From NCBI GenBank assembly GCA_014378525.1, contig JACMNL010000132.1:1-64000 (forward strand): DNA of 64,000 bases, read 5' to 3'. Below the pieces are notes generated by a model, which was not told the DNA's origin, did not search any database, and was given only the letters and a program-made list of their open reading frames with translations. Shown piece after piece: positions 1 through 64,000 of this stretch (positions within the stretch are counted from its first letter, which is position 1; each line of letters opens with the position of its first letter). A program made the position numbers and the translations under genes. Origin of the DNA: Bacteriovorax sp. Its GTDB lineage: Bacteria > Bdellovibrionota > Bacteriovoracia > Bacteriovoracales > Bacteriovoracaceae.

Positions 1-55
1 AATTACACCACAAATTAACTTAACGTTTTATCCATCTCTAGAGTATATTTAGAAT

Positions 56-754
56 ATGTATAAATATCTCAATCTATTTTTATTGGGCGTTTCATTAAAC
101 GCTTTTGGTGCACATGCGAACCCCTCCGAATTACATATTGTGACTTTCGATATCGCGCCCTTCAGTTATTTTGAAAATAATGAACTCAAAGGTTACAATA
201 TTGATATTTTAAAGCAGCTGGAGAAAAGCTCAGGATTGAAGTTTAATTATGAAGTACTTCCTTACGAGAGGTTAAAATTATTTTTAAAACGTGGTACTCC
301 CGATCTGCTTATTAATTTAAGAGCTTTATGCTTAAAAAACTCTAAAGCTTATGAGGTTCAGGAAAAACTTTATGAAACTGTGCCAGCTATCTTTGTAAAA
401 AAAGGCACACAACCTACTAGGGGTAACATTCGTGTCGGTCGATTACTTGGTACATGTGGTTTAGTTAGCAAAAAATATTTGAAAAATGCAAATATCGTTG
501 ATTTGCCTTCACTCGATCAGGCCGTTGAAATGCTGGTTGATAAGAAAATTGATAGCATTTGCGGTTTAGGACCTGTGGTCAATTATAGTTTGCAAAAAAG
601 AAAGTTCAGTGAACCGATGGTGATATATAAGTCCCAGACAAATGATGACCATATGTTTGATGCTGTTTTATGCCGAAAAAAATCCCTTTCACCTGCAATT
701 AAAAAGCAGCTGGAGCAAGCGGCCCGTGGGATTAAAATTCCGAAAATTATTTAA
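56..754 (+). CDS. Periplasmic solute-binding protein, SBP_bac_3 family
   Basis: This 232-residue protein starts with a signal peptide (hydrophobic stretch about residues 5-20, cleavage near AHA). The mature part reads like the polar amino-acid binding fold: an opening strand with IVTFDIAPFSYFENNELKGYNID, then a second lobe with a FVKKGT hinge-like segment and a CGLGPVVNYSLQ segment. The length is usual for a lone type II binding domain. No permease or ATPase of an amino-acid importer is adjacent, so it may be an orphan sensor or binding protein rather than a transporter component. No convincing Shine-Dalgarno is visible before the ATG and the left edge hides most of its promoter. The family call is fairly firm; the ligand is unknown. 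Confidence 0.75.
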   Translation: MYKYLNLFLLGVSLNAFGAHANPSELHIVTFDIAPFSYFENNELKGYNIDILKQLEKSSGLKFNYEVLPYERLKLFLKRGTPDLLINLRALCLKNSKAYEVQEKLYETVPAIFVKKGTQPTRGNIRVGRLLGTCGLVSKKYLKNANIVDLPSLDQAVEMLVDKKIDSICGLGPVVNYSLQKRKFSEPMVIYKSQTNDDHMFDAVLCRKKSLSPAIKKQLEQAARGIKIPKII

Positions 755-774
755 AGGCTAAAACCTCAAACTCT

Positions 775-789
775 TGTTAAACTTTAACA
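775..789. promoter_or_regulatory. 15-bp palindrome before lipoprotein gene
   Basis: TGTTAAACTTTAACA is a perfect palindrome with 7-bp arms around one central base. It ends 18 bases before the ATG at 808 and just ahead of the GAGGAG ribosome binding site. It could be an operator or a small RNA hairpin; nothing identifies a regulator. Confidence 0.3.
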
Positions 790-807
790 TATGAGGAGTC
801 AGTTTTA

Positions 808-2085
808 ATGGTTAGATACATTCATCTTCGTTTTCTTTTTCTTTTTTTAATTTTAGGCGCATGTTCTCCGGAGGGAAAAAAGGCCGGAATATCTTTTCAT
901 TTTAAGGATCCAACATTATTACCGCTCTTAGATGCCGGTAATTTTAAAATTGGCGATGAAGCATATTTCTACAATGCTTTTTATATCGATAGAGAAAATG
1001 CCAGGAATAAAGTATCAGCTCCTTTATTTATTCATCATGTAGATCAACTCAACCTCGCTGGAAGTGTATTGCAAAATCCCATGTCCTATCCAGGGGCAGA
1101 GCATATCCGGCATCTGGTAACACTCGCTACACCCTGGGGGCCGGGCGTTTTATTTGCTGATCACGGAGTTGATTATGCCGAATTCAACTCTGGTGGGATG
1201 GTAAAACTGCTGGTCAAAAATGATAAGGACAACACACTTGCCGATTTTAGCGGGCGCCTGAATCAAAAACCAAATTTTGTCTTTAATGTGGCCGCGCCCA
1301 AACGAAAGGGACAAAAATTCAACGATATTTTATTAATTTCTTATAATACTCCTTTTTCTAAAATTGTTTATCTACAGGCGACGACCAATGGTTATGTCGA
1401 TAAAAGTGAAATGCTTCCGGCCAACTGGTTTAAAAAAGAAATCTGTTTTATGACCGGAACGGCACTGGATATTGACCATGATGAAACTGATGAAGTACTG
1501 CTTGGAGGTTGTGACCTGGATGTAAAATTAAACCCCAGTGCTCATGACAGGATAATAAAACTTGAAAAAAACAAATGGGTTTTTCAGGACGAAAAAATAC
1601 TTCCGGTAAGAAAAGGTGAAAAAGGATGGGGGACTGTCTTTTTATTAAAAGAAGATTTTAATCAGGATGGTTTCACCGATATTGTGGCACTCACACATGA
1701 CCTGGGTTTTCATCAAGGCCAGGTTCAAGTCATGTATTACGATCCTGCTCAGAAAATTTTCAGCAATCGGGAAGTGCGTAACTGGCCTCAGGCCACACTA
1801 AATTTAAGCCAGCATTATCTTCATCGGGTCGTGGCCTTTGATATTGATAAAGATGGAAAAAAAGACATCATTGGACAATTTTCTTATATAAAAGGAAATA
1901 ATTTTTTGGGTCCCAAAATTTTTGTCCTGCTTAATAAAGGAAATTATTTTGAATATCAAACAGAGAATATTTTGAATCTCAAAAATGAAACTGGAATTAT
2001 TGGAATCGACGTTTTTAAAATTAAAGACCAGAAAGAAGATTCCTTAATGATTAGTTATTATAATAGTAGTGTCGATATTTTTTAA
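808..2085 (+). CDS. Lipoprotein with FG-GAP/VCBS-like repeats, function unknown
   Basis: The N-terminus is a lipoprotein signal ending in a LGAC lipobox (Cys about residue 19). The rest contains Asp-rich loops resembling the calcium-binding loops of FG-GAP/VCBS beta-propeller repeats: DIDHDETDEVLLGG (about 225), DFNQDGFTDIVAL (about 285) and DIDKDGKKDIIGQ (about 345). A surface or periplasmic beta-propeller is therefore likely. A strong GAGGAG site precedes the ATG. The stop codon overlaps that of the convergent radical SAM gene in a shared TTAA. I do not recognise a named family beyond the repeat. Confidence 0.65.
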   Translation: MVRYIHLRFLFLFLILGACSPEGKKAGISFHFKDPTLLPLLDAGNFKIGDEAYFYNAFYIDRENARNKVSAPLFIHHVDQLNLAGSVLQNPMSYPGAEHIRHLVTLATPWGPGVLFADHGVDYAEFNSGGMVKLLVKNDKDNTLADFSGRLNQKPNFVFNVAAPKRKGQKFNDILLISYNTPFSKIVYLQATTNGYVDKSEMLPANWFKKEICFMTGTALDIDHDETDEVLLGGCDLDVKLNPSAHDRIIKLEKNKWVFQDEKILPVRKGEKGWGTVFLLKEDFNQDGFTDIVALTHDLGFHQGQVQVMYYDPAQKIFSNREVRNWPQATLNLSQHYLHRVVAFDIDKDGKKDIIGQFSYIKGNNFLGPKIFVLLNKGNYFEYQTENILNLKNETGIIGIDVFKIKDQKEDSLMISYYNSSVDIF

Positions 2086-3224
2086 GTTAAGAAAAAGCGC
2101 TGGCGAATGTTTCTGATGGAATGTAGAACGGCATTTTTAAAATTAAAAGGTCTCTTCACATGTTTCTCTGAGAAAAAATGCCCAAGATTTCCATGATTGA
2201 CGATTCCATCTTTCAGATTCTCATGGCCCAGAACTTCCAGAAATTTTACGTAATCGGGATGATCCTCTTTGTAGATCGCCCGTTGAATAAACTCTTCAGG
2301 AGTAAAAAATCCCCAGTTGGCCACTTTTTGAAAGAAAACTTCATCGGCCTTAAATTTTTTCCCTAGTGATACGAACTCGATCATCTCCTGGTAGTTGTGA
2401 TCTTGTACAACAAAGTCCAGACGTAAAAAACCGATTTCATTTCTGGCGCGCAACATGGAAATAAATTCTATGTTTTTCATTAAGAGGTTCCAGTTTCCGC
2501 CTCGTCTGGTAATACCGTAAGTCGCTTCAGTCGCAGCATCGATAGAAATATAGACACTGCTGATGTTTTTGTGAATCTTATGCATGGACTCCCATGCCTG
2601 ACGGTTAAAAAGAATCCCGTTAGTCATGATTTGAAGTTTTAACCCAGGATGTTTTTTGCCATCGAGGGTAAATAGTAAGCGTCGAAAATGTTTACCAACA
2701 AATGGATCACCCGAAGAGCAGGCAACGATGGTGGTATTTGATAAGTCCCGCGAGAGCAGATCATCTGTAATTTTTGAAATCAACTCTTCATCTTCATCAC
2801 TATTGCTGGTGACAAAATCTGTGCGGCAACTGGGGCAAGCGAGATTACAAGTCCGATCGTAACTTAAATTAATCATGCGAGGCTTACTGGTAAAATGATC
2901 GATGCCTTCTTTTTTTGCTTTAGCAATATGATGAACTCTGGAACTACTTATATCGTAGAGTCGGTCAGACTGTATTTCAGGACATAATTCAGCATTACAG
3001 TTATCGTAAGTGCCATCGAGAATGGTTTGGCGGATGTCATTGTAAATTTTGCCATTCCAGATTTCTTCAATTGTATTTTTTTTTAAGTCGCCGACCTTAA
3101 CCGGTAAAATAGTAGGGCAACAAGCATAACAGTTGATAGCACCATCTTTTTGGTTTTGAATATCAATATACTCAAACGGCATGGCGCAGACTTTATTGGG
3201 AAATGGGGGTCTTTTAATAGACAT
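2082..3224 (-). CDS. Radical SAM/SPASM-type protein
   Basis: A CxxxCxxC radical SAM motif (CNLACPSC) lies near residue 130, where S-adenosylmethionine and a 4Fe-4S cluster would bind. Unusually, Cys-rich SPASM-like sequence (CYACCPTILP, then a GDLKKNTIEEIWNG block and CNAELCPE) lies before the SAM core rather than after it. I chose the ATG at 3224 instead of the ORF-track start (387 aa) because it follows the upstream stop closely and removes a poorly supported seven-residue extension, leaving 380 residues. It is last in a leftward operon after the MsrP-like and cytochrome genes, with the upstream stop 3 nt away. Proteins like this modify peptides, sugars or cofactors; the substrate here is unknown. 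Confidence 0.75.
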   Translation of the reverse strand: MSIKRPPFPNKVCAMPFEYIDIQNQKDGAINCYACCPTILPVKVGDLKKNTIEEIWNGKIYNDIRQTILDGTYDNCNAELCPEIQSDRLYDISSSRVHHIAKAKKEGIDHFTSKPRMINLSYDRTCNLACPSCRTDFVTSNSDEDEELISKITDDLLSRDLSNTTIVACSSGDPFVGKHFRRLLFTLDGKKHPGLKLQIMTNGILFNRQAWESMHKIHKNISSVYISIDAATEATYGITRRGGNWNLLMKNIEFISMLRARNEIGFLRLDFVVQDHNYQEMIEFVSLGKKFKADEVFFQKVANWGFFTPEEFIQRAIYKEDHPDYVKFLEVLGHENLKDGIVNHGNLGHFFSEKHVKRPFNFKNAVLHSIRNIRQRFFLT

Positions 3225-3226
3225 TC

Positions 3227-3985
3227 TTAAAATCCAGCATACCAATCATAACCGCGTTCTGCCCAATAGTCGCGAGGACGTGTATCTGAGAAAAAAATTT
3301 TCCCGATTCTTTTTAAATTTTTAATACCATATTTGACGGGAATCATCAGTCTCAATGGAGCTCCGTTGGCCAGAGATAGTGGCGCTTCATTCATCTCATA
3401 GGCAAGTACGGTTTGCGGGTGAAGCATCGATTCCATATCTATTGAGACGTAGTATTCTTTGTCGGGAGTTTCAAGACCCACATAAGCGTAATAACTTCCG
3501 TCAGGTTTTTTTCCTATGTCATAAAATTTCATGAAGTCTGAAAAACGCATTCCTGCGTAGGACATTTCTTCGCTCCAGCCTTCGATACAACGGAAGTCTG
3601 TTGAGTAATCTACTTTGTCTGCGGCATGAAAAGCGGCGATCGGAAGTTTGAAAGATTTATTTCCGCTGATCACTTCAACCGAATAATTTTTAGAATCGGC
3701 GAGCGATTGCAGGCCTATATCTCCATTTTGTCGGGGTGCAGTCCCTTTTTTGGGACGGGGTTTTTTTACTGAAAGATTTTTTGATGAACTGATTTTTGCC
3801 CAGATTTTCTGGTTCCATTCAAAACTGTGGCGAAGAGCGTACGGAGTGTCTTCGATTCTTTCACTCGATCTTATTGCGCGGAAACCAAAGATCACAACAG
3901 CGACGAAAATGATTCCGGTAAGTATTGAACCAGTAAGGCGTTTCTTTAATTGTTTTTCATCAATATTATTTTTTTTCAATTTCAT
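3227..3985 (-). CDS. MsrP/YedY-like sulfite-oxidase-fold molybdoenzyme
   Basis: The core shows the sulfite oxidase/MsrP molybdopterin-binding signature FRCIEGWSEE; Cys133 would coordinate molybdenum. MsrP reduces oxidised methionines in periplasmic proteins using electrons from a membrane haem partner, and a b-type cytochrome gene lies immediately upstream with a 20-nt overlap. The protein is 252 residues, with a membrane segment at about 19-36 and then a basic linker. No twin-arginine signal is visible (KKRLTGS only), which is odd because family members normally receive cofactor in the cytoplasm and leave by Tat. It may be membrane-anchored, or exported by an atypical signal. The family is fairly sure, the substrate inferred. 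Confidence 0.75.
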   Translation of the reverse strand: MKLKKNNIDEKQLKKRLTGSILTGIIFVAVVIFGFRAIRSSERIEDTPYALRHSFEWNQKIWAKISSSKNLSVKKPRPKKGTAPRQNGDIGLQSLADSKNYSVEVISGNKSFKLPIAAFHAADKVDYSTDFRCIEGWSEEMSYAGMRFSDFMKFYDIGKKPDGSYYAYVGLETPDKEYYVSIDMESMLHPQTVLAYEMNEAPLSLANGAPLRLMIPVKYGIKNLKRIGKIFFSDTRPRDYWAERGYDWYAGF

Positions 3986-4589
3986 ACCCCGCGATCATGG
4001 CCCTGAAGTTGTTCCATCCAGCTTTAATAACCTGGAGAATATGAACGATAACGAAAAGAATAAATCCTATCATTAAAATAAAATGCTCGAGTCTTGCGGC
4101 CTCGTATCCACCGAGCAGGGCCGTGAGCCATCCCATTGTAACAGGTTTATAGATCGCAATTCCTGTAACGATACTTCCGAAGGCCATCAGGATCACTCCG
4201 CAGTAAGCGAGTTTTTGAGCGGCATTAAATTTACCGTGCATTGGTGGTGCTGATTTTCTTAAATGTAAATCGTGAAGCGTAACCAGAACTGCATCTTTAA
4301 AAGTGCCGAGGCGTGGAGCAAGTTCTCTCCATTCGCCGCTGAATATCTGATAAGCGAGATAGACCAGGCCATTAATCAGAAAGCCCCACATAATAAAAAA
4401 GTGCCAGCTTAAACCTTCGGCCAGTTTATACTGAAGAGATAATTTTTCAGCAATGGGGTCGGGGATTTTGAAATAGGCATCGTTCGCCCAGTAAATCAGG
4501 ATTCCACTCCAGACCATGAGTGATAAAAAGACTACGTTGATCCAGTGAGTGTACCTGAGGATGCGCGAATGTTTTTCTGTGATGATCAT
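3966..4589 (-). CDS. Di-haem b-type cytochrome, b561/hydrogenase-cytochrome-b type
   Basis: This 207-residue integral membrane protein has about four or five hydrophobic helices. It opens with the family pattern HSRILRYTHWINVVF, whose histidines and those in GLSWHFF, ARLEHF and IVHILQVIKAGW are likely b-haem ligands. Such subunits pass electrons between the quinone pool and a periplasmic oxidoreductase. The molybdoenzyme directly downstream overlaps it by 20 nt, so the pair probably forms an MsrPQ-like system, although this cytochrome resembles the b561/formate-dehydrogenase-gamma type rather than the MsrQ ferric-reductase type. The start codon overlaps the upstream stop (ATGA). Confidence 0.75.
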   Translation of the reverse strand: MIITEKHSRILRYTHWINVVFLSLMVWSGILIYWANDAYFKIPDPIAEKLSLQYKLAEGLSWHFFIMWGFLINGLVYLAYQIFSGEWRELAPRLGTFKDAVLVTLHDLHLRKSAPPMHGKFNAAQKLAYCGVILMAFGSIVTGIAIYKPVTMGWLTALLGGYEAARLEHFILMIGFILFVIVHILQVIKAGWNNFRAMIAGYEIEKK

Positions 4590-5182
4590 TTTTTTGCCGA
4601 CCCGTTATATTTTTCGAGACCTTTCATATATTCAACTTTAGAAATTTTTCCGGCCTTAAAAAGCTCTTCATTTCTTTTAATCAGTCTTTCCTTTTGCGCT
4701 TCATGAAGATTAACAGCGTGAGCTTCTTTTAAGAAGGTACTGATGGCCGGAGTTTTTTTCGGTGGCATTGTAACTAAAAAAATTGTTGAGATAAGATCGA
4801 CAAAGGGAAGCGAGAAAAAAACGATGACAAGAATGGTCTCAACTTTTGTAAGCTGTCTGTTAACGATATCTCTCAGTCTCTTTAAGTCGACAATTCGAAG
4901 TGCGAGTATGAAAGCGTATCTTGTTGCAAACATCTTCATATCAAACTTAGGTGCGTGATTAAGTTCTTTCAGCATGTCCGCGTATGTCGGGTCGGCCTGA
5001 AGCAATTGAAAAACATTGGCGAACAGCGGATTGTGTTGAAGACTTTTAATCGCGTCGCCCATGTAAGGGCCATAAATGTACTGGAAGCCGAAGGCCATGA
5101 GCAATGAGTTCTGGAAGAAATAAGCAAGCCTACCGGTTTTACCTGTGATGGAAAATACGCTGGTGCTTAGTTCTTCACTCAT
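4586..5182 (-). CDS. Membrane protein with DUF805-like region and SHOCT-like tail
   Basis: The first 60 residues (ITGKTGRLAYFFQNSLLMAFG) and the RIVDLKRLRDI segment followed by a hydrophobic hairpin (about 110-140) resemble DUF805 membrane proteins, with a less typical soluble insert between them. The tail KRNEELFKAGKISKVEYMKGLEKY looks like a SHOCT motif, a short C-terminal helix pair common on membrane proteins. It lies between purB and the cytochrome gene, with ATGA overlaps on both sides, so translation is probably coupled. Function is unknown and the family assignment is tentative. Confidence 0.55.
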   Translation of the reverse strand: MSEELSTSVFSITGKTGRLAYFFQNSLLMAFGFQYIYGPYMGDAIKSLQHNPLFANVFQLLQADPTYADMLKELNHAPKFDMKMFATRYAFILALRIVDLKRLRDIVNRQLTKVETILVIVFFSLPFVDLISTIFLVTMPPKKTPAISTFLKEAHAVNLHEAQKERLIKRNEELFKAGKISKVEYMKGLEKYNGSAKK

Positions 5183-6480
5183 AAAACTCTGTTGAAAATC
5201 TGGTCCACAGATTTGAGGTAAATGCTTCTAAGACCATCAGCATTTACTTCGGGGAGTAAAACATTAATTTTTCTCGACTTAAGTTCGTTTTGAATGAACT
5301 CGCGGTACTTCACTGGATTTGATTTTGCCTCCGGGTCAAACGAAGCCGTTTGAACGACAGCATACAAATCTTCTCTTGTTAAAGATTCACAGTTTTTAAT
5401 CAGAAAGTGAAGATAAAAACTTGAGAGGTAGTGAGTATGGGCAAGTACTTTGCCTTCGATTACAGCTGTGTCGATATCAAGCAGGTTTAATGTTCCTGTA
5501 AAACGCTCAAGAGCATACGTTAGAATTCCAAAATGATCCGGAAGAAAAAGTCTCTCTGCACTTGAGTGAGAGATATCTCTTTCGTGCCACAGAATTGAAT
5601 TTTCCAGGGCCATATTTAAATGTGAGCGTAAAAAACGGGATAGACCTGTCAGGTTTTCAGCCGAGATCGGGTTTTTCTTATGCGGCATTGTGCTCGAGCC
5701 TTTTTGACCTGCACGGAAACCTTCTGCCACTTCTCTCACGTCAGAGTGGTGAAGGTGACGGATTTCAACTGCGAGGCGCTCGATAGCGTTAGCGACCAGG
5801 GATGTGATCGAAATTAATTTTGCAATTCTGTCTCTTGGAATAATTTGCGTTGAAACATCTTCAACTTTTACGCCGAGTTTTTTTGCGACACTTTCTTCGA
5901 TGTCCGGAGTCAGGATCGTATAGTTTCCTACAGCTCCTGAAAGCTGGATCGTTAATTCATTATTGTAGAAATCCTGCAGCTCAGCTCTTCTTCTCTTGAA
6001 CTCAGCATAGTGACCTAATAGTTTTTGCCCGAAGCTCATTGGCTCGGCATACATTCCGTGTGAGCGGCCTAAGGTCATCAGCATTTTTGTTTCGATGGCA
6101 CGTGACTTCAGTGCTTCCATAAAAAGATCGTATGACTTCATCACAACTTCAAGCGAAGACTTGATCTGAAGAGTAAGCGCACTGTCGATGACGTCAGAAG
6201 ACGTTACACCGTAGTGAAAATATTTTCCTATATCGGCAGGAACCTGTTCAGTGATGGATGTGCAGAAGGCGATTACATCGTGGCGTGTGACGGCCTCAAT
6301 TTCATCGATGCGTGCGGGTCTGATTTCAGCATGCGAGATGATCTCAGCGATGCCTTTCGGGATCATGTTTTTTTCTTCGAGAGCGCGGAGAAGTTCGAGT
6401 TCGATCTGAAGAAAAGTTCTGTACTTGTTTTCATCACTCCAGATGGCGGTCTGGGCCTTTGCTTCATAACGAGGAATCAT
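5179..6480 (-). CDS. purB: Adenylosuccinate lyase
   Basis: PurB catalyses two fumarate-releasing steps in purine synthesis: SAICAR to AICAR, and adenylosuccinate to AMP. The 433-residue length fits the bacterial family. Visible signatures are TRHDVIAFCTSI near the N-terminus, YFHYGVTSSDVIDSA, GRSHGMYAEPMSFGQK, and the fumarase/aspartase superfamily loop GSSTMPHKKNPISAE (around 260-275), which carries the catalytic serine. Upstream is an outer-membrane protein gene 15 nt away; downstream the next gene overlaps by 4 nt. No other purine gene is in this operon; guaB and guaA lie about 15 kb away on the other strand. Confidence 0.97.
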   Translation of the reverse strand: MIPRYEAKAQTAIWSDENKYRTFLQIELELLRALEEKNMIPKGIAEIISHAEIRPARIDEIEAVTRHDVIAFCTSITEQVPADIGKYFHYGVTSSDVIDSALTLQIKSSLEVVMKSYDLFMEALKSRAIETKMLMTLGRSHGMYAEPMSFGQKLLGHYAEFKRRRAELQDFYNNELTIQLSGAVGNYTILTPDIEESVAKKLGVKVEDVSTQIIPRDRIAKLISITSLVANAIERLAVEIRHLHHSDVREVAEGFRAGQKGSSTMPHKKNPISAENLTGLSRFLRSHLNMALENSILWHERDISHSSAERLFLPDHFGILTYALERFTGTLNLLDIDTAVIEGKVLAHTHYLSSFYLHFLIKNCESLTREDLYAVVQTASFDPEAKSNPVKYREFIQNELKSRKINVLLPEVNADGLRSIYLKSVDQIFNRVL

Positions 6481-6495
6481 AATCCGTCCTTATTT

Positions 6496-7146
6496 TTAGA
6501 GGAAGAAACTGAGCTCGAATCCAATCGTTAAAAATCCTAATGTGAGGGATCTGTCAGAACTGGATTCTTCATTTTCTTTCGCTCTTTTTACCACAGCGAG
6601 GTTGTAATTGAAATGAGCACCGGCACTAAAATAGTCATTGAATCTTTTATAAAGAGAAAATTTCGCAAGAAGGCCCGGGCCCGTGAATGTTTTCCCGGAA
6701 TAATCTTCTTTGTAAGAATTGTAAGTCAGGTCCGCGGCCATAAGTTCATAGATACCATCAAATGGAAGCAATGTTTGTGCGTAGCGAGTCTCGCGGCCGA
6801 TACCAACTCCGATTGTTGTCAGGTTATTTTGTTGCAATTCAATCTGGTCATTCATCGCACCCGTTGCTTTGGGATTATTGGCAGACATTTCCCTGAACAG
6901 TCCTTTCGTAAAAACCACGTTGCTGTCGATCCAGAAATGATCCATTTGTTTTGCATATGAAAAAGCAAAATTTGAAAGATCAGAAGATTTCTGCAGGCTC
7001 GAATTAAATCCGGCCATAAAAGAAAATCTGTTGTCATGAGTTGGGTTGTAAGTGCTTTCTGTGTTCAACACCAGTTCACCTTTATCGTGAGCTGCAAAAG
7101 CGTTGTTAGACACGATCAGAGAACAAATGAGGAGTAGTTTTTTCAT
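6496..7146 (-). CDS. Putative outer-membrane beta-barrel protein
   Basis: A signal peptide (KLLLICSLIVSNNAFA) is followed by about 195 residues rich in alternating hydrophobic/aromatic strands. It ends in FLTIGFELSFFL with a terminal aromatic/hydrophobic pattern typical of BAM-inserted barrels. It lies between the TolC-type channel gene (1 nt between stop and start) and purB. No family was recognised. Barrel topology is inferred from composition and the C-terminal strand pattern. Confidence 0.6.
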   Translation of the reverse strand: MKKLLLICSLIVSNNAFAAHDKGELVLNTESTYNPTHDNRFSFMAGFNSSLQKSSDLSNFAFSYAKQMDHFWIDSNVVFTKGLFREMSANNPKATGAMNDQIELQQNNLTTIGVGIGRETRYAQTLLPFDGIYELMAADLTYNSYKEDYSGKTFTGPGLLAKFSLYKRFNDYFSAGAHFNYNLAVVKRAKENEESSSDRSLTLGFLTIGFELSFFL

Positions 7147-7147
7147 T

Positions 7148-8893
7148 TTATTTACCTTTTACCCTTGTCGCCAGCAACTCGAAATTTTCTCCCGGAAAAT
7201 CTTCAATTCCTGCGAGACGGGCAAGTGTTAATTTTTCTCTTAAGTGCTGAAGCTTGGTTTGTTCATAAAAAATCTTGGTCGAACTTAAGTCAGCAAGTGC
7301 CAGTGAAAAATCATAAAATTTTGTTCTTCCAGCTAAATAGTTTTCTAAAATCGTATCGAAAGTTTTCTGTAAACTAGGTAAGCGCGCTTCAAGAATCACA
7401 ATCTGGTTTTGCAGCGATAAAATTGTTTTATAAATCTGTCTGATCTGCGATTGAGTGAAGTGAGTGTTCTTTTCAAATTCTTTTTGGGCAATTTCCCTGC
7501 TGATTCTGCTGGTCGCAAGTTTATTTGAATTTAAAAATCCATCCTGTCCTGTGATCGCCCATGTTGTATTGATGCTGGCAACCAGTTCAACATTTCCACT
7601 GCCTGAATAAGTTTCATAGCGGGTAGTGTTTACTGTAGGACCGAATTGTTTATTGTAAGCACCGAGATTGATCGTAAATTTCGGAAGCGGCATATTTTCT
7701 TTCAAGGCCACATCGTAGTCTCTTTCAGCGTTATCGATCAGAACTTTATTGGTTAACAGGGTAGGGTTGGTTTTTTCTGCCAGAGCTAAAACTTCATCCA
7801 GCGTGATTTTAATTCTTCTGTAGTCCAGACCTTCGTTGATGACATATTTTGTCCCTACAGGATCAGTAATCTGGAAGGCGACCCCTTCATCGGCTTCATC
7901 AGCAATGATTTTAGCATCGTGATAATCGTTTTGTGCTTTTAAGTATTCACTTCTCGCCTGGTAGTAGTCCTGCTTCGAAGTTTTTCCGACAGTGATTTTT
8001 TCTTTGCTTAATCGATAAACGAAAGAGGTCTGGCGAAGTTCTTCAGAGCGTATTTTTTCAATATTCTTCGTTGAAACAAGCGAGAAGTAGCTGTTGATCA
8101 GGTCAAGCTTCAGTTCTCTTTTTGATTCGTCGTAAATTTGTGTATTTCTCTCGTAAAGATTTTTTTTGTTCAAGTAAACTGCGTAGTCTTTTCCCCAGTT
8201 AAAAACAGTATAATCGCCGAGAGACAATCCAAGCGTTCCACTTGGAGAAGTAGAATTTGGAACGGCAGGTGGTCTGCTTGAATGGTGAAGAGTTGCAATG
8301 TTCTGGTCAGCCGTTTGCAGAGTGATTTTCAATTCCGGAAGCCAGAATGCACTTTTTGCTCCGGAAAAAGTTATCTCGTTAATCTGCTGAAGCTGGCCCT
8401 TGATATTTTGGGCGTAGTTTTTTCGTAGACCCTGCTCGATGACATCGTTCAACTGTAAATTTTTATAAACATCATTGAGTTTATATTTATCAGTTTCCTG
8501 AACATACATTTCTGTTTCAGTGGTCTGTTTTACTGATCTCACCTTAGAAGCAGGTTTACCATTTTTGGGTTTTAATAAATCTTCTTCTGGAACAACACCC
8601 GTTCTTTTTTGTAATGTCGATGGCTCTTTTGTCGGAGTATCCACCGGCTCAAGTTTAATCACTTCTTCCGTGACTTCATCGAGATTTTTTGTCGGAATGA
8701 CTTCTGTTTTAGGAGTCGGTGTTGCAGATTCTCCAGCGGGAAGAGTTTGTGGACCTTCACTTAATTGAGTTGTGTCTGCAGCTGGAGTTGAGTCCAGCGT
8801 TTGAATTGTATCAGTGTCATCTTCTTGTGCACGAGACAGCTGAGGAGAAAACAGGCTTACTGCCAATAAGAAAGGCAAGAGGTTTTTTGTCAT
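7148..8893 (-). CDS. TolC-family outer-membrane channel protein
   Basis: Signal peptide ending SRAQ, then a low-complexity Thr/Pro/Glu-rich segment (about 25-130) not normally found in TolC. From about 145 the outer-membrane efflux protein fold follows: NVNDV-like LQLNDVIEQGLRKNYAQN, a long helical hairpin with KLDLINSYFSLVST, and a second repeat starting ITLDEVLALAEKTNP (about 375) with ENYLAGRTKFYDFSLALADL. TolC proteins form trimeric exit ducts for type I secretion or tripartite efflux. No inner-membrane pump or adaptor is adjacent, so the partner is unknown. It is first in the leftward operon ending at 2082. Confidence 0.85.
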   Translation of the reverse strand: MTKNLLPFLLAVSLFSPQLSRAQEDDTDTIQTLDSTPAADTTQLSEGPQTLPAGESATPTPKTEVIPTKNLDEVTEEVIKLEPVDTPTKEPSTLQKRTGVVPEEDLLKPKNGKPASKVRSVKQTTETEMYVQETDKYKLNDVYKNLQLNDVIEQGLRKNYAQNIKGQLQQINEITFSGAKSAFWLPELKITLQTADQNIATLHHSSRPPAVPNSTSPSGTLGLSLGDYTVFNWGKDYAVYLNKKNLYERNTQIYDESKRELKLDLINSYFSLVSTKNIEKIRSEELRQTSFVYRLSKEKITVGKTSKQDYYQARSEYLKAQNDYHDAKIIADEADEGVAFQITDPVGTKYVINEGLDYRRIKITLDEVLALAEKTNPTLLTNKVLIDNAERDYDVALKENMPLPKFTINLGAYNKQFGPTVNTTRYETYSGSGNVELVASINTTWAITGQDGFLNSNKLATSRISREIAQKEFEKNTHFTQSQIRQIYKTILSLQNQIVILEARLPSLQKTFDTILENYLAGRTKFYDFSLALADLSSTKIFYEQTKLQHLREKLTLARLAGIEDFPGENFELLATRVKGK

Positions 8894-8993
8894 ACTTCCA
8901 CTTTGTAATTCTTTGTAATTCTTTTTAATCTTAATGATTAGTTCTTAAATGTTTAGAATAGTTTAGAGTGGGCGATATGCATTGAAAAGCATT

Positions 8994-9344
8994 TTATAAC
9001 GTAATGCCGGGACAGCCTTTTCGAACGATATTTTCTTCGTGAAACTGGATTTGTGTTTGAACAAGTGTGAGTTCGTGTTCTAGATGGCCGAGATTCACTT
9101 CGAGTTTTTTCTTCAAAGTAACTTTATTTTCCGGAGTGATTTTTTGCAGGTGTTTATTTCTTTCAATCATGGCCAAGATGCGTTGTTTATTGCCAATTTT
9201 TTCTTTTCGCTCTTCTGTCAGAAGCTCACAGCGGCGTGAAATGCTCGGATCGGTAATGACGGTGCGCTTATAATCTTCCGCGCGAACCAGTCCACGGTAC
9301 CCGATAAAAACAATCAGGAATAATATCGAAATTCTTTGGGCCAT
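8994..9344 (-). CDS. Small exported protein with helical core, unknown
   Basis: This 116-residue protein starts with a signal peptide (SILFLIVFIGYRGLVRAED). The rest is strongly helical and charged, with heptad-like stretches (KQRILAMIERNKHLQKITPENKV, LEVNLGHLEHELTLVQTQIQF), and two cysteines (RRCELL and RKGCPG). A GAGGAG ribosome binding site precedes the ATG. It is transcribed divergently from kdsB across a 59-nt gap. I do not recognise it. Confidence 0.55.
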   Translation of the reverse strand: MAQRISILFLIVFIGYRGLVRAEDYKRTVITDPSISRRCELLTEERKEKIGNKQRILAMIERNKHLQKITPENKVTLKKKLEVNLGHLEHELTLVQTQIQFHEENIVRKGCPGITL

Positions 9345-9360
9345 TCGCCTCTGTCTCCTC

Positions 9361-9381
9361 TATAATTACAAACTTATTATA
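9361..9381. promoter_or_regulatory. Divergent -10-like boxes between exported-protein gene and kdsB
   Basis: The gap contains TATAAT on the plus strand (9361-9366, reading toward kdsB) and TATAAT on the minus strand (9376-9381, reading toward the small exported protein). No good -35 box is seen for either, so this is a weak promoter call based on the hexamers and the divergent layout. Confidence 0.35.
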
Positions 9382-9403
9382 CCAGTTTTTGGAGACCTTT
9401 AAA

Positions 9404-10180
9404 GTGAGTAAAAAGAGTGTCCTCATTTTAATTCCCGCGCGTTTTGCTTCGACTCGTTTTCCGGGCAAGCCTCTGGCGCTGATTGCGGGCAAGAGTATGA
9501 TTTCCAGAGTTCTGGAAAATTGCCAGACTGCCTCTCATCCCAACATAAATTTTGAATCTTTTGTCGTGACTGATGACCATCAGGTTGAATCACACATCAA
9601 AACTTTTTCACCGAATGTTGTTCGTGTTGATGATGATGTGATCTCCGGAACATTGAGAATAGAGCTGGCGTACGCCAGATTTTTCAAAACAAAACAGTAC
9701 GACCTGGTGATAAACGTTCAGGGTGATGAACCGTTACTGGAAGGGTCCGATCTCGTTCGTCTCGCTGAATTTCATCTTAGTAAACATTTCGACATCACGA
9801 CTCTTGTAAAAAAGAACATGAATTTCGACAGCGTCTTTCACGATTCTAATAAGGTAAAAGTAGCGATGAGTGAAACGACGGGAACAGCGTTTTATTTTTC
9901 ACGTGCAAGCATTCCGTTTAAGCGCGATGCCGGCGTGAACTGGACCAACGACTACTGGTTCCTGCACATTGGTGTGTACTCGTACAGACCGGAGGCCCTG
10001 AGCAATTTTTCAAAAGCACCTGTATCTCGTCTCGAAGATTTAGAAAAACTAGAACAACTCCGCGCACTCGAAATGGGTATGACCATCGGTGCACTAGAAA
10101 CACAAAGTATGGTGATGGGAGTTGATCACCCGGAAGACATTAAAAAAGTAGAAGAGGTAATCAGTGGCAGAAGTAAGTAA
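9404..10180 (+). CDS. kdsB: 3-deoxy-manno-octulosonate cytidylyltransferase (CMP-Kdo synthetase)
   Basis: KdsB activates Kdo with CTP to CMP-Kdo for lipopolysaccharide inner core assembly. The family N-terminus LIPARFASTRFPGKPLA and the VINVQGDEPLL nucleotide-binding segment (about residue 100) are clear. The ORF track begins at a TTG at 9389. I prefer the GTG at 9404 (258 residues) because GGAG lies 9 nt upstream of it, whereas the TTG sits inside that Shine-Dalgarno. It overlaps pyrG by 17 nt, which makes sense because CTP is the co-substrate. First gene of a seven-gene operon. Confidence 0.95.
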   Translation: MSKKSVLILIPARFASTRFPGKPLALIAGKSMISRVLENCQTASHPNINFESFVVTDDHQVESHIKTFSPNVVRVDDDVISGTLRIELAYARFFKTKQYDLVINVQGDEPLLEGSDLVRLAEFHLSKHFDITTLVKKNMNFDSVFHDSNKVKVAMSETTGTAFYFSRASIPFKRDAGVNWTNDYWFLHIGVYSYRPEALSNFSKAPVSRLEDLEKLEQLRALEMGMTIGALETQSMVMGVDHPEDIKKVEEVISGRSK

Positions 10181-11783
10181 TAAGAAACATAAAAAATACA
10201 TCTTTATCACCGGAGGAGTTGCAAGCTCACTTGGTAAAGGACTCGCGGCCGCAAGTATCGCAAGTTTACTCGAGAGACGCGGGATAAAAGTTTCCATGTT
10301 AAAAATGGATCCGTACATCAACGTCGATCCGGGAACGATGAGTCCCACTCAGCACGGGGAAGTTTTCGTCACTGATGACGGAGCTGAAACAGATCTGGAT
10401 CTTGGCCACTACGAAAGATTTACTTCTCTTACGTTAAAAAAAGAAAGTAATTTTACGACAGGCCAGGTTTATTTAAAAGTTATCGAGAACGAAAGAGCGG
10501 GAACTTATTTAGGTAAGACTGTTCAGGTCGTCCCACATATCACCAACGAAATCAAACGCAGAATTCATAAAGCGAGTGAGAACTGTGATTTATTGATCGG
10601 AGAGATCGGTGGAACTGTAGGGGATATTGAATCACTGCCGTTCATTGAATCGATCAGACAATTATCTCACGATGAAGGAGCGGAAAACGTTCTGTTCATT
10701 CACTTGGTACTTCTTCCCTACATTGCAGCTGCTGGCGAGTTGAAATCAAAACCTGCTCAGCACTCTGTAAAAGAATTAATGTCACAAGGATTATCTCCAC
10801 ACGTGATCATCTGCAGATCTGATCGTGTTGTTGATGAAGATACACTTGATAAAATTTCACGTTTTTGTAACGTGGGAAGAAAAAATGTATTTCAATCAAT
10901 CGACATGGATTCAATTTACAAAGTGCCGCTTGAATTTCATAAGCAGGGCCTTGATGAAAGAATCAGTGAACTGTTAGGGATCTGGGCGCCGGAAGCAAAA
11001 ATTGGTGACCTTGAAAAAGTTGTTCACAATTTTACAAACCCATTACGTGAAGTAAAAATCGGAATCGTTGGTAAATACACTGACCTTATCGAATCTTATA
11101 AATCTTTAGACGAAGCACTAAACCACGGTGCGATTGCAAACCAGTTAAAATTCAAACCGGTTTACATCGACTCTGAACAACTTGAAAACAACGCCAACAT
11201 CGGCGAAATTTTAAAAGGTGTGCAGGGGATTTTAGTACCAGGTGGATTCGGAAGCCGCGGTACTGAGGGAAAAATTAAAGCGATTGAATACGCCCGTCTT
11301 AATAAAATTCCATTTTTTGGAATTTGTCTGGGACTGCAGTTAGCAGTAATTGAATTTGCAAGACATGTAGCAGGCATTACGGATGCGACGTCGGAAGAAT
11401 TCCAGAGCGGTGGTGCCCATTTAATTCATTACATGGAAGGGCAGAGTGACAAGGGGTCTAAAGGCGGCAACATGAGACTCGGGTCTTTTGAATGTTTCCT
11501 TGAACCGAAAACTCTGGCAGAAAAAGTTTATCACTCGGAAAAAATTCACGAACGTCACCGTCACCGTTTAGAAGTGAATAATATGTACGTTGATAAGTTA
11601 AAAGAAAAAGGACTGATCGTTTCAGGTTTTAACAGAGAATTAAATCTGGTTGAAGTGGTGGAGCTTTCAGATCATCCGTTTTTCATCGCTTGTCAGTACC
11701 ACCCGGAATTTAAATCGAAACCATTTTCTCCTCATCCGCTGTTTAAAGCGTTTATTGAAGAGTCTGATAAAAACAGAAAGTAG
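10164..11783 (+). CDS. pyrG: CTP synthase
   Basis: PyrG makes CTP from UTP, ATP and glutamine. The amidoligase domain opens with FITGGVASSLGKGLAAASIA (P-loop like) and includes DPYINVDPGTMSPTQHGEVFV and GEIGGTVGDIES. The class I glutaminase domain follows from about 300, with PGGFGSRG, the nucleophile-containing FFGICLGLQ (about 390) and the catalytic His/Glu motif CQYHPEF near the end. It starts with GTG inside the 3' end of kdsB. At 539 residues it is full length. Placement between kdsB and kdsA ties CTP supply to Kdo activation. Confidence 0.97.
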   Translation: MAEVSNKKHKKYIFITGGVASSLGKGLAAASIASLLERRGIKVSMLKMDPYINVDPGTMSPTQHGEVFVTDDGAETDLDLGHYERFTSLTLKKESNFTTGQVYLKVIENERAGTYLGKTVQVVPHITNEIKRRIHKASENCDLLIGEIGGTVGDIESLPFIESIRQLSHDEGAENVLFIHLVLLPYIAAAGELKSKPAQHSVKELMSQGLSPHVIICRSDRVVDEDTLDKISRFCNVGRKNVFQSIDMDSIYKVPLEFHKQGLDERISELLGIWAPEAKIGDLEKVVHNFTNPLREVKIGIVGKYTDLIESYKSLDEALNHGAIANQLKFKPVYIDSEQLENNANIGEILKGVQGILVPGGFGSRGTEGKIKAIEYARLNKIPFFGICLGLQLAVIEFARHVAGITDATSEEFQSGGAHLIHYMEGQSDKGSKGGNMRLGSFECFLEPKTLAEKVYHSEKIHERHRHRLEVNNMYVDKLKEKGLIVSGFNRELNLVEVVELSDHPFFIACQYHPEFKSKPFSPHPLFKAFIEESDKNRK

Positions 11784-11792
11784 GAATAATTT

Positions 11793-12593
11793 ATGACAAA
11801 ACCAAAGTTGGATTTATTTATTGGTTCATGTGTACTGGAGAGTGAAGAACTTGCTCTTACAATCGCTGAGCGTTTAGTAAAAGATCTTGAGCCGTACAAA
11901 GATAAAATCACTCTTACCTACAAAGGAAGCTTTGATAAAGCGAACCGCACATCAATCAACTCATACAGAGGACCTGGTATTGATGAAGGGATGAGAATCC
12001 TTCAAAAAGTAAAAGACACTTTCGGTCTTCCGGTCTTAACTGATTTCCATGAAGCAAGTCAGGCAATGAAGCTTGCGACTGTCGTTGACGTATTACAAGT
12101 CCCGGCGTTTTTATGCCGTCAGACTGACATCATTGCAGCAGGAGCAGAGGCCTGTGCAAAATACGGAAGAATCCTGAAAATTAAAAAAGGACAATTTTTA
12201 TCTCCCGAAGAAACAAAAAATATCGTCGATAAAGCGACAACGTTTTTACCAAAATCTCAAATCCTTCTAACAGAAAGAGGATCGAGTTTCGGATACAACA
12301 ATTTAGTTGTGGATATGGCCTCGTTCCAGATCATGAAAAGTTTCGGAGTAAAAACTGTTCACGATGCTACTCACTGTGTGCAAAGACCAGGCGGACTTGG
12401 AAATGCGACAGGCGGTAAGCGCGAGCAGATTCTCGTTCTCGCTCGTGCCGCGATTGCAGCAGGCGCAGACGGAATTTTCATGGAAACACACCCGAACCCG
12501 GAAAAAGCACTTTCAGATGCAGCGACAAGTTTACCTCTTGATTCAATCAAGGGAATTGTCGAACAACTGCTTAAAATTTACGAGGTGGTATAA
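11793..12593 (+). CDS. kdsA: 3-deoxy-8-phosphooctulonate synthase (Kdo-8-phosphate synthase)
   Basis: KdsA condenses phosphoenolpyruvate with arabinose 5-phosphate to Kdo-8-phosphate. At 266 residues it matches the family and shows GSCVLESEEL near the start, TYKGSFDKANRTS, VDVLQVPAFLCRQTDII, and TERGSSFGYNNLVVDM. A final stretch has GADGIFMETHPNPEKALSDA. Its TAA stop overlaps the kdsC ATG by one base (TAATG), implying coupled translation with the next pathway step. Confidence 0.97.
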   Translation: MTKPKLDLFIGSCVLESEELALTIAERLVKDLEPYKDKITLTYKGSFDKANRTSINSYRGPGIDEGMRILQKVKDTFGLPVLTDFHEASQAMKLATVVDVLQVPAFLCRQTDIIAAGAEACAKYGRILKIKKGQFLSPEETKNIVDKATTFLPKSQILLTERGSSFGYNNLVVDMASFQIMKSFGVKTVHDATHCVQRPGGLGNATGGKREQILVLARAAIAAGADGIFMETHPNPEKALSDAATSLPLDSIKGIVEQLLKIYEVV

Positions 12594-13159
12594 TGGCCCA
12601 GCCACTAGACGAAAAAAAATCACTGAAAGTGACTGCCGAAAAATTCAAGGCGAAACTTTCTAAAATTAAAGTTTGTATCTTCGACATCGACGGAATCCTC
12701 ACAGACGGAAAAATTTCCTGGGAAGGAGACGATGTCGGTTTCAACCGCACGACTCACGCTCTCGATGGCCACGGCTTGAAAATGATGATGGCCGCAGGAT
12801 TGAAAGTCGGAGTGATTTCCGGCGGTGATTCAATCGGTGTACGCAAAAGATTTATTGATAACCTGAAACTCGATTTCGTTTATCTCGGAAACGAAGACAA
12901 ACGCGAATCTTATTTAAAAGTTTTAGCATTAGGTTACAAAGACGAAGAAGTTTTATACATGGCAGATGAATTCATCGATATGCCCATCCTTCAGCGTGCA
13001 GGATTTTCTGCGACTGTTCCAAACGCATCGCTGGAGATCCAGGAAATCGTCGACTACATCACCATCAGAGAAGCGGGAGATGGTTGCGCACGCGAAGTGA
13101 TCGACATTCTCCGCTACGCTCAAAACATTCCACTACAGCTTCTGGAGTTCGTGAAATGA
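12593..13159 (+). CDS. kdsC: 3-deoxy-manno-octulosonate-8-phosphatase
   Basis: KdsC is a small HAD phosphatase that removes phosphate from Kdo-8-phosphate, giving free Kdo for KdsB. The protein is 188 residues with a short N-terminal extension, then the HAD motif I CIFDIDGILTDG (about 27-38), GLKVGVISGG (motif II) and VLYMADEFIDMPIL (motif IV, where GDD is more usual). The capless YrbI-type length fits. Its last codon overlaps the start of the DUF493 gene (ATGA). Confidence 0.93.
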   Translation: MAQPLDEKKSLKVTAEKFKAKLSKIKVCIFDIDGILTDGKISWEGDDVGFNRTTHALDGHGLKMMMAAGLKVGVISGGDSIGVRKRFIDNLKLDFVYLGNEDKRESYLKVLALGYKDEEVLYMADEFIDMPILQRAGFSATVPNASLEIQEIVDYITIREAGDGCAREVIDILRYAQNIPLQLLEFVK

Positions 13160-13425
13160 CTCCGCTGGAAGACCGCCTCTTCAAATTAAAACTCGTGCTG
13201 GATGAAACAGTGAAGTTTCCCTCAGAGTATTTATTCAAGTTTATTGTCCCACTCTCAGAAATCCACCAGATCCTCTTCATCATGCAGGGAATGGAGATCG
13301 AACAGAAAGCTTCGAGCAATGGAAAATACATCAGTGTCAGCGGTAAAATAATGATGCAAAAAAGCGAAGACATCATCAAGGTGTACGAGCAGGCATCTGT
13401 GATAAAAGGAATTATCTCATTATGA
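13156..13425 (+). CDS. DUF493 (YbeD-like) family protein
   Basis: Starting at the ATG at 13156, which overlaps the kdsC stop, this is an 89-residue protein; the ORF-track start 24 codons earlier lies inside kdsC. The sequence FPSEYLFKFIVP, a mid-section EQKASSNGKYISVSG and the end YEQASVIKGIISL match the DUF493 fold, a small ferredoxin-like alpha/beta domain related to YbeD. Family members are thought to be regulatory but have no agreed activity. It overlaps gpsA by 4 nt. Confidence 0.85.
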   Translation: MTPLEDRLFKLKLVLDETVKFPSEYLFKFIVPLSEIHQILFIMQGMEIEQKASSNGKYISVSGKIMMQKSEDIIKVYEQASVIKGIISL

Positions 13426-14456
13426 GCATTCATCAAAAAAAGAAAGTCGCTCTCGTTATCGGTGCCGGTGCTTTTGGTACCGCCATGGCACAGGTCATCT
13501 CACAAAACTTCGAAAAAGTTATTTTGAAAGTGAGATCACAGGATATTTACGATGCGATTAAGGATGGAGAAAACTCAATTTATCTTCCGGGAATGAAAAT
13601 CGCGGGCAACATCGACGCCGCTTTAACATGGGAAGAAGTGGATGCGATCCCCGGAAATATCGACCTGATCGTTTCCGCTCTACCAAGTGGCGGCATCACA
13701 GAATACTTCAAGGAAAACTACGACAGATTTTTAAGTTACCTTATCAAGGGAATTCCCGTCGTCTCTCTCTCAAAAGGGATCGACCCCGACACATTAGAAT
13801 TATCCGACGACTTATTTTTCGATATGTACCCGCACTTCAAAGACCAGTTCTGCTTTTTATCCGGCCCAAGTTTCGCCCACGAAATTATGCAGGACCAGAT
13901 CACACTGGTCGCAATCGCAGGAAGATCAAAACAAGTTTTAGAAAACGTTTCAGACATGATGAACACAAATTCCTTCAAAGCTCTTGCAAGCTACGATGTG
14001 AAGGGTGTTCTCTTAGGTGGAGCTCTTAAAAATATTCTTGCCATCGCGGGTGGTATCATCGAAGGCCTTGGCTACAACCACAACACACGTGCAGCGATGA
14101 TCACTCGAGGAATTGCAGAAATGCTCCGCTTCGGTGCCGTCTACAACGCACGCCCAGAAACTTTCTACGGCCTCTCAGGAATGGGAGATCTAATCCTCAC
14201 AACAACAGGTGATCTTTCAAGAAATAAAACTTTCGGACTTGAACTCGCAAAAGGAAGAAAAGCAGAGGCCATCATCAAATCACAACGCTCAGTCGTTGAA
14301 GGTTACAAAACAGCAAAGGCCGCTCACTTTATTTCTGAACGCTACGACATCCGTGCACCCATCTTCAACGGTGTCTACGGAGTTTTATACAATGACGGCG
14401 AGCCGAGAGAAGTCATTACAAAACTTATGCGATCTCCCACAAAATTTGAAACATGA
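13422..14456 (+). CDS. gpsA: Glycerol-3-phosphate dehydrogenase [NAD(P)+]
   Basis: GpsA reduces dihydroxyacetone phosphate to sn-glycerol-3-phosphate, the backbone precursor of phospholipids. The Rossmann motif LVIGAGAFGTAMAQVI is at about 10-25. The catalytic region has SKGID, LSGPSFAHEI and GGALKNILAIAGGIIEGLGY with the catalytic lysine, then NTRAAMITRGIAEM and SGMGDLILT. The length of 344 residues fits. ATGA overlaps connect it to genes on both sides, linking phospholipid and LPS precursor supply. Confidence 0.96.
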   Translation: MSIHQKKKVALVIGAGAFGTAMAQVISQNFEKVILKVRSQDIYDAIKDGENSIYLPGMKIAGNIDAALTWEEVDAIPGNIDLIVSALPSGGITEYFKENYDRFLSYLIKGIPVVSLSKGIDPDTLELSDDLFFDMYPHFKDQFCFLSGPSFAHEIMQDQITLVAIAGRSKQVLENVSDMMNTNSFKALASYDVKGVLLGGALKNILAIAGGIIEGLGYNHNTRAAMITRGIAEMLRFGAVYNARPETFYGLSGMGDLILTTTGDLSRNKTFGLELAKGRKAEAIIKSQRSVVEGYKTAKAAHFISERYDIRAPIFNGVYGVLYNDGEPREVITKLMRSPTKFET

Positions 14457-15313
14457 TCACATTAAAAAGCAGATATCTTGGTGCCATGCTTGGACTCGCT
14501 GTCGGCGATGCTCTCGGTGCGCCTGTTGAATTCAAAGAACGCGGATCATTCCCCCCAGTCACAGAAATGCAGGCCGGCGGCCCTTTCAATTTACAAAAAG
14601 GCCAGTGGACTGATGATACGAGTCTCGCACTTTGCCTTGGATTAAGCCTCGTAGAAAAAAATGGCTTCGATCCCTACGATCAGATTGAAAAATATATTAA
14701 ATGGTTTCGCGAAGGCTTTATGAGCTGCACGGGACATTGTTTTGATATCGGCAATACAACTAAAGCAGCACTGCTACGTTACGAAGAAAATAAAGATATC
14801 TACGCCGGCTCAGTCGATGATCCTCCGACCAACGGATCGCTGATGCGATTGGCACCCATTCCTCTTTTTTATTTTAAAAGTCCGGCCGATACTGTGAAGT
14901 ACGCAGGCCTTAGTTCGAAAGTCACACACGCGCCGATAAATTGCATCAAGACCTGTGAAGATTTAGCGAAGTATATTCAAAGAGCACTTCACGGCGAATC
15001 GAAGATGGAAATCTTCCGCGATTCAACTATCGATTTTAGAAAATCATATGAAGAAGTTTCGGGAAAGGGAACTGCAATTGAATGTTTAGAAGGGGCCATG
15101 TGGTGCTTCTTTCATTCTAAAAGTTTTGATGAAGGTGTGAAGATGGCCGTGAATCTTGGGGATGATACGGATACGACTGCGGCCGTGTTTGGCCAGATTG
15201 CGGGGAGTTTTTATGGGGTGGAAGGGATTCCGGAATCAATGCTCAGCGATTTGTTTGATAAAAAGTTAATTGAAGATGTTGCTTTAAAACTTTTTAGTTC
15301 TGCCGGAGTTTAA
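14453..15313 (+). CDS. ADP-ribosylglycohydrolase (DraG/ARH-like)
   Basis: This 286-residue protein has the hallmarks of the ADP-ribosylglycohydrolase family, which uses two magnesium ions to cleave ADP-ribose from modified targets. They are GAMLGLAVGDALGAPVEF at the N-terminus, the metal-binding QWTDDTSLALCLG (about 45-55) and, near the end, VNLGDDTDTTAAVFGQIAG. No ADP-ribosyltransferase partner (DraT) or nitrogenase gene is present. It is last in the Kdo operon and overlaps gpsA by 4 nt. The substrate could be protein, nucleic acid or a small molecule. Confidence 0.9.
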   Translation: MITLKSRYLGAMLGLAVGDALGAPVEFKERGSFPPVTEMQAGGPFNLQKGQWTDDTSLALCLGLSLVEKNGFDPYDQIEKYIKWFREGFMSCTGHCFDIGNTTKAALLRYEENKDIYAGSVDDPPTNGSLMRLAPIPLFYFKSPADTVKYAGLSSKVTHAPINCIKTCEDLAKYIQRALHGESKMEIFRDSTIDFRKSYEEVSGKGTAIECLEGAMWCFFHSKSFDEGVKMAVNLGDDTDTTAAVFGQIAGSFYGVEGIPESMLSDLFDKKLIEDVALKLFSSAGV

Positions 15314-15384
15314 GCTGCGTGCTTAATTCTATTAGTTTAATAGGCGGTGAATGATCATAGAAAGCAATTTTTGAATAAAGAACT

Positions 15385-15404
15385 GGGACGATTGAATTCG
15401 TCCC
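15385..15404. terminator. Hairpin between convergent genes, possible terminator
   Basis: GGGACGA and TCGTCCC form a 7-bp stem with a 6-base loop between the convergent Kdo operon and dsbD. There is only a weak T-rich stretch after it on the minus strand and none on the plus strand, so termination is plausible rather than clear. Confidence 0.4.
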
Positions 15405-15410
15405 TCGAAA

Positions 15411-17588
15411 TTATAAATTCTCTCTAATTCTGGCAATACTCACAGTTTCCCCAAGATTAATCAACGTTCCATCTTTTTTCTGAATAAAATAAGCGGGAAC
15501 TCCCACCAATCCATTTTTTCTCAAAAAACTACCGATGACTTCATCTCTCTTCGTCCAGTCACCAATCAAAAGTTTTAAGTTTTGATCTTTAACTAAATTT
15601 TTAAAGTCGGCCGTATCTAAAACAAGTTTCTCATTCACTTTACAAGTGAAACACCACTTCGCTGTGAAATCGATAAACACAACTTCCTGATTCGTTTTGT
15701 ATTCACCCATCTTCGATTCAGACCACGCCTGCCAGTCCAGACCTTGAGCTTGTTTGTCTCTGATTAAGGCCGTCTGTTCTTCACTGCTTGCAACCACTGA
15801 AGTTGAAGCAATGTTAACGAAAATTGCCAGACCAATTAAAAAACTCACAGCACCAATCCACTTTTCTTTTTTCTTAAAAAGTAAAAAACCTGCGTAGACG
15901 AAAACGAGAATCGAGCCGAGTTTGATTAAGTGGGATGAACCATCAACAAGAGCGTTGTAGACATCAAGAAGCCAGATGATCGTTAGAAGTAGTGTCACAC
16001 CGAGAATTTTTTTAACAGTGTTCATCCAGTTTCCAGGCTTCGGCAGGAACGCTACCAGCTTGGGATAAATCGCAGTTAAAATAAACGGGAATGCTAATCC
16101 AAGACCGATCATTGTAAAGATCAGGTAGATTTCTACAGTTGATGATGTGAATGCGAATGTCAGTGCTGTTCCTAAAAAAGGTGCTGAACATGGAGTCGAT
16201 AATACCGTCGCTAAAATTCCGCTTAAAAAGTCGCCGGTGAAATTTTCTTTTATGGTTACGTTTCCAAGCTTTGATCCGCCGGGAGTCGCAAATTCAAATA
16301 CACCGAACAAGTTAAGTGCGAAAACGAACAGGCCGATGATCATGATGGAAATAAAAGAAGGGGATTGTAATTGAAAGCCCCAGCCGACTTGCGAGCCGAT
16401 TGATTTAAGTGAAAGAACAATCGTTGCAAGAGTCAGGAACGTAAAAAGAATTCCAAGCGTGTAAAACACATTGTGCTTGATGATCGCTCTATGCGATTCG
16501 TTTTTATATTTCACCAGACCAAAAAGTTTGATGGAAATTACGGGCAACACACACGGCATGATGTTTAAAATTAATCCGCCGATGAAAGCGAGAACTAAAT
16601 AATAGCCGATCGACTGTTTAGCAGCGCTGACTATTTTTGGTGAGGTATCGGAGGCACCCCCCATGTCAACTGGAGCGGCAACAGTGACTTCGGTTAAATC
16701 GAAACTGGTAAATTTCTTTTCTACTAAGAGAACTTTCTTTTGAATGGGGTCAGAAAATAAAAAGCGAAGTGTGTATGGCTTTTTAAATTTTCCGTTCGCT
16801 GCCAGTGGTTCTGGAGGAGACTGGTATTCACCGTCCCAGCTGATTTCCGTTACACCTTTTACATCAGTTCCTGTGACTGTCAGGTTTTCGTGTTTCACAT
16901 CGAAAGGAAGTTGAGGGAATGCGTAGAGAAGATTTGTATCTTTTAAATAAGTCACATCAGTTGTTTTACTTACACTGTAAACGAAGACAAGAGTGTTCGG
17001 AGTTTTTCCTTTTGCAAGATTGATTTTTAAATAGTCAGGCATCACTGCAAGTTTTGGCAGCGCCTGGAATCTTTCTGCAAGCGCAGTCGATTCATAATCG
17101 GCATGCAAACCAGTTGTGGCCACCGTCACTTTTCCAGGAGCTATTTTAAATTGCGAAAGCTGCTGGCCTGGAACACAGATGTGTTTACATACAAGCCATG
17201 TCGATTTTAAGTCGATTGTTTTTCCGCTGTATTTATTAAAATCTGCTTTAGATAGTTTAAAGAAAAATGTGTAGTCGTTTTCATATCCATAGGCCCAAAG
17301 ATTTCCCGGCTCGATAAAGCGGCGGGGAGCAGGCCATTCAGCTTCTTCAAGCTTAATCTCTTTGCCTGCGATCGTGAAAACGTTTTTAACTGCAAGACCT
17401 GCGTCACCCGGATTTTTCCAGTAGGTATGCCAGTGAGGAAAATTTTCAAAACTAAGGGCAAGGTATTCATCGCTTCCATCTTTGAAAGACTGGATCGCCA
17501 TGGTGACCGGCCTTGCGGGAACAGATTCTTCAGCAGCATGAAGAGTAGTGAATGAAAACAGGAGAACCAATAGCATGATGAATCGCAT
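15411..17588 (-). CDS. dsbD: DsbD/ScsB-type thiol:disulfide interchange protein
   Basis: This carries reducing power from cytoplasmic thioredoxin across the inner membrane to periplasmic thiol proteins. From the ATG at 17588 (preferred because AAGGG lies upstream) it has 725 residues. A signal peptide comes first, then an N-terminal DsbD/ScsB-like domain with HTYWKNPGDAGLAV and CKHICVPG. The membrane core carries the paired cysteines in NIMPCVLPVISIKLFGLV and STPCSAPFLGT. The C-terminal thioredoxin domain has WCFTCKVNE. The Cys pairs of all three regions are present, so it should be active. A DsbA-like lipoprotein is encoded far downstream at 59383. Confidence 0.9.
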   Translation of the reverse strand: MRFIMLLVLLFSFTTLHAAEESVPARPVTMAIQSFKDGSDEYLALSFENFPHWHTYWKNPGDAGLAVKNVFTIAGKEIKLEEAEWPAPRRFIEPGNLWAYGYENDYTFFFKLSKADFNKYSGKTIDLKSTWLVCKHICVPGQQLSQFKIAPGKVTVATTGLHADYESTALAERFQALPKLAVMPDYLKINLAKGKTPNTLVFVYSVSKTTDVTYLKDTNLLYAFPQLPFDVKHENLTVTGTDVKGVTEISWDGEYQSPPEPLAANGKFKKPYTLRFLFSDPIQKKVLLVEKKFTSFDLTEVTVAAPVDMGGASDTSPKIVSAAKQSIGYYLVLAFIGGLILNIMPCVLPVISIKLFGLVKYKNESHRAIIKHNVFYTLGILFTFLTLATIVLSLKSIGSQVGWGFQLQSPSFISIMIIGLFVFALNLFGVFEFATPGGSKLGNVTIKENFTGDFLSGILATVLSTPCSAPFLGTALTFAFTSSTVEIYLIFTMIGLGLAFPFILTAIYPKLVAFLPKPGNWMNTVKKILGVTLLLTIIWLLDVYNALVDGSSHLIKLGSILVFVYAGFLLFKKKEKWIGAVSFLIGLAIFVNIASTSVVASSEEQTALIRDKQAQGLDWQAWSESKMGEYKTNQEVVFIDFTAKWCFTCKVNEKLVLDTADFKNLVKDQNLKLLIGDWTKRDEVIGSFLRKNGLVGVPAYFIQKKDGTLINLGETVSIARIRENL

Positions 17589-17661
17589 AGTAGGGCCCTT
17601 AAAAAAGTAAGTTAAAAACTTTTGATTAGTCACATGAATTTTACCTCAACTCTGCCCTTAA

Positions 17662-17682
17662 AAACAACTTTTCAAGTTGTTT
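17662..17682. promoter_or_regulatory. 9-bp inverted repeat in dsbD/kinase divergent region
   Basis: AAACAACTT and AAGTTGTTT flank a 3-base centre, a perfect 9-bp inverted repeat between the divergent dsbD and histidine kinase genes. It abuts the TTTACA direct repeats and is a candidate operator, or hairpin if transcribed. Confidence 0.35.
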
Positions 17683-17718
17683 ACAGTTTATTTACAATGA
17701 GCACACATTCAGTTTACA
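17680..17718. repeat. Three TTTACA repeats with 11/22-nt phasing
   Basis: TTTACA occurs at 17680, 17691 and 17713, spaced 11 and 22 bases apart, so all three would face the same side of the helix. They lie in the divergent promoter region between dsbD and the histidine kinase gene. This is consistent with cooperative regulator binding, but an AT-rich chance pattern is possible. Confidence 0.35.
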
Positions 17719-17776
17719 AAGACCGCGGATTCGGATTAGAGTTTTATAAGCTAAAACAGTAATTTAATGGGAAGCA

Positions 17777-19093
17777 ATGCTTAAAAAAATCTTTCACACG
17801 CTTGATTTTTTCTTACCGTCAGAAATTGGCGATCAAGTCGATATTGCCACACATTTTAGGGCACGATCAATCATTGCTACAGGATTGCTGGGCATTGTAT
17901 TCGTATTGCTTTTGTTACTAGGCGCAAGCATTCTTGAGGTGGCCTTACTCAACCGGATTGGGATGTTAGTCAGTCTGATCGCTATGATAACTCTGATAAT
18001 TTTCTTGAAAACCAGAACACACAATTTTGAGTTTTCTTTAAACGTCGGTGCTTTTTTACAAATTTCCATTGTAAGTGCAGCCATTTTTTTTAGTGCGTTT
18101 TCTGCCAAAGGTCTCGGGTTTTTCGGACTGATCTGGCTTGCTCCACTTTTTTTACTGACAGCTTTTTACTTCAAACCAATTCACGGTCTGGCCTATTTCC
18201 TGCTCAATATTCTGGTTCTGGCCTTCTTAACTAATTATCATGAGGCCGGTTTTTACTATCCGGTCCAAAATGTTTCCAATTTTAAATCAGTTTATTTGAT
18301 GTACTTATTTCTCGTACTAGTTTCGGTTTATTTGCTTTCATATCTGTTCATCCAGCTGAATGGTTTGTTAAAAGATGAACTATCCAAGCAAAAAACTTTA
18401 TTGCTTGAAAGTGCCAAGTTCCAGTCACTGGGCCAGATGGCCTCAAACCTTGCTCACGATATCAACAATCCGCTTTTTACGATTCAGGGGAAACTTCACC
18501 AGATCAGAAATCTTTTATTGCAGGACCAGCTGGATCTCGATAAGTGCGATCATATTATCGAAGATGTTGAAGGAACTATTTTAAGACTCTCGCAGATTGT
18601 AAAAGGGATCAGTACATTCGCCAGACAAGGGCATGCTGACCAGATGGTTTCAGTAAGCGCAGACGACATTATTAAAGGGATTGTACTTTTAGGTTCAGAT
18701 CGCATCGTTCAATCGGGGATTACTTTTGATATTAAAGTTTCGCCTGAAACGCGAATCATCTGTTACCCGTCATACATCTCACAGGTAATGATTAATCTTT
18801 TAAACAACGCCATCGATGCTCTTGAGCATGCTGATGTGAAACTGATTCAGGTGGAAGTCTTCACTGCTGATAAGTGGGTTGAGATTCATGTGCGAGACAG
18901 TGGTCCCGGTGTTTCTCCGGACATAGAATCAAAAATCTTTGATTCTTTTTTCACGACAAAAAAATACGGTAAAGGAACAGGCCTTGGTCTTTCAATTTCG
19001 AAAGGTCTCGTTGAGATTCACGAAGGCCATATTAAATATCAACGTGTAGGAAACATGACGGACTTTGTAGTCTGCCTTCCAAGTTATGAGTAA
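17777..19093 (+). CDS. Membrane sensor histidine kinase
   Basis: About six transmembrane helices fill residues 30-205, with no obvious periplasmic sensor domain. The dimerisation/phosphoacceptor segment [19 protein letters not shown] follows (about 220-240), then a HATPase_c domain with the N-box [14 protein letters not shown], the G1 box VRDSGPGV and the [21 protein letters not shown] lid/G2 region. It should autophosphorylate on the histidine of AHDINNP and act on a response regulator encoded elsewhere. Its stop overlaps the start of the BtuF-like gene (8-nt overlap), suggesting coupled function. Confidence 0.9.
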
Positions 19094-19886
19094 CTATCGC
19101 TATAGTCCCGAACGCATTATCTGCATGACCGAAGAGTCGGTGGAATTTCTTCATGCCATTGGCAGAAGTGATTTGATTGCAGGTGTGTCTGTCTATGCGA
19201 AGAGACCTGCTGAAGTCTCACAGCATCCGGTGATTTCGAGTTTCACTCATGCCAACTTAAAAAAAATCCAGAAAATTAAACCAGACCTCGTCATCGGCTT
19301 TTCCGACATTCAAAAAGACATCGCCAAAGAGCTAATCTCTGAAGGCATCGATGTTTATATTTCCAACCAGAGATCTATTGAAGAAATTTTCCGTTACATG
19401 TGGATGCTGGGGAATATGGTAGGTGAGGGTTCAAAAACTGAAATCTATCTGCAAGGACTCGAAGAAAAAATCTCGGCCGCACGAAGCTTTGCCAAGACTT
19501 TAAAGAGTCGCCCGAAAGTTTATATAGAAGAGTGGGACGAACCACAGATTTGCGGGATACGCTGGTTTTCTGAACTCGTGGGCCTGTGTGGCGGCGTCGA
19601 TATCTTCGAAGCAAAAAGCATGGAGGGCATTAAAGCGAGCGAGCGGTTTGTGACCAGCGAAGAAGTCGGACTCAATAACCCGGACATTATCCTCGCTTCA
19701 TGGTGTGGAAAAAAAGTTGATATAGAGAGCATCAAAGCTAGACCCGAACTGAAAAACAGTTCGGCCGTAAAAAATAATCAGGTTTATGAACTCGAACCGG
19801 AGATCTTTCTCCAGCCAGGACCGGCACTATTCGTTGACGGTATCGATCGGTTAATGGACCTATTTGGTTCATTTAACTCAAATTAA
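19086..19886 (+). CDS. BtuF/FhuD-like periplasmic-binding-fold protein without signal peptide
   Basis: The sequence follows the class III binding-protein (PeripBP_2) pattern used for cobalamin and iron-siderophore capture: RIICMTEESVEFLHAIGRSDLIAGVS, then LKKIQKIKPDLVIGFSD, a rigid linking helix, and YIEEWDEPQICGIRWFSELVGLCGG. It lacks any signal peptide or lipobox, so it should stay in the cytoplasm, unlike transport BtuF. There is no BtuCD partner. The 8-nt overlap with the kinase gene suggests a sensing or accessory role. Ligand unknown; cobalamin is only a family-level guess. Confidence 0.8.
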   Translation: MSNYRYSPERIICMTEESVEFLHAIGRSDLIAGVSVYAKRPAEVSQHPVISSFTHANLKKIQKIKPDLVIGFSDIQKDIAKELISEGIDVYISNQRSIEEIFRYMWMLGNMVGEGSKTEIYLQGLEEKISAARSFAKTLKSRPKVYIEEWDEPQICGIRWFSELVGLCGGVDIFEAKSMEGIKASERFVTSEEVGLNNPDIILASWCGKKVDIESIKARPELKNSSAVKNNQVYELEPEIFLQPGPALFVDGIDRLMDLFGSFNSN

Positions 19887-19945
19887 AATTCCCCGCAATT
19901 TAGATTAAATTTTTTCTCATATCTTCCGAAAATCATAAGGAGAAA

Positions 19946-19965
19946 TGCCATCGTGGCAGATTTTT
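19946..19965 (+). terminator. Short hairpin with T-tract, possible terminator or attenuator
   Basis: TGCCA-TCG-TGGCA followed by GA and five T residues lies just before the TPR lipoprotein gene. The stem is only 5 bp, so it may be a weak terminator for the kinase/BtuF-like pair or part of the lipoprotein leader. Confidence 0.3.
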
Positions 19966-19978
19966 AGGAAGAATATTT

Positions 19979-20749
19979 ATGAAAAATACACTTTTAGTTT
20001 CGTGTTTAGTACTCCCGTTATTAGGGTCATGTGGTTATGACTTGAAATCGGAGATAACAAAAATTGAAGCGAAAGCAGTCATCATTAACAAATACGAAAA
20101 CGTCGCCCTAAAACTCGCCAAAGAAAATAGAGAACTGCATGCGCAGATAAAAAGGCTTGAGTTCGATATTCAAAAATTAAAACAAGACAATGCATTCAAG
20201 GCCGGTAAATCGGAAGAGCATGGTGAACCATCGGTTGCGAAAGCAGAACATGGTGAAGTGAAAGAAGGCCACGCACCAGCGCGCGCTATCGCCAGCATTA
20301 AAGCTGAGCCTCTTGTTGTAAAAAAAGATTTAGTAGAGTGGAAAACTTATAAGTGGTCTGCTGACGATATGATGAAAATTGCGGACAAAGAATTCAAAGC
20401 TAAAAACTTTGAAAAAGCAGCGCAGTTTTACAGCTCAATCGCTGTGTACTACCCGGAGTTCAAGCATTTTGATGATGAATTCTATTTCAAGGCAGGGATC
20501 TCATCTTACGAATCCGGTGTTCACCACGACTGGACACTAAAACATTTTGAAGCACTGATGGAAAAATACCCGACTTCGCAATACTACAGAAGCGCAAAAC
20601 TTTGGGTTGCACTGACTCACATGAAGTTAGGTGAGAAACAAAAATTTTTCGCGACAGTTGAAGAGTTCAGAAAAAAATACCGCAATACAAATGAATGGAA
20701 AATTTTAAGTTCTTATTATGAAAACATCGAAGAGAAAACAAATGAATAA
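19979..20749 (+). CDS. TPR-containing lipoprotein with coiled coil
   Basis: The lipoprotein signal ends LLGSCGY (lipobox Cys about 19). Next comes a coiled-coil stretch (about 25-70, LAKENRELHAQIKRLEFDIQ), a charged linker rich in EHGE/AEHGE, and then TPR-like helices from about 125 (MMKIADKEFKAKNFEKAAQFYSSIA). The plan of a coiled coil plus C-terminal TPRs recalls CpoB/YbgF and BamD-like envelope proteins. It has a good AGGAAG site. The next gene starts inside its last codons (ATGAATAA overlap), so it is co-translated with the FecR-domain protein. Confidence 0.7.
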   Translation: MKNTLLVSCLVLPLLGSCGYDLKSEITKIEAKAVIINKYENVALKLAKENRELHAQIKRLEFDIQKLKQDNAFKAGKSEEHGEPSVAKAEHGEVKEGHAPARAIASIKAEPLVVKKDLVEWKTYKWSADDMMKIADKEFKAKNFEKAAQFYSSIAVYYPEFKHFDDEFYFKAGISSYESGVHHDWTLKHFEALMEKYPTSQYYRSAKLWVALTHMKLGEKQKFFATVEEFRKKYRNTNEWKILSSYYENIEEKTNE

Positions 20750-21824
20750 ATTTTTAGCAGCACTTGCAGTTTTAACATTACCAACTCTTTCTTTTGCGGC
20801 CGCATCTCAGTACGGGCGCATTGTTGATGTTAAGGGTAGTGGATTTATTTCTTATGAGGGAGCAACTCATGAGATGAAAAAAGGTGACATCATCAATAAC
20901 GGTTCTGAGCTCATCATCGAGCACTCGGGACAAGTGACGTTTACTGACAATGCTGACCACCGTTTCCATTTAGGAAATTCGTCGACAGTAGCTGTTGATA
21001 AAGGAATTGTTGAGCTAAGAAGCGGTGACGTCTGGGTTCAGTCAATCAACGCAACCGATGAAGCTGAGCTTACATCAGCGAACTCAAAAGTTACTTACAA
21101 AGGTGGAGAAGCGATTCTTTCGTACGATTCTGTAAAAGGTAAAACACAACTAATGGTGATCAATGGTCTTATGAAATTTTCCAACCTTCGTGCACCTGAA
21201 TTAAATTTAACAGTAGCGGAAGGAAATTTTACTTTCGTTGACCAAAAATTTGAAGAAGGTATGCCACGTGACCCGACTCCAGTAGGACAAAAAACTTACG
21301 GACAACTGGTTGCTATGTTCAAAGGTGTAGCACCAATGGACGCGCATTCTGCAGAGATTTTCAAAGATCATGGCGAAAAAGAAAAAGGGGCTAGAGGTAT
21401 TGCTTCTGTTCCTGAGAAAGCAGAGAAGGCAGAAAAAGCTGAAAAGGTTTCTGAACTTGAAGAGAAGTTAAAACAACCTGCGCACATGGCCGAAGTTGAA
21501 AAACATGAAGCAGCACCTGCTGAAAAAGCTGTTGTAAAAGTTGCTCACAAAAAGACGACACCTGTGGCCAACAAGTTAGTTGTAAAAATTTATGGATTAG
21601 TGGGATCAGAAACTAGTGCAACCACAGATATCTATGATACAACTGCCTTAGTAAAAACTGAAAGTACAAAAGGAACGCGAGCTCCAGCATCTGTACCGGA
21701 AACTGCTACACAAACGGTATTAGATCAGCCAGTTCCTAAAGACGGCGAATTGAAAACAAATCCAATTACGACACCACAATATAAAGAAAGCGATAAATTA
21801 ATTGATCAACTCAATAAGCTCTAA
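20742..21824 (+). CDS. Exported FecR-domain protein
   Basis: I use the ATG at 20742 (360 residues), which places a normal signal peptide (KFLAALAVLTLPTLSFA) at the N-terminus; the ORF-track start adds eight unlikely residues. The mature N-terminal part reads as a FecR domain: GRIVDVKGSGFISYEGATHEMKKGDIINNGSELII, then HRFHLGNSSTVAV, GIVELRSGDVWVQS and SKVTYKGGEAILSYD. FecR domains often sit in periplasmic or surface assemblies. The C-terminal 160 residues are Lys/Glu/Ala-rich with a KAEKAEKAEK run, probably disordered. No sigma factor or TonB receptor is nearby, so this is not classical iron signalling. Confidence 0.75.
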   Translation: MNKFLAALAVLTLPTLSFAAASQYGRIVDVKGSGFISYEGATHEMKKGDIINNGSELIIEHSGQVTFTDNADHRFHLGNSSTVAVDKGIVELRSGDVWVQSINATDEAELTSANSKVTYKGGEAILSYDSVKGKTQLMVINGLMKFSNLRAPELNLTVAEGNFTFVDQKFEEGMPRDPTPVGQKTYGQLVAMFKGVAPMDAHSAEIFKDHGEKEKGARGIASVPEKAEKAEKAEKVSELEEKLKQPAHMAEVEKHEAAPAEKAVVKVAHKKTTPVANKLVVKIYGLVGSETSATTDIYDTTALVKTESTKGTRAPASVPETATQTVLDQPVPKDGELKTNPITTPQYKESDKLIDQLNKL

Positions 21825-21852
21825 GCTTGCCCCGTTGAACAACTAACACAAT

Positions 21853-21881
21853 CTGCTTTTTTTTGAAAAAAGAGAGAGCAG
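21853..21881 (+). promoter_or_regulatory. Start-codon hairpin in guaB leader
   Basis: CTGCTTTTTTTT can pair with AAGAGAGAGCAG around a GAAAA loop, giving 12 pairs (9 Watson-Crick and 3 G-U). The structure ends 2 nt before the guaB ATG and would bury the purine-rich ribosome binding site, so it could control translation. Whether it is transcribed depends on an unmapped start site. Confidence 0.4.
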
Positions 21882-21883
21882 CT

Positions 21884-23353
21884 ATGACTAAAGTCAAAGA
21901 ACAACTGGCCCTTACTTACGACGACGTTCTCATCAAACCTGCTTACTCTGAAAACCTGCCTTCGGAAACCAACACAACGGCGTTGTTCTCACGCAACATC
22001 GGCCTCAACATACCTATCGTTTCCGCTGCCATGGACACAGTGACCGAAGCACCTTCCGCTATCGTTTTAGCTGAAGAAGGCGGCATTGGTGTTATCCACA
22101 AAAACTTAACAGCATATAGACAGGCCGAAGAAGTTGAGAAAGTAAAAAAATTCGAAGCGGGAATGATTTTAAACCCCGTGAGCGTTGATGAAGAAACAAC
22201 ATTAAGTTACGTGATGGATTTAAAAAACCAGAAAAAGATCACCGGAGTTCTGGTTGTCGATAAAAATAAAAAACTGGTCGGAATTCTTACCAACCGCGAC
22301 CTGCAGCTGGAAACAAACTTCAACCAGAAAGTGAAAGACGTCATGACGACCAAAGAAAAACTCGTCACGGCCGATCCAAAAATTTCCGTTGATGATGCCA
22401 AAAAACTTTTACACAAACACAGAATTGAAAAACTTCCTTTAGTGAGCGGCGACGGTTCAATCCACGGCCTGATCACAGTAAAGGATATTTTAAAAACTAT
22501 TACTTTTCCCAATGCCAACAAAGATTCACTGGGACGCCTTCGCGTTGCCGCTGCCATCGGTGTCGGTGATAAAGAGTTTGAGCGTGCAAAAATTCTCGTT
22601 GAAGCTGGAGTTGATGCTCTTGTTGTCGATACAGCTCACGGACACTCTAAAGGTGTTATCGAAATGGTGAGACTACTTAAAAAAACTTTTCCTAACCTCG
22701 ATGTTGTCGCAGGAAATGTGGCGACAGCAAAGGCCTGCAAAGATTTAATCGATGCTGGTGTCGACGGTGTAAAAGTCGGAATCGGTCCCGGATCAATCTG
22801 TACAACGAGAGTTGTGGCAGGGATTGGGGTTCCTCAATTTTCGGCAGTATTAGAATGTGCAGAGTATTGCAGAAAAGCAGGCATTCCCTTAATCGCCGAC
22901 GGTGGTATAAAATTATCAGGTGACGTTGTAAAAGCATTAGCTGCTGGCGCCAACTCTGTCATGATCGGATCATTATTCGCCGGTACTGATGAAGCTCCAG
23001 GTGAAATGGTTCTTTATCAGGGACGCGCTTATAAAGTTTACCGCGGAATGGGATCAATGGGAGCGATGACTCTCGGATCAAAAGACAGATACGGGCAGGC
23101 GAGTGTTGAAGATATTGGTAAATTAGTTCCGGAAGGAATTGAAGGCCAGGTTCCTTATAGAGGATCTCTTTCAACAAATATCTATCAACTTGTCGGTGGT
23201 CTGAGATCGGGAATGGGGTACGTGGGAGCAAAAAATCTTTCTGAGCTGTATGAAAAATCTGAGTTCATCACGATTTCATCGGCCTCACTGAAAGAAAGTC
23301 ATCCCCATGACATTTTCGTAACGAAAGAAGCACCTAACTATCGAATGAGTTAA
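21884..23353 (+). CDS. guaB: Inosine-5'-monophosphate dehydrogenase
   Basis: GuaB oxidises IMP to XMP, the committed step to guanine nucleotides. I chose the ATG at 21884 (489 residues) over the upstream TTG, because it gives the family N-terminus [17 protein letters not shown]. Two CBS repeats occupy about residues 90-205 ([38 protein letters not shown]). The barrel carries [29 protein letters not shown] with the catalytic Cys, [20 protein letters not shown], and the [10 protein letters not shown] segment. guaA follows after 3 nt, so GMP synthesis is co-expressed. Confidence 0.97.
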
Positions 23354-23356
23354 TTA

Positions 23357-24916
23357 ATGAAAAAGAATTTTGCAAAAAAAATATGGATCATCGACTTTGG
23401 ATCCCAGTACACTCAATTAATCACGAGAAAAACCAGAGAGCTTGGTTACTCAAGTGAGATTATCTCCCTCGATGAATGCCATAAGCGCTTCACCGAAGGA
23501 TCTCTTCCTGAATGCCTGGTTTTATCCGGCGGCCCTCAATCAGTTTTCGAAGACACTTTCGATTACAGTTTCATTTTCAAAAACGCCAAACTTCCGGTGC
23601 TGGGTATCTGTTACGGAATGCAGCTGCTTGGAAAATATTTCGGCGGTGTCGTAGAAAAAGGAATCATCGGCGAGTACGGAAACGCTGACATCCATTTCAC
23701 AAACAATTTTAAAATCCCGTCGACTCCCACAAACATGAGCGTGTGGATGAGCCACTCGGATCACGTTAGCAAAGTACCTGCTGATTTTGATGTCATCATG
23801 GAGAGTTCGAATAAACTTGTCTCTGGTATCAGACACCAGAAACTTCCGATCATGGGACTGCAGTTTCATCCGGAAGTGGAACATTCTAAACACGGAAAAT
23901 CGATTCTCAATTATTTTTATGCAAAGGTAGCGAACCTTACAAAAGACTGGAACGCCAGCGAGATGCTTGAAGAAGCGTTCGACATGGTAAAGGAAGTCGG
24001 CGATAAAAAAGTTCTGTGCGCTTTTTCCGGTGGAGTGGACTCTCTGGTGGCCGCGACGTTAAGTCACAAAATTTTAGGTGATAACCTTCACTGCTTTTTT
24101 GTCGACAATGGTCTGCTTCGTACGCAGGACTACATTCACATTGAAAAACTAAAAAAGAATACAACACTTAACATCGAAGTGATCGACGCCAAAGATGATT
24201 TTCTCAATGCACTGAAAGGTCAAAGCGACCCGGAAGTGAAAAGAAAAACCATCGGGAAAATGTTCATTGAAATTTTCGAAAAGAAAGTTAAAGAATACGA
24301 AACAAGTCACAAAATTCATTTTGAGTATTTGTTACAAGGTACTTTGTACCCTGACGTCATCGAGTCTTCTCCCCACATCAACGGTGGAAAGTCCGTGACG
24401 ATTAAATCTCACCACAACGTTGGTGGATTACCAGAGCGAATGAAATTAAAACTTCTGGAACCGCTTCGCCACTTATTTAAAGATGAAGTGCGTGAGATGG
24501 GAATGTCGCTTAATTTAAAACGCGACTGGGTTTACCGCCATCCGTTTCCAGGACCTGGTCTTGGCGTTCGAATTCTCGGAGAGATTACTCCCAAAGCTAT
24601 CAAAGCATGTCAGGACTCTGATCAGATCCTTTACGAAGAACTGATGGAAGCAAAACTATACCATTCAACATGGCAGGCCTTTACCGTTTTCCTTCCGGTG
24701 CAGACTGTAGGAGTGAAAGGTGACGGGCGTGCTTATGAAAATGTTATCTGTCTTCGTATGGTCAATTCGAGTGATGGTATGACGGCCAACTGGTCACACT
24801 TTCCACATGAATTTCTGGAAGTTGTATCGAGAAGAATCACGAATGAAGTTGCGGGGATCACGCGCGTAGTTTACGATATTACATCTAAACCTCCAGGGAC
24901 AATTGAATGGGAGTAA
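23357..24916 (+). CDS. guaA: GMP synthase (glutamine-hydrolysing)
   Basis: GuaA aminates XMP to GMP using ATP and glutamine-derived ammonia. At 519 residues it has a class I amidotransferase domain (WIIDFGSQYTQLITRKTRE, LSGGPQSVFE, GICYGMQLLG with the nucleophilic Cys, LQFHPEVEHS). An ATP-pyrophosphatase domain follows with PP-loop CAFSGGVDSLVAATLSHK (about 220), then the C-terminal dimerisation domain with YRHPFPGPGLGVRILGEI and the terminal ITSKPPGTIEWE. It is full length and lies directly after guaB. The next gene overlaps its last 10 nt. Confidence 0.97.
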   Translation: MKKNFAKKIWIIDFGSQYTQLITRKTRELGYSSEIISLDECHKRFTEGSLPECLVLSGGPQSVFEDTFDYSFIFKNAKLPVLGICYGMQLLGKYFGGVVEKGIIGEYGNADIHFTNNFKIPSTPTNMSVWMSHSDHVSKVPADFDVIMESSNKLVSGIRHQKLPIMGLQFHPEVEHSKHGKSILNYFYAKVANLTKDWNASEMLEEAFDMVKEVGDKKVLCAFSGGVDSLVAATLSHKILGDNLHCFFVDNGLLRTQDYIHIEKLKKNTTLNIEVIDAKDDFLNALKGQSDPEVKRKTIGKMFIEIFEKKVKEYETSHKIHFEYLLQGTLYPDVIESSPHINGGKSVTIKSHHNVGGLPERMKLKLLEPLRHLFKDEVREMGMSLNLKRDWVYRHPFPGPGLGVRILGEITPKAIKACQDSDQILYEELMEAKLYHSTWQAFTVFLPVQTVGVKGDGRAYENVICLRMVNSSDGMTANWSHFPHEFLEVVSRRITNEVAGITRVVYDITSKPPGTIEWE

Positions 24917-25377
24917 ATTTTTATTCCCGCCATGGGATGCTGCTTTTAGGGTGTATTGAAATTTACATCGGGCTTTTTCTATTCATCTCCAATGTGTTTA
25001 TAGAAAAATACGGAATCAGAAGAAATAAAATTCCTGAAATGCGATCTAAATTTCTGGATCTGCCAATTGCACTTAAAGGCCTGTTGATCACAGCACTATC
25101 ACTTTTTGTTTTCAGCTTGATGCTGCTGGTACTTTATCTTGATTTACCTGAAAGTGAATCACTGAAGAGAACAATGACCTGGCCACTGGTGATTCTTGGT
25201 GCCAGTGCTTTTTTATACAACTCTTTAACCGACAGTAAAAAAGCAGAAGCGGGTGCAAAAAAATCTGCACTAATCACTCATCTTATAAAAAATAAAACTT
25301 TCTATAAAAATTTCATCGGAACAATCTTCTGCGGAATTTTTGTCATCGTTGGATTCAAAACCATCTTTTCAAGCTAG
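24907..25377 (+). CDS. Small integral membrane protein, unknown
   Basis: A 156-residue protein with about four hydrophobic helices (roughly residues 10-28, 50-75, 90-107 and 135-154) and basic loops. It overlaps guaA by 10 nt, so it is probably co-translated at the end of the gua operon. Its stop codon lies in a CTAG shared with the convergent deacetylase gene. I do not recognise a family. Confidence 0.6.
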   Translation: MGVNFYSRHGMLLLGCIEIYIGLFLFISNVFIEKYGIRRNKIPEMRSKFLDLPIALKGLLITALSLFVFSLMLLVLYLDLPESESLKRTMTWPLVILGASAFLYNSLTDSKKAEAGAKKSALITHLIKNKTFYKNFIGTIFCGIFVIVGFKTIFSS

Positions 25378-26288
25378 AGACAGATTTTTTCCAGTTCTTT
25401 CTCAGGATACCCTGTGTATTTTTTCATACCGATATCTTCCAGTTTAAGATTGCGTGCCTTTCTGATTTGCTGAAGAATTTCGGAACCCCATTTACCAGCG
25501 ATGGCCGGATCATCAATGTACACCTGATCTTTTGAAGCTTCTGTAAGTGAAATAAACTCTACGCCGTGTGCTCTGTAGTTTTTGATTAAGTCAGACAGCA
25601 TTTCTGCATCAAATGCACCGATATGAAGCAATAGAATATGAGGTATATCTCTTTTTAAAAGTTTGTGTGACATAAGTGCCGCTTCTTCAAGTTTTGCAAC
25701 AGCATTGTCCTGATAAGTCTTTTTAAGCCACTCAATAGATTTCTGGTCTTTTTTATCAGCACATCTGGCGTAAGGATTATTCCACGACCAGTCTTCAAAA
25801 TCGACACTGACCTGGGCAATTTGATACTTATTTTCTGCCAGGAATTTTCTGATATTATTTCTTTTTTCCATATCAGGACCTTCTCGAAGGTAAGGGTAAC
25901 GAAAGAATTTAAAATTCATTTTCCCGTTCAGCTCACTTAACATCTCTTCATCGGCCCTAATATCTTTTTGAAAATCTATAGCAGAATTCGTATTGAGATC
26001 CATATGTGTGTAAGTGTGATTCCCCAATGGAAAACCTTCTTTTACCCATAAATTTAAAACTTCTTTTGTAAGAGGCTCATCTTTAACTTTTGCGGCATTG
26101 ATAAAGCCATACACTTCTGGAATTTTTTCTTTTTTTAAAACAGCGAGCATCTTTTTTGCAACATCTATTCTGCTTACACCTGCAGGCAGTTGCCCATGAT
26201 TGGGAAGATCATCAATGGTAATGGCCAGCTTGATTTTTGCCTGAGCTGTAAATGATAGAGTAAAAAATACTATCGTTAAAAATTTCAT
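25374..26288 (-). CDS. Exported polysaccharide deacetylase family protein
   Basis: A signal peptide (FLTIVFFTLSFTAQA) leads into a NodB-homology domain: LAITIDDLPNHGQL carries the TxDD metal/catalytic motif, GNHTYTHMDLN the HxxxH zinc motif, FRYPYLREG the RxPY segment and VDFEDWSW a later active-site strand. Such enzymes remove acetyl groups from chitin, peptidoglycan or other glycans. The 304-residue protein is exported without a lipobox, so it acts in the periplasm or outside. Relevant targets would be self or prey cell wall, but this is inference. It lies 1 nt downstream of the cis/trans isomerase gene. Confidence 0.85.
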   Translation of the reverse strand: MKFLTIVFFTLSFTAQAKIKLAITIDDLPNHGQLPAGVSRIDVAKKMLAVLKKEKIPEVYGFINAAKVKDEPLTKEVLNLWVKEGFPLGNHTYTHMDLNTNSAIDFQKDIRADEEMLSELNGKMNFKFFRYPYLREGPDMEKRNNIRKFLAENKYQIAQVSVDFEDWSWNNPYARCADKKDQKSIEWLKKTYQDNAVAKLEEAALMSHKLLKRDIPHILLLHIGAFDAEMLSDLIKNYRAHGVEFISLTEASKDQVYIDDPAIAGKWGSEILQQIRKARNLKLEDIGMKKYTGYPEKELEKICL

Positions 26289-26289
26289 A

Positions 26290-28578
26290 TTATTCCATAT
26301 CGTATCTTGTTAAGTCCAGGTATCCAAAGTCCGTCGGACTCTCTCGCTTAAAATTTGCATTCAATTCATCATACACGGCCCAGAAACGATCTGACACTCT
26401 TGAAACCGCAAACTCTTTTACAACTTTTGCATAATCTTCTTTCGTGTGAATTTTGAAAACTCTATTTTTAAAATCCTGTAGTTTCTCGCTTTCAACCACG
26501 AAAAACTTATTCGGATAAAAGCTAAAATATCCGGGGAAAATCGTAAGATTATCTTCCTTCGGTGCTAATCGCAGCGACTCGGTTAAGATCCAAGAAATAT
26601 TTTCATGCTCACGGTTTTTAATAATTGTGAAAACTTCACCCGGTTTTTCTTTATGCTTAACTAGTAAGTATGAATTCTCTGGAAAGAAATTCGGAAAACG
26701 TCTGTTCCCTGTGGCCTTAACCGAGACCAGTTCTCTTAAGACTTCTGCATCTTTTGTCAGAGCAAATTTTTTCTTCTGGGCAGTCGTGAGTGAAATGTTT
26801 TTCCAGTTTAATGTATCCGGCGCAGTTTTCGCCATCGGTTTTAAATTATTCAAAACCTGCTCAACGAATTCCTGTTTGGCATTTCTAGGATCTTTATACT
26901 TCATCGCAGTCGGCTGATTCACATCGACCAGCGGAAACATGTACTTCATTTTCGCTTCTGTTAATAGGCCTTTATACCACGATTTACGCAGAGGAATGCG
27001 CGATTCTGGAGGAAGAAACGATAAAAAAATTTCTTCAGCTTCCATACGGATCATATCCATATAAATTCTTGTGAGCGTCTGATGAGAAACATTTCCGTAC
27101 ACATCGAAATTCACGACCAGGTTATAAACGAGTCTTTCCATCAAAGCATAGTCGAGAAAAAAAAGTGTTTTCGGCAGATCACCCTTAAATCCCTGCATAA
27201 CAACAGCATTGTCGTTATGACGGAAAATTGTAAGTGATGCATTCGGATTTTCTCCGTTTCCATCCCACAGGTCAGTGATGGCGTAACCCTGAGGTTTTAA
27301 TTTGTGAGTCCATTCGGCACGAAGTTTTCTATAACTTTCACGGTACAGAACAATTTGTTTTGTCAGAGCGTAGCTCGCCGAAAGTTTTATGTCACTTCCC
27401 CAAACCCCGGGAAGAATTAAAAGATCTTTTGCCTTTAATTCATACTCTTTCGATTTAACCATAGTGTCTGAATCTGGATTGATAAACATGACATAAAACT
27501 GCTCCTGAATCGAATTTACCGCCTGACTTCCGTTACAAACCGGCCCTTTAATAAATGTGCTCACAATAAAATGCGAGTTATCCAGCATAAACTGGTAGCG
27601 CGACTTAACCGGTATATCAGAAAAAGCAACGAATGGATTTTCAGAAACGCCGGCCGAGTAAGATGCCTCTTTGGAAACTTTCCATTTTTCTTCAAAAAAA
27701 ACATGTTTCCATCTGTTCATGACTTTGTTGCTGAATTCAAAAGGTAAATGAGTTTTAGCAACAATCGTTGTATCGAGATACTTTAAGCAGTAGTAAAAAT
27801 CTCTGGTTTCAGGGTTATCGTTGGGTCTTCTCGTCGCAATCTCATCAATACCTGCATCACATTTATTTTTTGATCTCACAAGACGGAAAAAAGTTTCGGG
27901 AGCTTCAGGAAAATAAATATGCGCTAAAAATAAATGTTCATAGATATAGCGGGAGACGAGTTTTTCTTCAGCACTTTTTTCGTTAAAAAAATTATTCCAT
28001 TCTTTAACTATAGATTTTAATCTGGCCGGGGCCTCTTTCTCCATCGAGCCGGGAGCACCGTTGCCAATCCAAACGCCCAACGTTGTTCTTTGTTCTTCCG
28101 TAATCGGAGGAAGGGCGTAAGGCATCTTTAAATCAGAACTCGTTTTAAAAAGAGTTTTTAAAACTTGCGCATCATCGATGCATGAAATACTTTCTTCGAC
28201 TTTTTTAAAGGGAATATCCATTTGTGTCAGTGGTTTTGTTCCCAACATCTGGAATAAAATATTATCTTCAAGTTTTCTCGACTGATTGATGTCGTAGAAG
28301 CCAAGTCGTCTCCATTGTTTGATATCGGTCGCATCGATACCAGGACGGGTAGGATGAACACTATCTATTCTTGTTCCGTTATAAACATTTTCGTGTTTAC
28401 CTCCGCGCTCAAAATTTTCGTAGTTCTGCAAATTGACCTGGCATGGCCCGTTCAAACAACTGTGGCAGGCGATGCAGCGGTTATCGAAAATAGGTTTGAT
28501 TTTTTCGCGGTATTCGTCAGCGCGAACCGCACTAAATGAAATGAGAGTAAAAGCAAAAAGCATTTTTATATAGTTCAT
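26290..28578 (-). CDS. cti: Fatty acid cis/trans isomerase
   Basis: Cti is a periplasmic c-type haem protein that converts cis-unsaturated to trans-unsaturated acyl chains in phospholipids, stiffening membranes under solvent or heat stress. The 762-residue protein has a signal peptide and an N-terminal haem-binding CIACH within IFDNRCIACHSCLNGPCQ. The rest follows the long Cti layout: RTTLGVWIGNGAPG, LVSRYIYEHLFLAHIYF, DIPVKSRYQFMLDN and later LVYNLVVNFDVYGNVSHQ. The length matches known Cti proteins. It shares a leftward transcript with the deacetylase gene. Confidence 0.9.
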   Translation of the reverse strand: MNYIKMLFAFTLISFSAVRADEYREKIKPIFDNRCIACHSCLNGPCQVNLQNYENFERGGKHENVYNGTRIDSVHPTRPGIDATDIKQWRRLGFYDINQSRKLEDNILFQMLGTKPLTQMDIPFKKVEESISCIDDAQVLKTLFKTSSDLKMPYALPPITEEQRTTLGVWIGNGAPGSMEKEAPARLKSIVKEWNNFFNEKSAEEKLVSRYIYEHLFLAHIYFPEAPETFFRLVRSKNKCDAGIDEIATRRPNDNPETRDFYYCLKYLDTTIVAKTHLPFEFSNKVMNRWKHVFFEEKWKVSKEASYSAGVSENPFVAFSDIPVKSRYQFMLDNSHFIVSTFIKGPVCNGSQAVNSIQEQFYVMFINPDSDTMVKSKEYELKAKDLLILPGVWGSDIKLSASYALTKQIVLYRESYRKLRAEWTHKLKPQGYAITDLWDGNGENPNASLTIFRHNDNAVVMQGFKGDLPKTLFFLDYALMERLVYNLVVNFDVYGNVSHQTLTRIYMDMIRMEAEEIFLSFLPPESRIPLRKSWYKGLLTEAKMKYMFPLVDVNQPTAMKYKDPRNAKQEFVEQVLNNLKPMAKTAPDTLNWKNISLTTAQKKKFALTKDAEVLRELVSVKATGNRRFPNFFPENSYLLVKHKEKPGEVFTIIKNREHENISWILTESLRLAPKEDNLTIFPGYFSFYPNKFFVVESEKLQDFKNRVFKIHTKEDYAKVVKEFAVSRVSDRFWAVYDELNANFKRESPTDFGYLDLTRYDME

Positions 28579-28626
28579 GAATTATCCTTATGGATAAATC
28601 ATAGGGGATAATTGTGATTAATCAAC

Positions 28627-29532
28627 CTAATCGAACAGAGAAAGTTGAGGTTTAGTCGACTCTTTCGCCGAAATAATCTCTCTCGTTTCATGAAGAAGCA
28701 CTTCACGCTTGGAAAATGAATCCTTAAACGTCTCAATAACAAAAAAACTCATCTCAGGGTACTTGCGCTTTAGATCTCTCATCTCTTCAGTGATAAGCTC
28801 AACGTTCTTGTGATCGTCATCACTCATCCCAAAACGGTGAAAGGGAGAATAACCGTATTGCTCAATTGCTTTTTCGACACTCGCTCTGATTGCATGTTTT
28901 TTTAACTCAGCAACACTTTGCTTGAAGTGAATATCACCCAGATCTTTTCTGACTTCAGGATTCGATACCGGATAAATTGAATGATAATTCGGAGTGTGCG
29001 GCAGATATCCTGCTCTCACCATCTGATCTACACCTTCAATAATTGTCGACGGGTGATGGCCGCGTGCCGTGATTAACGATACAGGACGGTGGTTATAAGT
29101 CGCATGGTAAAAATACTCCCACGAAGGAGCTTTCCAGTGCGTATCAAGTTCTTTAAGTGCCTTTAAAACGTCTTCAACGAAGCCCTGCTTTTTTCCGGCC
29201 TTTACTTCCAGCGGATGTAAATCTTTATCGCGGAAATGTCTGAACGATCCGTTGGCGTCATTGAAGTCCATGTAGTAGTCGGCGAACCGGCCGGAGATAC
29301 CGATGTTTTTATTTTCGTGAGCGAACTCACCTGAAGAGAGAGCAATTTCTGCGTTGGTTTTTTTATTGAAGATAATTATAGGAGTTGAAAGAAAAGCGAC
29401 GTTGTCATCGAAGTCGAAAAAATAAAAAGACCTTCCACCCAAGTGAAAATTGCGGTCACTCTCACGGGGAACATCAAACTGAAAACTCAGCTGCCCAGGA
29501 AGAATATCGTTTTTTGTGCTTTTTCTTTTCAT
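28627..29532 (-). CDS. HAD-superfamily-like protein, function unknown
   Basis: HAD-like signatures are present: YFFDFDDNVAFLSTP at about 32-46 (motif I, DxD given as DFDDN), SLITARGHHPSTI at about 155 (motif II with T/S and R) and a late RFGMSDDDHKNVELI with a paired-Asp motif IV. This suggests a phosphotransferase or phosphatase in the cytoplasm (no signal peptide). The 301-residue protein starts with a basic tail KRKSTKND. It lies 15 nt after an anchored protein gene and before cti. I do not recognise a characterised subfamily. Confidence 0.6.
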   Translation of the reverse strand: MKRKSTKNDILPGQLSFQFDVPRESDRNFHLGGRSFYFFDFDDNVAFLSTPIIIFNKKTNAEIALSSGEFAHENKNIGISGRFADYYMDFNDANGSFRHFRDKDLHPLEVKAGKKQGFVEDVLKALKELDTHWKAPSWEYFYHATYNHRPVSLITARGHHPSTIIEGVDQMVRAGYLPHTPNYHSIYPVSNPEVRKDLGDIHFKQSVAELKKHAIRASVEKAIEQYGYSPFHRFGMSDDDHKNVELITEEMRDLKRKYPEMSFFVIETFKDSFSKREVLLHETREIISAKESTKPQLSLFD

Positions 29533-29547
29533 GTGCTTAATCTTTTA

Positions 29548-30180
29548 TTACATGTCCGTTATCATTCTTGTCAAATCGATCAGAGTTGCAGGGTAATCAG
29601 CTTTATTTATTTTCTCACCGTTTTTCTTCTTGTACTGAATGAAATCTGTCAGACAGAGTGCTCTTACGGAAGTTGGTCTTCCCGCATCTTTTGCACAGCT
29701 TTCATACATTACTGCCGCAACTTTTTCATACGACTCGTGAACTTTTAAAACTTCTTTTAACAACCCTAAATCTTTTCCTGCCTGCATAACCGGAGCAGGA
29801 GTGCGATGAAGAGCTGCCGGTGGAAGTTTTTTGATATCAGAAAGCTTCGGAAGTTTTAATTCAGTTTCTCTCACAAGTGCAGCGAACTGTTCTTCCGTCA
29901 TTTCATTTATTTCTTTTTCGGTATACTGACGCTCACGAACCAGTAAATCACTGTCCTCGAAATCCTTTCTTTCCGTCATTTCTTCCTGTTTCTGGATGTT
30001 GCCGGCGATGATTGCTTTTAAGCCGCGGGGCTTATTTTCGCTGGTATTTTCACTCGTCAACTGACTTTTCATATCATCTGAGCGCACGTGTTTTTTCCCT
30101 CTCAAAAATAACGTTCCCAGTAACACCAGTGTTGCTACCGCAAGAACGATGGTTGAGGGCCTATTACCTTGAAGTTTCAT
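29548..30180 (-). CDS. Inner-membrane-anchored protein with long soluble region
   Basis: A single N-terminal hydrophobic helix (about 9-26, PSTIVLAVATLVLLGTLFL) is followed by a charged region with a Glu-rich helical segment (TEKEINEMTEEQFAALVRETELKLP). The C-terminal helical domain has two Cys residues (YESCAKDAG, ALCLTDF). It is the first gene of the leftward run toward cti and is divergent from dnaE. No family recognised; confidence is only that it is a real anchored protein. Confidence 0.55.
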   Translation of the reverse strand: MKLQGNRPSTIVLAVATLVLLGTLFLRGKKHVRSDDMKSQLTSENTSENKPRGLKAIIAGNIQKQEEMTERKDFEDSDLLVRERQYTEKEINEMTEEQFAALVRETELKLPKLSDIKKLPPAALHRTPAPVMQAGKDLGLLKEVLKVHESYEKVAAVMYESCAKDAGRPTSVRALCLTDFIQYKKKNGEKINKADYPATLIDLTRMITDM

Positions 30181-30279
30181 TGGGACTCCATTAAAATTAT
30201 CGAGATGAGGTAGTTTACGCTAAAAGTCAGTTTCACTCAATCGCACTCCCCAAAAGTGTGTAAAAAATGCCTCAAAATC

Positions 30280-30307
30280 TGCTTACAATACGTGCTTAAA
30301 ATGCTTA
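30280..30307 (+). repeat. Three TGCTTA hexamers in dnaE upstream region
   Basis: TGCTTA occurs at 30280, 30293 and 30302 in the region between a divergent gene and dnaE. A 7-bp inverted pair GTGTGTA/TACACAC (30256 and 30318) flanks them. These could be regulator half-sites or chance in AT-rich DNA. No convincing -35/-10 pair is visible with them. Confidence 0.25.
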
Positions 30308-30345
30308 AATTTATAGATACACACACCACTTTCAGGAGACGGGAT

Positions 30346-33300
30346 ATGTCCTTTCTGGAAACTCACTCAGATAGCTTTGTTCATTTACATTTACACACTC
30401 AATACTCACTCTTAGACGGCGCAATCCGTTTGAAGGATTTGATAAAGAGAGCGCAGGAACTTGGTGTTCCGGCGATTGCTCAGACCGACCATGGAAACAT
30501 GTTCGGCGCCATCGATTTTTATACTCAATGTAATGCCGCTGGTATTAAACCGATTCTTGGTTCTGAAATTTATTTCACACCCGGATCGCGTTTTGAAAAA
30601 GGTGCGCTTAAAAAACAAAAAGTCGTGGGATCGCAGGATGAGATGGAGTCCCGTCACCAGATTCACCATTTAATTTTGTTGTGTAAAAACGAAACCGGTT
30701 ATCAAAACTTATGTAAGCTTTTATCCCGCGCTTACATGGAAGGTTTTTATTACAAGCCACGCGCAGACTACGAACTGCTTCGCGAATTCAGCGAAGGTCT
30801 GATCTGTACGACGGCATGTCTGAAAGGTGAAGTTGGTTACAACTTTTTTTCTGACCAGGACGACCGCGCCCTAAAAGCAATTGAAAAACTAAGTGATATT
30901 TTCGGCGAAGATTTTTATCTGGAAATACAGGAGAACGGAATTCCGGAACAAAGAATTGTTAACGAGAAAATTGTAAAATACGCACGCGAAAATAATATGA
31001 ACATGGTAGCAACAAATGACTGCCATTACCTGACTCGTGAAGATGCGGCCGCGCAGGAAGTTCTTCTTTGCGTACAAACTGGAAAAACTCTGCAGGATGA
31101 ACAGCGCATGCGTTTAACGACGAATGAGTTCTTCTACAAAACACCGCAGGAAATGAGAGAAGCTTTTCACTATGCTCCTGAAGCCTGTGACAACACACTT
31201 CTTATCGCCGATAAATGTAACGTAAAATTTAACTGGAAAGATGAAAAGGGTAATCAGATTTACCATCTTCCGGATTATCCGATTCCAACTGAAGAAACTG
31301 CGCCTGAGTATTTCAGACGCGAATCCCGCGAAGGTCTCGAAAGAAGATTTGCAGGACCGCACTTTGTAAAACTTAAGCAGGACCCGAAATGGGAAACGGA
31401 AATTAAACCAAAATATTTAGAACGTCTTGAAGATGAACTTTCAATGATTGTTCAGATGGGATTCCCTGGATATTTCTTAATTGTATCGGACTTCATCAGA
31501 TGGGCAAAAGCAAACGGCTGTCCGGTTGGACCGGGACGTGGTTCCGGCGCGGGGTCTATCGTTGCTTACGCTCTCGATATTACCAACGTCGATCCGATTC
31601 CATTCAACTTACTCTTCGAGAGATTCATCAACCCTGAACGTGTATCGATGCCGGATTTCGACGTCGACTTCTGTCAGGAAAACCGCCACAGAGTTATTGA
31701 ATATGTAACTCAAAAATACGGTGAAGAGCGCGTAGGCCAAATCATCACTTTCGGAAAACTGCAGGCCAAGGCCGTTATCAAGGATGTCTCGCGCGTTTAC
31801 GGATTAACATTCGGTGAAGCTGACGTTATTTCAAAACTGATTCCTGAAGAATTAAAAATTACCATTGATAAAGCTCTGGAGATGGAGCCGAAACTTACCG
31901 AGCTGATGGAGCAAGACCCGCGTATTAAACAGGTCATTAACATTTCAAGAAGACTCGAAGGTCTTCTTCGCCATGCTTCGATTCACGCTGCCGGCGTCAT
32001 CATCACCAACCTTCCTCTTGTGACTTACTGTCCGCTTTTCAAAGGGCGTGAAGGTGAGAAGGTTATTCAGTTCGATAAAGACTTCTCTGAAAAAATCGGT
32101 CTGGTTAAATTCGACTTCCTTGGATTAAAAACTTTAACGGTTATTGAAAACGCTTCGAACTTCATTAAGCGCGATCACGATAAAACTTTTGATATTGAAA
32201 AAATCGATCTTGAAGATAAAAACGTTTACGATTTTGTTTCAAAAGGTGAAACAGTTGGAGTGTTCCAGCTGGAATCTTCGGGAATGATCGACCTGTGTAA
32301 GAGAATTGCACCGGGATCAATCGACGATATTTCTGCGATCAACGCGCTTTATCGCCCGGGTCCTCTTGAATCGGGAATGGTCGACGAGTTTATTGAAATC
32401 AAGCACGGAAGAAAACTGACGAACTATCCGTTCCCAAGTTTAGAGCCGGTTTTAAAAGATACATACGGAGTTATCATTTACCAGGAACAGGTAATGAACG
32501 TGGCCCGTATAGTTGCCGGTTACTCTCTCGGACAGGCGGACATGCTTCGTCGTGCGATGGGGAAAAAGAAAGCTGACGAGATGGCGAAACACAGAGAGTT
32601 GTTTTTAGCTGGTGCCAAAGAGCGTGGCTATAACACTGACACGGCCAACGACCTTTTCGATAAGATGGAAAAATTTGCGGAATACGGATTCAACAAATCC
32701 CACGCCGTTGCTTACTCGGTTATTTCTTACCAGACAGCATGGCTTAAATATTATTATCCGGCAGAATTTTTCGCTGCACTTTTAAGTTCTGAACTTGGAA
32801 GCATGGATAAAGTAACCCAGTATATCGGGGACGCAAAACATTTCAACATTGAAGTAATGCCTCCTGATATCAACGAATCACTATGGCCATTCAATGTTGT
32901 CGGAAAAAATATCCGCTTTGGTATGGGAGCTGTAAAAAACGTTGGTAACAACGCTGTTGATGAAATCGTGAGAGAGAGAACTGAAAACGGTCCGTTCACA
33001 GGATTCTTAAACTTCGCAGAACGAATCAACTTAAAAGTTGTAAACACTCGTGTGTTCGAGTCCCTTATTAAAGTTGGTGCTTTCGATTCATGTGAAAAGA
33101 AATTCAACAGAAAAACGATTCTTGAAAACCTTGATACGATTTTAGCTTACTGTAAAAAACGTCAGGAAGAGCAGTCACTCGGGCTTGTTTCATTGTTTGA
33201 TTTAGGCGGAGACTCAATGTCTCAGACCGCTGCTGACAACCTGGATATACAGGAAGAACGCGACTTCGACGACCTCGAAAAACTTTCTCATGAAGCAGAG

Positions 33301-33942
33301 TTAATGGGGATTTATATTTCCGGACATCCGCTCGATAGATATAAAAACCTGATGGAAGAAATGGCCACTATGCCGATTTCAAATGTTCAGGATTTTTTAG
33401 GAAGCGATCAGAAGAGATCAATGACACTGGCAGGACAATTTACTGCGAGAAAAAACATCCTGACGAAAAAAGGCGACAAGATGTGTTTTGCGACTCTCGA
33501 AGATTTATCAGGAAAGATTGAATGTATTATTTTTCCTAAAGTATTTGCTGAGTACGAACTGGTACTTGCTTCAGATGAACCAATGCTGATTGAAGGTTAT
33601 GTAAATATGCAGGAGAGTCCGAGAAAAATTTTCGCGGATAAAATCCTGAGACTAAAAGAGCATTCAGAAAATAAAATTACAGGTGTTCGAATCAATGTTG
33701 ATTTAAATGATCTGACTGAAATGAAGCTCAATAAACTTCGCCAGGTTCTTCTGTCTTACAGAGGGGCCACTCCGATGCACATGATTTTCGAAGGCCCGGG
33801 CGGAAAAGCACGACTGCCTCTAGGCGAAGAATTTTTAATTAACCCGACACCGCAAATGGCCCACCAGATAAATGAAGTTTTTAACCGCGACGCTGTTAAA
33901 TTTATTATCGACGGAAGGCTAGAGGATGTTCATGTTGTATAA
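30346..33942 (+). CDS. dnaE: DNA polymerase III alpha subunit
   Basis: DnaE is the chromosomal replicative polymerase. The ATG at 30346 follows a good AGGAG (TCAGGAGACGGGAT-ATG), giving 1198 residues; the ORF-track start adds 30 non-family residues. Features in order: a PHP domain (FVHLHLHTQYSLLDGAIRL, QTDHGNMF), the polymerase palm with VGPGRGSGAGSIVAYALD and catalytic aspartates in MPDFDVDFCQE, fingers with KKKADEMAKHRE and FNKSHAVAYSVISYQTAWLK. A sliding-clamp-binding-like QSLGLVSLFDL comes next, then an OB fold (MTLAGQFTARKNILTKKGD). The next gene starts inside its last codons. Confidence 0.97.
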   Translation: MSFLETHSDSFVHLHLHTQYSLLDGAIRLKDLIKRAQELGVPAIAQTDHGNMFGAIDFYTQCNAAGIKPILGSEIYFTPGSRFEKGALKKQKVVGSQDEMESRHQIHHLILLCKNETGYQNLCKLLSRAYMEGFYYKPRADYELLREFSEGLICTTACLKGEVGYNFFSDQDDRALKAIEKLSDIFGEDFYLEIQENGIPEQRIVNEKIVKYARENNMNMVATNDCHYLTREDAAAQEVLLCVQTGKTLQDEQRMRLTTNEFFYKTPQEMREAFHYAPEACDNTLLIADKCNVKFNWKDEKGNQIYHLPDYPIPTEETAPEYFRRESREGLERRFAGPHFVKLKQDPKWETEIKPKYLERLEDELSMIVQMGFPGYFLIVSDFIRWAKANGCPVGPGRGSGAGSIVAYALDITNVDPIPFNLLFERFINPERVSMPDFDVDFCQENRHRVIEYVTQKYGEERVGQIITFGKLQAKAVIKDVSRVYGLTFGEADVISKLIPEELKITIDKALEMEPKLTELMEQDPRIKQVINISRRLEGLLRHASIHAAGVIITNLPLVTYCPLFKGREGEKVIQFDKDFSEKIGLVKFDFLGLKTLTVIENASNFIKRDHDKTFDIEKIDLEDKNVYDFVSKGETVGVFQLESSGMIDLCKRIAPGSIDDISAINALYRPGPLESGMVDEFIEIKHGRKLTNYPFPSLEPVLKDTYGVIIYQEQVMNVARIVAGYSLGQADMLRRAMGKKKADEMAKHRELFLAGAKERGYNTDTANDLFDKMEKFAEYGFNKSHAVAYSVISYQTAWLKYYYPAEFFAALLSSELGSMDKVTQYIGDAKHFNIEVMPPDINESLWPFNVVGKNIRFGMGAVKNVGNNAVDEIVRERTENGPFTGFLNFAERINLKVVNTRVFESLIKVGAFDSCEKKFNRKTILENLDTILAYCKKRQEEQSLGLVSLFDLGGDSMSQTAADNLDIQEERDFDDLEKLSHEAELMGIYISGHPLDRYKNLMEEMATMPISNVQDFLGSDQKRSMTLAGQFTARKNILTKKGDKMCFATLEDLSGKIECIIFPKVFAEYELVLASDEPMLIEGYVNMQESPRKIFADKILRLKEHSENKITGVRINVDLNDLTEMKLNKLRQVLLSYRGATPMHMIFEGPGGKARLPLGEEFLINPTPQMAHQINEVFNRDAVKFIIDGRLEDVHVV

Positions 33943-35140
33943 AATTTTACTGGCAGTCACTTTATTGTGCGCCTTTAATTTAATGGCCGCAGAAGAAAGT
34001 GTTGAAGTCCTGGTGAAAAAAACAGATGTCGTAGCGGCTGCTCCAAAAGCGCAGGTCTCTGACTTGTTCCTTATCAATGGAATCCGTCAGGCCGTCACTA
34101 AAGAGCTGATTGTTAAAAAACTGGATAACGATGAGTTCTGGAAAAAACTGGATGAAAAAAAACTGACTGAAACCAGTGAAGTGACTCTGTTTACTCCGGT
34201 TTTTATTTCAAAAAGAGTGGACGTGAAAACTCCATCCGTTGTAACTCCCATTCCTGCCACGATTCCTGTTGATCCGTTTATCCGTGCGAATTTTATCTAT
34301 GAAATTGATTCTGAAAAATTAAAAAAATTTTATGATGAAACTATGTCTGGCCTGAGTATTCCTGATGTCAGCATCAAAACTTTTTACATTGTTCCGGATA
34401 TCGCCATCGATTCTGATATGTCGTGGGAAGATGTTGGAGTCACAAAAAAAGAAAATTTTTCGGGAGTTATTGTTGAGTCCTGGAAAAAATGGGCCGCAAC
34501 GAATTTCAAAAATTTCACGAATGTCGTTGTTCTGGAAAAAGATTTTTCTGATAAACCTGAAAATATCAACTCTGAGTCAGTGACATTAAAATGGAATTCA
34601 TCGCTTAAAAAAGCCGAAGTATTTCAGGACAGAAAAAGCGCTCGTTTTGAAATGACAGCTCAGTTCGTTCTGGTAAATACAAAATCGGGAGAGAGTTTAA
34701 CGGCCTTCGATTTTCCTAATCAAAAAAGAGAATTCAATATTGCGAATACAAAACAATTAAGCTCGAATCTTGCGAGTCTGGTTTATAATTTACTTAACTC
34801 ACAGACCGTAAAAATTAAGGGAGCACTTGAGCTCAACCGCGTATCGGGCACATTCAAAACAATCGAAGTAAAAGTCACCGGGAAGATCGGCCTGCTGGAT
34901 ATGTCACAGGTGAATTCGATGCTCGCTGAACGCTTCAAGCAAATTGCTCTGACATCTGAAACAAAAAGTTATTCCAGTGACTCCTCGGTGCTCTCAATAA
35001 AAAGCACTGCCGAAAATGATTCTCTCTATGCACTTTTTGCCAAAGATGGAGGAAAATTCCCTCTCAATGAGCAAAAAATTCTTGTTTTTAACCCTCAGGA
35101 CCACTCTTTTGCAATTATTTCAAAAGAAGCAAATAATTAA
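33932..35140 (+). CDS. Exported protein of unknown function
   Basis: The ATG at 33932 is preferred over 33926 because AGAGGA is spaced 5 nt before it. A signal peptide (KILLAVTLLCAFNLMA) precedes about 385 residues with no family I recognise. The mature protein mixes beta-rich segments (FIRANFIYEIDSEKLKKFY, VSIKTFYIVPDIAIDSDMSWEDVGV) with a C-terminal domain (GALELNRVSGTFKTIEVKVTGKIGLLDM). It overlaps dnaE by 11 nt and is followed by a CsgG/FlgT-like lipoprotein; the two may form an envelope assembly. Confidence 0.55.
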   Translation: MLYKILLAVTLLCAFNLMAAEESVEVLVKKTDVVAAAPKAQVSDLFLINGIRQAVTKELIVKKLDNDEFWKKLDEKKLTETSEVTLFTPVFISKRVDVKTPSVVTPIPATIPVDPFIRANFIYEIDSEKLKKFYDETMSGLSIPDVSIKTFYIVPDIAIDSDMSWEDVGVTKKENFSGVIVESWKKWAATNFKNFTNVVVLEKDFSDKPENINSESVTLKWNSSLKKAEVFQDRKSARFEMTAQFVLVNTKSGESLTAFDFPNQKREFNIANTKQLSSNLASLVYNLLNSQTVKIKGALELNRVSGTFKTIEVKVTGKIGLLDMSQVNSMLAERFKQIALTSETKSYSSDSSVLSIKSTAENDSLYALFAKDGGKFPLNEQKILVFNPQDHSFAIISKEANN

Positions 35141-35187
35141 GAAGAGTTAGACTGATTTTCCGGTATACGGAAGAAAGAGGGATTGAA

Positions 35188-36111
35188 ATGGTCAGGAAAT
35201 TTTTATTAATTCTATTTTCACTGAACTTTGTTGTCGCATGTTCATCTGATGTCATTTCAAGAAACGGAGAAGGCAAGAGACCACGTTCTGAAGAAAGAAA
35301 GATTTTTTCCGGTGTAAAAAAGAAAATTGCACTGCTGCCATTTTTTAACGAGTCACCATTTGAAAGTGAAGACCTTGAAGTGAATGCTACTGAAGAACTT
35401 CGTATGGAGCTTTCACGTTCCGGTGAATTCATTGTCGATCCATCATCACAAAAATTATTCGGCCCTTCAAAAGAGATTTACGTCGGCGGCGGTATGAAGC
35501 TGGTCCAGCTTACACGTCAGGCGAAAATTGCAGGGATTAACTTCATCATTTTCGGAAGAGTGATCGATGCCCGCGTACGCGAAAAATCAGACGAGATCGG
35601 GATCGTAAGGCAGACAAAATCCTATACAGAATCAAAAGTTGAAGTGCGCGTCTTTGACGTAAACGCCGGAAAAGAAATTTATACGGAAACACTTAATGGT
35701 TATGCTGATGACAGTTCATACAGGTTTTTTTCAACGGACAGAGAAGACTACCTAGCTTACAGACGTGAGCTTTTAAGATACGCGGTAAGAGTTGGTGTGA
35801 GAAAATCAGTTCCTAAAATCCTCGAGCTTGCCAGCAAACTTGACTGGGTCGGACGTGTCGCTAAAATTATCGGAACAAAAGTTTACCTGAACGCCGGAAG
35901 AGAAAGCGGGATCAACATCGGTGATATTTTAAAAATTATCACAGAAGGAACCGAGATCTATGACCCTGAAACAGGAGCATTAATAGGTATGAGTAAGGGT
36001 GATATGAAAGGAACAATTGAAGTCGTCGACTACTTTGGAACAGACGGTGCGATTGCGATTTTACACTCTGGAGGCCAGGTCCTTGAAGGGGACTTTGTTC
36101 AGCTTTATTAA
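35188..36111 (+). CDS. CsgG/FlgT-like outer-membrane-associated lipoprotein
   Basis: A lipoprotein signal ends FVVACSS. The N-terminal two thirds resemble the CsgG/curli-assembly fold: KKIALLPFFNESPFESEDLEVNATEELRMEL, a segment ITFIIFGRV-like FIIFGRVIDAR, and SKVEVRVFDVNAGKEIYTETL. The last 85 residues (GRVAKIIGTKVYLNAGRESGINIGDILKII, GTIEVVDYFGTDGAIAILHSG) read like the C-terminal domain of FlgT, a flagellar H-ring protein. It might build an outer-membrane pore or ring. The pyrD gene starts within its last codons. Family is a reasoned guess. Confidence 0.6.
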   Translation: MVRKFLLILFSLNFVVACSSDVISRNGEGKRPRSEERKIFSGVKKKIALLPFFNESPFESEDLEVNATEELRMELSRSGEFIVDPSSQKLFGPSKEIYVGGGMKLVQLTRQAKIAGINFIIFGRVIDARVREKSDEIGIVRQTKSYTESKVEVRVFDVNAGKEIYTETLNGYADDSSYRFFSTDREDYLAYRRELLRYAVRVGVRKSVPKILELASKLDWVGRVAKIIGTKVYLNAGRESGINIGDILKIITEGTEIYDPETGALIGMSKGDMKGTIEVVDYFGTDGAIAILHSGGQVLEGDFVQLY

Positions 36112-37156
36112 CTTATATAAATACTCTTATCCATTTTTTAAAAACATAGCATTCAGTCTCGATGCCGAACGTGCGCACGAGTTCACCATTCATTCAATGA
36201 AGATGGCCGGAAGATTTCTTCCCGACCAGAAAGACGACGAACGATTTCACTTAAAAGCGATGGGACTTAATTTTTCAAATCCGGTGGGACTAGCTGCAGG
36301 CCTTGATAAAAACGGTGAAGCCATTTCTTTCATGACTCATTTACCTTTTGGTTTTGTAGAAATCGGGACAGTGACACCGAAGCCCCAAGAGGGAAATGAT
36401 AAACCGAGATTGTTTCGTTACCCGTCTGAAGAGTCATTAAGAAACAGAATGGGATTCAATAATTTTGGTTCTGATATTGTTTTGAAAAATTTGAAAGCAG
36501 GCAATCGCCGCGGAAAAATTGTCGGCGTGAATTTAGGTAAAAATAAAGTCACATCGAATGATGATGCTCCAAAAGATTACTCAACACTCTACAGAGATTT
36601 TGCACCTTCCGCTGATTACCTGGTGATCAATGTTTCTTCTCCGAACACTCCGGGACTTCGCGATCTTTTAAAAGACGCGGGCCTCAGACAGATTTTTGAA
36701 GCGGTCGATGCTGAAAGAAAAAAATGTTCAAAACCATTACTCGTTAAAGTCTCTCCGGACATGGCCCTGGAAGAGCTTTCTTCAGTCGTGGGCCTTGTTA
36801 ATGAATATAAACTTGATGGAATTATCGCCACCAATACGACGATCATGAAAGAGCGTGGAGAAGGCGGAGTGAGCGGGAAACTGCTGACTCAAAAAGCGCG
36901 TGCGACCAGAGAATTTTTATTAAAAGAAATTAAAAACTCACACTCGAATGCTGAACTTATCGGCGTCGGTGGCATCTCAGGTTTTGAAGACCTGATGGAT
37001 TTCTGGCGCGCAGGTGGAAGACTCGCACAGATTTATTCTGCATTCGTTTTTCAGGGGCCGGGAGTATTGTTTGATATCGAAGAGCATCTCGATATGGAAT
37101 TTAAAAAACGTGGGACGAAAACCTTTGAAGAATTTTTAGACAGCGTAAAAAAATAA
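36095..37156 (+). CDS. pyrD: Dihydroorotate dehydrogenase (quinone), class 2
   Basis: PyrD oxidises dihydroorotate to orotate in pyrimidine synthesis, passing electrons to the quinone pool. The ORF is open upstream. I favour the TTG at 36095 (353 residues, GAAGGGG just upstream), since it gives the membrane-associating N-terminus LYKYSYPFFKNIAFSLDAERAHEF of class 2 enzymes; the ORF-track start lies 26 codons earlier inside the lipoprotein gene. FMN and substrate motifs are NPVGLAAGLDKNGE, RMGFNNFG, NVSSPNTPGLRDL with the catalytic Ser, VKVSPDM, TNTT and GVGGISG. It is a true class 2 enzyme by the Ser motif and N-terminal helices. Confidence 0.95.
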   Translation: MFSFINLYKYSYPFFKNIAFSLDAERAHEFTIHSMKMAGRFLPDQKDDERFHLKAMGLNFSNPVGLAAGLDKNGEAISFMTHLPFGFVEIGTVTPKPQEGNDKPRLFRYPSEESLRNRMGFNNFGSDIVLKNLKAGNRRGKIVGVNLGKNKVTSNDDAPKDYSTLYRDFAPSADYLVINVSSPNTPGLRDLLKDAGLRQIFEAVDAERKKCSKPLLVKVSPDMALEELSSVVGLVNEYKLDGIIATNTTIMKERGEGGVSGKLLTQKARATREFLLKEIKNSHSNAELIGVGGISGFEDLMDFWRAGGRLAQIYSAFVFQGPGVLFDIEEHLDMEFKKRGTKTFEEFLDSVKK

Positions 37157-37160
37157 AAAA

Positions 37161-37198
37161 AAACCTCATCAACGGTTAGGGCCGGAGATGAGGTTTTT
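37161..37198. terminator. Bidirectional intrinsic terminator after pyrD
   Basis: AAACCTCATC pairs perfectly with GATGAGGTTT (10-bp stem) around a 16-base loop. The plus strand continues TTTTT; on the minus strand the stem is followed by a run of T residues. It separates pyrD from the convergent small exported protein gene and can serve both. Confidence 0.85.
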
Positions 37199-37217
37199 AG
37201 AAAAAATTATCTATAAA

Positions 37218-37445
37218 CTATTTCTTAAAACAAACTTCTCTTAATTCTGAATCAAATGAAATCAACTTATCTGTATCAGCATTTAATTCTTCAATTTCGA
37301 TTGAAGTTAATGCGTTTGCATCTTTGCAGATGATCACTGCAGGAGCGTCTTTAGCAGGCGTTGGTGGATTTGGTGGAATGGCCTGAACACTAACTGATAA
37401 AACTGTCGCTGTAGCAATAAGAGCGATGTATAGAGCGTTTTTCAT
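37218..37445 (-). CDS. Small exported protein, unknown
   Basis: A 75-residue ORF with a classic signal peptide (YIALIATATVLSVSVQA) and a short mature part starting IPPNPPTPAKDAPAVIICKDANA, with two cysteines (ICKD, EVCFKK) that could form one disulfide. A good AGGAG (CAGGAGAAGCAAATG on the minus strand) and the terminator just beyond its end support it as a real gene. No family known. Confidence 0.6.
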   Translation of the reverse strand: MKNALYIALIATATVLSVSVQAIPPNPPTPAKDAPAVIICKDANALTSIEIEELNADTDKLISFDSELREVCFKK

Positions 37446-37639
37446 TTGCTTCTCCTGAAATTAAAAAGTGATCCTGGTTATGCTAACAGCACCTTTCGTT
37501 TTTTAGATGCGCGATTGTAATTATTACTTCTGCTATCAAAATTTTAGACGGCCTTTCCCAGAGGAGAGTACCTCATTACAGAGGTTTATCTGTCGTCTTT
37601 TTTCTCATTATATGGGCCATTTGGTCCGATAAGATAGCT

Positions 37640-38329
37640 ATGAAGTTCGGATCTCTATTCATTCTATTTACTGTTTTTGCTGTCGGAATAGTTTCGGCCG
37701 CTGAACAAAAAGACTGCGAAGGCATTAACCATCCTGCTTATCAGGATGAATACCGCGCATGTTTACGAACAAATATTGCTGCATCAGCGAGTGATGCCGG
37801 AGTTGATTGCGTAGACTGTCTTTTTGCACAGGAGTCGACTGGATCGAATGCATGGGTTGCAGGTTTATCTGCGATCGCTCAACCTCTCGCTTATCTTGCC
37901 GGACAATACACCATTGCAAAATACCAGAACGATACTCAACAGGCGTGGGCAAAAGCTTATTCGTCTGCCTACACAGAATGCACAAACAGATTCAACAGCT
38001 ATTTAAGTTACAACACTTCAGTGGGCGCTAATCCGATTGGAACGAGTGATGCAAGTACACTGATGAATTCCTGCAACGGAAACGGATACGGCTCGTACGC
38101 GGGTTACGGCGGCCAGACAGGAAATGCTTTTGGTGGTTACGGAAATCCCTTTCAGGCAAACGGTTACTCATCAGGATTTTTAAGCGGCATGGGGGGAATG
38201 TATCCCAATGGTGCAAGTTCAATCTACGGCAACGGGATGACTTCGGGCGGGATTGGAATAGGTGCCTATGGTTCAACAGGCACGTCTGCAGTTTATCAAA
38301 CTGGAGTGACTGCAGCTTTCGGTTTTTAA
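37640..38329 (+). CDS. Exported Gly/Tyr-rich protein with N-terminal Cys cluster
   Basis: Signal peptide (SLFILFTVFAVGIVSA), then a Cys-containing region (KDCEGIN, YRACLRTN, DCVDCLFAQ, TECTNRF, MNSCNGN), then from about 145 a Gly/Ser/Tyr/Asn-rich tail (GYGSYAGYGGQTGNAFGGYG). The layout of a Cys domain plus low-complexity glycine tail is typical of surface or matrix proteins, but I recognise no family. It lies alone between a divergent small exported gene and the convergent queC. The Gly-rich segment makes the many overlapping ORF-track entries here shadows. Confidence 0.6.
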   Translation: MKFGSLFILFTVFAVGIVSAAEQKDCEGINHPAYQDEYRACLRTNIAASASDAGVDCVDCLFAQESTGSNAWVAGLSAIAQPLAYLAGQYTIAKYQNDTQQAWAKAYSSAYTECTNRFNSYLSYNTSVGANPIGTSDASTLMNSCNGNGYGSYAGYGGQTGNAFGGYGNPFQANGYSSGFLSGMGGMYPNGASSIYGNGMTSGGIGIGAYGSTGTSAVYQTGVTAAFGF

Positions 38330-38338
38330 TTCAAATAA

Positions 38339-39031
38339 CTAGTACGTAGGTCGTGTAACGTACTCTATGGGGTCAGCAACACCAGCTTTTTGAAAGCCTC
38401 TCAAACGAAGTGCACATGAATCACAAACTCCGCATGCCTTGTCGTTTCTCTCATAACAAGACCAGCTTGATTCCAGTGGAGCTTTTAACTCAAGAGCTTT
38501 TTTTACGATCTCATCTTTCTTTAAAAAAATAACAGGAGTGACGACTCTGATGTCTCCGTCTTTTGTTCCTTCTTTAATCAGATTATTTACAGCTTCATAG
38601 TAAGATGGTCTGCAGTCAGGGTACCCTGATGAATCTTCGTACACAGCGCCGATGTAAATTCTTTTAGCACCGATAACTTCTGCCCATGAGACGGCCATTG
38701 AAATGATGTGAGTGTTTCTGAAAGGCACATATGAATCAGGAATTTCTTCAGAATCGCCTTTATATTTTTTTACATCGATTTTGTCGTCAGTGAGTGAAGA
38801 TCCGCCGATTTGTTTTAAAAAACTTACGTCGATAATTTTCTGGTGAGAGGCCGGCACTTTATAAAATGCAGCAATTTTTTTGAAACTTGCAAGCTCGCGC
38901 TCTTCAGTTTTTTGTCCGTAGTTTAAATGCAGAAAAGCTAAGTTTTCATATTCAGTATTGGCGATGGCCGCGCATACTAACGAGTCCATTCCACCGCTCA
39001 CTAAACATACTGCTAAATCTTTGCTCTTCAT
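38339..39031 (-). CDS. queC: 7-cyano-7-deazaguanine synthase
   Basis: QueC turns 7-carboxy-7-deazaguanine into preQ0 for queuosine tRNA modification, using ATP and ammonia. The PP-loop motif CLVSGGMDSLVC is at the N-terminus and the zinc-binding cysteines are in SWSCYERNDKACGVCDSCALR near the end, followed by KAGVADP. At 230 residues it matches the family. It is 5 nt downstream of the phosphohexomutase gene. No other queuosine gene is present in the window. Confidence 0.95.
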   Translation of the reverse strand: MKSKDLAVCLVSGGMDSLVCAAIANTEYENLAFLHLNYGQKTEERELASFKKIAAFYKVPASHQKIIDVSFLKQIGGSSLTDDKIDVKKYKGDSEEIPDSYVPFRNTHIISMAVSWAEVIGAKRIYIGAVYEDSSGYPDCRPSYYEAVNNLIKEGTKDGDIRVVTPVIFLKKDEIVKKALELKAPLESSWSCYERNDKACGVCDSCALRLRGFQKAGVADPIEYVTRPTY

Positions 39032-39036
39032 AAATC

Positions 39037-40764
39037 CTACGCTTTTTCCGATGCCGTTTTAAAATAATCTAAAAATTGTGTTGCCCTTTTTTCTGCGTTT
39101 GCTTTTTTATCTGCAAGGCTTCCGTCCTTTTCCTGGATCATAATATAAAATTTTATCTTTGGCTCTGTTCCCGACGGGCGAAGATAAACCTGGTTACCAT
39201 TATCAAAAAAGAAGCCGATCACGTTACTCTTAGGTAATCCTTCGATGCCCTGTGAGTAGTCTTTAATCTGCTTAATCCCACTGCCAAGAATGCTTTTTTC
39301 GCTGAAGTTTCTGAAGTTGGCCATGATACGTGAAATTTTTTCCTGACCTTCGATACCGAAATAGTCCAGAGACAATAAATCTTCTCTAGAAAAGCCGAAT
39401 TCTTCGTAAATTTTATCGAGAGCGTCCAGGAGGTTCATGCCCTGAAGCTTATAAAATAGTGCGACTTCTGCCATTTGAGAGACTGAGCTCACACCGTCTT
39501 TATCACGGGCGAAAGTATGGCAAAGGTAACCGAAAGATTCTTCTGTTGCGAAAATAAATTTCTTTTGTGGTTGTGTTCTTTCAAGCTCGTTCATTTTTCC
39601 ACAGATCCATTTGAATCCAGTGAGAGTGTTGAAAACTTCAACGCCGTATGAGTGGGCGATTGTATCAAGCAGTGGGGTCGTTACTACAGTTTTCACGATG
39701 TAGTTTTCTCCAGAGAGTTTTCCCTTTTTCTTCATTTCGGAAAGCATGTAGTGAACTTTTAAAATCCCGATCTGGTTTCCAGTTAGATAGTGAACGACAC
39801 CTTTCACTTTAACCGCCACACCAAGACGGTCAGTATCTGGATCAGATCCCATAACAATATCGCCACCGACTTTATCCATCAGGTCCACGGCCATTTTTAA
39901 TGCCGATGGATTTTCAGGGTTCGGACTTTTTACAGTGGGGAATCTTCCGTCAGGTTGGGCCTGTTCAGCAACAATATGAACATCCGTAAATCCTAAATCC
40001 TTCAGTGCACGCGAACATGGAACAAGCCCTGCTCCGTGAATTGGAGTGTAGACTACTTTTAATTTGCCGCCATCTTTGTGACACATTTCCGGATTTACCA
40101 TTTTGCTTAAAATGGCAGCGTAGTATTTTTCTTCAACCGAATCATCAATCCATGCGATGAGATTATTTTTCAGACCATCTTCAAACGGCACAACTTTTAC
40201 TGCAGAAAAATCCGTGATGGCGTAGTAGTTGTTGATGATATTCTGATCGTTCGGTGGAGTGACCTGCGCGCCATCTGACCAGAAAACTTTGTAGCCGTTA
40301 TACTCGGGAGGGTTGTGAGAAGCAGTGACCATAACTCCGGCCATCGATTTGTGCTCGCGTACCGCAAACGATAAAAGCGCCACCGGATTAAGGTGCTTAT
40401 AGATGTAAGCTTTGATGCCGTTGCCGGCCATAACTTCGGCCGCCACTTTTGCCAGCTCGATCGACATAATGCGCGAATCATAGCTGATACAAATACTAGG
40501 GTTATTTGATTTCTGCGCCAAAACTTCTGTGCATAGTGCCTGAGTGGCCTTTCTGATTGTGTAAACATTGATGCGGTTGATTCCTGCACCTCTGATTGAC
40601 CTCATTCCACCGGTGCCGAATTCAAGATCTTTATAGAAGCGCTCGTTAATTTCTTTTGTATCGTTAGAATCTATCAGCGCCTGGATTTCAGCTCGGGATT
40701 CAGAGGAGAAATATGAATTCTGCGCCCATGATTTGGCCTTTTCCATTGAAGTTTTGTCAGTCAT
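39037..40764 (-). CDS. Phosphoglucomutase/phosphomannomutase (phosphohexomutase)
   Basis: Interconverts hexose 1- and 6-phosphates, feeding glycan precursors. The ATG at 40764 (575 residues, AAGGA upstream) fits the long PgcA-like subfamily; the ORF-track start adds 65 residues lying in the divergent promoter region. Motifs are FGTGGMRSIRGAG, the phosphoserine loop VMVTASHNPPEYNGYKVF, the metal loop GSDPDTDRLGV, FATEESFGYL, and the phosphate-binding end YLRPSGTEPKIKFY. Specificity (glucose, mannose or ribose) cannot be decided from motifs. Confidence 0.92.
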   Translation of the reverse strand: MTDKTSMEKAKSWAQNSYFSSESRAEIQALIDSNDTKEINERFYKDLEFGTGGMRSIRGAGINRINVYTIRKATQALCTEVLAQKSNNPSICISYDSRIMSIELAKVAAEVMAGNGIKAYIYKHLNPVALLSFAVREHKSMAGVMVTASHNPPEYNGYKVFWSDGAQVTPPNDQNIINNYYAITDFSAVKVVPFEDGLKNNLIAWIDDSVEEKYYAAILSKMVNPEMCHKDGGKLKVVYTPIHGAGLVPCSRALKDLGFTDVHIVAEQAQPDGRFPTVKSPNPENPSALKMAVDLMDKVGGDIVMGSDPDTDRLGVAVKVKGVVHYLTGNQIGILKVHYMLSEMKKKGKLSGENYIVKTVVTTPLLDTIAHSYGVEVFNTLTGFKWICGKMNELERTQPQKKFIFATEESFGYLCHTFARDKDGVSSVSQMAEVALFYKLQGMNLLDALDKIYEEFGFSREDLLSLDYFGIEGQEKISRIMANFRNFSEKSILGSGIKQIKDYSQGIEGLPKSNVIGFFFDNGNQVYLRPSGTEPKIKFYIMIQEKDGSLADKKANAEKRATQFLDYFKTASEKA

Positions 40765-40870
40765 ACAAGCTATCCTTTTCGATTGAGTTGCAGCTAGTTT
40801 ATCAAATATCTCTTCATAGATCACAATTTTTTCGCTATGATCAAGGTCGTTAAAAGTTTCCGGAGGATTT

Positions 40871-41119
40871 ATGGCCAATAAAAAAATGAAGCACAAATTA
40901 AACATCGCTGGCGCATGGTATTGCACAGATCCTGATGACGATAATGGAGAAGGTTGCATCGCTTGTAACGTTTGTTACACAGGCGCTCCTGAATTCTTTA
41001 AAGAAGACGAAGATGGAAACGCATACGTCTGGAAACAACCAACAACACCTCAGGATATTGAATTATGCCAGGAGCAGCTTGAAGCTTGTCCGGTAGCTTC
41101 CATTGGAAGTGACGGCTGA
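40871..41119 (+). CDS. Ferredoxin, single-cluster
   Basis: An 82-residue cytoplasmic protein with an Asp-rich entry (DPDDDNGEGCIACNVC) and CxxCxxC, plus a distal cysteine in LEACPVASIG. Together they suit one 4Fe-4S or 3Fe-4S cluster of the Fer4 type with the second site lost. A clear GGAGGA precedes the ATG. The antiporter-like gene starts 2 nt after its stop, so the pair share a transcript; the meaning of that pairing is not clear. Confidence 0.85.
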   Translation: MANKKMKHKLNIAGAWYCTDPDDDNGEGCIACNVCYTGAPEFFKEDEDGNAYVWKQPTTPQDIELCQEQLEACPVASIGSDG

Positions 41120-41121
41120 TT

Positions 41122-42405
41122 TTGACGGCCTCTAAACTCGAATTACTTTCCACAGTTTTATTTTTTATCGCAATCATTCATACATTTCTGGTCAGCAAGT
41201 TTGAACATATCGCCGACCAGAAACCCAAAGGATCCATCGCTCACAATATCTGGCATTACCTGGCGGAAGTTGAAGTTGTCTTTGGCATCTGGGCCATGGT
41301 TTTCATCGCCATTTTTGTAATCGCCAGAGGAGCAGACTCAGCGCTTTTTTATCTCGATTCATTAAACTACACTGAGCCCGCTTTTGTTTTTGTCATCATG
41401 TGTGTGGCCGCCACCAGACCAGTTATTTTACTCGCAGAAAAAATAATACAATTTTTTGCGAGGCTTTTGCCCTTTAAACCAAAGATGTCTTTTTATCTGT
41501 CTGCTTTAATCATCGGACCCTTACTTGGATCTTTCATTACTGAACCTGCTGCGATGACTGTGACCGCACTTATTCTTCTCGATGCTTTTTATAAAGAAAA
41601 GGTTTCCTTAAAATTTAAATACGCAACACTGGGACTTCTTTTTGTAAACGTTTCCATTGGAGGAACGCTCACTCATTTTGCAGCACCACCGGTTTTAATG
41701 GTGGCAAGCAAGTGGGGATGGGGAACACTTTATATGCTGGAGCACTTCGGTTATAAATCAGTGCTGGCAATTTTGCTTTCGACTTTTCTTTATACATTTG
41801 TGTTAAAAAAAGAATTGCAGGGAAAGGTAATTGTAAAAAATTATCCGGAAGGATACTTAATTCCACGCTGGTGGAAAGTGTTAGCTCATGTGATTTTTTT
41901 ATTTCTGGTTGTATATACAGCACATCATCCAAAAGTTTTCATCGGGATTTTTTGTTTCTTCTTAGGATTCATAAAAATTACAGAGAGATTTCAGGACCCG
42001 CTTAAAATAAAAACATCTTTTCTTGTCGCTTTTTTTCTAGCAGGTCTCGTCACTCTGGGATCTATGCAGGCATGGTGGCTGCGGCCATTACTGGCGCGAA
42101 TGAATGACCTGGTTTTATTTTTGGGAGCAACATCTCTCACCGCAATCACGGACAATGCGGCCTTGACGTATCTGGGCTCACTCGTGGATCTGTCAGATGC
42201 TTCAAAGTATGCATTGGTTGCAGGTGCTGTGGCCGGTGGAGGATTAACAGTGATCGCGAATGCTCCGAACCCTGCCGGATTCGGAATTTTAAAAGAAACT
42301 TTCGGCGATGACGGAATCAATCCACTCAAACTTTTTATATACGCACTCGTTCCAACTATCATTGGAGTTTTGTGCTTATTTCTTTTACCAAGCTTTAATG
42401 TCTAA
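41122..42405 (+). CDS. Putative Na+/H+ antiporter, integral membrane protein
   Basis: This 427-residue protein has about ten transmembrane helices and matches the putative Na+/H+ antiporter family (PF07399-type): PKGSIAHNIWHYLAEVEVVFG, LIIGPLLGSFITEPAAMTVTALILLD, and NAALTYLGSLVDLSDASKYALVAGAVAGGGLTVIANAPNPAG. The Asp-free TITDNAALTYL-like TAITDNAALTYL segment holds a conserved Asp that could bind the ion. It starts with TTG directly after the ferredoxin stop. Its stop overlaps that of ilvE. Substrate specificity is unproven. Confidence 0.7.
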   Translation: MTASKLELLSTVLFFIAIIHTFLVSKFEHIADQKPKGSIAHNIWHYLAEVEVVFGIWAMVFIAIFVIARGADSALFYLDSLNYTEPAFVFVIMCVAATRPVILLAEKIIQFFARLLPFKPKMSFYLSALIIGPLLGSFITEPAAMTVTALILLDAFYKEKVSLKFKYATLGLLFVNVSIGGTLTHFAAPPVLMVASKWGWGTLYMLEHFGYKSVLAILLSTFLYTFVLKKELQGKVIVKNYPEGYLIPRWWKVLAHVIFLFLVVYTAHHPKVFIGIFCFFLGFIKITERFQDPLKIKTSFLVAFFLAGLVTLGSMQAWWLRPLLARMNDLVLFLGATSLTAITDNAALTYLGSLVDLSDASKYALVAGAVAGGGLTVIANAPNPAGFGILKETFGDDGINPLKLFIYALVPTIIGVLCLFLLPSFNV

Positions 42406-43484
42406 ACTGATTTCGGCTCGACTGGCGTGATCCATTTGTATTTATCTGGTGCGCGCCCTTCCTGAATCGCTAACAGCTTCTCACGAAGCTCAGTAGAAAT
42501 TTTTCCATCCGGATAATGAAGAGGGAAGCGGTCTCCGCTGATGTCACCAAAATAATTAATGGGTGTGATAATGGCAGCTGTTCCGCAAGCGAAAGCTTCT
42601 GTACATTTTCCAGCTTTGATATCCACAAGAAGTTCATCGATGTCGATGTTTCTTTCATGAACCGTGTAACCAAGATCGCGGGCAAGAGTGATGATAGATT
42701 TTCTAGTGATACCATCTAAAATAGTGTCACCTGTTTTTGATGTTAGTAATTCATTGTTCACAACAACGAACACGTTCATCCCTGACATTTCTTCGATATA
42801 TTTTTTATGAATAGCATCCAGCCATAATGTCTGAACGAATCCCATTTGTTTTGTTTTGATTGCGGCAGCAAGGCCCGCAGCGTAGTTTCCACCTGCTTTG
42901 GCATAACCAGTTCCACCCGGGAAAGCGCGTGCATTTTCTCTTTCAATATAAACTGAAAGACCGCTGCCGCCTGAAAAATAACTCGCCGATGGAGATGCGA
43001 TCACCATGAAGACAAATTTTTCAGCAGGCTTGATTCCCAATGATTCTTCAGCAGCGTACATGAAAGGACGAAGGTAAAGTGATTCACCTGAACGTCTTGG
43101 AACAAAGTTCGCCGAGTAAGCAACTATATCAAAAACCGATTGCATGAAAATATCCTGAGGCACATGTGGCATCGCCATTCTTTCAGCAGAGCGGTTGAAA
43201 CGTAAAAAGTTTTCTTCCGGACGAAAGATATAAGGACCCATACCGTTTACACGATAAGCTTTCATCCCTTCGAAAATTTCCTGAGCGTAGTGAAGAACTT
43301 TAGCAGTTGGATACATTGTGATGGGGCCATATGGAAGATAAGTTACTTCTCCCCATTTTCCATTTTCGTAAGTACATGTGGCCATCACTGGCGCCATTGT
43401 ATTTCCGAATCCCATTAAATTTTCTGGAAGCTGATATGTTTCAATCGCGTTTTTAAGACCGGGACCGATATTAAATTGGGCCAT
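42402..43484 (-). CDS. ilvE: Branched-chain amino acid aminotransferase
   Basis: IlvE transaminates valine, leucine and isoleucine with their keto acids, using pyridoxal phosphate. The ATG at 43484 is preceded by AGGAAAT and gives 360 residues, the length of the longer BCAT type. Signatures are PYGPITMYPTAKVLHYAQEIFEGMKAYR, RPEENFLRFNRSAERM, LYLRPFMYAAEESLGI, the PLP lysine region LWLDAIHKKYIEEMSGMNVF, and GTAAIITPINYFGD. It is monocistronic here and divergent from the chemotaxis operon. Confidence 0.95.
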   Translation of the reverse strand: MAQFNIGPGLKNAIETYQLPENLMGFGNTMAPVMATCTYENGKWGEVTYLPYGPITMYPTAKVLHYAQEIFEGMKAYRVNGMGPYIFRPEENFLRFNRSAERMAMPHVPQDIFMQSVFDIVAYSANFVPRRSGESLYLRPFMYAAEESLGIKPAEKFVFMVIASPSASYFSGGSGLSVYIERENARAFPGGTGYAKAGGNYAAGLAAAIKTKQMGFVQTLWLDAIHKKYIEEMSGMNVFVVVNNELLTSKTGDTILDGITRKSIITLARDLGYTVHERNIDIDELLVDIKAGKCTEAFACGTAAIITPINYFGDISGDRFPLHYPDGKISTELREKLLAIQEGRAPDKYKWITPVEPKSV

Positions 43485-43521
43485 ATATTTCCTAAATGAG
43501 TGCTGCGTAAAAAGTTGACCC

Positions 43522-43549
43522 ATTATATCCAATAATACACAGGAATCAA
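43522..43549 (-). promoter_or_regulatory. Sigma-70-type promoter for ilvE
   Basis: On the minus strand TTGATT lies 16 nt upstream of TATAAT, close to vegetative consensus. A start about 30 nt before the ilvE ATG fits the position. Confidence 0.55.
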
Positions 43550-43646
43550 AAAAAAACTCAAAATGACCTGTTTAGTCGGACATTTTTTTTAGCACATATC
43601 AGCGTATTACGAAGGCAACCTATACGAAAATTAACGTAAATAATTC

Positions 43647-43674
43647 TAAGAACGCTTCACAGTGATGCCGATAA
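43647..43674 (+). promoter_or_regulatory. Sigma-28 (FliA)-like promoter for the chemotaxis operon
   Basis: GCCGATAA at 43667-43674 is an exact match to the FliA -10 consensus; TAAGAACG about 12 nt before it is a partial match to the TAAAGTTT -35 box. The predicted start lies some 35 nt before the cheA ATG. FliA control of chemotaxis genes is common, so the setting supports the call. Confidence 0.6.
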
Positions 43675-43717
43675 AATAATTGAGAAATTTAAAGGCCCCT
43701 AATAGAGAGTAGAGTTT

Positions 43718-45568
43718 ATGGATGATTTTGAAAAAGAAGTTAAGTTAGATTTTTTAACTGAAGCACTTCAGCTCCTTGATGATTCTGAGCAGGCATTTTT
43801 AGCACTGGAAAGTGATAAAAATAACGCTGATCTGATGAACCAGATCTTCAGACTGGCCCACAATTTAAAAGGAACTTCTCGAGCAGTAGGTTTCGGAGAT
43901 GTGGCCGAGTTCACTCACGAATTTGAAAACTTGATTTTAAAATTAAAAGAAGGGCATCTGGAAATTACAGACGCCATCGTTTCACTTTTACTTGAATGTA
44001 ATGACCACGTCAGCGTGATGATTAAAATGCTGAACATGGACTTGAATGCAAGATTTGAATCGAAAGAAATTATTGAAAAAATTCTTTCTGCACTCTCAGG
44101 AAATTTAACTATGGCAGCAGCTCCTGTTGCAACAGCGGTTGAAGAAATGACGGAAGAAGAAACTATTTCTGCAGATGATATAGCTCTACTTGCAAGCTTT
44201 GAAGCAAATTTAAATGCACCTTCGGAACCAATGACTGCAGAAGAGTCTGCTCAGAGAGCAGAGTCTTTTTTCCCGACAGAAAAACCAGCAGTGGCAGTTG
44301 CTCCGGTAGTTGCACCGGTACATGCTGAACCAGAACAGAAAAAAGCAGCAGCTCCGGCCGCAAAAGGAAATTCAGAAGACGACAGTATCCGCGTAAGTTT
44401 ATCGCGCGTAGAAATGCTCAACAACGTTGTTGGAGAGTTGGTTATTATCCAGACAGTGTTAAACCAGCACAGAGAAGAAGTTTCAAATCCACTGATGTTG
44501 AAATCGCTTTCTCAACTGGCGAAACTTTCAAAAGAAATCCAGAACATTTCCATGAGTCTTCGTATGGTTCCTCTAAAACAAACACTGCAAAAGATGCAAA
44601 GAATTGTTCGTGATACTTCAAAAGCTCTTAACAAGCAGGTCAACCTCGAGTTGATCGGTGAAGATACAGAAATTGATAAAACAGTCCTTGAGCATTTAGC
44701 AGATCCACTGGTTCACATTGTTAGAAACGCTGTTGATCATGGGCTTGAAACAACTGAAGGAAGAATTGCTGCCGGAAAACCTGAGATTGGTACGGTCACA
44801 ATTAAAGCTGCTCACGAAGGAAATAACCTAGTGATCGAAATAAGCGAAGACGGAAAAGGAATCAATCCTCAAGTCATTCGCGGGATCGCAGTGAAAAAAG
44901 GCCTTATCTCAGAAAATGCAACAATGAGTGATGACGACATCATCAATCTTATTTTCCACCCTGGATTTTCTACGAAAGAAGCTGTCTCAGAAATTTCAGG
45001 ACGCGGAGTAGGAATGGATGTTGTAAAAACCAACATCGCAAAACTATCCGGTGAAGTAAAAATCATCACTGAAATCGGGAAAGGTTCTACTTTTAAAGTT
45101 GTTCTTCCGCTTACACTTGCCATCATCGAAGCGATGGTGACAAAAATCGGCGAAGAAACTTATATCATTCCTCTTGGACAGGTTTACGAATCGCTTTCTC
45201 CTACAGCAGACCTGGTTCACCATGTGAATGGTGTGGGTGACTGTCTGAAAATTAGAGGAGACGTCATTCCATTATTTAAAATTTCCAAAGCACTTCAGAG
45301 AACGATGAAAGAGAAGCCTCTTAATGAGCAGATCGCAATTATTGTAAACACTGAAGAAAGAAGTTTTGCCGTTCTGGTTGATGACATTCTTCACCAGCAG
45401 CAGGTTGTTATTAAAAAACTTGGCGATGAAATCAAGAATCAGAAAGGTTTCATGGGAAGCACGATTTTAGGAGACGGGAAACCCGCTCTTATCCTGGACC
45501 TGGTTGAATTATTTGCAGGATCAATGAAAAAGAAAAAGACTAACTTTATCGAAGAGATGGCCGCATAG
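43718..45568 (+). CDS. cheA: Chemotaxis histidine kinase CheA
   Basis: CheA receives receptor signals and phosphorylates CheY and CheB. Its 616 residues show an Hpt domain with phosphoacceptor His48 (FRLAHNLKGTSRAV), a linker rich in Pro/Ala/Glu (about 130-220), the dimerisation helices, and a HATPase domain (HLADPLVHIVRNAVDHGLE, EISEDGKGI, GRGVGMDVVKTNI). A CheW-like domain (LPLTLAIIEAMVTKIGEETYIIPLGQV) follows. There is no obvious P2 CheY-binding domain of standard size. It begins an operon whose next gene is cheW, 9 nt on. Confidence 0.96.
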   Translation: MDDFEKEVKLDFLTEALQLLDDSEQAFLALESDKNNADLMNQIFRLAHNLKGTSRAVGFGDVAEFTHEFENLILKLKEGHLEITDAIVSLLLECNDHVSVMIKMLNMDLNARFESKEIIEKILSALSGNLTMAAAPVATAVEEMTEEETISADDIALLASFEANLNAPSEPMTAEESAQRAESFFPTEKPAVAVAPVVAPVHAEPEQKKAAAPAAKGNSEDDSIRVSLSRVEMLNNVVGELVIIQTVLNQHREEVSNPLMLKSLSQLAKLSKEIQNISMSLRMVPLKQTLQKMQRIVRDTSKALNKQVNLELIGEDTEIDKTVLEHLADPLVHIVRNAVDHGLETTEGRIAAGKPEIGTVTIKAAHEGNNLVIEISEDGKGINPQVIRGIAVKKGLISENATMSDDDIINLIFHPGFSTKEAVSEISGRGVGMDVVKTNIAKLSGEVKIITEIGKGSTFKVVLPLTLAIIEAMVTKIGEETYIIPLGQVYESLSPTADLVHHVNGVGDCLKIRGDVIPLFKISKALQRTMKEKPLNEQIAIIVNTEERSFAVLVDDILHQQQVVIKKLGDEIKNQKGFMGSTILGDGKPALILDLVELFAGSMKKKKTNFIEEMAA

Positions 45569-45577
45569 GAGACCAAG

Positions 45578-46078
45578 ATGGAAAAAGACAATGTAATGAA
45601 AATGAAGAAACAATCTACAACTGAACTCAGTCGATTCATCGAATTCAGCCTGGGTTCTGAAGACTATGCCATCCCACTTTTAATGGTGAGAGAGGTTATT
45701 TCGGTTCCGGATACAACTCCGATTCCAAAATCGCCGGCACATTTTTTAGGAATTATGAACCTGAGAGGTCAGGTAATTTCTGTTGTCGATCTTAGAAAAA
45801 AATTAAAAGTAGAAGCACGCCAGGACAAAGAAGAAGCAGTAATCATCGTTGATATCGGTGGAATGAATATTGGTGTGGTTGTAGATTCAATCAATAAGGT
45901 TCTTGCATTTTCTTCTGAAGACGTAAGTGAAATGCCGGAAGTAGAACACCAGAACAATACTCAGTACATTTTTGGTGTTTATAAAAAAGAACACTCGCTA
46001 ACGATTCTTCTTGATATCGCCAAGGTCCTGGACCTGAAAGATATGGAAGCCATCAGCGGAATGAAAAAAGCTGCATAA
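45578..46078 (+). CDS. cheW: Chemotaxis coupling protein CheW
   Basis: CheW links receptors to CheA. The 166-residue protein matches the family: FIEFSLGSEDYAIPLLMVREVISVPDTTPIPKSP, GIMNLRGQVISVVDLRKKL, IIVDIGGMNIGVVVDSINKVL and the closing LLDIAKVLDL. It has an N-terminal tail of about 15 extra residues. It lies between cheA and the cheR fusion gene. Confidence 0.95.
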   Translation: MEKDNVMKMKKQSTTELSRFIEFSLGSEDYAIPLLMVREVISVPDTTPIPKSPAHFLGIMNLRGQVISVVDLRKKLKVEARQDKEEAVIIVDIGGMNIGVVVDSINKVLAFSSEDVSEMPEVEHQNNTQYIFGVYKKEHSLTILLDIAKVLDLKDMEAISGMKKAA

Positions 46079-46120
46079 CTTTTTGACTTGTTAATTGTTG
46101 GGTTACTTTAGAGGTGTCAG

Positions 46121-47971
46121 ATGAGTCAGGCAGTTGCTGGTAGTATCAGTAAAGAATTTATTTCTTTAATTGATAAGGTTTCTAGTGTCGTCCATAAAAT
46201 TTCAGGAAACCGCCTTGGTGAAAAACAGGCGTACATGGTTGAGACGCGTGTAAAAAAGCGTATGATGGAACTGGGACTTAAAACTCCTGATGAATACATG
46301 AAATATATCGATGCTCACTTCGATCATGAATCCTATATACTGGTTGGTCTGATTACCACACACCATACTTTTTTCTTCAGAGAGTTTCCACATTTTGAAA
46401 TATTAAAAAACAAACTTCCGGAGCTTGTGGCCCACGTAAAAAAGCGCGGCGATAAAACTTTAAGTGTATGGTCAGCTGCGTGTTCAAAGGGACATGAAGT
46501 TTACTCACTGGCCATGTTTTTAGATTTCCATATGTCACAAATTGATCCGACAATCTCTTTTAAAATTCTTGGAACTGATATCGACGGCGAGTCTGTTAAG
46601 ATTGCAGGAAACGGTGTTTATCATCACAATGAAATCAAAGAAATACCTATGAACTTCATGGGAGACAACTGGACCAAAGGGACAGGCGATATCGCCATGT
46701 ACGCCAAAGTCAAAACAAAATTAAAATCAAAATGTGAATTCAGACCAGGCAATCTTTTAAAAGTAAGTGAAGCAGTAAAAAATGAAAAATTTGACGTTAT
46801 CTTTTGCAGAAATGTTTTTATTTATTTTGAAACTCACCAGGTAGAATCGATCTCCAAAGATTTAATAAATAGACTTCAACCACATGGAATTTATTTTTCT
46901 GGAATTTCTGAGCCATTATCAGGAATGAAACTTGATATTTCTTCGATCGGGCCCTCTGCTTATGTTCACAAGAGTGCAGTACCTGCAACACCAGCACCAG
47001 TTGGAAACGTTATTCCAATGCGAGCGTCGGTAAGTTTCCAGCCGCAAATCTTAAAAGTAATGTGCGTGGACGACTCACCAAGTATATTAACACTACTTAA
47101 AAAAGTTCTTACTCCGGAACACGGATTTGAAATCGTTGCGACTGCCGTCAATGGTAAAGATGCAATGGAAAAATTAAAAACTGTAAAAGTAGATTTAATG
47201 ACTCTCGATATTCACATGCCGGAAATGGATGGTGTGACTTATCTGGAGAAAAATCACAATAAATCACATCCTCCGGTTATGATCATTTCATCTGCCTCGA
47301 GAGCAGACTCTGATACAGCAATGAAAGCGTTTAAGTTCGGGGCAAGTGACTATGTTGAAAAACCAGCACTGGCAAATCTTGAAGAGCGTGGAGAAGAGAT
47401 CAGAACAAAACTTAGATCAATTGCAGGAAGTGCGCAAAGAAGTACTGTGGTTTCTTCTTTTGATAAAGAGAACCAGAAAACTTTCCTGATCACAAATCCG
47501 GAAAAGAAAATGAGACTGATCCTGGGCTCATTGTCAGATCTTCCGGTGTTCAAAGCTTTCTTTCATGACATGGATAACTCACAGCCACCTACACTGATCT
47601 TCTTTGAAGGATCAGGGGAAATTCTTGAAGGCATCGTTAGAGAGCACCAGAGAGATTTTAAGAAGACAGTGGTTTTTTTTGACAGCATGGAAACAAAACT
47701 TGAAGCGAACAAAATTTATTTTGTAGACTTCAAAAAATATTTCTCACAAATTCACTTGAAGTATCAGACATGCCCGACTTCAATTCTGTCCTATGGAAAT
47801 ACATCTGCGCATGCAGCAAAGGCCGTGAAAGACTGGAAAAATTGCGAATTATTACTGGAAGACCTGGGAGAAAAAGCGAATCCGAAACACCCGTTGAAAA
47901 TGTACGCACAGGACGTCGTTCCTGCGACAAGTTTTCCTTATATGTCATGCCGCTACCTGAGTACGAAGTAG
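46121..47971 (+). CDS. CheR methyltransferase-REC fusion with degenerate CheB-like C-terminus
   Basis: CheR (about 1-290) would methylate chemoreceptor glutamates with S-adenosylmethionine. It has VWSAACSKGHEVYSLAMFL (canonical GEEPYS is changed to GHEVYS) and FDVIFCRNVFIYFE. A receiver domain follows (about 310-425) with VDDSP and phosphoacceptor Asp363 in LDIHMPEMDG. Residues 460-616 align with CheB methylesterase: LILGSLSDLP against LIVLGSSTGG, TLIFFEG against LIVQHIP, TSILSYGNTSAHAAK against AVILTGMGKDGAK, and YAQDVVPATSFPYM against IAQDEETSVVFGMP. The catalytic Ser, His and Asp are replaced by Leu, Glu and Ser, so this part is probably a pseudo-esterase. The next gene is an intact CheB. 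Confidence 0.85.
   Translation: MSQAVAGSISKEFISLIDKVSSVVHKISGNRLGEKQAYMVETRVKKRMMELGLKTPDEYMKYIDAHFDHESYILVGLITTHHTFFFREFPHFEILKNKLPELVAHVKKRGDKTLSVWSAACSKGHEVYSLAMFLDFHMSQIDPTISFKILGTDIDGESVKIAGNGVYHHNEIKEIPMNFMGDNWTKGTGDIAMYAKVKTKLKSKCEFRPGNLLKVSEAVKNEKFDVIFCRNVFIYFETHQVESISKDLINRLQPHGIYFSGISEPLSGMKLDISSIGPSAYVHKSAVPATPAPVGNVIPMRASVSFQPQILKVMCVDDSPSILTLLKKVLTPEHGFEIVATAVNGKDAMEKLKTVKVDLMTLDIHMPEMDGVTYLEKNHNKSHPPVMIISSASRADSDTAMKAFKFGASDYVEKPALANLEERGEEIRTKLRSIAGSAQRSTVVSSFDKENQKTFLITNPEKKMRLILGSLSDLPVFKAFFHDMDNSQPPTLIFFEGSGEILEGIVREHQRDFKKTVVFFDSMETKLEANKIYFVDFKKYFSQIHLKYQTCPTSILSYGNTSAHAAKAVKDWKNCELLLEDLGEKANPKHPLKMYAQDVVPATSFPYMSCRYLSTK
47201..47238 (+). repeat. 38-bp repeat copy 1, in fusion-protein REC domain
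   Basis: ACTCTCGATATTCACATGCC and the following 18 bases are identical to 48549-48586. The block encodes TLDIHMPEMDGV around the receiver phosphoacceptor aspartate. Confidence 0.9.
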
Positions 47972-47978
47972 GATTGTA

Positions 47979-49439
47979 ATGAAAAAATTGCTGCCGCAGA
48001 AAATTCAGACAAAACGTGAAGGCGGAGAGTTCCTGACGAGTCTCATTCCAGGAGACGCTTTTATTTCTTTTCACCATTCTAATGGTGAATGCATGGCCGT
48101 ATATTTTAAAAAGTTTGACCTGATTCCGGTGAATTTTGAAAAACTAAATGAATCGGTGAAAGAGTATTTTTCAGGAGAGTTCAGCAAAATAGAAATGAAA
48201 GTGATTGCAGTTACAAAGTCACTTGATATTATAAGCGATTTTTTCACGCCTAAAAAATTCCAGTCGATTAAAAAAATCGAAAAAAATGGTCAGGTTGAAG
48301 TTTGTTTTCTACCTGAGATTAACAAAGTCAGGGTTTCAATTGTGCCATCTGTGGTAGAAGAAAAACCTCGAGTTGCTCCAAAAGTTATGCCGACTAAATT
48401 TAAAGTTTTAGTTGTCGATGATTCAAAAACCATCAGGACAATTTTATCGCGTATCTTTTCAAGTGATCCGATGTTTGAAGTTTGCGCCATGGCCGAAAGA
48501 CCCTCTGAAGTTGAAGCACTGATTTTAAAACACAAACCGGATGTTATCACTCTCGATATTCACATGCCGGAAATGGATGGTGTGACGTTGTTAAAAACAA
48601 TCATCACTCCGAAGTATCACATTCCAACGGTGATGATTTCAAGTATCAGTATGGCCGAAGGGCCGCTGGTTTTAGACGCCCTGGAAAACGGTGCTGTCGA
48701 TTATATCCAGAAGCCCGAGATGTCGGAGATTGAAAAGGTCACACCTTTCATCCTGGAAAAAGTCAGAACAGCTGCAATGGCCAACACGAACAAAAGAACT
48801 TCGCGTGAAAGACCCGCAAGCATCCAGACCAAAGAAAAATGTAATATGGACTCACTGATTGTTTTAGGTTCATCAACAGGTGGAACTGAAGCGATAAGAG
48901 ATATTCTTACGGCCATGCCGGACCAGATTCCGCCGATGCTGATCGTTCAGCATATACCTGCAGTTTTTTCGCTGGCATTTGCCAAAAGAATGAACGACCT
49001 CTGTCCGTTTGAAGTAAAAGAAGCGGAAGACGGTGATGAAGTAAAAATCAACCGCGTGCTCATCGCTCCCGGTGGAATGCAGATGAAGATGGTCCACAAG
49101 GCCGGAAAAACGTATGTTGAAATCAACGACGATGAACCTGTAAACAGATTCAAGCCGTCAGTGGATTATATGTTCTTAACTGTCGCTAAAAGTCTTTACA
49201 CGCATACCGTTGCCGTTATTTTAACCGGGATGGGAAAAGACGGTGCGAAGGGAATGCTGGAGCTTCGTAATCATGGCGTGAGAACAATCGCTCAGGACGA
49301 AGAGACATCAGTTGTTTTTGGTATGCCGAAAGAAGCAATAAACATCGGTGCTGCAGAATTTGTTGAACCACTTTTAGGTATCGCCGAAAGAATCACTATA
49401 TTAACAAATCAAAAAAAAAGTAGAAAGGAAGTTTCATGA
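47979..49439 (+). CDS. cheB: Chemotaxis methylesterase/glutaminase CheB with N-terminal extension
   Basis: CheB removes methyl groups from receptors when phosphorylated. Residues 1-130 are an extra domain of unknown type (GDAFISFHHSNGECMAVYFKKF). A receiver domain spans about 140-265 with Asp193 in LDIHMPEMDG. The methylesterase domain (about 290-480) keeps the catalytic triad: Ser299 in GSSTGGT, His325 in VQHIP and Asp421 in LTGMGKDGA, with the 26- and 96-residue spacings of E. coli CheB. It follows the fusion gene by 8 nt and overlaps the next receiver gene. Full-length and active by sequence. Confidence 0.95.
   Translation: MKKLLPQKIQTKREGGEFLTSLIPGDAFISFHHSNGECMAVYFKKFDLIPVNFEKLNESVKEYFSGEFSKIEMKVIAVTKSLDIISDFFTPKKFQSIKKIEKNGQVEVCFLPEINKVRVSIVPSVVEEKPRVAPKVMPTKFKVLVVDDSKTIRTILSRIFSSDPMFEVCAMAERPSEVEALILKHKPDVITLDIHMPEMDGVTLLKTIITPKYHIPTVMISSISMAEGPLVLDALENGAVDYIQKPEMSEIEKVTPFILEKVRTAAMANTNKRTSRERPASIQTKEKCNMDSLIVLGSSTGGTEAIRDILTAMPDQIPPMLIVQHIPAVFSLAFAKRMNDLCPFEVKEAEDGDEVKINRVLIAPGGMQMKMVHKAGKTYVEINDDEPVNRFKPSVDYMFLTVAKSLYTHTVAVILTGMGKDGAKGMLELRNHGVRTIAQDEETSVVFGMPKEAINIGAAEFVEPLLGIAERITILTNQKKSRKEVS
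48549..48586 (+). repeat. 38-bp repeat copy 2, in CheB REC domain
   Basis: Exact partner of the block at 47201-47238, at the same codon phase in the CheB receiver domain. Confidence 0.9.
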
Positions 49440-49837
49440 AAAAAGTTCTAATTGTTGAAGATGAAAAAGATATACGTGAAATACTTGATGAGGTTTTCAG
49501 AAAAGATCTGGGCTTCACACATGTGACATTTGCTACGGATGGTCTAGAAGGATACACCGAAGCCTATCTCCAGAAATTTGATCTGATCTGTACAGATCAT
49601 GCTATGCCTTATTGCAAAGGCAGCGACATGGTTTTTGGCATTAGAAATAAAACCGGAATAAATCAACATACTCCTATCATCATGGTTTCCGCTCTTATCT
49701 CTGAATTTGCTGACAAGATGGAAAATATGGAGAGCACCTATTTCATTGAAAAACCTATCGATTTTTCACGCCTTAGTCGCTACGTTAAGATGGCAATGAT
49801 GAATTCAAAAAATAGAACTGATTCAGACGCTGCTTAG
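49436..49837 (+). CDS. Single-domain response regulator (CheY-like)
   Basis: A 133-residue receiver with VEDEKDIREIL (acidic pocket), phosphoacceptor Asp in CTDHAMPYCKGSD, the switch Ser in MVSAL and the conserved Lys in FIEKPID. No output domain follows. It overlaps cheB by 4 nt (ATGA), so it is the last gene of the chemotaxis operon and could be the phospho-target of CheA, although its receiver differs from the usual motor-binding CheY. A role as adaptor or phosphate sink is possible. Confidence 0.88.
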   Translation: MKKVLIVEDEKDIREILDEVFRKDLGFTHVTFATDGLEGYTEAYLQKFDLICTDHAMPYCKGSDMVFGIRNKTGINQHTPIIMVSALISEFADKMENMESTYFIEKPIDFSRLSRYVKMAMMNSKNRTDSDAA

Positions 49838-49968
49838 TTAGCTTCATTCCATTTCAGAATATTTGCTTCAAAAAAGATTACAAGTTTGTAACGAAAAGTA
49901 TTTCAGTTGCTAAGTCTATCGCTCAAAAGCAAAATCGGTTGATAATTAATGCTGCAAGGAAGGTCTTT

Positions 49969-50739
49969 ATGAACAATGATAATGCTATCATCAACCGTGT
50001 TCCTCATATTATTCTGCTGTACTGGATCATTAAAATTGCATCTACTACATTAGGTGAAACCGGCGCCGATATGTTCTCCATGACTTTCAATATCGGTTAC
50101 GGTTATACAATCGTCATCTTTATGGCCTTATTTCTTGTTTCACTCGGTGTAAAACTAGCGATGAAAAGATATGAAACTATTTCATATTGGTTTCTTTTTA
50201 CGATGACTGCAATTGTTGGCACAGCTATCTCAGATTATATCGACCGCACTTTAAAAATGGGGTATGCGGCCGGATCTGCATTATTGTTGACACTACTTTT
50301 AGTTGTTTTAGGTGTTTGGTATAAAACTGAAAAATCAATTGATGTGGAAAAAATCACAACTACACGGGCCGAACTTTTTTACTGGATGGCCTTTCTTGTG
50401 GCCAACACTCTTGGTACTGCGGCCGGAGATTATCTTTCAGACAATCTGGAAATGGGTTTCATGTTCAGTGCCGCTTTGATTGCTGTCGTTCTTGTCATCA
50501 CTGCTTTATTGCATTTTTATACAAAGATGTCCGGCATTCTGCTTTTCTGGATTGCTTTCGTATTAACCAGACCGTTTGGTGCAACTTTCGGAGACCTGCT
50601 TACAAAGACTCACGAAAAAGGCGGACTGGATCTTGGAACAATTGGCTCATCAATTTTCTTTGCCATCGTTCTTGTCATTGCTCTACTTAGAGAAATTCAT
50701 GTAGAAAAATCCAAAGTTGTAAAAGATTTTGCTCTCTAA
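49969..50739 (+). CDS. COG4705-type membrane protein with fourfold repeat
   Basis: Starting at the ATG at 49969 (AAGGAAGG upstream) gives 256 residues and about eight helices. A motif recurs four times: TTLGETGADMFSMTFNIGYG, GTAISDYIDRTLKMGYA, NTLGTAAGDYLSDNLEMGF and FGATFGDLLTKTHEKGG. Each has a Gly and an Asp in a helix pair, an internally duplicated architecture typical of the COG4705 uncharacterised membrane-anchored family. The conserved aspartates could line a cation pathway. A terminator follows. Confidence 0.75.
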   Translation: MNNDNAIINRVPHIILLYWIIKIASTTLGETGADMFSMTFNIGYGYTIVIFMALFLVSLGVKLAMKRYETISYWFLFTMTAIVGTAISDYIDRTLKMGYAAGSALLLTLLLVVLGVWYKTEKSIDVEKITTTRAELFYWMAFLVANTLGTAAGDYLSDNLEMGFMFSAALIAVVLVITALLHFYTKMSGILLFWIAFVLTRPFGATFGDLLTKTHEKGGLDLGTIGSSIFFAIVLVIALLREIHVEKSKVVKDFAL

Positions 50740-50751
50740 ATAAATACTTTC

Positions 50752-50793
50752 ATAAAACGTAAGGGCCACTGGTCACTTACGTTTTATGTTTTT
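50752..50793. terminator. Intrinsic terminator, overlaps 3' end of minus-strand gene
   Basis: ATAAAACGTAAG pairs with CTTACGTTTTAT (12-bp stem, 12-base loop GGCCACTGGTCA with its own small stem). On the plus strand GTTTTT follows, ending the COG4705-type gene. The 3' arm also encodes the last codons of the minus-strand gene. Confidence 0.75.
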
Positions 50794-51786
50794 AAAGATA
50801 TTACTCGAATCATCCCCACCAGATTTTCCACCGAACACATATCGAATAGAAACCCCATATCTCATTCCATCTTTAGTTTCCGAACCGGGATTGTAGGTTG
50901 TATAATTGGCCTCAGCCCCAACGATAATATGTTTACTTAGATTAACATTGTATCCAAGACCGACTCTCTTCAAAGTCTGGGGAATTAAAGTAGCGTCCAT
51001 AGAAAGCTGGCCCGGACCCATTTTACGAGAGAGACCAGCAGAGATTGCGAAATGGGAGTCTCGATAATCCGGATTATTGTCAAAATGTATATTTTCATTC
51101 CAGAAAGTCCATTTGCCATCTTTGGATTTAACGATAATTCCAATGTCCTGTCTGTTTTCTACACCCAGTTCTGGATTGTCACCATTTCCTAAATGCATAG
51201 CTGACGCCTTTATTTGAATTTGCTCTGATACATCTTTGCTAAAGCGAACCGCATAACCGTCAATGGTCCCAATTCGTAAATCTCCATCCTTTGTTTCAAA
51301 AACAGATGCTTCCATTTTATCGAACAATTGAAAATTTGTATCTAGAGCAACTGTAAAGCCTACGACTTCATTATGTACTCCAAGTTCGTGCACTGGACTC
51401 TCTTTCGGAATAGGCATTAATGTATTGTCGAATCCATATGCGATTTCCTGTTTACCGATGACAATCGCAACAGGTTTGCCACCAATGTTTTTAATTTCGA
51501 TATGTGCTGCTTTTATAAAATCTTCAAAATTAAAATTTTGCGGAAGTGGAGCACCATCCAGGATTAAATCGCGATCAAGTTTTAATTTAATCGATGCTTT
51601 TATATTTTCAGATAACTGATCAGTGAGCAGAATTTCGGCCTGATCTAATCGAACGTTTTCAGTGTCCGGCCCGGTTGTTGTGAGACCCTCAAAAGGAATA
51701 TTTCCGTCCCATGTGTATTTGGGTTCTGGTTCTGCAAAGGCAGAAAAAGAAGAGGCCAGAAGTAAGCTTAGAATTAATAATTTCAT
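50773..51786 (-). CDS. Putative outer-membrane beta-barrel (porin-like) protein
   Basis: A signal peptide (LILSLLLASSFSAFA) is followed by alternating-strand sequence resembling phosphate-selective porin O/P-type barrels: NVRLDQAEILLTDQLSENIKASIKLKLD, VAIVIGKQEIAYGFDNTLMPIP and late strands LSMDATLIPQTLKRVGLGYNVN, YGVSIRYVFGG. It ends with a short basic tail rather than a terminal aromatic, which is atypical. It is convergent with the COG4705-type gene and its promoter lies in the long gap before the importer genes. Confidence 0.6.
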   Translation of the reverse strand: MKLLILSLLLASSFSAFAEPEPKYTWDGNIPFEGLTTTGPDTENVRLDQAEILLTDQLSENIKASIKLKLDRDLILDGAPLPQNFNFEDFIKAAHIEIKNIGGKPVAIVIGKQEIAYGFDNTLMPIPKESPVHELGVHNEVVGFTVALDTNFQLFDKMEASVFETKDGDLRIGTIDGYAVRFSKDVSEQIQIKASAMHLGNGDNPELGVENRQDIGIIVKSKDGKWTFWNENIHFDNNPDYRDSHFAISAGLSRKMGPGQLSMDATLIPQTLKRVGLGYNVNLSKHIIVGAEANYTTYNPGSETKDGMRYGVSIRYVFGGKSGGDDSSNIFKNIKRK

Positions 51787-52149
51787 AACAACTCCGAAAT
51801 CTAGTTTAAAAGATATATCGAAGTTTATTTGAAACTAGATTTCCGCATTTGATTTGCGAAAAATATTCACTGGTTCTGTCTAAAATTTAGTCAGTTTTTT
51901 ATTGTAAATAGCAGATCTTTCGTGCGAAATGGATTATTACAATTAAGTAATGAAGTTAGTGATTAGTAAACAATCCAGTCCCGGCCATTGTGATAACAAT
52001 AAAAATTAAAATAGTTTAAGAATAAATGACCAGATGGACTCAGCGATAGGATTAATTATTTTTAATATTTTTTTACTTGCCTTCCGAATTTATAGTTTTA
52101 TATTCCCAGATATATTAAAAGTTAAATACCAACCAATCAGGAGAAAAAG
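51787..52149. other. 363-nt AT-rich intergenic region with possible operators
   Basis: The gap between the divergent barrel gene and the importer operon holds an 11-bp palindrome CTAAAATTTAG near 51880 and a near-perfect palindrome ATTGTGATAACAAT (51987-52000). Both are candidate operators. I see no supported protein gene or structured RNA; the 71-residue ORF at 52034 lacks a ribosome binding site. Confidence 0.4.
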
Positions 52150-52215
52150 ATGGACGAGCACCCCACAAGCACTTTTTATTTTCCTGAGAAGTGTAATCCT
52201 GTTTTTATATTCTAA
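52150..52215 (+). CDS. Possible 21-residue leader peptide
   Basis: ATG at 52150 has a near-perfect AGGAG six bases upstream and encodes MDEHPTSTFYFPEKCNPVFIF before a TAA. It lies 55 nt before the ABC permease gene, which itself has only a weak ribosome binding site. Too short for the ORF track. It may be a leader peptide or a chance ORF. Confidence 0.35.
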   Translation: MDEHPTSTFYFPEKCNPVFIF

Positions 52216-52270
52216 AAATCGTTTAATCTCTCAGGTTTTTCTATCATGAAAACACTTATGAGATTGAGTT

Positions 52271-54028
52271 ATGCAAAAACGACAGCCCTTTTTTAATTTT
52301 TCACTTTATGTTCTGATTGATGAATTTGATTTCACATGGCGGGATCTCGTTGCCATTATGATGTTCATTTCTTCTTTATGGCTCGGGATAAATCTCATCC
52401 GGGATATGGACGTGCCTTACAGCACTACAACTTTTCAGAACCTTGATTTGAGTTACTCCAGAATTCCGTATTACATGATGAGAAGTACGTTTCGAATGTT
52501 CCTTGCCTATGGCGCTTCTTTATTATTCACCACAACCATTGGTTACTGGGCCTATCGTAGCAAGCGCGCCAGAGCTTTTATCATTCCGATCGTTGATATT
52601 TTACAATCCGTTCCTGTACTGGGATTTTTGTCGATCACGGTGACAGGATTTATGTCTTTTTTTCCACATAATCTTCTGGGAGTGGAGCTGGCGAGTCTGT
52701 TTGCTATTTTTACAGGCCAGGTCTGGAATATGACTTTAGGTTTTTATCATTCGCTAATTACACTTCCAAACGACTTAAAAGAGGTTTCCCGGGTCTATAA
52801 ATTAAATCCCTGGCAGCGCTTTACCAGACTGGAGTTGCCGAATTCGACAATATCTCTTGTGTGGAATTCAATGATGAGTTTTGGTGGCGGATGGTTTTTC
52901 GTTGTTCAAAGTGAAATGATTACTGTGCTGGGAAAAAATATCAAGCTGCCAGGAATTGGGTCATATATGGGAATGGCGCTTGAAAAAGGGGACTCCCGGG
53001 CCGCGCTGTATGCAGTCCTTGCAATGGTGACTACAATTGTTTTAATCGATTTATTATTCTGGAAACCAATCACTGTGTGGTCCATGAAATTTAAAAACGA
53101 GCAAGTGGATTCAAGCGAAAATCCGAAGTCGTTAATTTTTGAAATTTTAAACAAATCGAAACTTGTGAATAGAATTGTTAATTTCATAATGAGTTCAATC
53201 GATACATTTTTTAACTGGTTTTTTAATCTTGGTGCCGTGGTCTTTTATAAAAACAACAGAAAAACCAGAGTTACAAAGAACAATAAAATACTGGATTTTG
53301 TTTTTTATCTTTTAGTTATCATCCTTATCTTTTACGTCACTTGGTTTGCTTTCAGCGAAATAAAAAATAAAATTTCCTTTCCTGATATCCTGCTGGTTTT
53401 AAAACTTGGAACCTACACAATGCTTAGAGTTTTTCTGATGGTCATTGTATCAACAGTTATCTGGACACCAATAGGTGTTTGGGTTGGATTTCGTCCGAAC
53501 GCTGCAAGAATTGTAAGACCTATGGCGCAGATTGGAGCTTCATTTCCCATCAACATGACTTTCCCGATTGTTGTAGGATTTTTTATCAGTCACAATGTCG
53601 ATATGAACTGGGGAAGTATTTTTCTGCTTTCTCTCGGGGCCCAGTGGTATGTTCTATTTAATATCATAGCCGGCGCATCTTCTATTCCAGGCGATATGAA
53701 AGAGTGTGCACGTATTTTTAAATTAAAAGGTATCAAGCTCTGGTCTAAGATGATTATCCCTGCGATCTTTCCTTATTGGGTAACCGGGGCGTGTACGGCC
53801 GCTGGTGGTGCATGGAATGCCAGCATCGTTGCCGAGTATGCTAGTTTTGGAAAACAGAAATTGATTGCTCAGGGACTTGGATCCTACATTTCGCAGGCGA
53901 CGAGTGATGGAAACTGGAACGGAATTTTCTTAAGCATCGTCACGATGTCTGTGTTTGTTGTTTTCATTAATCGCTTTGTTTGGCGCAATCTTTATAAATT
54001 GTCTGCTGAAAAGTTTCATTTGGAATAG
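52271..54028 (+). CDS. ABC importer permease, duplicated NitT/TauT-type
   Basis: This 585-residue protein holds two permease halves of the binding-protein-dependent type (COG4986-like). The first (about 80-270) carries GYWAYRSKRARAFIIPIVDILQSVPVLGF and the EAA-like loop KEVSRVYKLNPWQRFTRLELPN. The second (about 375-575) carries a matching KECARIFKLKGIKLWSKMIIPA. EAA loops dock on the ATPase encoded next. Nitrate, sulfonate, thiamine-precursor or similar anions are family substrates. It has no binding-protein partner in the window. An in-frame stop just upstream fixes the ATG at 52271. Confidence 0.88.
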   Translation: MQKRQPFFNFSLYVLIDEFDFTWRDLVAIMMFISSLWLGINLIRDMDVPYSTTTFQNLDLSYSRIPYYMMRSTFRMFLAYGASLLFTTTIGYWAYRSKRARAFIIPIVDILQSVPVLGFLSITVTGFMSFFPHNLLGVELASLFAIFTGQVWNMTLGFYHSLITLPNDLKEVSRVYKLNPWQRFTRLELPNSTISLVWNSMMSFGGGWFFVVQSEMITVLGKNIKLPGIGSYMGMALEKGDSRAALYAVLAMVTTIVLIDLLFWKPITVWSMKFKNEQVDSSENPKSLIFEILNKSKLVNRIVNFIMSSIDTFFNWFFNLGAVVFYKNNRKTRVTKNNKILDFVFYLLVIILIFYVTWFAFSEIKNKISFPDILLVLKLGTYTMLRVFLMVIVSTVIWTPIGVWVGFRPNAARIVRPMAQIGASFPINMTFPIVVGFFISHNVDMNWGSIFLLSLGAQWYVLFNIIAGASSIPGDMKECARIFKLKGIKLWSKMIIPAIFPYWVTGACTAAGGAWNASIVAEYASFGKQKLIAQGLGSYISQATSDGNWNGIFLSIVTMSVFVVFINRFVWRNLYKLSAEKFHLE

Positions 54029-54036
54029 GTGAATTT

Positions 54037-55359
54037 ATGAAAGTATTAACTTCTCTTGAAAAAGTTTCTAAAACATACAATCTTGAAAATGATCAAGATG
54101 TTTTAATTTTAAAAGATATTAACTTAACGGTTAAAGAAGGTGAGTTCATCGCGCTCCTTGGCCAGTCTGGTTCCGGAAAATCAACCATTCTCAGAATCAT
54201 GTCAGGTCTTATTCCTCCAAGCACAGGACGAGTCATACATAACGAAGAAGTTCTGGATGATGTTAACTCTGATGTGGCAATTGTTTTTCAAAGTTTCGCT
54301 CTCTATCCATGGCTCTCAGTTGCTGAAAATGTCCGCATTGGTCTTAACCAGAGAAAACTGACGAAAACAGAAGAAGACAGTGAAATTGAAAATGCGCTCG
54401 ATCTCATTGGTCTTGGTGGACACGAAAATGCATATCCAAAAGAGTTGTCCGGTGGAATGAGACAACGTGTAGGTTTCGCCCGCGCACTCGTGGCCAAACC
54501 AGAAATTCTTGCAATGGACGAGCCCTTCAGTGCACTCGATGTTTTTACTGCCAGAAATTTACGTGCTGAAATTATCCGTCTCTGGCAAAACGGAAATGCC
54601 GGATTCAAATCTGCTTTCATGGTGACTCACAATATTCAGGATGCCGTTGCAATGGCCTCGCGAATTTTAATTCTTTCAAGTAATCCCGGGAGTGTTGTAT
54701 ACGATATAAAAAATGAACTCTCTTACCCTAGAGATGAAAAGTCTTTCGAGTTCCAGGCAAGGGTGGATGAAATTCACGATATGATAACTAGCTTAACTCT
54801 TCCTGATAAAGATAAGGATTATGAAAAATCATTTATAATGCCAAAGGATTTGAAGGAAGGTCCATCAACTGAACTATCACACCGTATTGAATCGATTCCT
54901 GCCGTAACAGCAGGAAGGATGATCGGTCTTCTTGAAATGATTGCTAATGATAAAGGATTGGTAGATATTTTTGATTTGTCAGCACAAATGCGTGAGGAGT
55001 TTGGTCTAACTATTTCCGTTACAAAAGCACTAGAGCTTCTGGATCTGGTAGAAACACCTAAGCATGATGTTGTACTCACTCAACTTGGCCATCAACTTGT
55101 TATCTCCAATACTCTCGATAGAAAAATTATTTTCAGGGATCAGATTAAAAAACTCAATCTGTTTAAAATTATTTTAAATAAACTTGAAATGCAGACTGAG
55201 GTCAGTGAAGTCGCACTTCAGGAAGAAATTGCAGATAAACTTCCTTATGAAAACGCCGATAAAATATTCGATACCATTGTCGACTGGGGACGTTTTGCAG
55301 AGATCCTCGATTACGATATAAACAGGAAAGTTATTTACGCGCCTGAAGAAGAAAATTAA
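54037..55359 (+). CDS. ABC importer ATPase, NitT/TauT-type with AAA-associated C-terminus
   Basis: The ATPase half (about 1-250) has Walker [18 protein letters not shown]-loop [13 protein letters not shown], signature [16 protein letters not shown], Walker [13 protein letters not shown] and a switch His in [10 protein letters not shown]. Residues about 275-440 form an extra domain like the AAA-associated C-terminal domain seen on nitrate/sulfonate-type ATPases ([20 protein letters not shown]). It follows the permease by 8 nt and would power it. Confidence 0.92.
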
Positions 55360-55384
55360 AAGAATAAAAACACCTGGGAAATGG

Positions 55385-55717
55385 ATGATCATTTTAAAAA
55401 CACTGCTTCTATTTATCGTTACTTCACTCACAGAAATCATTGGATGTTATCTTCCATATCTCTGGCTGAAAGAAGGAAGGTCAGTATGGCTTTTGTTACC
55501 TGCGGCCTTGAGTCTATTCTTGTTTTCCTGGTTGCTCACACTTCATAATACAAACGCAGGACGAATATACGCTGCCTATGGTGGAATCTATATTTCAGTA
55601 GCTCTTTTCTGGATGTGGTTTGTAGAAGGTAAGAGACCTGATCATTGGGATGCTATTGGAATTTGTATAATTCTAATTGGTAGCGGGATTATATATTTTT
55701 CTCCGCACAGAATTTAG
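55385..55717 (+). CDS. YnfA/UPF0060 family small membrane protein
   Basis: A 110-residue protein with four helices and the YnfA pattern: [67 protein letters not shown]. The family is an SMR-like putative efflux protein group. Length is right for the family. It lies 25 nt after the ATPase gene and could be part of the importer operon, though a functional link is not evident. Confidence 0.9.
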
Positions 55718-55736
55718 TAAAAATAAGTTGAAAGAA

Positions 55737-55811
55737 TGGTAGTCGGAATAGGGATCGAACCTACGACCACTTGGATGTCGACCAAGCGCTCTACCACTGA
55801 GCTATCCGACT
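55737..55811 (-). tRNA. tRNA-Val(GAC)
   Basis: On the minus strand the 75-nt cloverleaf has a perfect 7-bp acceptor stem (AGTCGGA/TCCGACT), D arm GCTC-AGTGGTA-GAGC, anticodon arm CTTGG-TCGACAT-CCAAG, T arm with TTCGATC loop, discriminator A and an encoded CCA. The anticodon is GAC (valine). Position 33 is C rather than the near-universal U, which is unusual. A Asp(GTC) reading would need a shifted loop and breaks the stem. Confidence 0.93.
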
Positions 55812-55918
55812 ATTGATGAGCGCCTATACTAAGATCCCTCGAGTTTCCTGTCAAACTTTCTGTTGTGTGTTATCTGTTTTTTTCGTGCCTGCAGTTTCCA
55901 CATAAGCTATATTTAAGC

Positions 55919-57568
55919 ATGCAGAAAAATAGAATGCCTCTCAACTTCGGTGGCCTCCTTTGGGGCCAGTTAAAAGAATTTAAAATTTACTACATCTTCG
56001 GTGCCATCGCACTTGTTGCCACTCACGAAATCCAAAGTCAGCTGCCATTTATGGCAAAAGAGCTGGCGGATTTTGTCGCGAAAAATAACAATGAACTTCG
56101 TCCGAGTTTATTTTTTTTATGTGCGCTGGGAATTCTGGTTTTCAGAACGTCTTCAAGAATTTTATTTTTTTATCCGGCCCGTTTATTACAAAAGTTTTTG
56201 CGTGCAGAACTTCTGGAGAAACTGGAATCCAATACACCTCAGAGATTTCGTCATTTAAATTCAGGTCAGCTTTTTCAATACCTCTCGGGGGACATTGATC
56301 AGATCAGGGCCTTGATCGGGTTCGTTGGTCTTCAAGGTGCAAACTTTATTATCGCGTTTTGTATTCTTGTTCCGAAGATGATGGCGTTTAATGCCGGCCT
56401 GTTAGTTGCGCTGACTCCGATGCTTGCGTGTTTTATTATTTTCACAGTTGTTGTTTCACGAAACAGAAAATATTTTAAACTGACTCAGGATATGCAGGGT
56501 GAAGTTCAAAACTTAATCATGGAAAGTTATGTAGGGAAGAGAACGATTAAAAACTTCCACTCAGAAGACTCGTTCATGAAACTCTTTTCTGAACTCTCTT
56601 TGAAAGAACTTTATTATTTTTATAAATCGAGTTTAGGTGTTTCCATTTCAATGCCACTGATTGGATTTGGAGTCGGGCTCTCACTTTTATGGGGTGCCCA
56701 GATTATTAAGGCCAACCATCTCGGTGCAACTTCCTTAATTTTATTTTCAGGATTTATTTTCTTATTCATGGAGCCGATGGGGTATCTTTCATGGATTGGG
56801 ATCGTCGTTTCACGATCGCACGCTTCTTGGGAGCGTTTAAAAGACCTGGATTTAGCTCTGACAACTTCCATTGAAGCTGAAGAGAAGCTGAGAAATTTAA
56901 ACCTTGAAGTTGTAGAAAACAATTACAAACTCCCTTACTGGGAAAACTCACTGACAATTAATTTCCGGCCGAATGCCTGGAACGTGATGATTGCCAAAAC
57001 CGGTCACGGTAAAAGTGAGATGTTATTAAAGCTTTCAGAAGTTTTAAGACAGCGCGGGAAAAATATCAGCTTAGTTGCGCAGGATCCATATATCTTCAAC
57101 GATACGATCGAGCGAAACGTATTTCTTGGAAAAAAAGAAACGGATGCTGAGCGCGAGTATGCAAAAACTATTTTAAAAATTCTGGGGCTAGATTATTTAG
57201 AGCCGAACCTTGAAAATCTTATGAAGATGGAAGTGGGAGAAAACGGAAAACGTTTATCCGGCGGGCAGGCGAAAAGATTAAGCCTGGTTCGAAGCCTGAT
57301 GAGTGAAGCGGAAATTCTCATCTGGGATGACCCGTTTTCATCTGTGGATTTAATTCTGGAAAAAGAAATTATCCTGGAATTAAAAAAACATCCGATTATG
57401 AACAACAAAACAATTATTTTGACGAGCCACCGTCTCTCGACCGTCAGACACTCCGACTATCTGGTATTTCTGGATAAAGAGGATGGAGTGGTTGAAGAAG
57501 GAATGGTTAACGATTTACTAAGAGAAAACAGCAAGACGTATGAATACTTCCAAAAACAAATGGTATAG
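55919..57568 (+). CDS. ABC exporter subunit A (degenerate ATP site half)
   Basis: A membrane domain of about six helices precedes a nucleotide-binding domain. I start at the ATG at 55919 (549 residues); the upstream GTG/ATG region looks like promoter. The Walker A is AKTGHGKS (first Gly replaced by Ala), the signature RLSGGQAKRLSLVRSLM is canonical, and Walker B ends WDDP so the catalytic Glu is Asp (about 471). The H-loop His is present. This is the pattern of the non-catalytic half of heterodimeric exporters. It overlaps the partner gene by 29 nt. Confidence 0.88.
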   Translation: MQKNRMPLNFGGLLWGQLKEFKIYYIFGAIALVATHEIQSQLPFMAKELADFVAKNNNELRPSLFFLCALGILVFRTSSRILFFYPARLLQKFLRAELLEKLESNTPQRFRHLNSGQLFQYLSGDIDQIRALIGFVGLQGANFIIAFCILVPKMMAFNAGLLVALTPMLACFIIFTVVVSRNRKYFKLTQDMQGEVQNLIMESYVGKRTIKNFHSEDSFMKLFSELSLKELYYFYKSSLGVSISMPLIGFGVGLSLLWGAQIIKANHLGATSLILFSGFIFLFMEPMGYLSWIGIVVSRSHASWERLKDLDLALTTSIEAEEKLRNLNLEVVENNYKLPYWENSLTINFRPNAWNVMIAKTGHGKSEMLLKLSEVLRQRGKNISLVAQDPYIFNDTIERNVFLGKKETDAEREYAKTILKILGLDYLEPNLENLMKMEVGENGKRLSGGQAKRLSLVRSLMSEAEILIWDDPFSSVDLILEKEIILELKKHPIMNNKTIILTSHRLSTVRHSDYLVFLDKEDGVVEEGMVNDLLRENSKTYEYFQKQMV

Positions 57569-59324
57569 TTTATTTTTCTTTGAAGGCTCAAAAGGGATGC
57601 TGGCATTAACAGTCGTCTGTTTGATTTTGTCTTCCGTTCTCGGGGTCAGAACTCCACAACTTGTGGCGAACCTGTCTAAGAATTACAGTGATGACTCACT
57701 TTTTTCATCATCGCTTCTGGCGTTGTTTTACAACTTTCTTTTCGTTTACTTAAACAGAGTTATGTATCAGCTTGCCGTGAATAAATATGTGCGCCTTCTA
57801 ATTCAATATGCCCGCACTCAAACTTACGGCAGATGGCTTTCAAGCAATGAGCACGACAGTGAAAAGTATCCGCAAGGGGAAATCCTCTCGCGTATTATGT
57901 CGGACACTGAAGCTATTCGAGATTTGATTACCTCAGGTTCATTCGGTATTTTTATTGATTTAAGTTTCGTTGTTTCATGTTTGATCGGTTTCATTACATT
58001 AAATAAATTCACCGGATTTTTTATCAGTGGAACTGAAGTGCTGGTGACTCTAGGACTTATCTGGGGAAGCCAGCTGATGCGTGATGTGTTTATGAAGCTC
58101 AGAAACTCTCAGGCGAAAGTTAACCGTGTTACGGCCAACGTTCTGGGTGGATTCCACCAGATGTATTACACCCGTCACGACAAGTACGCTTCAGTGAAAT
58201 CGAATGCGGCCTTCGAAGACTTTTTAGAAAAACAAAATCAGGCCAACAATTTAGATGCTGCTTACTACGCTGTTGCTGAATCGCTTTATCCGATTTTACT
58301 GGCGCTGGTTATATTTGTATTTCCTTATTCTGGATTAACGGAAGCTGCCCTTATTTTTGCTATTGTGGATTTAATCCAGAGATCGATCAGTCCTATTAAA
58401 GAAATTTCAGGAAAAATTGCGAACATCCAGAGAGCGATTACGGGGATCGATCGCATTCAGCATTTTTTAAATGACATGCCTTTTAAACTGATGATGAACT
58501 CTTCAAGACTTTTATCTGAAACTCATCACTCGCGCTTAGTGAAACTTGACGTCAACGTTCCGAAGTTTACTTATCCTAAACGAGTAAAGAAAAATGCAGA
58601 TGACACTGAAGAAGTACGCGATACTTTTTCTCTTCAAAATATTAAATTCCAGGGTTACCCGGGGCAGTTGATTGGGATCGTGGGACTATCCGGTTCAGGT
58701 AAGTCAACTCTCTTGAATATTCTCGCTGGAAATGTGATTGCCCCTGAAGCCGTTGTAGATCTGACTATGAAGACCGATGAAAAGAATTATCATCTGGCGA
58801 TCCGCGATCTGGATGAATACCGCCGCGAAGTGAGTATCGTTTCTCAGGAATCGCATATTTTCAGTGAATCACTTATTTTCAATATCACATTGAAACGTGA
58901 ACTGGTTCCAGCGGAAATTGAGCATTTTGAAAAAACATGGAAAGAACTTGAAACGAGCATCCCTTACTTAAAAACCATGGGACTTAAGACTTTCGAAAAG
59001 ATCAATCCTACAAAATTATCGTTGGGGCAAAGACAACTTCTGGCCGGCGTTCGTGCCTGCTATTTAAAAAAGAACATCGTCTTCTTCGACGAGATTTCTT
59101 CGGCCCTGGACTCGGAACTGGAGCAGGCCCTGCGTGTTTGTATTCTCCTGATTCAGGAGTTCTCACTCACGATTATCGTCGCTCACAGAGTAGAGACCAT
59201 CATTGGAGCAGACCAGATTCTGGTCATGGATAAAGGTCTGGTTGTTGACTCGGGGAATCACGAAGAACTTTTAAAATCTTCGAATGTTTACCAGGAATTT
59301 ATCCGCGAACTCTCGCATTCCTGA
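57540..59324 (+). CDS. ABC exporter subunit B (catalytic half)
   Basis: Partner half-transporter of 594 residues. A six-helix membrane domain (about 15-300) precedes a nucleotide-binding domain with Walker A GLSGSGKSTLLN, Q-loop VSQESHIFSESL, Walker B NIVFFDEISSALDS with the catalytic Glu, and switch His in IVAHRVET. Its signature is noncanonical, KLSLGQRQLLAG, with Gly replaced by Leu. Combined with subunit A, the two composite ATP sites would be one active and one degenerate, as in TM287/288 or LmrCD. The exported substrate is unknown. Confidence 0.9.
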   Translation: MNTSKNKWYSLFFFEGSKGMLALTVVCLILSSVLGVRTPQLVANLSKNYSDDSLFSSSLLALFYNFLFVYLNRVMYQLAVNKYVRLLIQYARTQTYGRWLSSNEHDSEKYPQGEILSRIMSDTEAIRDLITSGSFGIFIDLSFVVSCLIGFITLNKFTGFFISGTEVLVTLGLIWGSQLMRDVFMKLRNSQAKVNRVTANVLGGFHQMYYTRHDKYASVKSNAAFEDFLEKQNQANNLDAAYYAVAESLYPILLALVIFVFPYSGLTEAALIFAIVDLIQRSISPIKEISGKIANIQRAITGIDRIQHFLNDMPFKLMMNSSRLLSETHHSRLVKLDVNVPKFTYPKRVKKNADDTEEVRDTFSLQNIKFQGYPGQLIGIVGLSGSGKSTLLNILAGNVIAPEAVVDLTMKTDEKNYHLAIRDLDEYRREVSIVSQESHIFSESLIFNITLKRELVPAEIEHFEKTWKELETSIPYLKTMGLKTFEKINPTKLSLGQRQLLAGVRACYLKKNIVFFDEISSALDSELEQALRVCILLIQEFSLTIIVAHRVETIIGADQILVMDKGLVVDSGNHEELLKSSNVYQEFIRELSHS

Positions 59325-59382
59325 TTTTTTCTCGCTATCATTATGACTAGTGAAAAATTATCTATCCAAGGTAGGAGTCGTA

Positions 59383-60438
59383 ATGAAAAAGCTTATGGGC
59401 AAATTAACACCGTTAATGGCGGTTGCCGTTCTAACTATCGTCGTGATCGCTTGTCAAAAAGAAGCGAATTCAAAACCAAATTTTATTTTTAAACCGGCCC
59501 CTTCTACTGATGTAGTAGCGTCTATTGGTTCAGATAAAATCATGGAAAAAGATTTTGTTAAAGGAATCGAAAGTGACCTTTACGAAGCAGAAATGAAAGT
59601 TTACGAAATTAAAATGGCAAGACTTCAAAGCATGCTTTTAGAGCGTTATATGAATGCTGACCCTGATAAAAAAGGTTTAACAAACGATCAGTTCCTGGAC
59701 CAGAAAATTGCTAAAGGAACGAAAGTTTCAGACGCTGATGTAGAAAAATTCATTAAAGAACGTCAGATCCCGAAAGAGCAGATCAATCCTGAAATCAAAA
59801 CACGTATCGTAGAATATTTAACAGTTGAACAAAAGAAAGTTGCTGTTGAAAAATGGATCGCAGAAAAAACGAAAAAAACTCCGGTTGAAGTTTACTTAAA
59901 AAAACCTCAGTTACCGGTATTCGATGTTCAACTTGGCGACGCAGCTGTTAAAGGCGGCGGAGATGCAAAAGTTACGATCATCGAATTCTCTGATTTCCAG
60001 TGTCCGTTTTGTTCAAAGGGGGCCGTGATCCTGACTGCTCTTGAGAAAAAATACGGAAACAAAATCAAAATCGGATTCAAACATTTTCCACTGCCATTCC
60101 ACGCTCAGGCACGTTTAGCTGCTGAAGCTTCAATGTGTGCAAAAGAGCAGGACATGAAATACTTCTGGAAAATGCACGACGCTATGTTTGCTGACCAGTC
60201 TAAACTTGATAAAGGCAATCTGATTGCTACGGCCAAAAAAGCTGGTGTGAAGGAAGCAGAATTCAAAGCATGTCTGGAAGCAGGTAAGTATAAAGCGAAA
60301 ATCGACGAGTCAGTTGCCGAAGGAACAAACCTTGGGATCAAGTCGACTCCGACTTTCTTCGTAAACGGGAAATTAATTAGTGGTGCTCAACCAATTGAAG
60401 TATTTTCTGATGTTATCGATGAAGAACTAGCAAAATAG
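59383..60438 (+). CDS. DsbA-family lipoprotein with SurA-N-like domain
   Basis: The ATG at 59383 follows TAGGAG and gives 351 residues; the ORF-track start adds 11. A lipoprotein signal ends VVIACQK. Residues about 40-170 resemble the SurA/PrsA N-terminal helical domain (ASIGSDKIMEKDFVKGIESDL, QIPKEQINPEIKTRIVEYLTVEQ). A thioredoxin-fold domain follows (about 190-350) with the active site DFQCPFCSKG and the cis-Pro loop GIKSTPTFFVNGK. It is probably a membrane-tethered oxidase or isomerase for secreted proteins, perhaps kept reduced by DsbD. Confidence 0.85.
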   Translation: MKKLMGKLTPLMAVAVLTIVVIACQKEANSKPNFIFKPAPSTDVVASIGSDKIMEKDFVKGIESDLYEAEMKVYEIKMARLQSMLLERYMNADPDKKGLTNDQFLDQKIAKGTKVSDADVEKFIKERQIPKEQINPEIKTRIVEYLTVEQKKVAVEKWIAEKTKKTPVEVYLKKPQLPVFDVQLGDAAVKGGGDAKVTIIEFSDFQCPFCSKGAVILTALEKKYGNKIKIGFKHFPLPFHAQARLAAEASMCAKEQDMKYFWKMHDAMFADQSKLDKGNLIATAKKAGVKEAEFKACLEAGKYKAKIDESVAEGTNLGIKSTPTFFVNGKLISGAQPIEVFSDVIDEELAK

Positions 60439-60461
60439 TCCACAATAGACCGACTAAAACA

Positions 60462-60488
60462 GTTGGGCAAAGGTCATCTTTGCCCAAC
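60462..60488 (+). terminator. Hairpin after DsbA-like gene
   Basis: GTTGGGCAAAG and CTTTGCCCAAC form a perfect 11-bp stem with a GTCAT loop, 23 nt after the stop. The following TCCAAATCTT is a poor T-tract, so it may act as a terminator or as a 3' end stabiliser. Confidence 0.6.
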
Positions 60489-60511
60489 TCCAAATCTTGC
60501 CCCTGATCCTA

Positions 60512-60517
60512 TATAAT
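60512..60517 (+). promoter_or_regulatory. -10-like box before coiled-coil gene
   Basis: TATAAT lies 57 nt before the coiled-coil gene ATG and after the preceding hairpin. No strong -35 is visible at the right spacing. Confidence 0.35.
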
Positions 60518-60574
60518 TGTTTAATGCCAATCCCTCAAAAATTATTGGGGCCTATTGTGTATTAAGGGTTATTT

Positions 60575-62506
60575 ATGGATGTTAACAATCAGTCAAAAGC
60601 AATTACACAGGCAAGGGATCGCTACCGTGAAGCTCAGGAAGACCTGAAGGGATCGTACGAAAAAAACCTGAGTCAGATGAAAGAAACTTACGACGGTAAG
60701 AGTGCAAAACAGGCAAAAAATTACGACGAACATAAAACAAAACTCGAAGAGCAAAACTCAGTTAACAACGAACTTTACACTGACAAAACAAAAACAGCGA
60801 TCAACAAGTCTCAGGAAGAGTTTAAAAATAAACTTCGCGAAAATACAGCTAAATTTGATCAGGATAGAAACGGACAAAAAAATGAGTTGAATGAAAAACT
60901 TTCAACACTTTCTGAAGCGTATAAAAAAAGCGCTGATGAAAATACCCGCTACGAAGATCAGATTAAAAAATCAATGGGCGAGCGCTATACATCAGCGAAT
61001 AAACGTTACCAGGATGATTTTAACAAACAAATCACCAATCTTGATGAAAAATCCAAAAAAGTAAATCAGGAAAACAGCGAGAATGACCGTGAAGAGCGAC
61101 TTACACTTCAGGAAAAAAATTCGGCCGATCTTGAAAATATGAGAAGCAGTTCAAGTGAACAGAAGTTTAAGGAAGTTTCGCGCCTTAAAAATGACAATGA
61201 AAATCTTCGTACAGTTATGGGAAGAGATAACCAGATGCTGAAAGACCGCCAGGAAGAAAGAGTGGCTGACCTTTTCAAGATGAAAGGCAAAGAAAGTGAT
61301 GACGGTCAGAAGAATTTTGAAAATCTTCAGAAAGACCTGCGCATGAAAAACGTTGCAGCTGCAGAAAAAGAAAGTGCGAACCATAAAACAGAATCGAAGG
61401 AACTTGAAGCGCGATTCAATGACGACGTAAGAAACATCCAGAGCGTGGCAAATCAGAAAATTAAAGGCGGGACTAACGCCGATAATTTAACTGATGAATT
61501 AAAACAGACTAAATCCTCTTACGACAACAGACTTCAGGCCGCACGTGAAGAAATCAACCGCAATAATATGATGAATTCTGAAAAAGAAGACAACATCGAT
61601 TCAATGTATAAAGAAAAATTGAAGCAACAAAAGCTTTCCAATATCGAAACTCTTGGTAAAAAAGAAGATGAAGCGAGTGAAACACTTAAGCAAAGTGTTT
61701 ATGAAAACAGAGAAAAAAATAATGCCATGATCGACCGTTACAAGGCCGAATCAAGCACTATCAAAAAAGAAGATGATGATCACCTGGCCCACACAATGGA
61801 GCAGGGAAAAAAGCAAATTAAAGACCAGAGAGTCGAGTTCGGAAGAGTCGTCAATAACATGAATGATAAAAACATGGAGACGATCAATTCTTTGAAAGAG
61901 GATTATTCAAAAGATAAAACCCAGTCGATCGAAAAATCCAAAAAGGATTTTAACGAAGAAAAAGTCGCAATGAAAAACGATTTCAACCGCAATGTAACTA
62001 TTCGCGATACACTTTATGAGCAAAAGCTTTCAGAGATGGAAAAGCAGACGAATAAAATTATCGAGAACTATGAAAACAGAATGGTCTCAATCACCCGTAA
62101 AACTGAAAATGAAATTGACCAGATCAAGACAACAGAAGCAGAAAGAAAATTAAAAGAAGGCCAGGCCAACAGAGTGGGCATCGAAAATTTACGTACGCAG
62201 AGTGATGCCGAACTTGTCCAGATGCGTGATAAATACGAAGGGAAAATTGCCCGAGACCGCGCAATGACCGACAACAATACTAATAAAATTGTCCAAAAGT
62301 ACGAAGATCAACTTAATCGCGAAAGAATTGATCACCAAAAAGAACTATCAACAAGATTAGGTGAGTCCCAGTCGCAGTTCGAAAGACTTTTTAAGAATTC
62401 GGAGCTGGAAAAGCAGACTTTAAGAAACCAGTATGAGCAGCGAATGGAAAATATGAAGCTCGGTTCTCTTGCAACTAGCACAGATCCTTCTTCAAAAAAG
62501 GCGTAG
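60575..62506 (+). CDS. Long coiled-coil protein, unknown
   Basis: A 643-residue protein made almost wholly of charged residues with heptad character: Glu, Lys, Asp, Asn and Gln dominate and no hydrophobic core domain, signal peptide or membrane segment is visible. Segments such as KKSMGERYTSANKRYQDDFNKQITNLDEKSKK and LKQQKLSNIETLGKKEDEASETLKQ suggest one long, poorly packed coiled coil. It could be a cytoskeletal or scaffolding filament in the cytoplasm. It has its own terminator and promoter-like surroundings and no recognised homologue. Confidence 0.6.
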   Translation: MDVNNQSKAITQARDRYREAQEDLKGSYEKNLSQMKETYDGKSAKQAKNYDEHKTKLEEQNSVNNELYTDKTKTAINKSQEEFKNKLRENTAKFDQDRNGQKNELNEKLSTLSEAYKKSADENTRYEDQIKKSMGERYTSANKRYQDDFNKQITNLDEKSKKVNQENSENDREERLTLQEKNSADLENMRSSSSEQKFKEVSRLKNDNENLRTVMGRDNQMLKDRQEERVADLFKMKGKESDDGQKNFENLQKDLRMKNVAAAEKESANHKTESKELEARFNDDVRNIQSVANQKIKGGTNADNLTDELKQTKSSYDNRLQAAREEINRNNMMNSEKEDNIDSMYKEKLKQQKLSNIETLGKKEDEASETLKQSVYENREKNNAMIDRYKAESSTIKKEDDDHLAHTMEQGKKQIKDQRVEFGRVVNNMNDKNMETINSLKEDYSKDKTQSIEKSKKDFNEEKVAMKNDFNRNVTIRDTLYEQKLSEMEKQTNKIIENYENRMVSITRKTENEIDQIKTTEAERKLKEGQANRVGIENLRTQSDAELVQMRDKYEGKIARDRAMTDNNTNKIVQKYEDQLNRERIDHQKELSTRLGESQSQFERLFKNSELEKQTLRNQYEQRMENMKLGSLATSTDPSSKKA

Positions 62507-62536
62507 TTGATGGTATCCTAGGTAATATCTTAGAAT
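62507..62536 (+). promoter_or_regulatory. Possible promoter for pyk
   Basis: TTGATG and TAGAAT are 18 nt apart directly after the coiled-coil gene. A start near 62543 would give a leader of about 16 nt before the pyk ATG. Inverted-repeat arms overlap both boxes' surroundings. Confidence 0.4.
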
Positions 62537-62557
62537 TTAGATAAAACCCAGGATACC
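62512..62557 (+). repeat. Inverted repeat in front of pyk start codon
   Basis: GGTATCCTAGG (62512-62522) and CCCAGGATACC (62547-62557) form an 11-bp inverted repeat with one mismatch and a 24-nt spacer. The right arm contains the AGGA ribosome binding site and ends 1 nt before the ATG. It could be an operator around the promoter or an RNA hairpin blocking ribosome entry. Confidence 0.5.
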
Positions 62558-62558
62558 A

Positions 62559-64000
62559 ATGAGACGTGCAAAAATAGTTGCAACTATCGGCCCTTCGACC
62601 AACACCAAAGAAATGCTTTCAAAATTAATCGAGACAGGCGTAAACGTCTGCCGGATCAATATGTCACACGGTACGTATGAAGCGCACTCTGCTGTTATAA
62701 AAAACATCCGTGAAGCTTCAAAAGAATCAGGTTATGAAGTGGCGATTCTCGCTGACCTTCAAGGGCCGAAAATCCGCGTTGATAAACTTCCCGAGCCCCT
62801 TAAACTGGAGCCAGGATCAGAATGGGTTATTGGTACATCAAAAATTAAAGACAACTATCCTGAGTATAAAAATAATTACATTCCTACTATCTATGAACAT
62901 TTAGTTTCTGACTGTCATGATGGTGCACGCATTTTATTTGATGACGGACTTTTGTCTGCAGTTGCTGTTTCTCGTGATCGTGATGTTTATAAAATTAAAG
63001 TCATCACTGGTGGGATGTTAAAATCCAATAAAGGGATCAATCTTCCGGACTGTGATGTGTCTGCTCCGGCGTTCACTGAAAAAGACCGTGAAGATTTAAT
63101 GTTTGCACTAAAAGAAGGTGCAGATTACGTTGCTCTGTCTTTCGTTCGCAAGAAAGAAGATATCATGCAGGTAAAAACTCTATTGCATTCGTTGAAAGTT
63201 AATATTCCCATTATCTCTAAAATTGAAAAACCTCAGGCCGTAGATAATCTTGATGAAATTTTATCTGTCACAGATATGATCATGGTAGCTAGAGGTGACA
63301 TGGGTGTTGAAGTCGGGAACCATTTAGTTCCGGCGATTCAAAAGAAAATTATTACTGCCTGTAATGCCCGCGGTATTCCGGTTATCACTGCCACTCAGAT
63401 GCTGGAGAGTATGACTGAAAATCCGACTCCAACTCGCGCAGAAGCTTCAGACGTAGCGAATGCAATCTGGGATGGAACAGATGCAGTTATGCTTTCAGGT
63501 GAAACAGCTTCGGGAAAATATCCCATTGAAACTGTGCGCATGATGGATCAGATTGTTAGAGAAGCAGAACGTACACCAAAAGAAAGACCGCTCATGAGAC
63601 ACCAGGATTTATCGAGCTTAACAGCTTCGATCATGGTGGCCGCAAGTATGATCGCTGAAAAAATCGGCGCTAGAAGAATCCTCTCTGTTACAGAGTCAGG
63701 AGCTTCGTGTTTACGTATCACTCAATTCCGTCCAAGTGTTCCGGTTCTGGGAATTACCAATTCACTTAGAGTCGCACGCCGTATGTGTTTATACTGGGGA
63801 GTAAGTCCTTTCATCGTTATCGATCAGGAAAAAGAAAGTTCTGACTTCATGAAAAATGTTTTAAAAGAAGTTAAGGATCGCCTGAAATTAAAAAACGGCG
63901 ACAAGCTGGTCGTGACTAAAGGTGACGGGCAATTCTTTTCACAAGGAAGCTCAAACTCTGTAAAGGTGGAACTCATCAGGGATGTTCCTAAAGTGAAAGG
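62559..64000 (+). CDS. pyk: Pyruvate kinase (partial, runs off right edge)
   Basis: Pyruvate kinase transfers phosphate from phosphoenolpyruvate to ADP at the end of glycolysis. The ORF is absent from the ORF track because it has no stop inside the window; 480 codons are visible, nearly the whole enzyme. It opens RRAKIVATIGPSTNTKEML and includes VCRINMSHGTYE, ILADLQGPKIRV, ISKIEKPQAVDNLDEIL (catalytic Lys region), MVARGDMGVEVG and TATQMLESMTENPTPTRAEASDVANA. The C-terminal allosteric domain has LSVTESGASCLRITQFRP. ATG at 62559 follows AGGA, which lies in an inverted repeat. Confidence 0.95.
   Translation, partial: MRRAKIVATIGPSTNTKEMLSKLIETGVNVCRINMSHGTYEAHSAVIKNIREASKESGYEVAILADLQGPKIRVDKLPEPLKLEPGSEWVIGTSKIKDNYPEYKNNYIPTIYEHLVSDCHDGARILFDDGLLSAVAVSRDRDVYKIKVITGGMLKSNKGINLPDCDVSAPAFTEKDREDLMFALKEGADYVALSFVRKKEDIMQVKTLLHSLKVNIPIISKIEKPQAVDNLDEILSVTDMIMVARGDMGVEVGNHLVPAIQKKIITACNARGIPVITATQMLESMTENPTPTRAEASDVANAIWDGTDAVMLSGETASGKYPIETVRMMDQIVREAERTPKERPLMRHQDLSSLTASIMVAASMIAEKIGARRILSVTESGASCLRITQFRPSVPVLGITNSLRVARRMCLYWGVSPFIVIDQEKESSDFMKNVLKEVKDRLKLKNGDKLVVTKGDGQFFSQGSSNSVKVELIRDVPKVK

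What the first reader, a model, noticed from the sequence alone, without database searches (positions are those of the whole stretch)
55737..55811. tRNA-Val(GAC) with C at position 33
The anticodon loop is TCGACAT, so base 33 is C instead of U, which forms the U-turn in nearly all elongator tRNAs. The stems are otherwise perfect and CCA is encoded, so the gene looks functional. It may be a lineage-specific change or a specialised tRNA.
Basis: partly seen in the sequence, partly recalled or inferred. Interest (0 to 1): 0.5.

Follow-up and report, generated by a model that had tools for sequence, protein, structure and literature searches.

The report
Valine tRNA lacking the U-turn uridine
A bacterial valine tRNA that looks intact in every other way carries C where almost every elongator tRNA carries U at position 33, and the same exchange turns up repeatedly in this one tRNA (anticodon GAC) across distant bacteria, so it is a real, recurring exception to a textbook rule and not a sequencing error.

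Summary
Window 55737-55811 (minus strand) is tRNA-Val(GAC) with loop U32-C33-G34-A35-C36-A37-U38, all stems paired and CCA encoded. The other 27 tRNAs found in this genome have U33. It is not a sequencing error: 11 of 14 genomes of the genus carry C33 in this gene, with compensated stem changes. It is also not unique to the genus. C33 occurs in tRNA-Val(GAC) of four other genera of the family, in another Bdellovibrionota family, and in Alphaproteobacteria, Acidimicrobiia, other Actinomycetota, Melainabacteria and Patescibacteria. It is concentrated in this tRNA: in two surveys over Bdellovibrionota every credible C33 tRNA was Val(GAC), as were 8 of 11 in 240 Alphaproteobacteria. A ValRS tree needs several changes within the family. 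Most C33 genomes showed no second, U33 copy. The genus lacks CmoB, and 61% of valine codons in the window are GUU/GUC. Best reading: a working elongator tRNA whose anticodon turn is made with C33, tolerated or tuned in the GAC context. Editing to U33, relaxed selection and altered decoding are not excluded without tRNA sequencing and decoding assays. My literature searches found no description of this.

The parts
55737..55811 (-). tRNA-Val(GAC) gene, 75 nt including encoded CCA
   Evidence: ARAGORN; Rfam RF00005 66.9 bits; sequence
55774..55780 (-). anticodon loop U32-C33-G34-A35-C36-A37-U38 (plus strand 5'-ATGTCGA-3')
   Evidence: sequence, ARAGORN loop 'tcgacat'
55779..55779 (-). position 33: C in the RNA (G on the plus strand), normally U
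   Evidence: sequence, loop assignment
55826..55854 (-). promoter-like site TTGACA-17-TAGTAT upstream of the tRNA; 10 of 12 matches, but about one such site is expected by chance in this stretch
   Evidence: consensus scan, 1 found against a shuffled mean of 1.0
55865..57568 (+). divergent neighbour: ABC transporter (PF00664 + PF00005); tRNA-ABC order conserved in the genus and seen in sister genera g19 and g23
   Evidence: Pfam; blastn of flanks
55385..55717 (+). convergent neighbour: YnfA/UPF0060 family protein
   Evidence: Pfam

Best explanation
This is a working elongator tRNA-Val that reads GUU and GUC and makes its anticodon turn with C33 in place of U33. Shown: C33 in the gene, an intact and selected tRNA structure, recurrence of C33 in this isoacceptor, and no other Val(GAC) gene found in the genome. 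Inferred: C33 keeps the 2'-OH contact to N7 of the purine at 35 (A35) and loses or replaces the U33 N3-H to phosphate-36 bond; the A35/C36 context and backup by tRNA-Val(UAC) make this tolerable, perhaps with a small drop in decoding speed. Whether C33 is merely tolerated or selected for tuning is not known.
For: C33 is identical in 11 of 14 genomes of the genus, including a 6-contig, 99% complete one. tRNA identity stays 91-100% in the C33 relatives while the flanks fall to about 67-78%. Across six distinct genus sequences every stem cell is paired, with 11 of 21 pairs changed on both sides, against 3.2 in shuffles. A73, A35 and C36, known valine identity bases (own knowledge), are kept. Elsewhere 58 C33 Val(GAC) genes use 15 different anticodon stems with 290 of 290 pairs formed, so C33 sits in sound tRNAs on many backgrounds. 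It is the only Val(GAC) gene found in its genome, and 34 of the 37 C33 genomes that matched a looser pattern showed no U33 copy. CmoB was not found in any of the 14 genomes of the genus, and GUU+GUC are 61% of 1,210 Val codons in the window, so the tRNA probably carries real load. C33 is known in eukaryotic initiator tRNA (PMC9023262) and in Sulfolobales tRNA-Cys(GCA) (PMC7668247).
Against: No expression, charging or decoding data. In yeast, base changes at 33 degrade translation efficiency, and U33C in tRNA-Gln gives a phenotype (PMC3664417). Two genus members (G004, G009) show no Val(GAC) gene in incomplete listings, so it may be dispensable.
Confidence: 0.66

Rival explanations
1. Relaxed constraint: tRNA-Val(UAC) reads all four GUN codons, so Val(GAC) is nearly redundant and C33 is a mildly harmful change that drifted to fixation.
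For: Val(GAC) not found in G009 (99% complete) and G004 although Val(UAC) is present. cmo5U-type modified tRNAs read expanded codon sets in bacteria (PMC6599085).
Against: Other four-codon-box G34 tRNAs that the pattern covers (Ala GGC in G000 and G009, Thr GGU in G009 and G004) do not show C33 in the family. C33 occurs both with CmoB (g8, g12, g17, g24) and without it (g1). GUU is the commonest Val codon. Stems stay under selection. The tRNA listings are incomplete: only 150 candidates were scored per genome.
Confidence: 0.16
2. C-to-U editing at position 33 restores U33 in the mature tRNA.
For: Base editing of tRNAs exists elsewhere (own knowledge: C8 to U8 in Methanopyrus, C-to-U in organelles). 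It would explain why a near-universal base is free to vary in DNA.
Against: It would need a deaminase in many unrelated phyla. No bacterial C-to-U tRNA editing enzyme at 33 is known to me. Both UC and CC at 32-33 occur. Not tested directly.
Confidence: 0.08
3. C33 is selected to weaken or sharpen decoding (lower efficiency or altered GUU/GUC and near-cognate discrimination), as G33 does in Candida tRNA-Ser(CAG).
For: Recurrent, anticodon-specific occurrence. G33 lowers decoding efficiency in Candida (PMC1991585, PMC11415595). U33 Val(GAC) genes seen in the family all have U32, whereas C33 ones have U32 or C32.
Against: No functional data; no correlated genomic feature found.
Confidence: 0.08
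4. C33 is selected at the DNA level: U32-U33-G-A-C-A spells TTGACA, the consensus -35 box, inside the gene, and C33 removes it.
For: All credible U33 Val(GAC) genes seen in the family read TTGACA at positions 32-37.
Against: At 16-18 nt spacing the T arm begins TTCRA, TCRA or CRA, which at 16 or 17 nt lacks the -10 A at its second position. C32U33 would remove the box as well but was not seen.
Confidence: 0.02

Closest known systems
Canonical bacterial tRNA-Val(GAC)
   Same: anticodon, A73, stems, 7-nt loop with A37; expected to read GUC and GUU
   Different: C33 instead of U33
Eukaryotic cytoplasmic initiator tRNA-Met with C33 (PMC9023262)
   Same: C33 in a functional tRNA
   Different: initiator, used in the P site, anticodon CAU; the present one is an elongator
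Sulfolobales tRNA-Cys(GCA) with C33 (PMC7668247)
   Same: elongator with C33 in a clade
   Different: archaeal, another amino acid, one clade; here the change recurs over several bacterial phyla in one anticodon
Candida tRNA-Ser(CAG) with G33 and bacterial tRNA-ProX with A33 (PMC1991585, PMC11415595)
   Same: natural elongator tRNAs without U33
   Different: those are mistranslating or reassigned tRNAs; here anticodon and identity bases agree on valine

Membership tests
tRNA-Val(GAC), elongator | cloverleaf with four paired stems and 3' CCA | tested here: met
tRNA-Val(GAC), elongator | anticodon GAC and valine identity bases A35, C36, A73 | tested here: met
   identity set from own knowledge
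tRNA-Val(GAC), elongator | U33 (near-universal in elongators, but not what defines the valine isoacceptor) | tested here: not met
   C33 in the gene; mature RNA not examined
tRNA-Val(GAC), elongator | charged with valine and decodes GUC/GUU | not testable with these tools
   needs charging and decoding assays
pseudogene or degraded tRNA | broken stems, loss of conservation | tested here: not met
   all pairs kept with compensation; tRNA 91-100% identical in C33 relatives
initiator-type tRNA with C33 | anticodon CAU and initiator features | tested here: not met
   anticodon GAC; CAU tRNAs are separate genes
mistranslating tRNA (ProX or Candida Ser type) | identity elements of another amino acid than the anticodon | tested here: inconclusive
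   A73, A35 and C36 fit valine; charging not measured

The most novel reading that the evidence does not exclude
Bacterial tRNA-Val(GAC) is a special case in which the U-turn uridine is dispensable: C33 has been fixed many times because the GAC anticodon loop turns and decodes well, or usefully differently, with C33, giving a natural C-turn elongator class.
Probability: 0.5. Interest if true: 0.62.

Novelty: new variant of a known kind. Interest (0 to 1): 0.47.

Why it matters
U33 is treated as invariant in elongator tRNAs and as the base that forms the U-turn. An anticodon-specific, repeated loss of it gives natural pairs of tRNAs (U33 and C33 from related genera) with which the need for U33 in decoding can be tested directly. 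It also warns tRNA annotators not to score C33 Val(GAC) genes as pseudogenes.

Tried and rejected
Sequencing error: rejected by the same C33 in 10 other assemblies of the genus. Pseudogene: rejected by full pairing with compensation. A duplicate or specialised copy beside a normal one: no other Val(GAC) found in this genome, although G135, G147 and G210 elsewhere also have a U33 copy. Dependence on CmoB (cmo5U34 in Val(UAC)): no correlation. A -35 box explanation: weak. Phage origin: only 80-90% matches to tRNA genes of phages, none covering 80% of the query. Genus g36 first seemed to lack Val(GAC) in the pattern search; one genome (G104) turned out to have a U33 copy that the pattern missed, so absence by pattern alone is treated as weak. 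One of the 59 collection matches (L080) is not a tRNA.

Full report
Observation. ARAGORN calls tRNA-Val(gac) at 55737-55811 on the minus strand, the only tRNA in the window, and Rfam's tRNA model scores it 66.9 bits against a gathering score of 29. The loop between the stems CTTGG and CCAAG is TCGACAT, which puts U at 32, C at 33, GAC at 34-36, A at 37 and U at 38. All stems pair, A73 is followed by an encoded CCA, and a TTGACA-17-TAGTAT site lies upstream (about one such site is expected by chance in that stretch). The other 27 tRNAs recovered from the genome all have U33; the genome is a draft and the listing lacks some expected species such as Trp and Cys.

Not an error. Of 14 genomes held for the genus, 11 have C33 in this gene with the same 17-base anticodon arm, among them a 6-contig, 99% complete assembly. 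One (G008) has U33 with a different arm, and in two (G004, G009) no Val(GAC) gene was found by three searches, although the tRNA listing scored only 150 candidates per genome. Where the flanks could be compared, the gene keeps its neighbour, a divergent ABC transporter, in the genus, in G008 at the same place, and in sister genera g19 and g23, which have U33. C33 therefore most simply arose at an existing Val(GAC) locus. Among six distinct genus sequences (five C33, one U33), every one of 126 stem cells is paired and 11 of 21 pairs show changes on both sides, against 3.2 in shuffles. Much of this signal is the contrast with G008; within the C33 set alone, changes on both sides remain at alignment columns 1-71, 3-69, 7-65 and 49-63. 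This is a tRNA under structural selection.

How far C33 reaches. In the family, 129 genomes searched for Val(GAC) with any base at 33 gave U33 in most genera, but C33 also in g8 (G022), g12 (all seven genomes), g17 (G053) and g24 (G062), there as TCGACAC or CCGACAC. On a ValRS tree of 27 genomes the C33 label needs seven changes, at least five of them forced by well-supported branches; changes count gains and losses, and one gene tree is weak evidence for exact numbers. A scan of one genome for each of 84,980 species with a strict pattern (TCGACAT loop, GGTAGAGC D arm, GGTTCRA T arm) found 59 stretches, of which 58 are Val(GAC) genes with C33 and one is not a tRNA. By record title they lie in Acidimicrobiia and relatives, Micromonosporaceae, Pseudonocardiaceae, Alphaproteobacteria, Bdellovibrionota, Melainabacteria, Gastranaerophilales and Patescibacteria, some of them named isolates. 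They use 15 different anticodon stems, all fully paired. The true number is higher, since the pattern omits TCGACAC and CCGACAC loops and other arms.

Specific to one anticodon. A pattern for C33 with any anticodon, in tRNAs with a TAGAGC D arm and GTTCRA T arm, covers about 10-12 tRNA genes in each of the four genomes examined. In 124 genomes of the family its only credible tRNA matches were 12 Val(GAC). In Bdellovibrionota outside the family it gave six more, again all Val(GAC), all in one other family, f11. In 240 Alphaproteobacteria I count 11 credible tRNAs: 8 Val(GAC), one Ala(CGC), one Arg(CCU) and one with anticodon AAA; the script's laxer filter of four pairs also lets through a few matches that I judged by eye to be chance (CTG in the family; GCC and TGG in Alphaproteobacteria). 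In 26 genomes chosen for C33 Val(GAC), only one other C33 candidate appeared. C33 is thus concentrated in Val(GAC). In 34 of the 37 C33 genomes that matched a looser Val(GAC) pattern, no U33 copy was seen; G135, G147 and G210 have both.

How it most likely works. The tRNA is the only Val(GAC) gene found in this genome. Valine codons in the window's long ORFs are GUU 43%, GUC 18%, GUA 19% and GUG 20%, so most valine codons are those that a GAC anticodon reads. CmoB, which makes cmo5U34 and would help Val(UAC) to take over, did not reach the family cut-off in any of the 14 genomes of the genus but did in the other C33 genera of the family; other wobble-uridine enzymes (TrhP, TrhO, TrmR) were not tested. 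I therefore favour a working elongator whose loop turns with C33. The U33 2'-OH contact to a purine at 35 is described in PMC9023292 and should be open to C as well, since it does not use the base; the N3-H bond to phosphate 36 (own knowledge) is not. That the A35-C36 context makes this tolerable is inference. Whether the change is neutral, slightly harmful or tuned is open: in yeast U33C in tRNA-Gln has a phenotype (PMC3664417), and G33 in Candida lowers decoding.

Origin. Outside its genus the nearest relative found is a C33 gene from a proteobacterial metagenome-assembled genome with the same anticodon arm (L085, 87.5% to the G003 sequence), closer than any U33 gene of its own family that was read in full (79% at most). 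This may mean horizontal exchange or convergence; 72 bases cannot decide, and the U33 genes compared were few.

Novelty. C33 is known in an archaeal elongator (Sulfolobales tRNA-Cys) and in eukaryotic initiators. I rate it a new variant of a known kind.

Noticed in passing
L152 (G009:C141), L130: Genus member G009 has tRNA-Val(CAC) beside Val(UAC), and no Val(GAC) was found: possibly a rearranged valine tRNA set.
   Followed up: partly
L221 (G061), L222 (G056): Genera g23 and g19 carry a divergent ValRS that scores below the valS cut-off, unlike the other full-length ones in the family: possible replacement by a foreign ValRS.
   Followed up: no
L073, L110: Dense tRNA arrays in Plantactinospora (26 tRNA calls in 8 kb) and Dactylosporangium (13), with odd members such as 8-base loops and a C33 tRNA-Leu(GAG) without a long variable arm.
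   Followed up: no
G142:C5:130160-130197, G178:C146:979-1017, G340:C101:20752-20790, G322:C35:215285-215323: Rare C33 tRNA candidates with other anticodons: UCG, Ala(CGC), Arg(CCU) and AAA.
   Followed up: no
family f1: CmoB is patchy within the family: over the cut-off in 56 of 124 genomes, in none of the window's genus and in none of the g36 genomes searched.
   Followed up: partly
U33 Val(GAC) genes, e.g. L066: Positions 32-37 of U33 tRNA-Val(GAC) spell TTGACA, the consensus -35 hexamer.
   Followed up: partly
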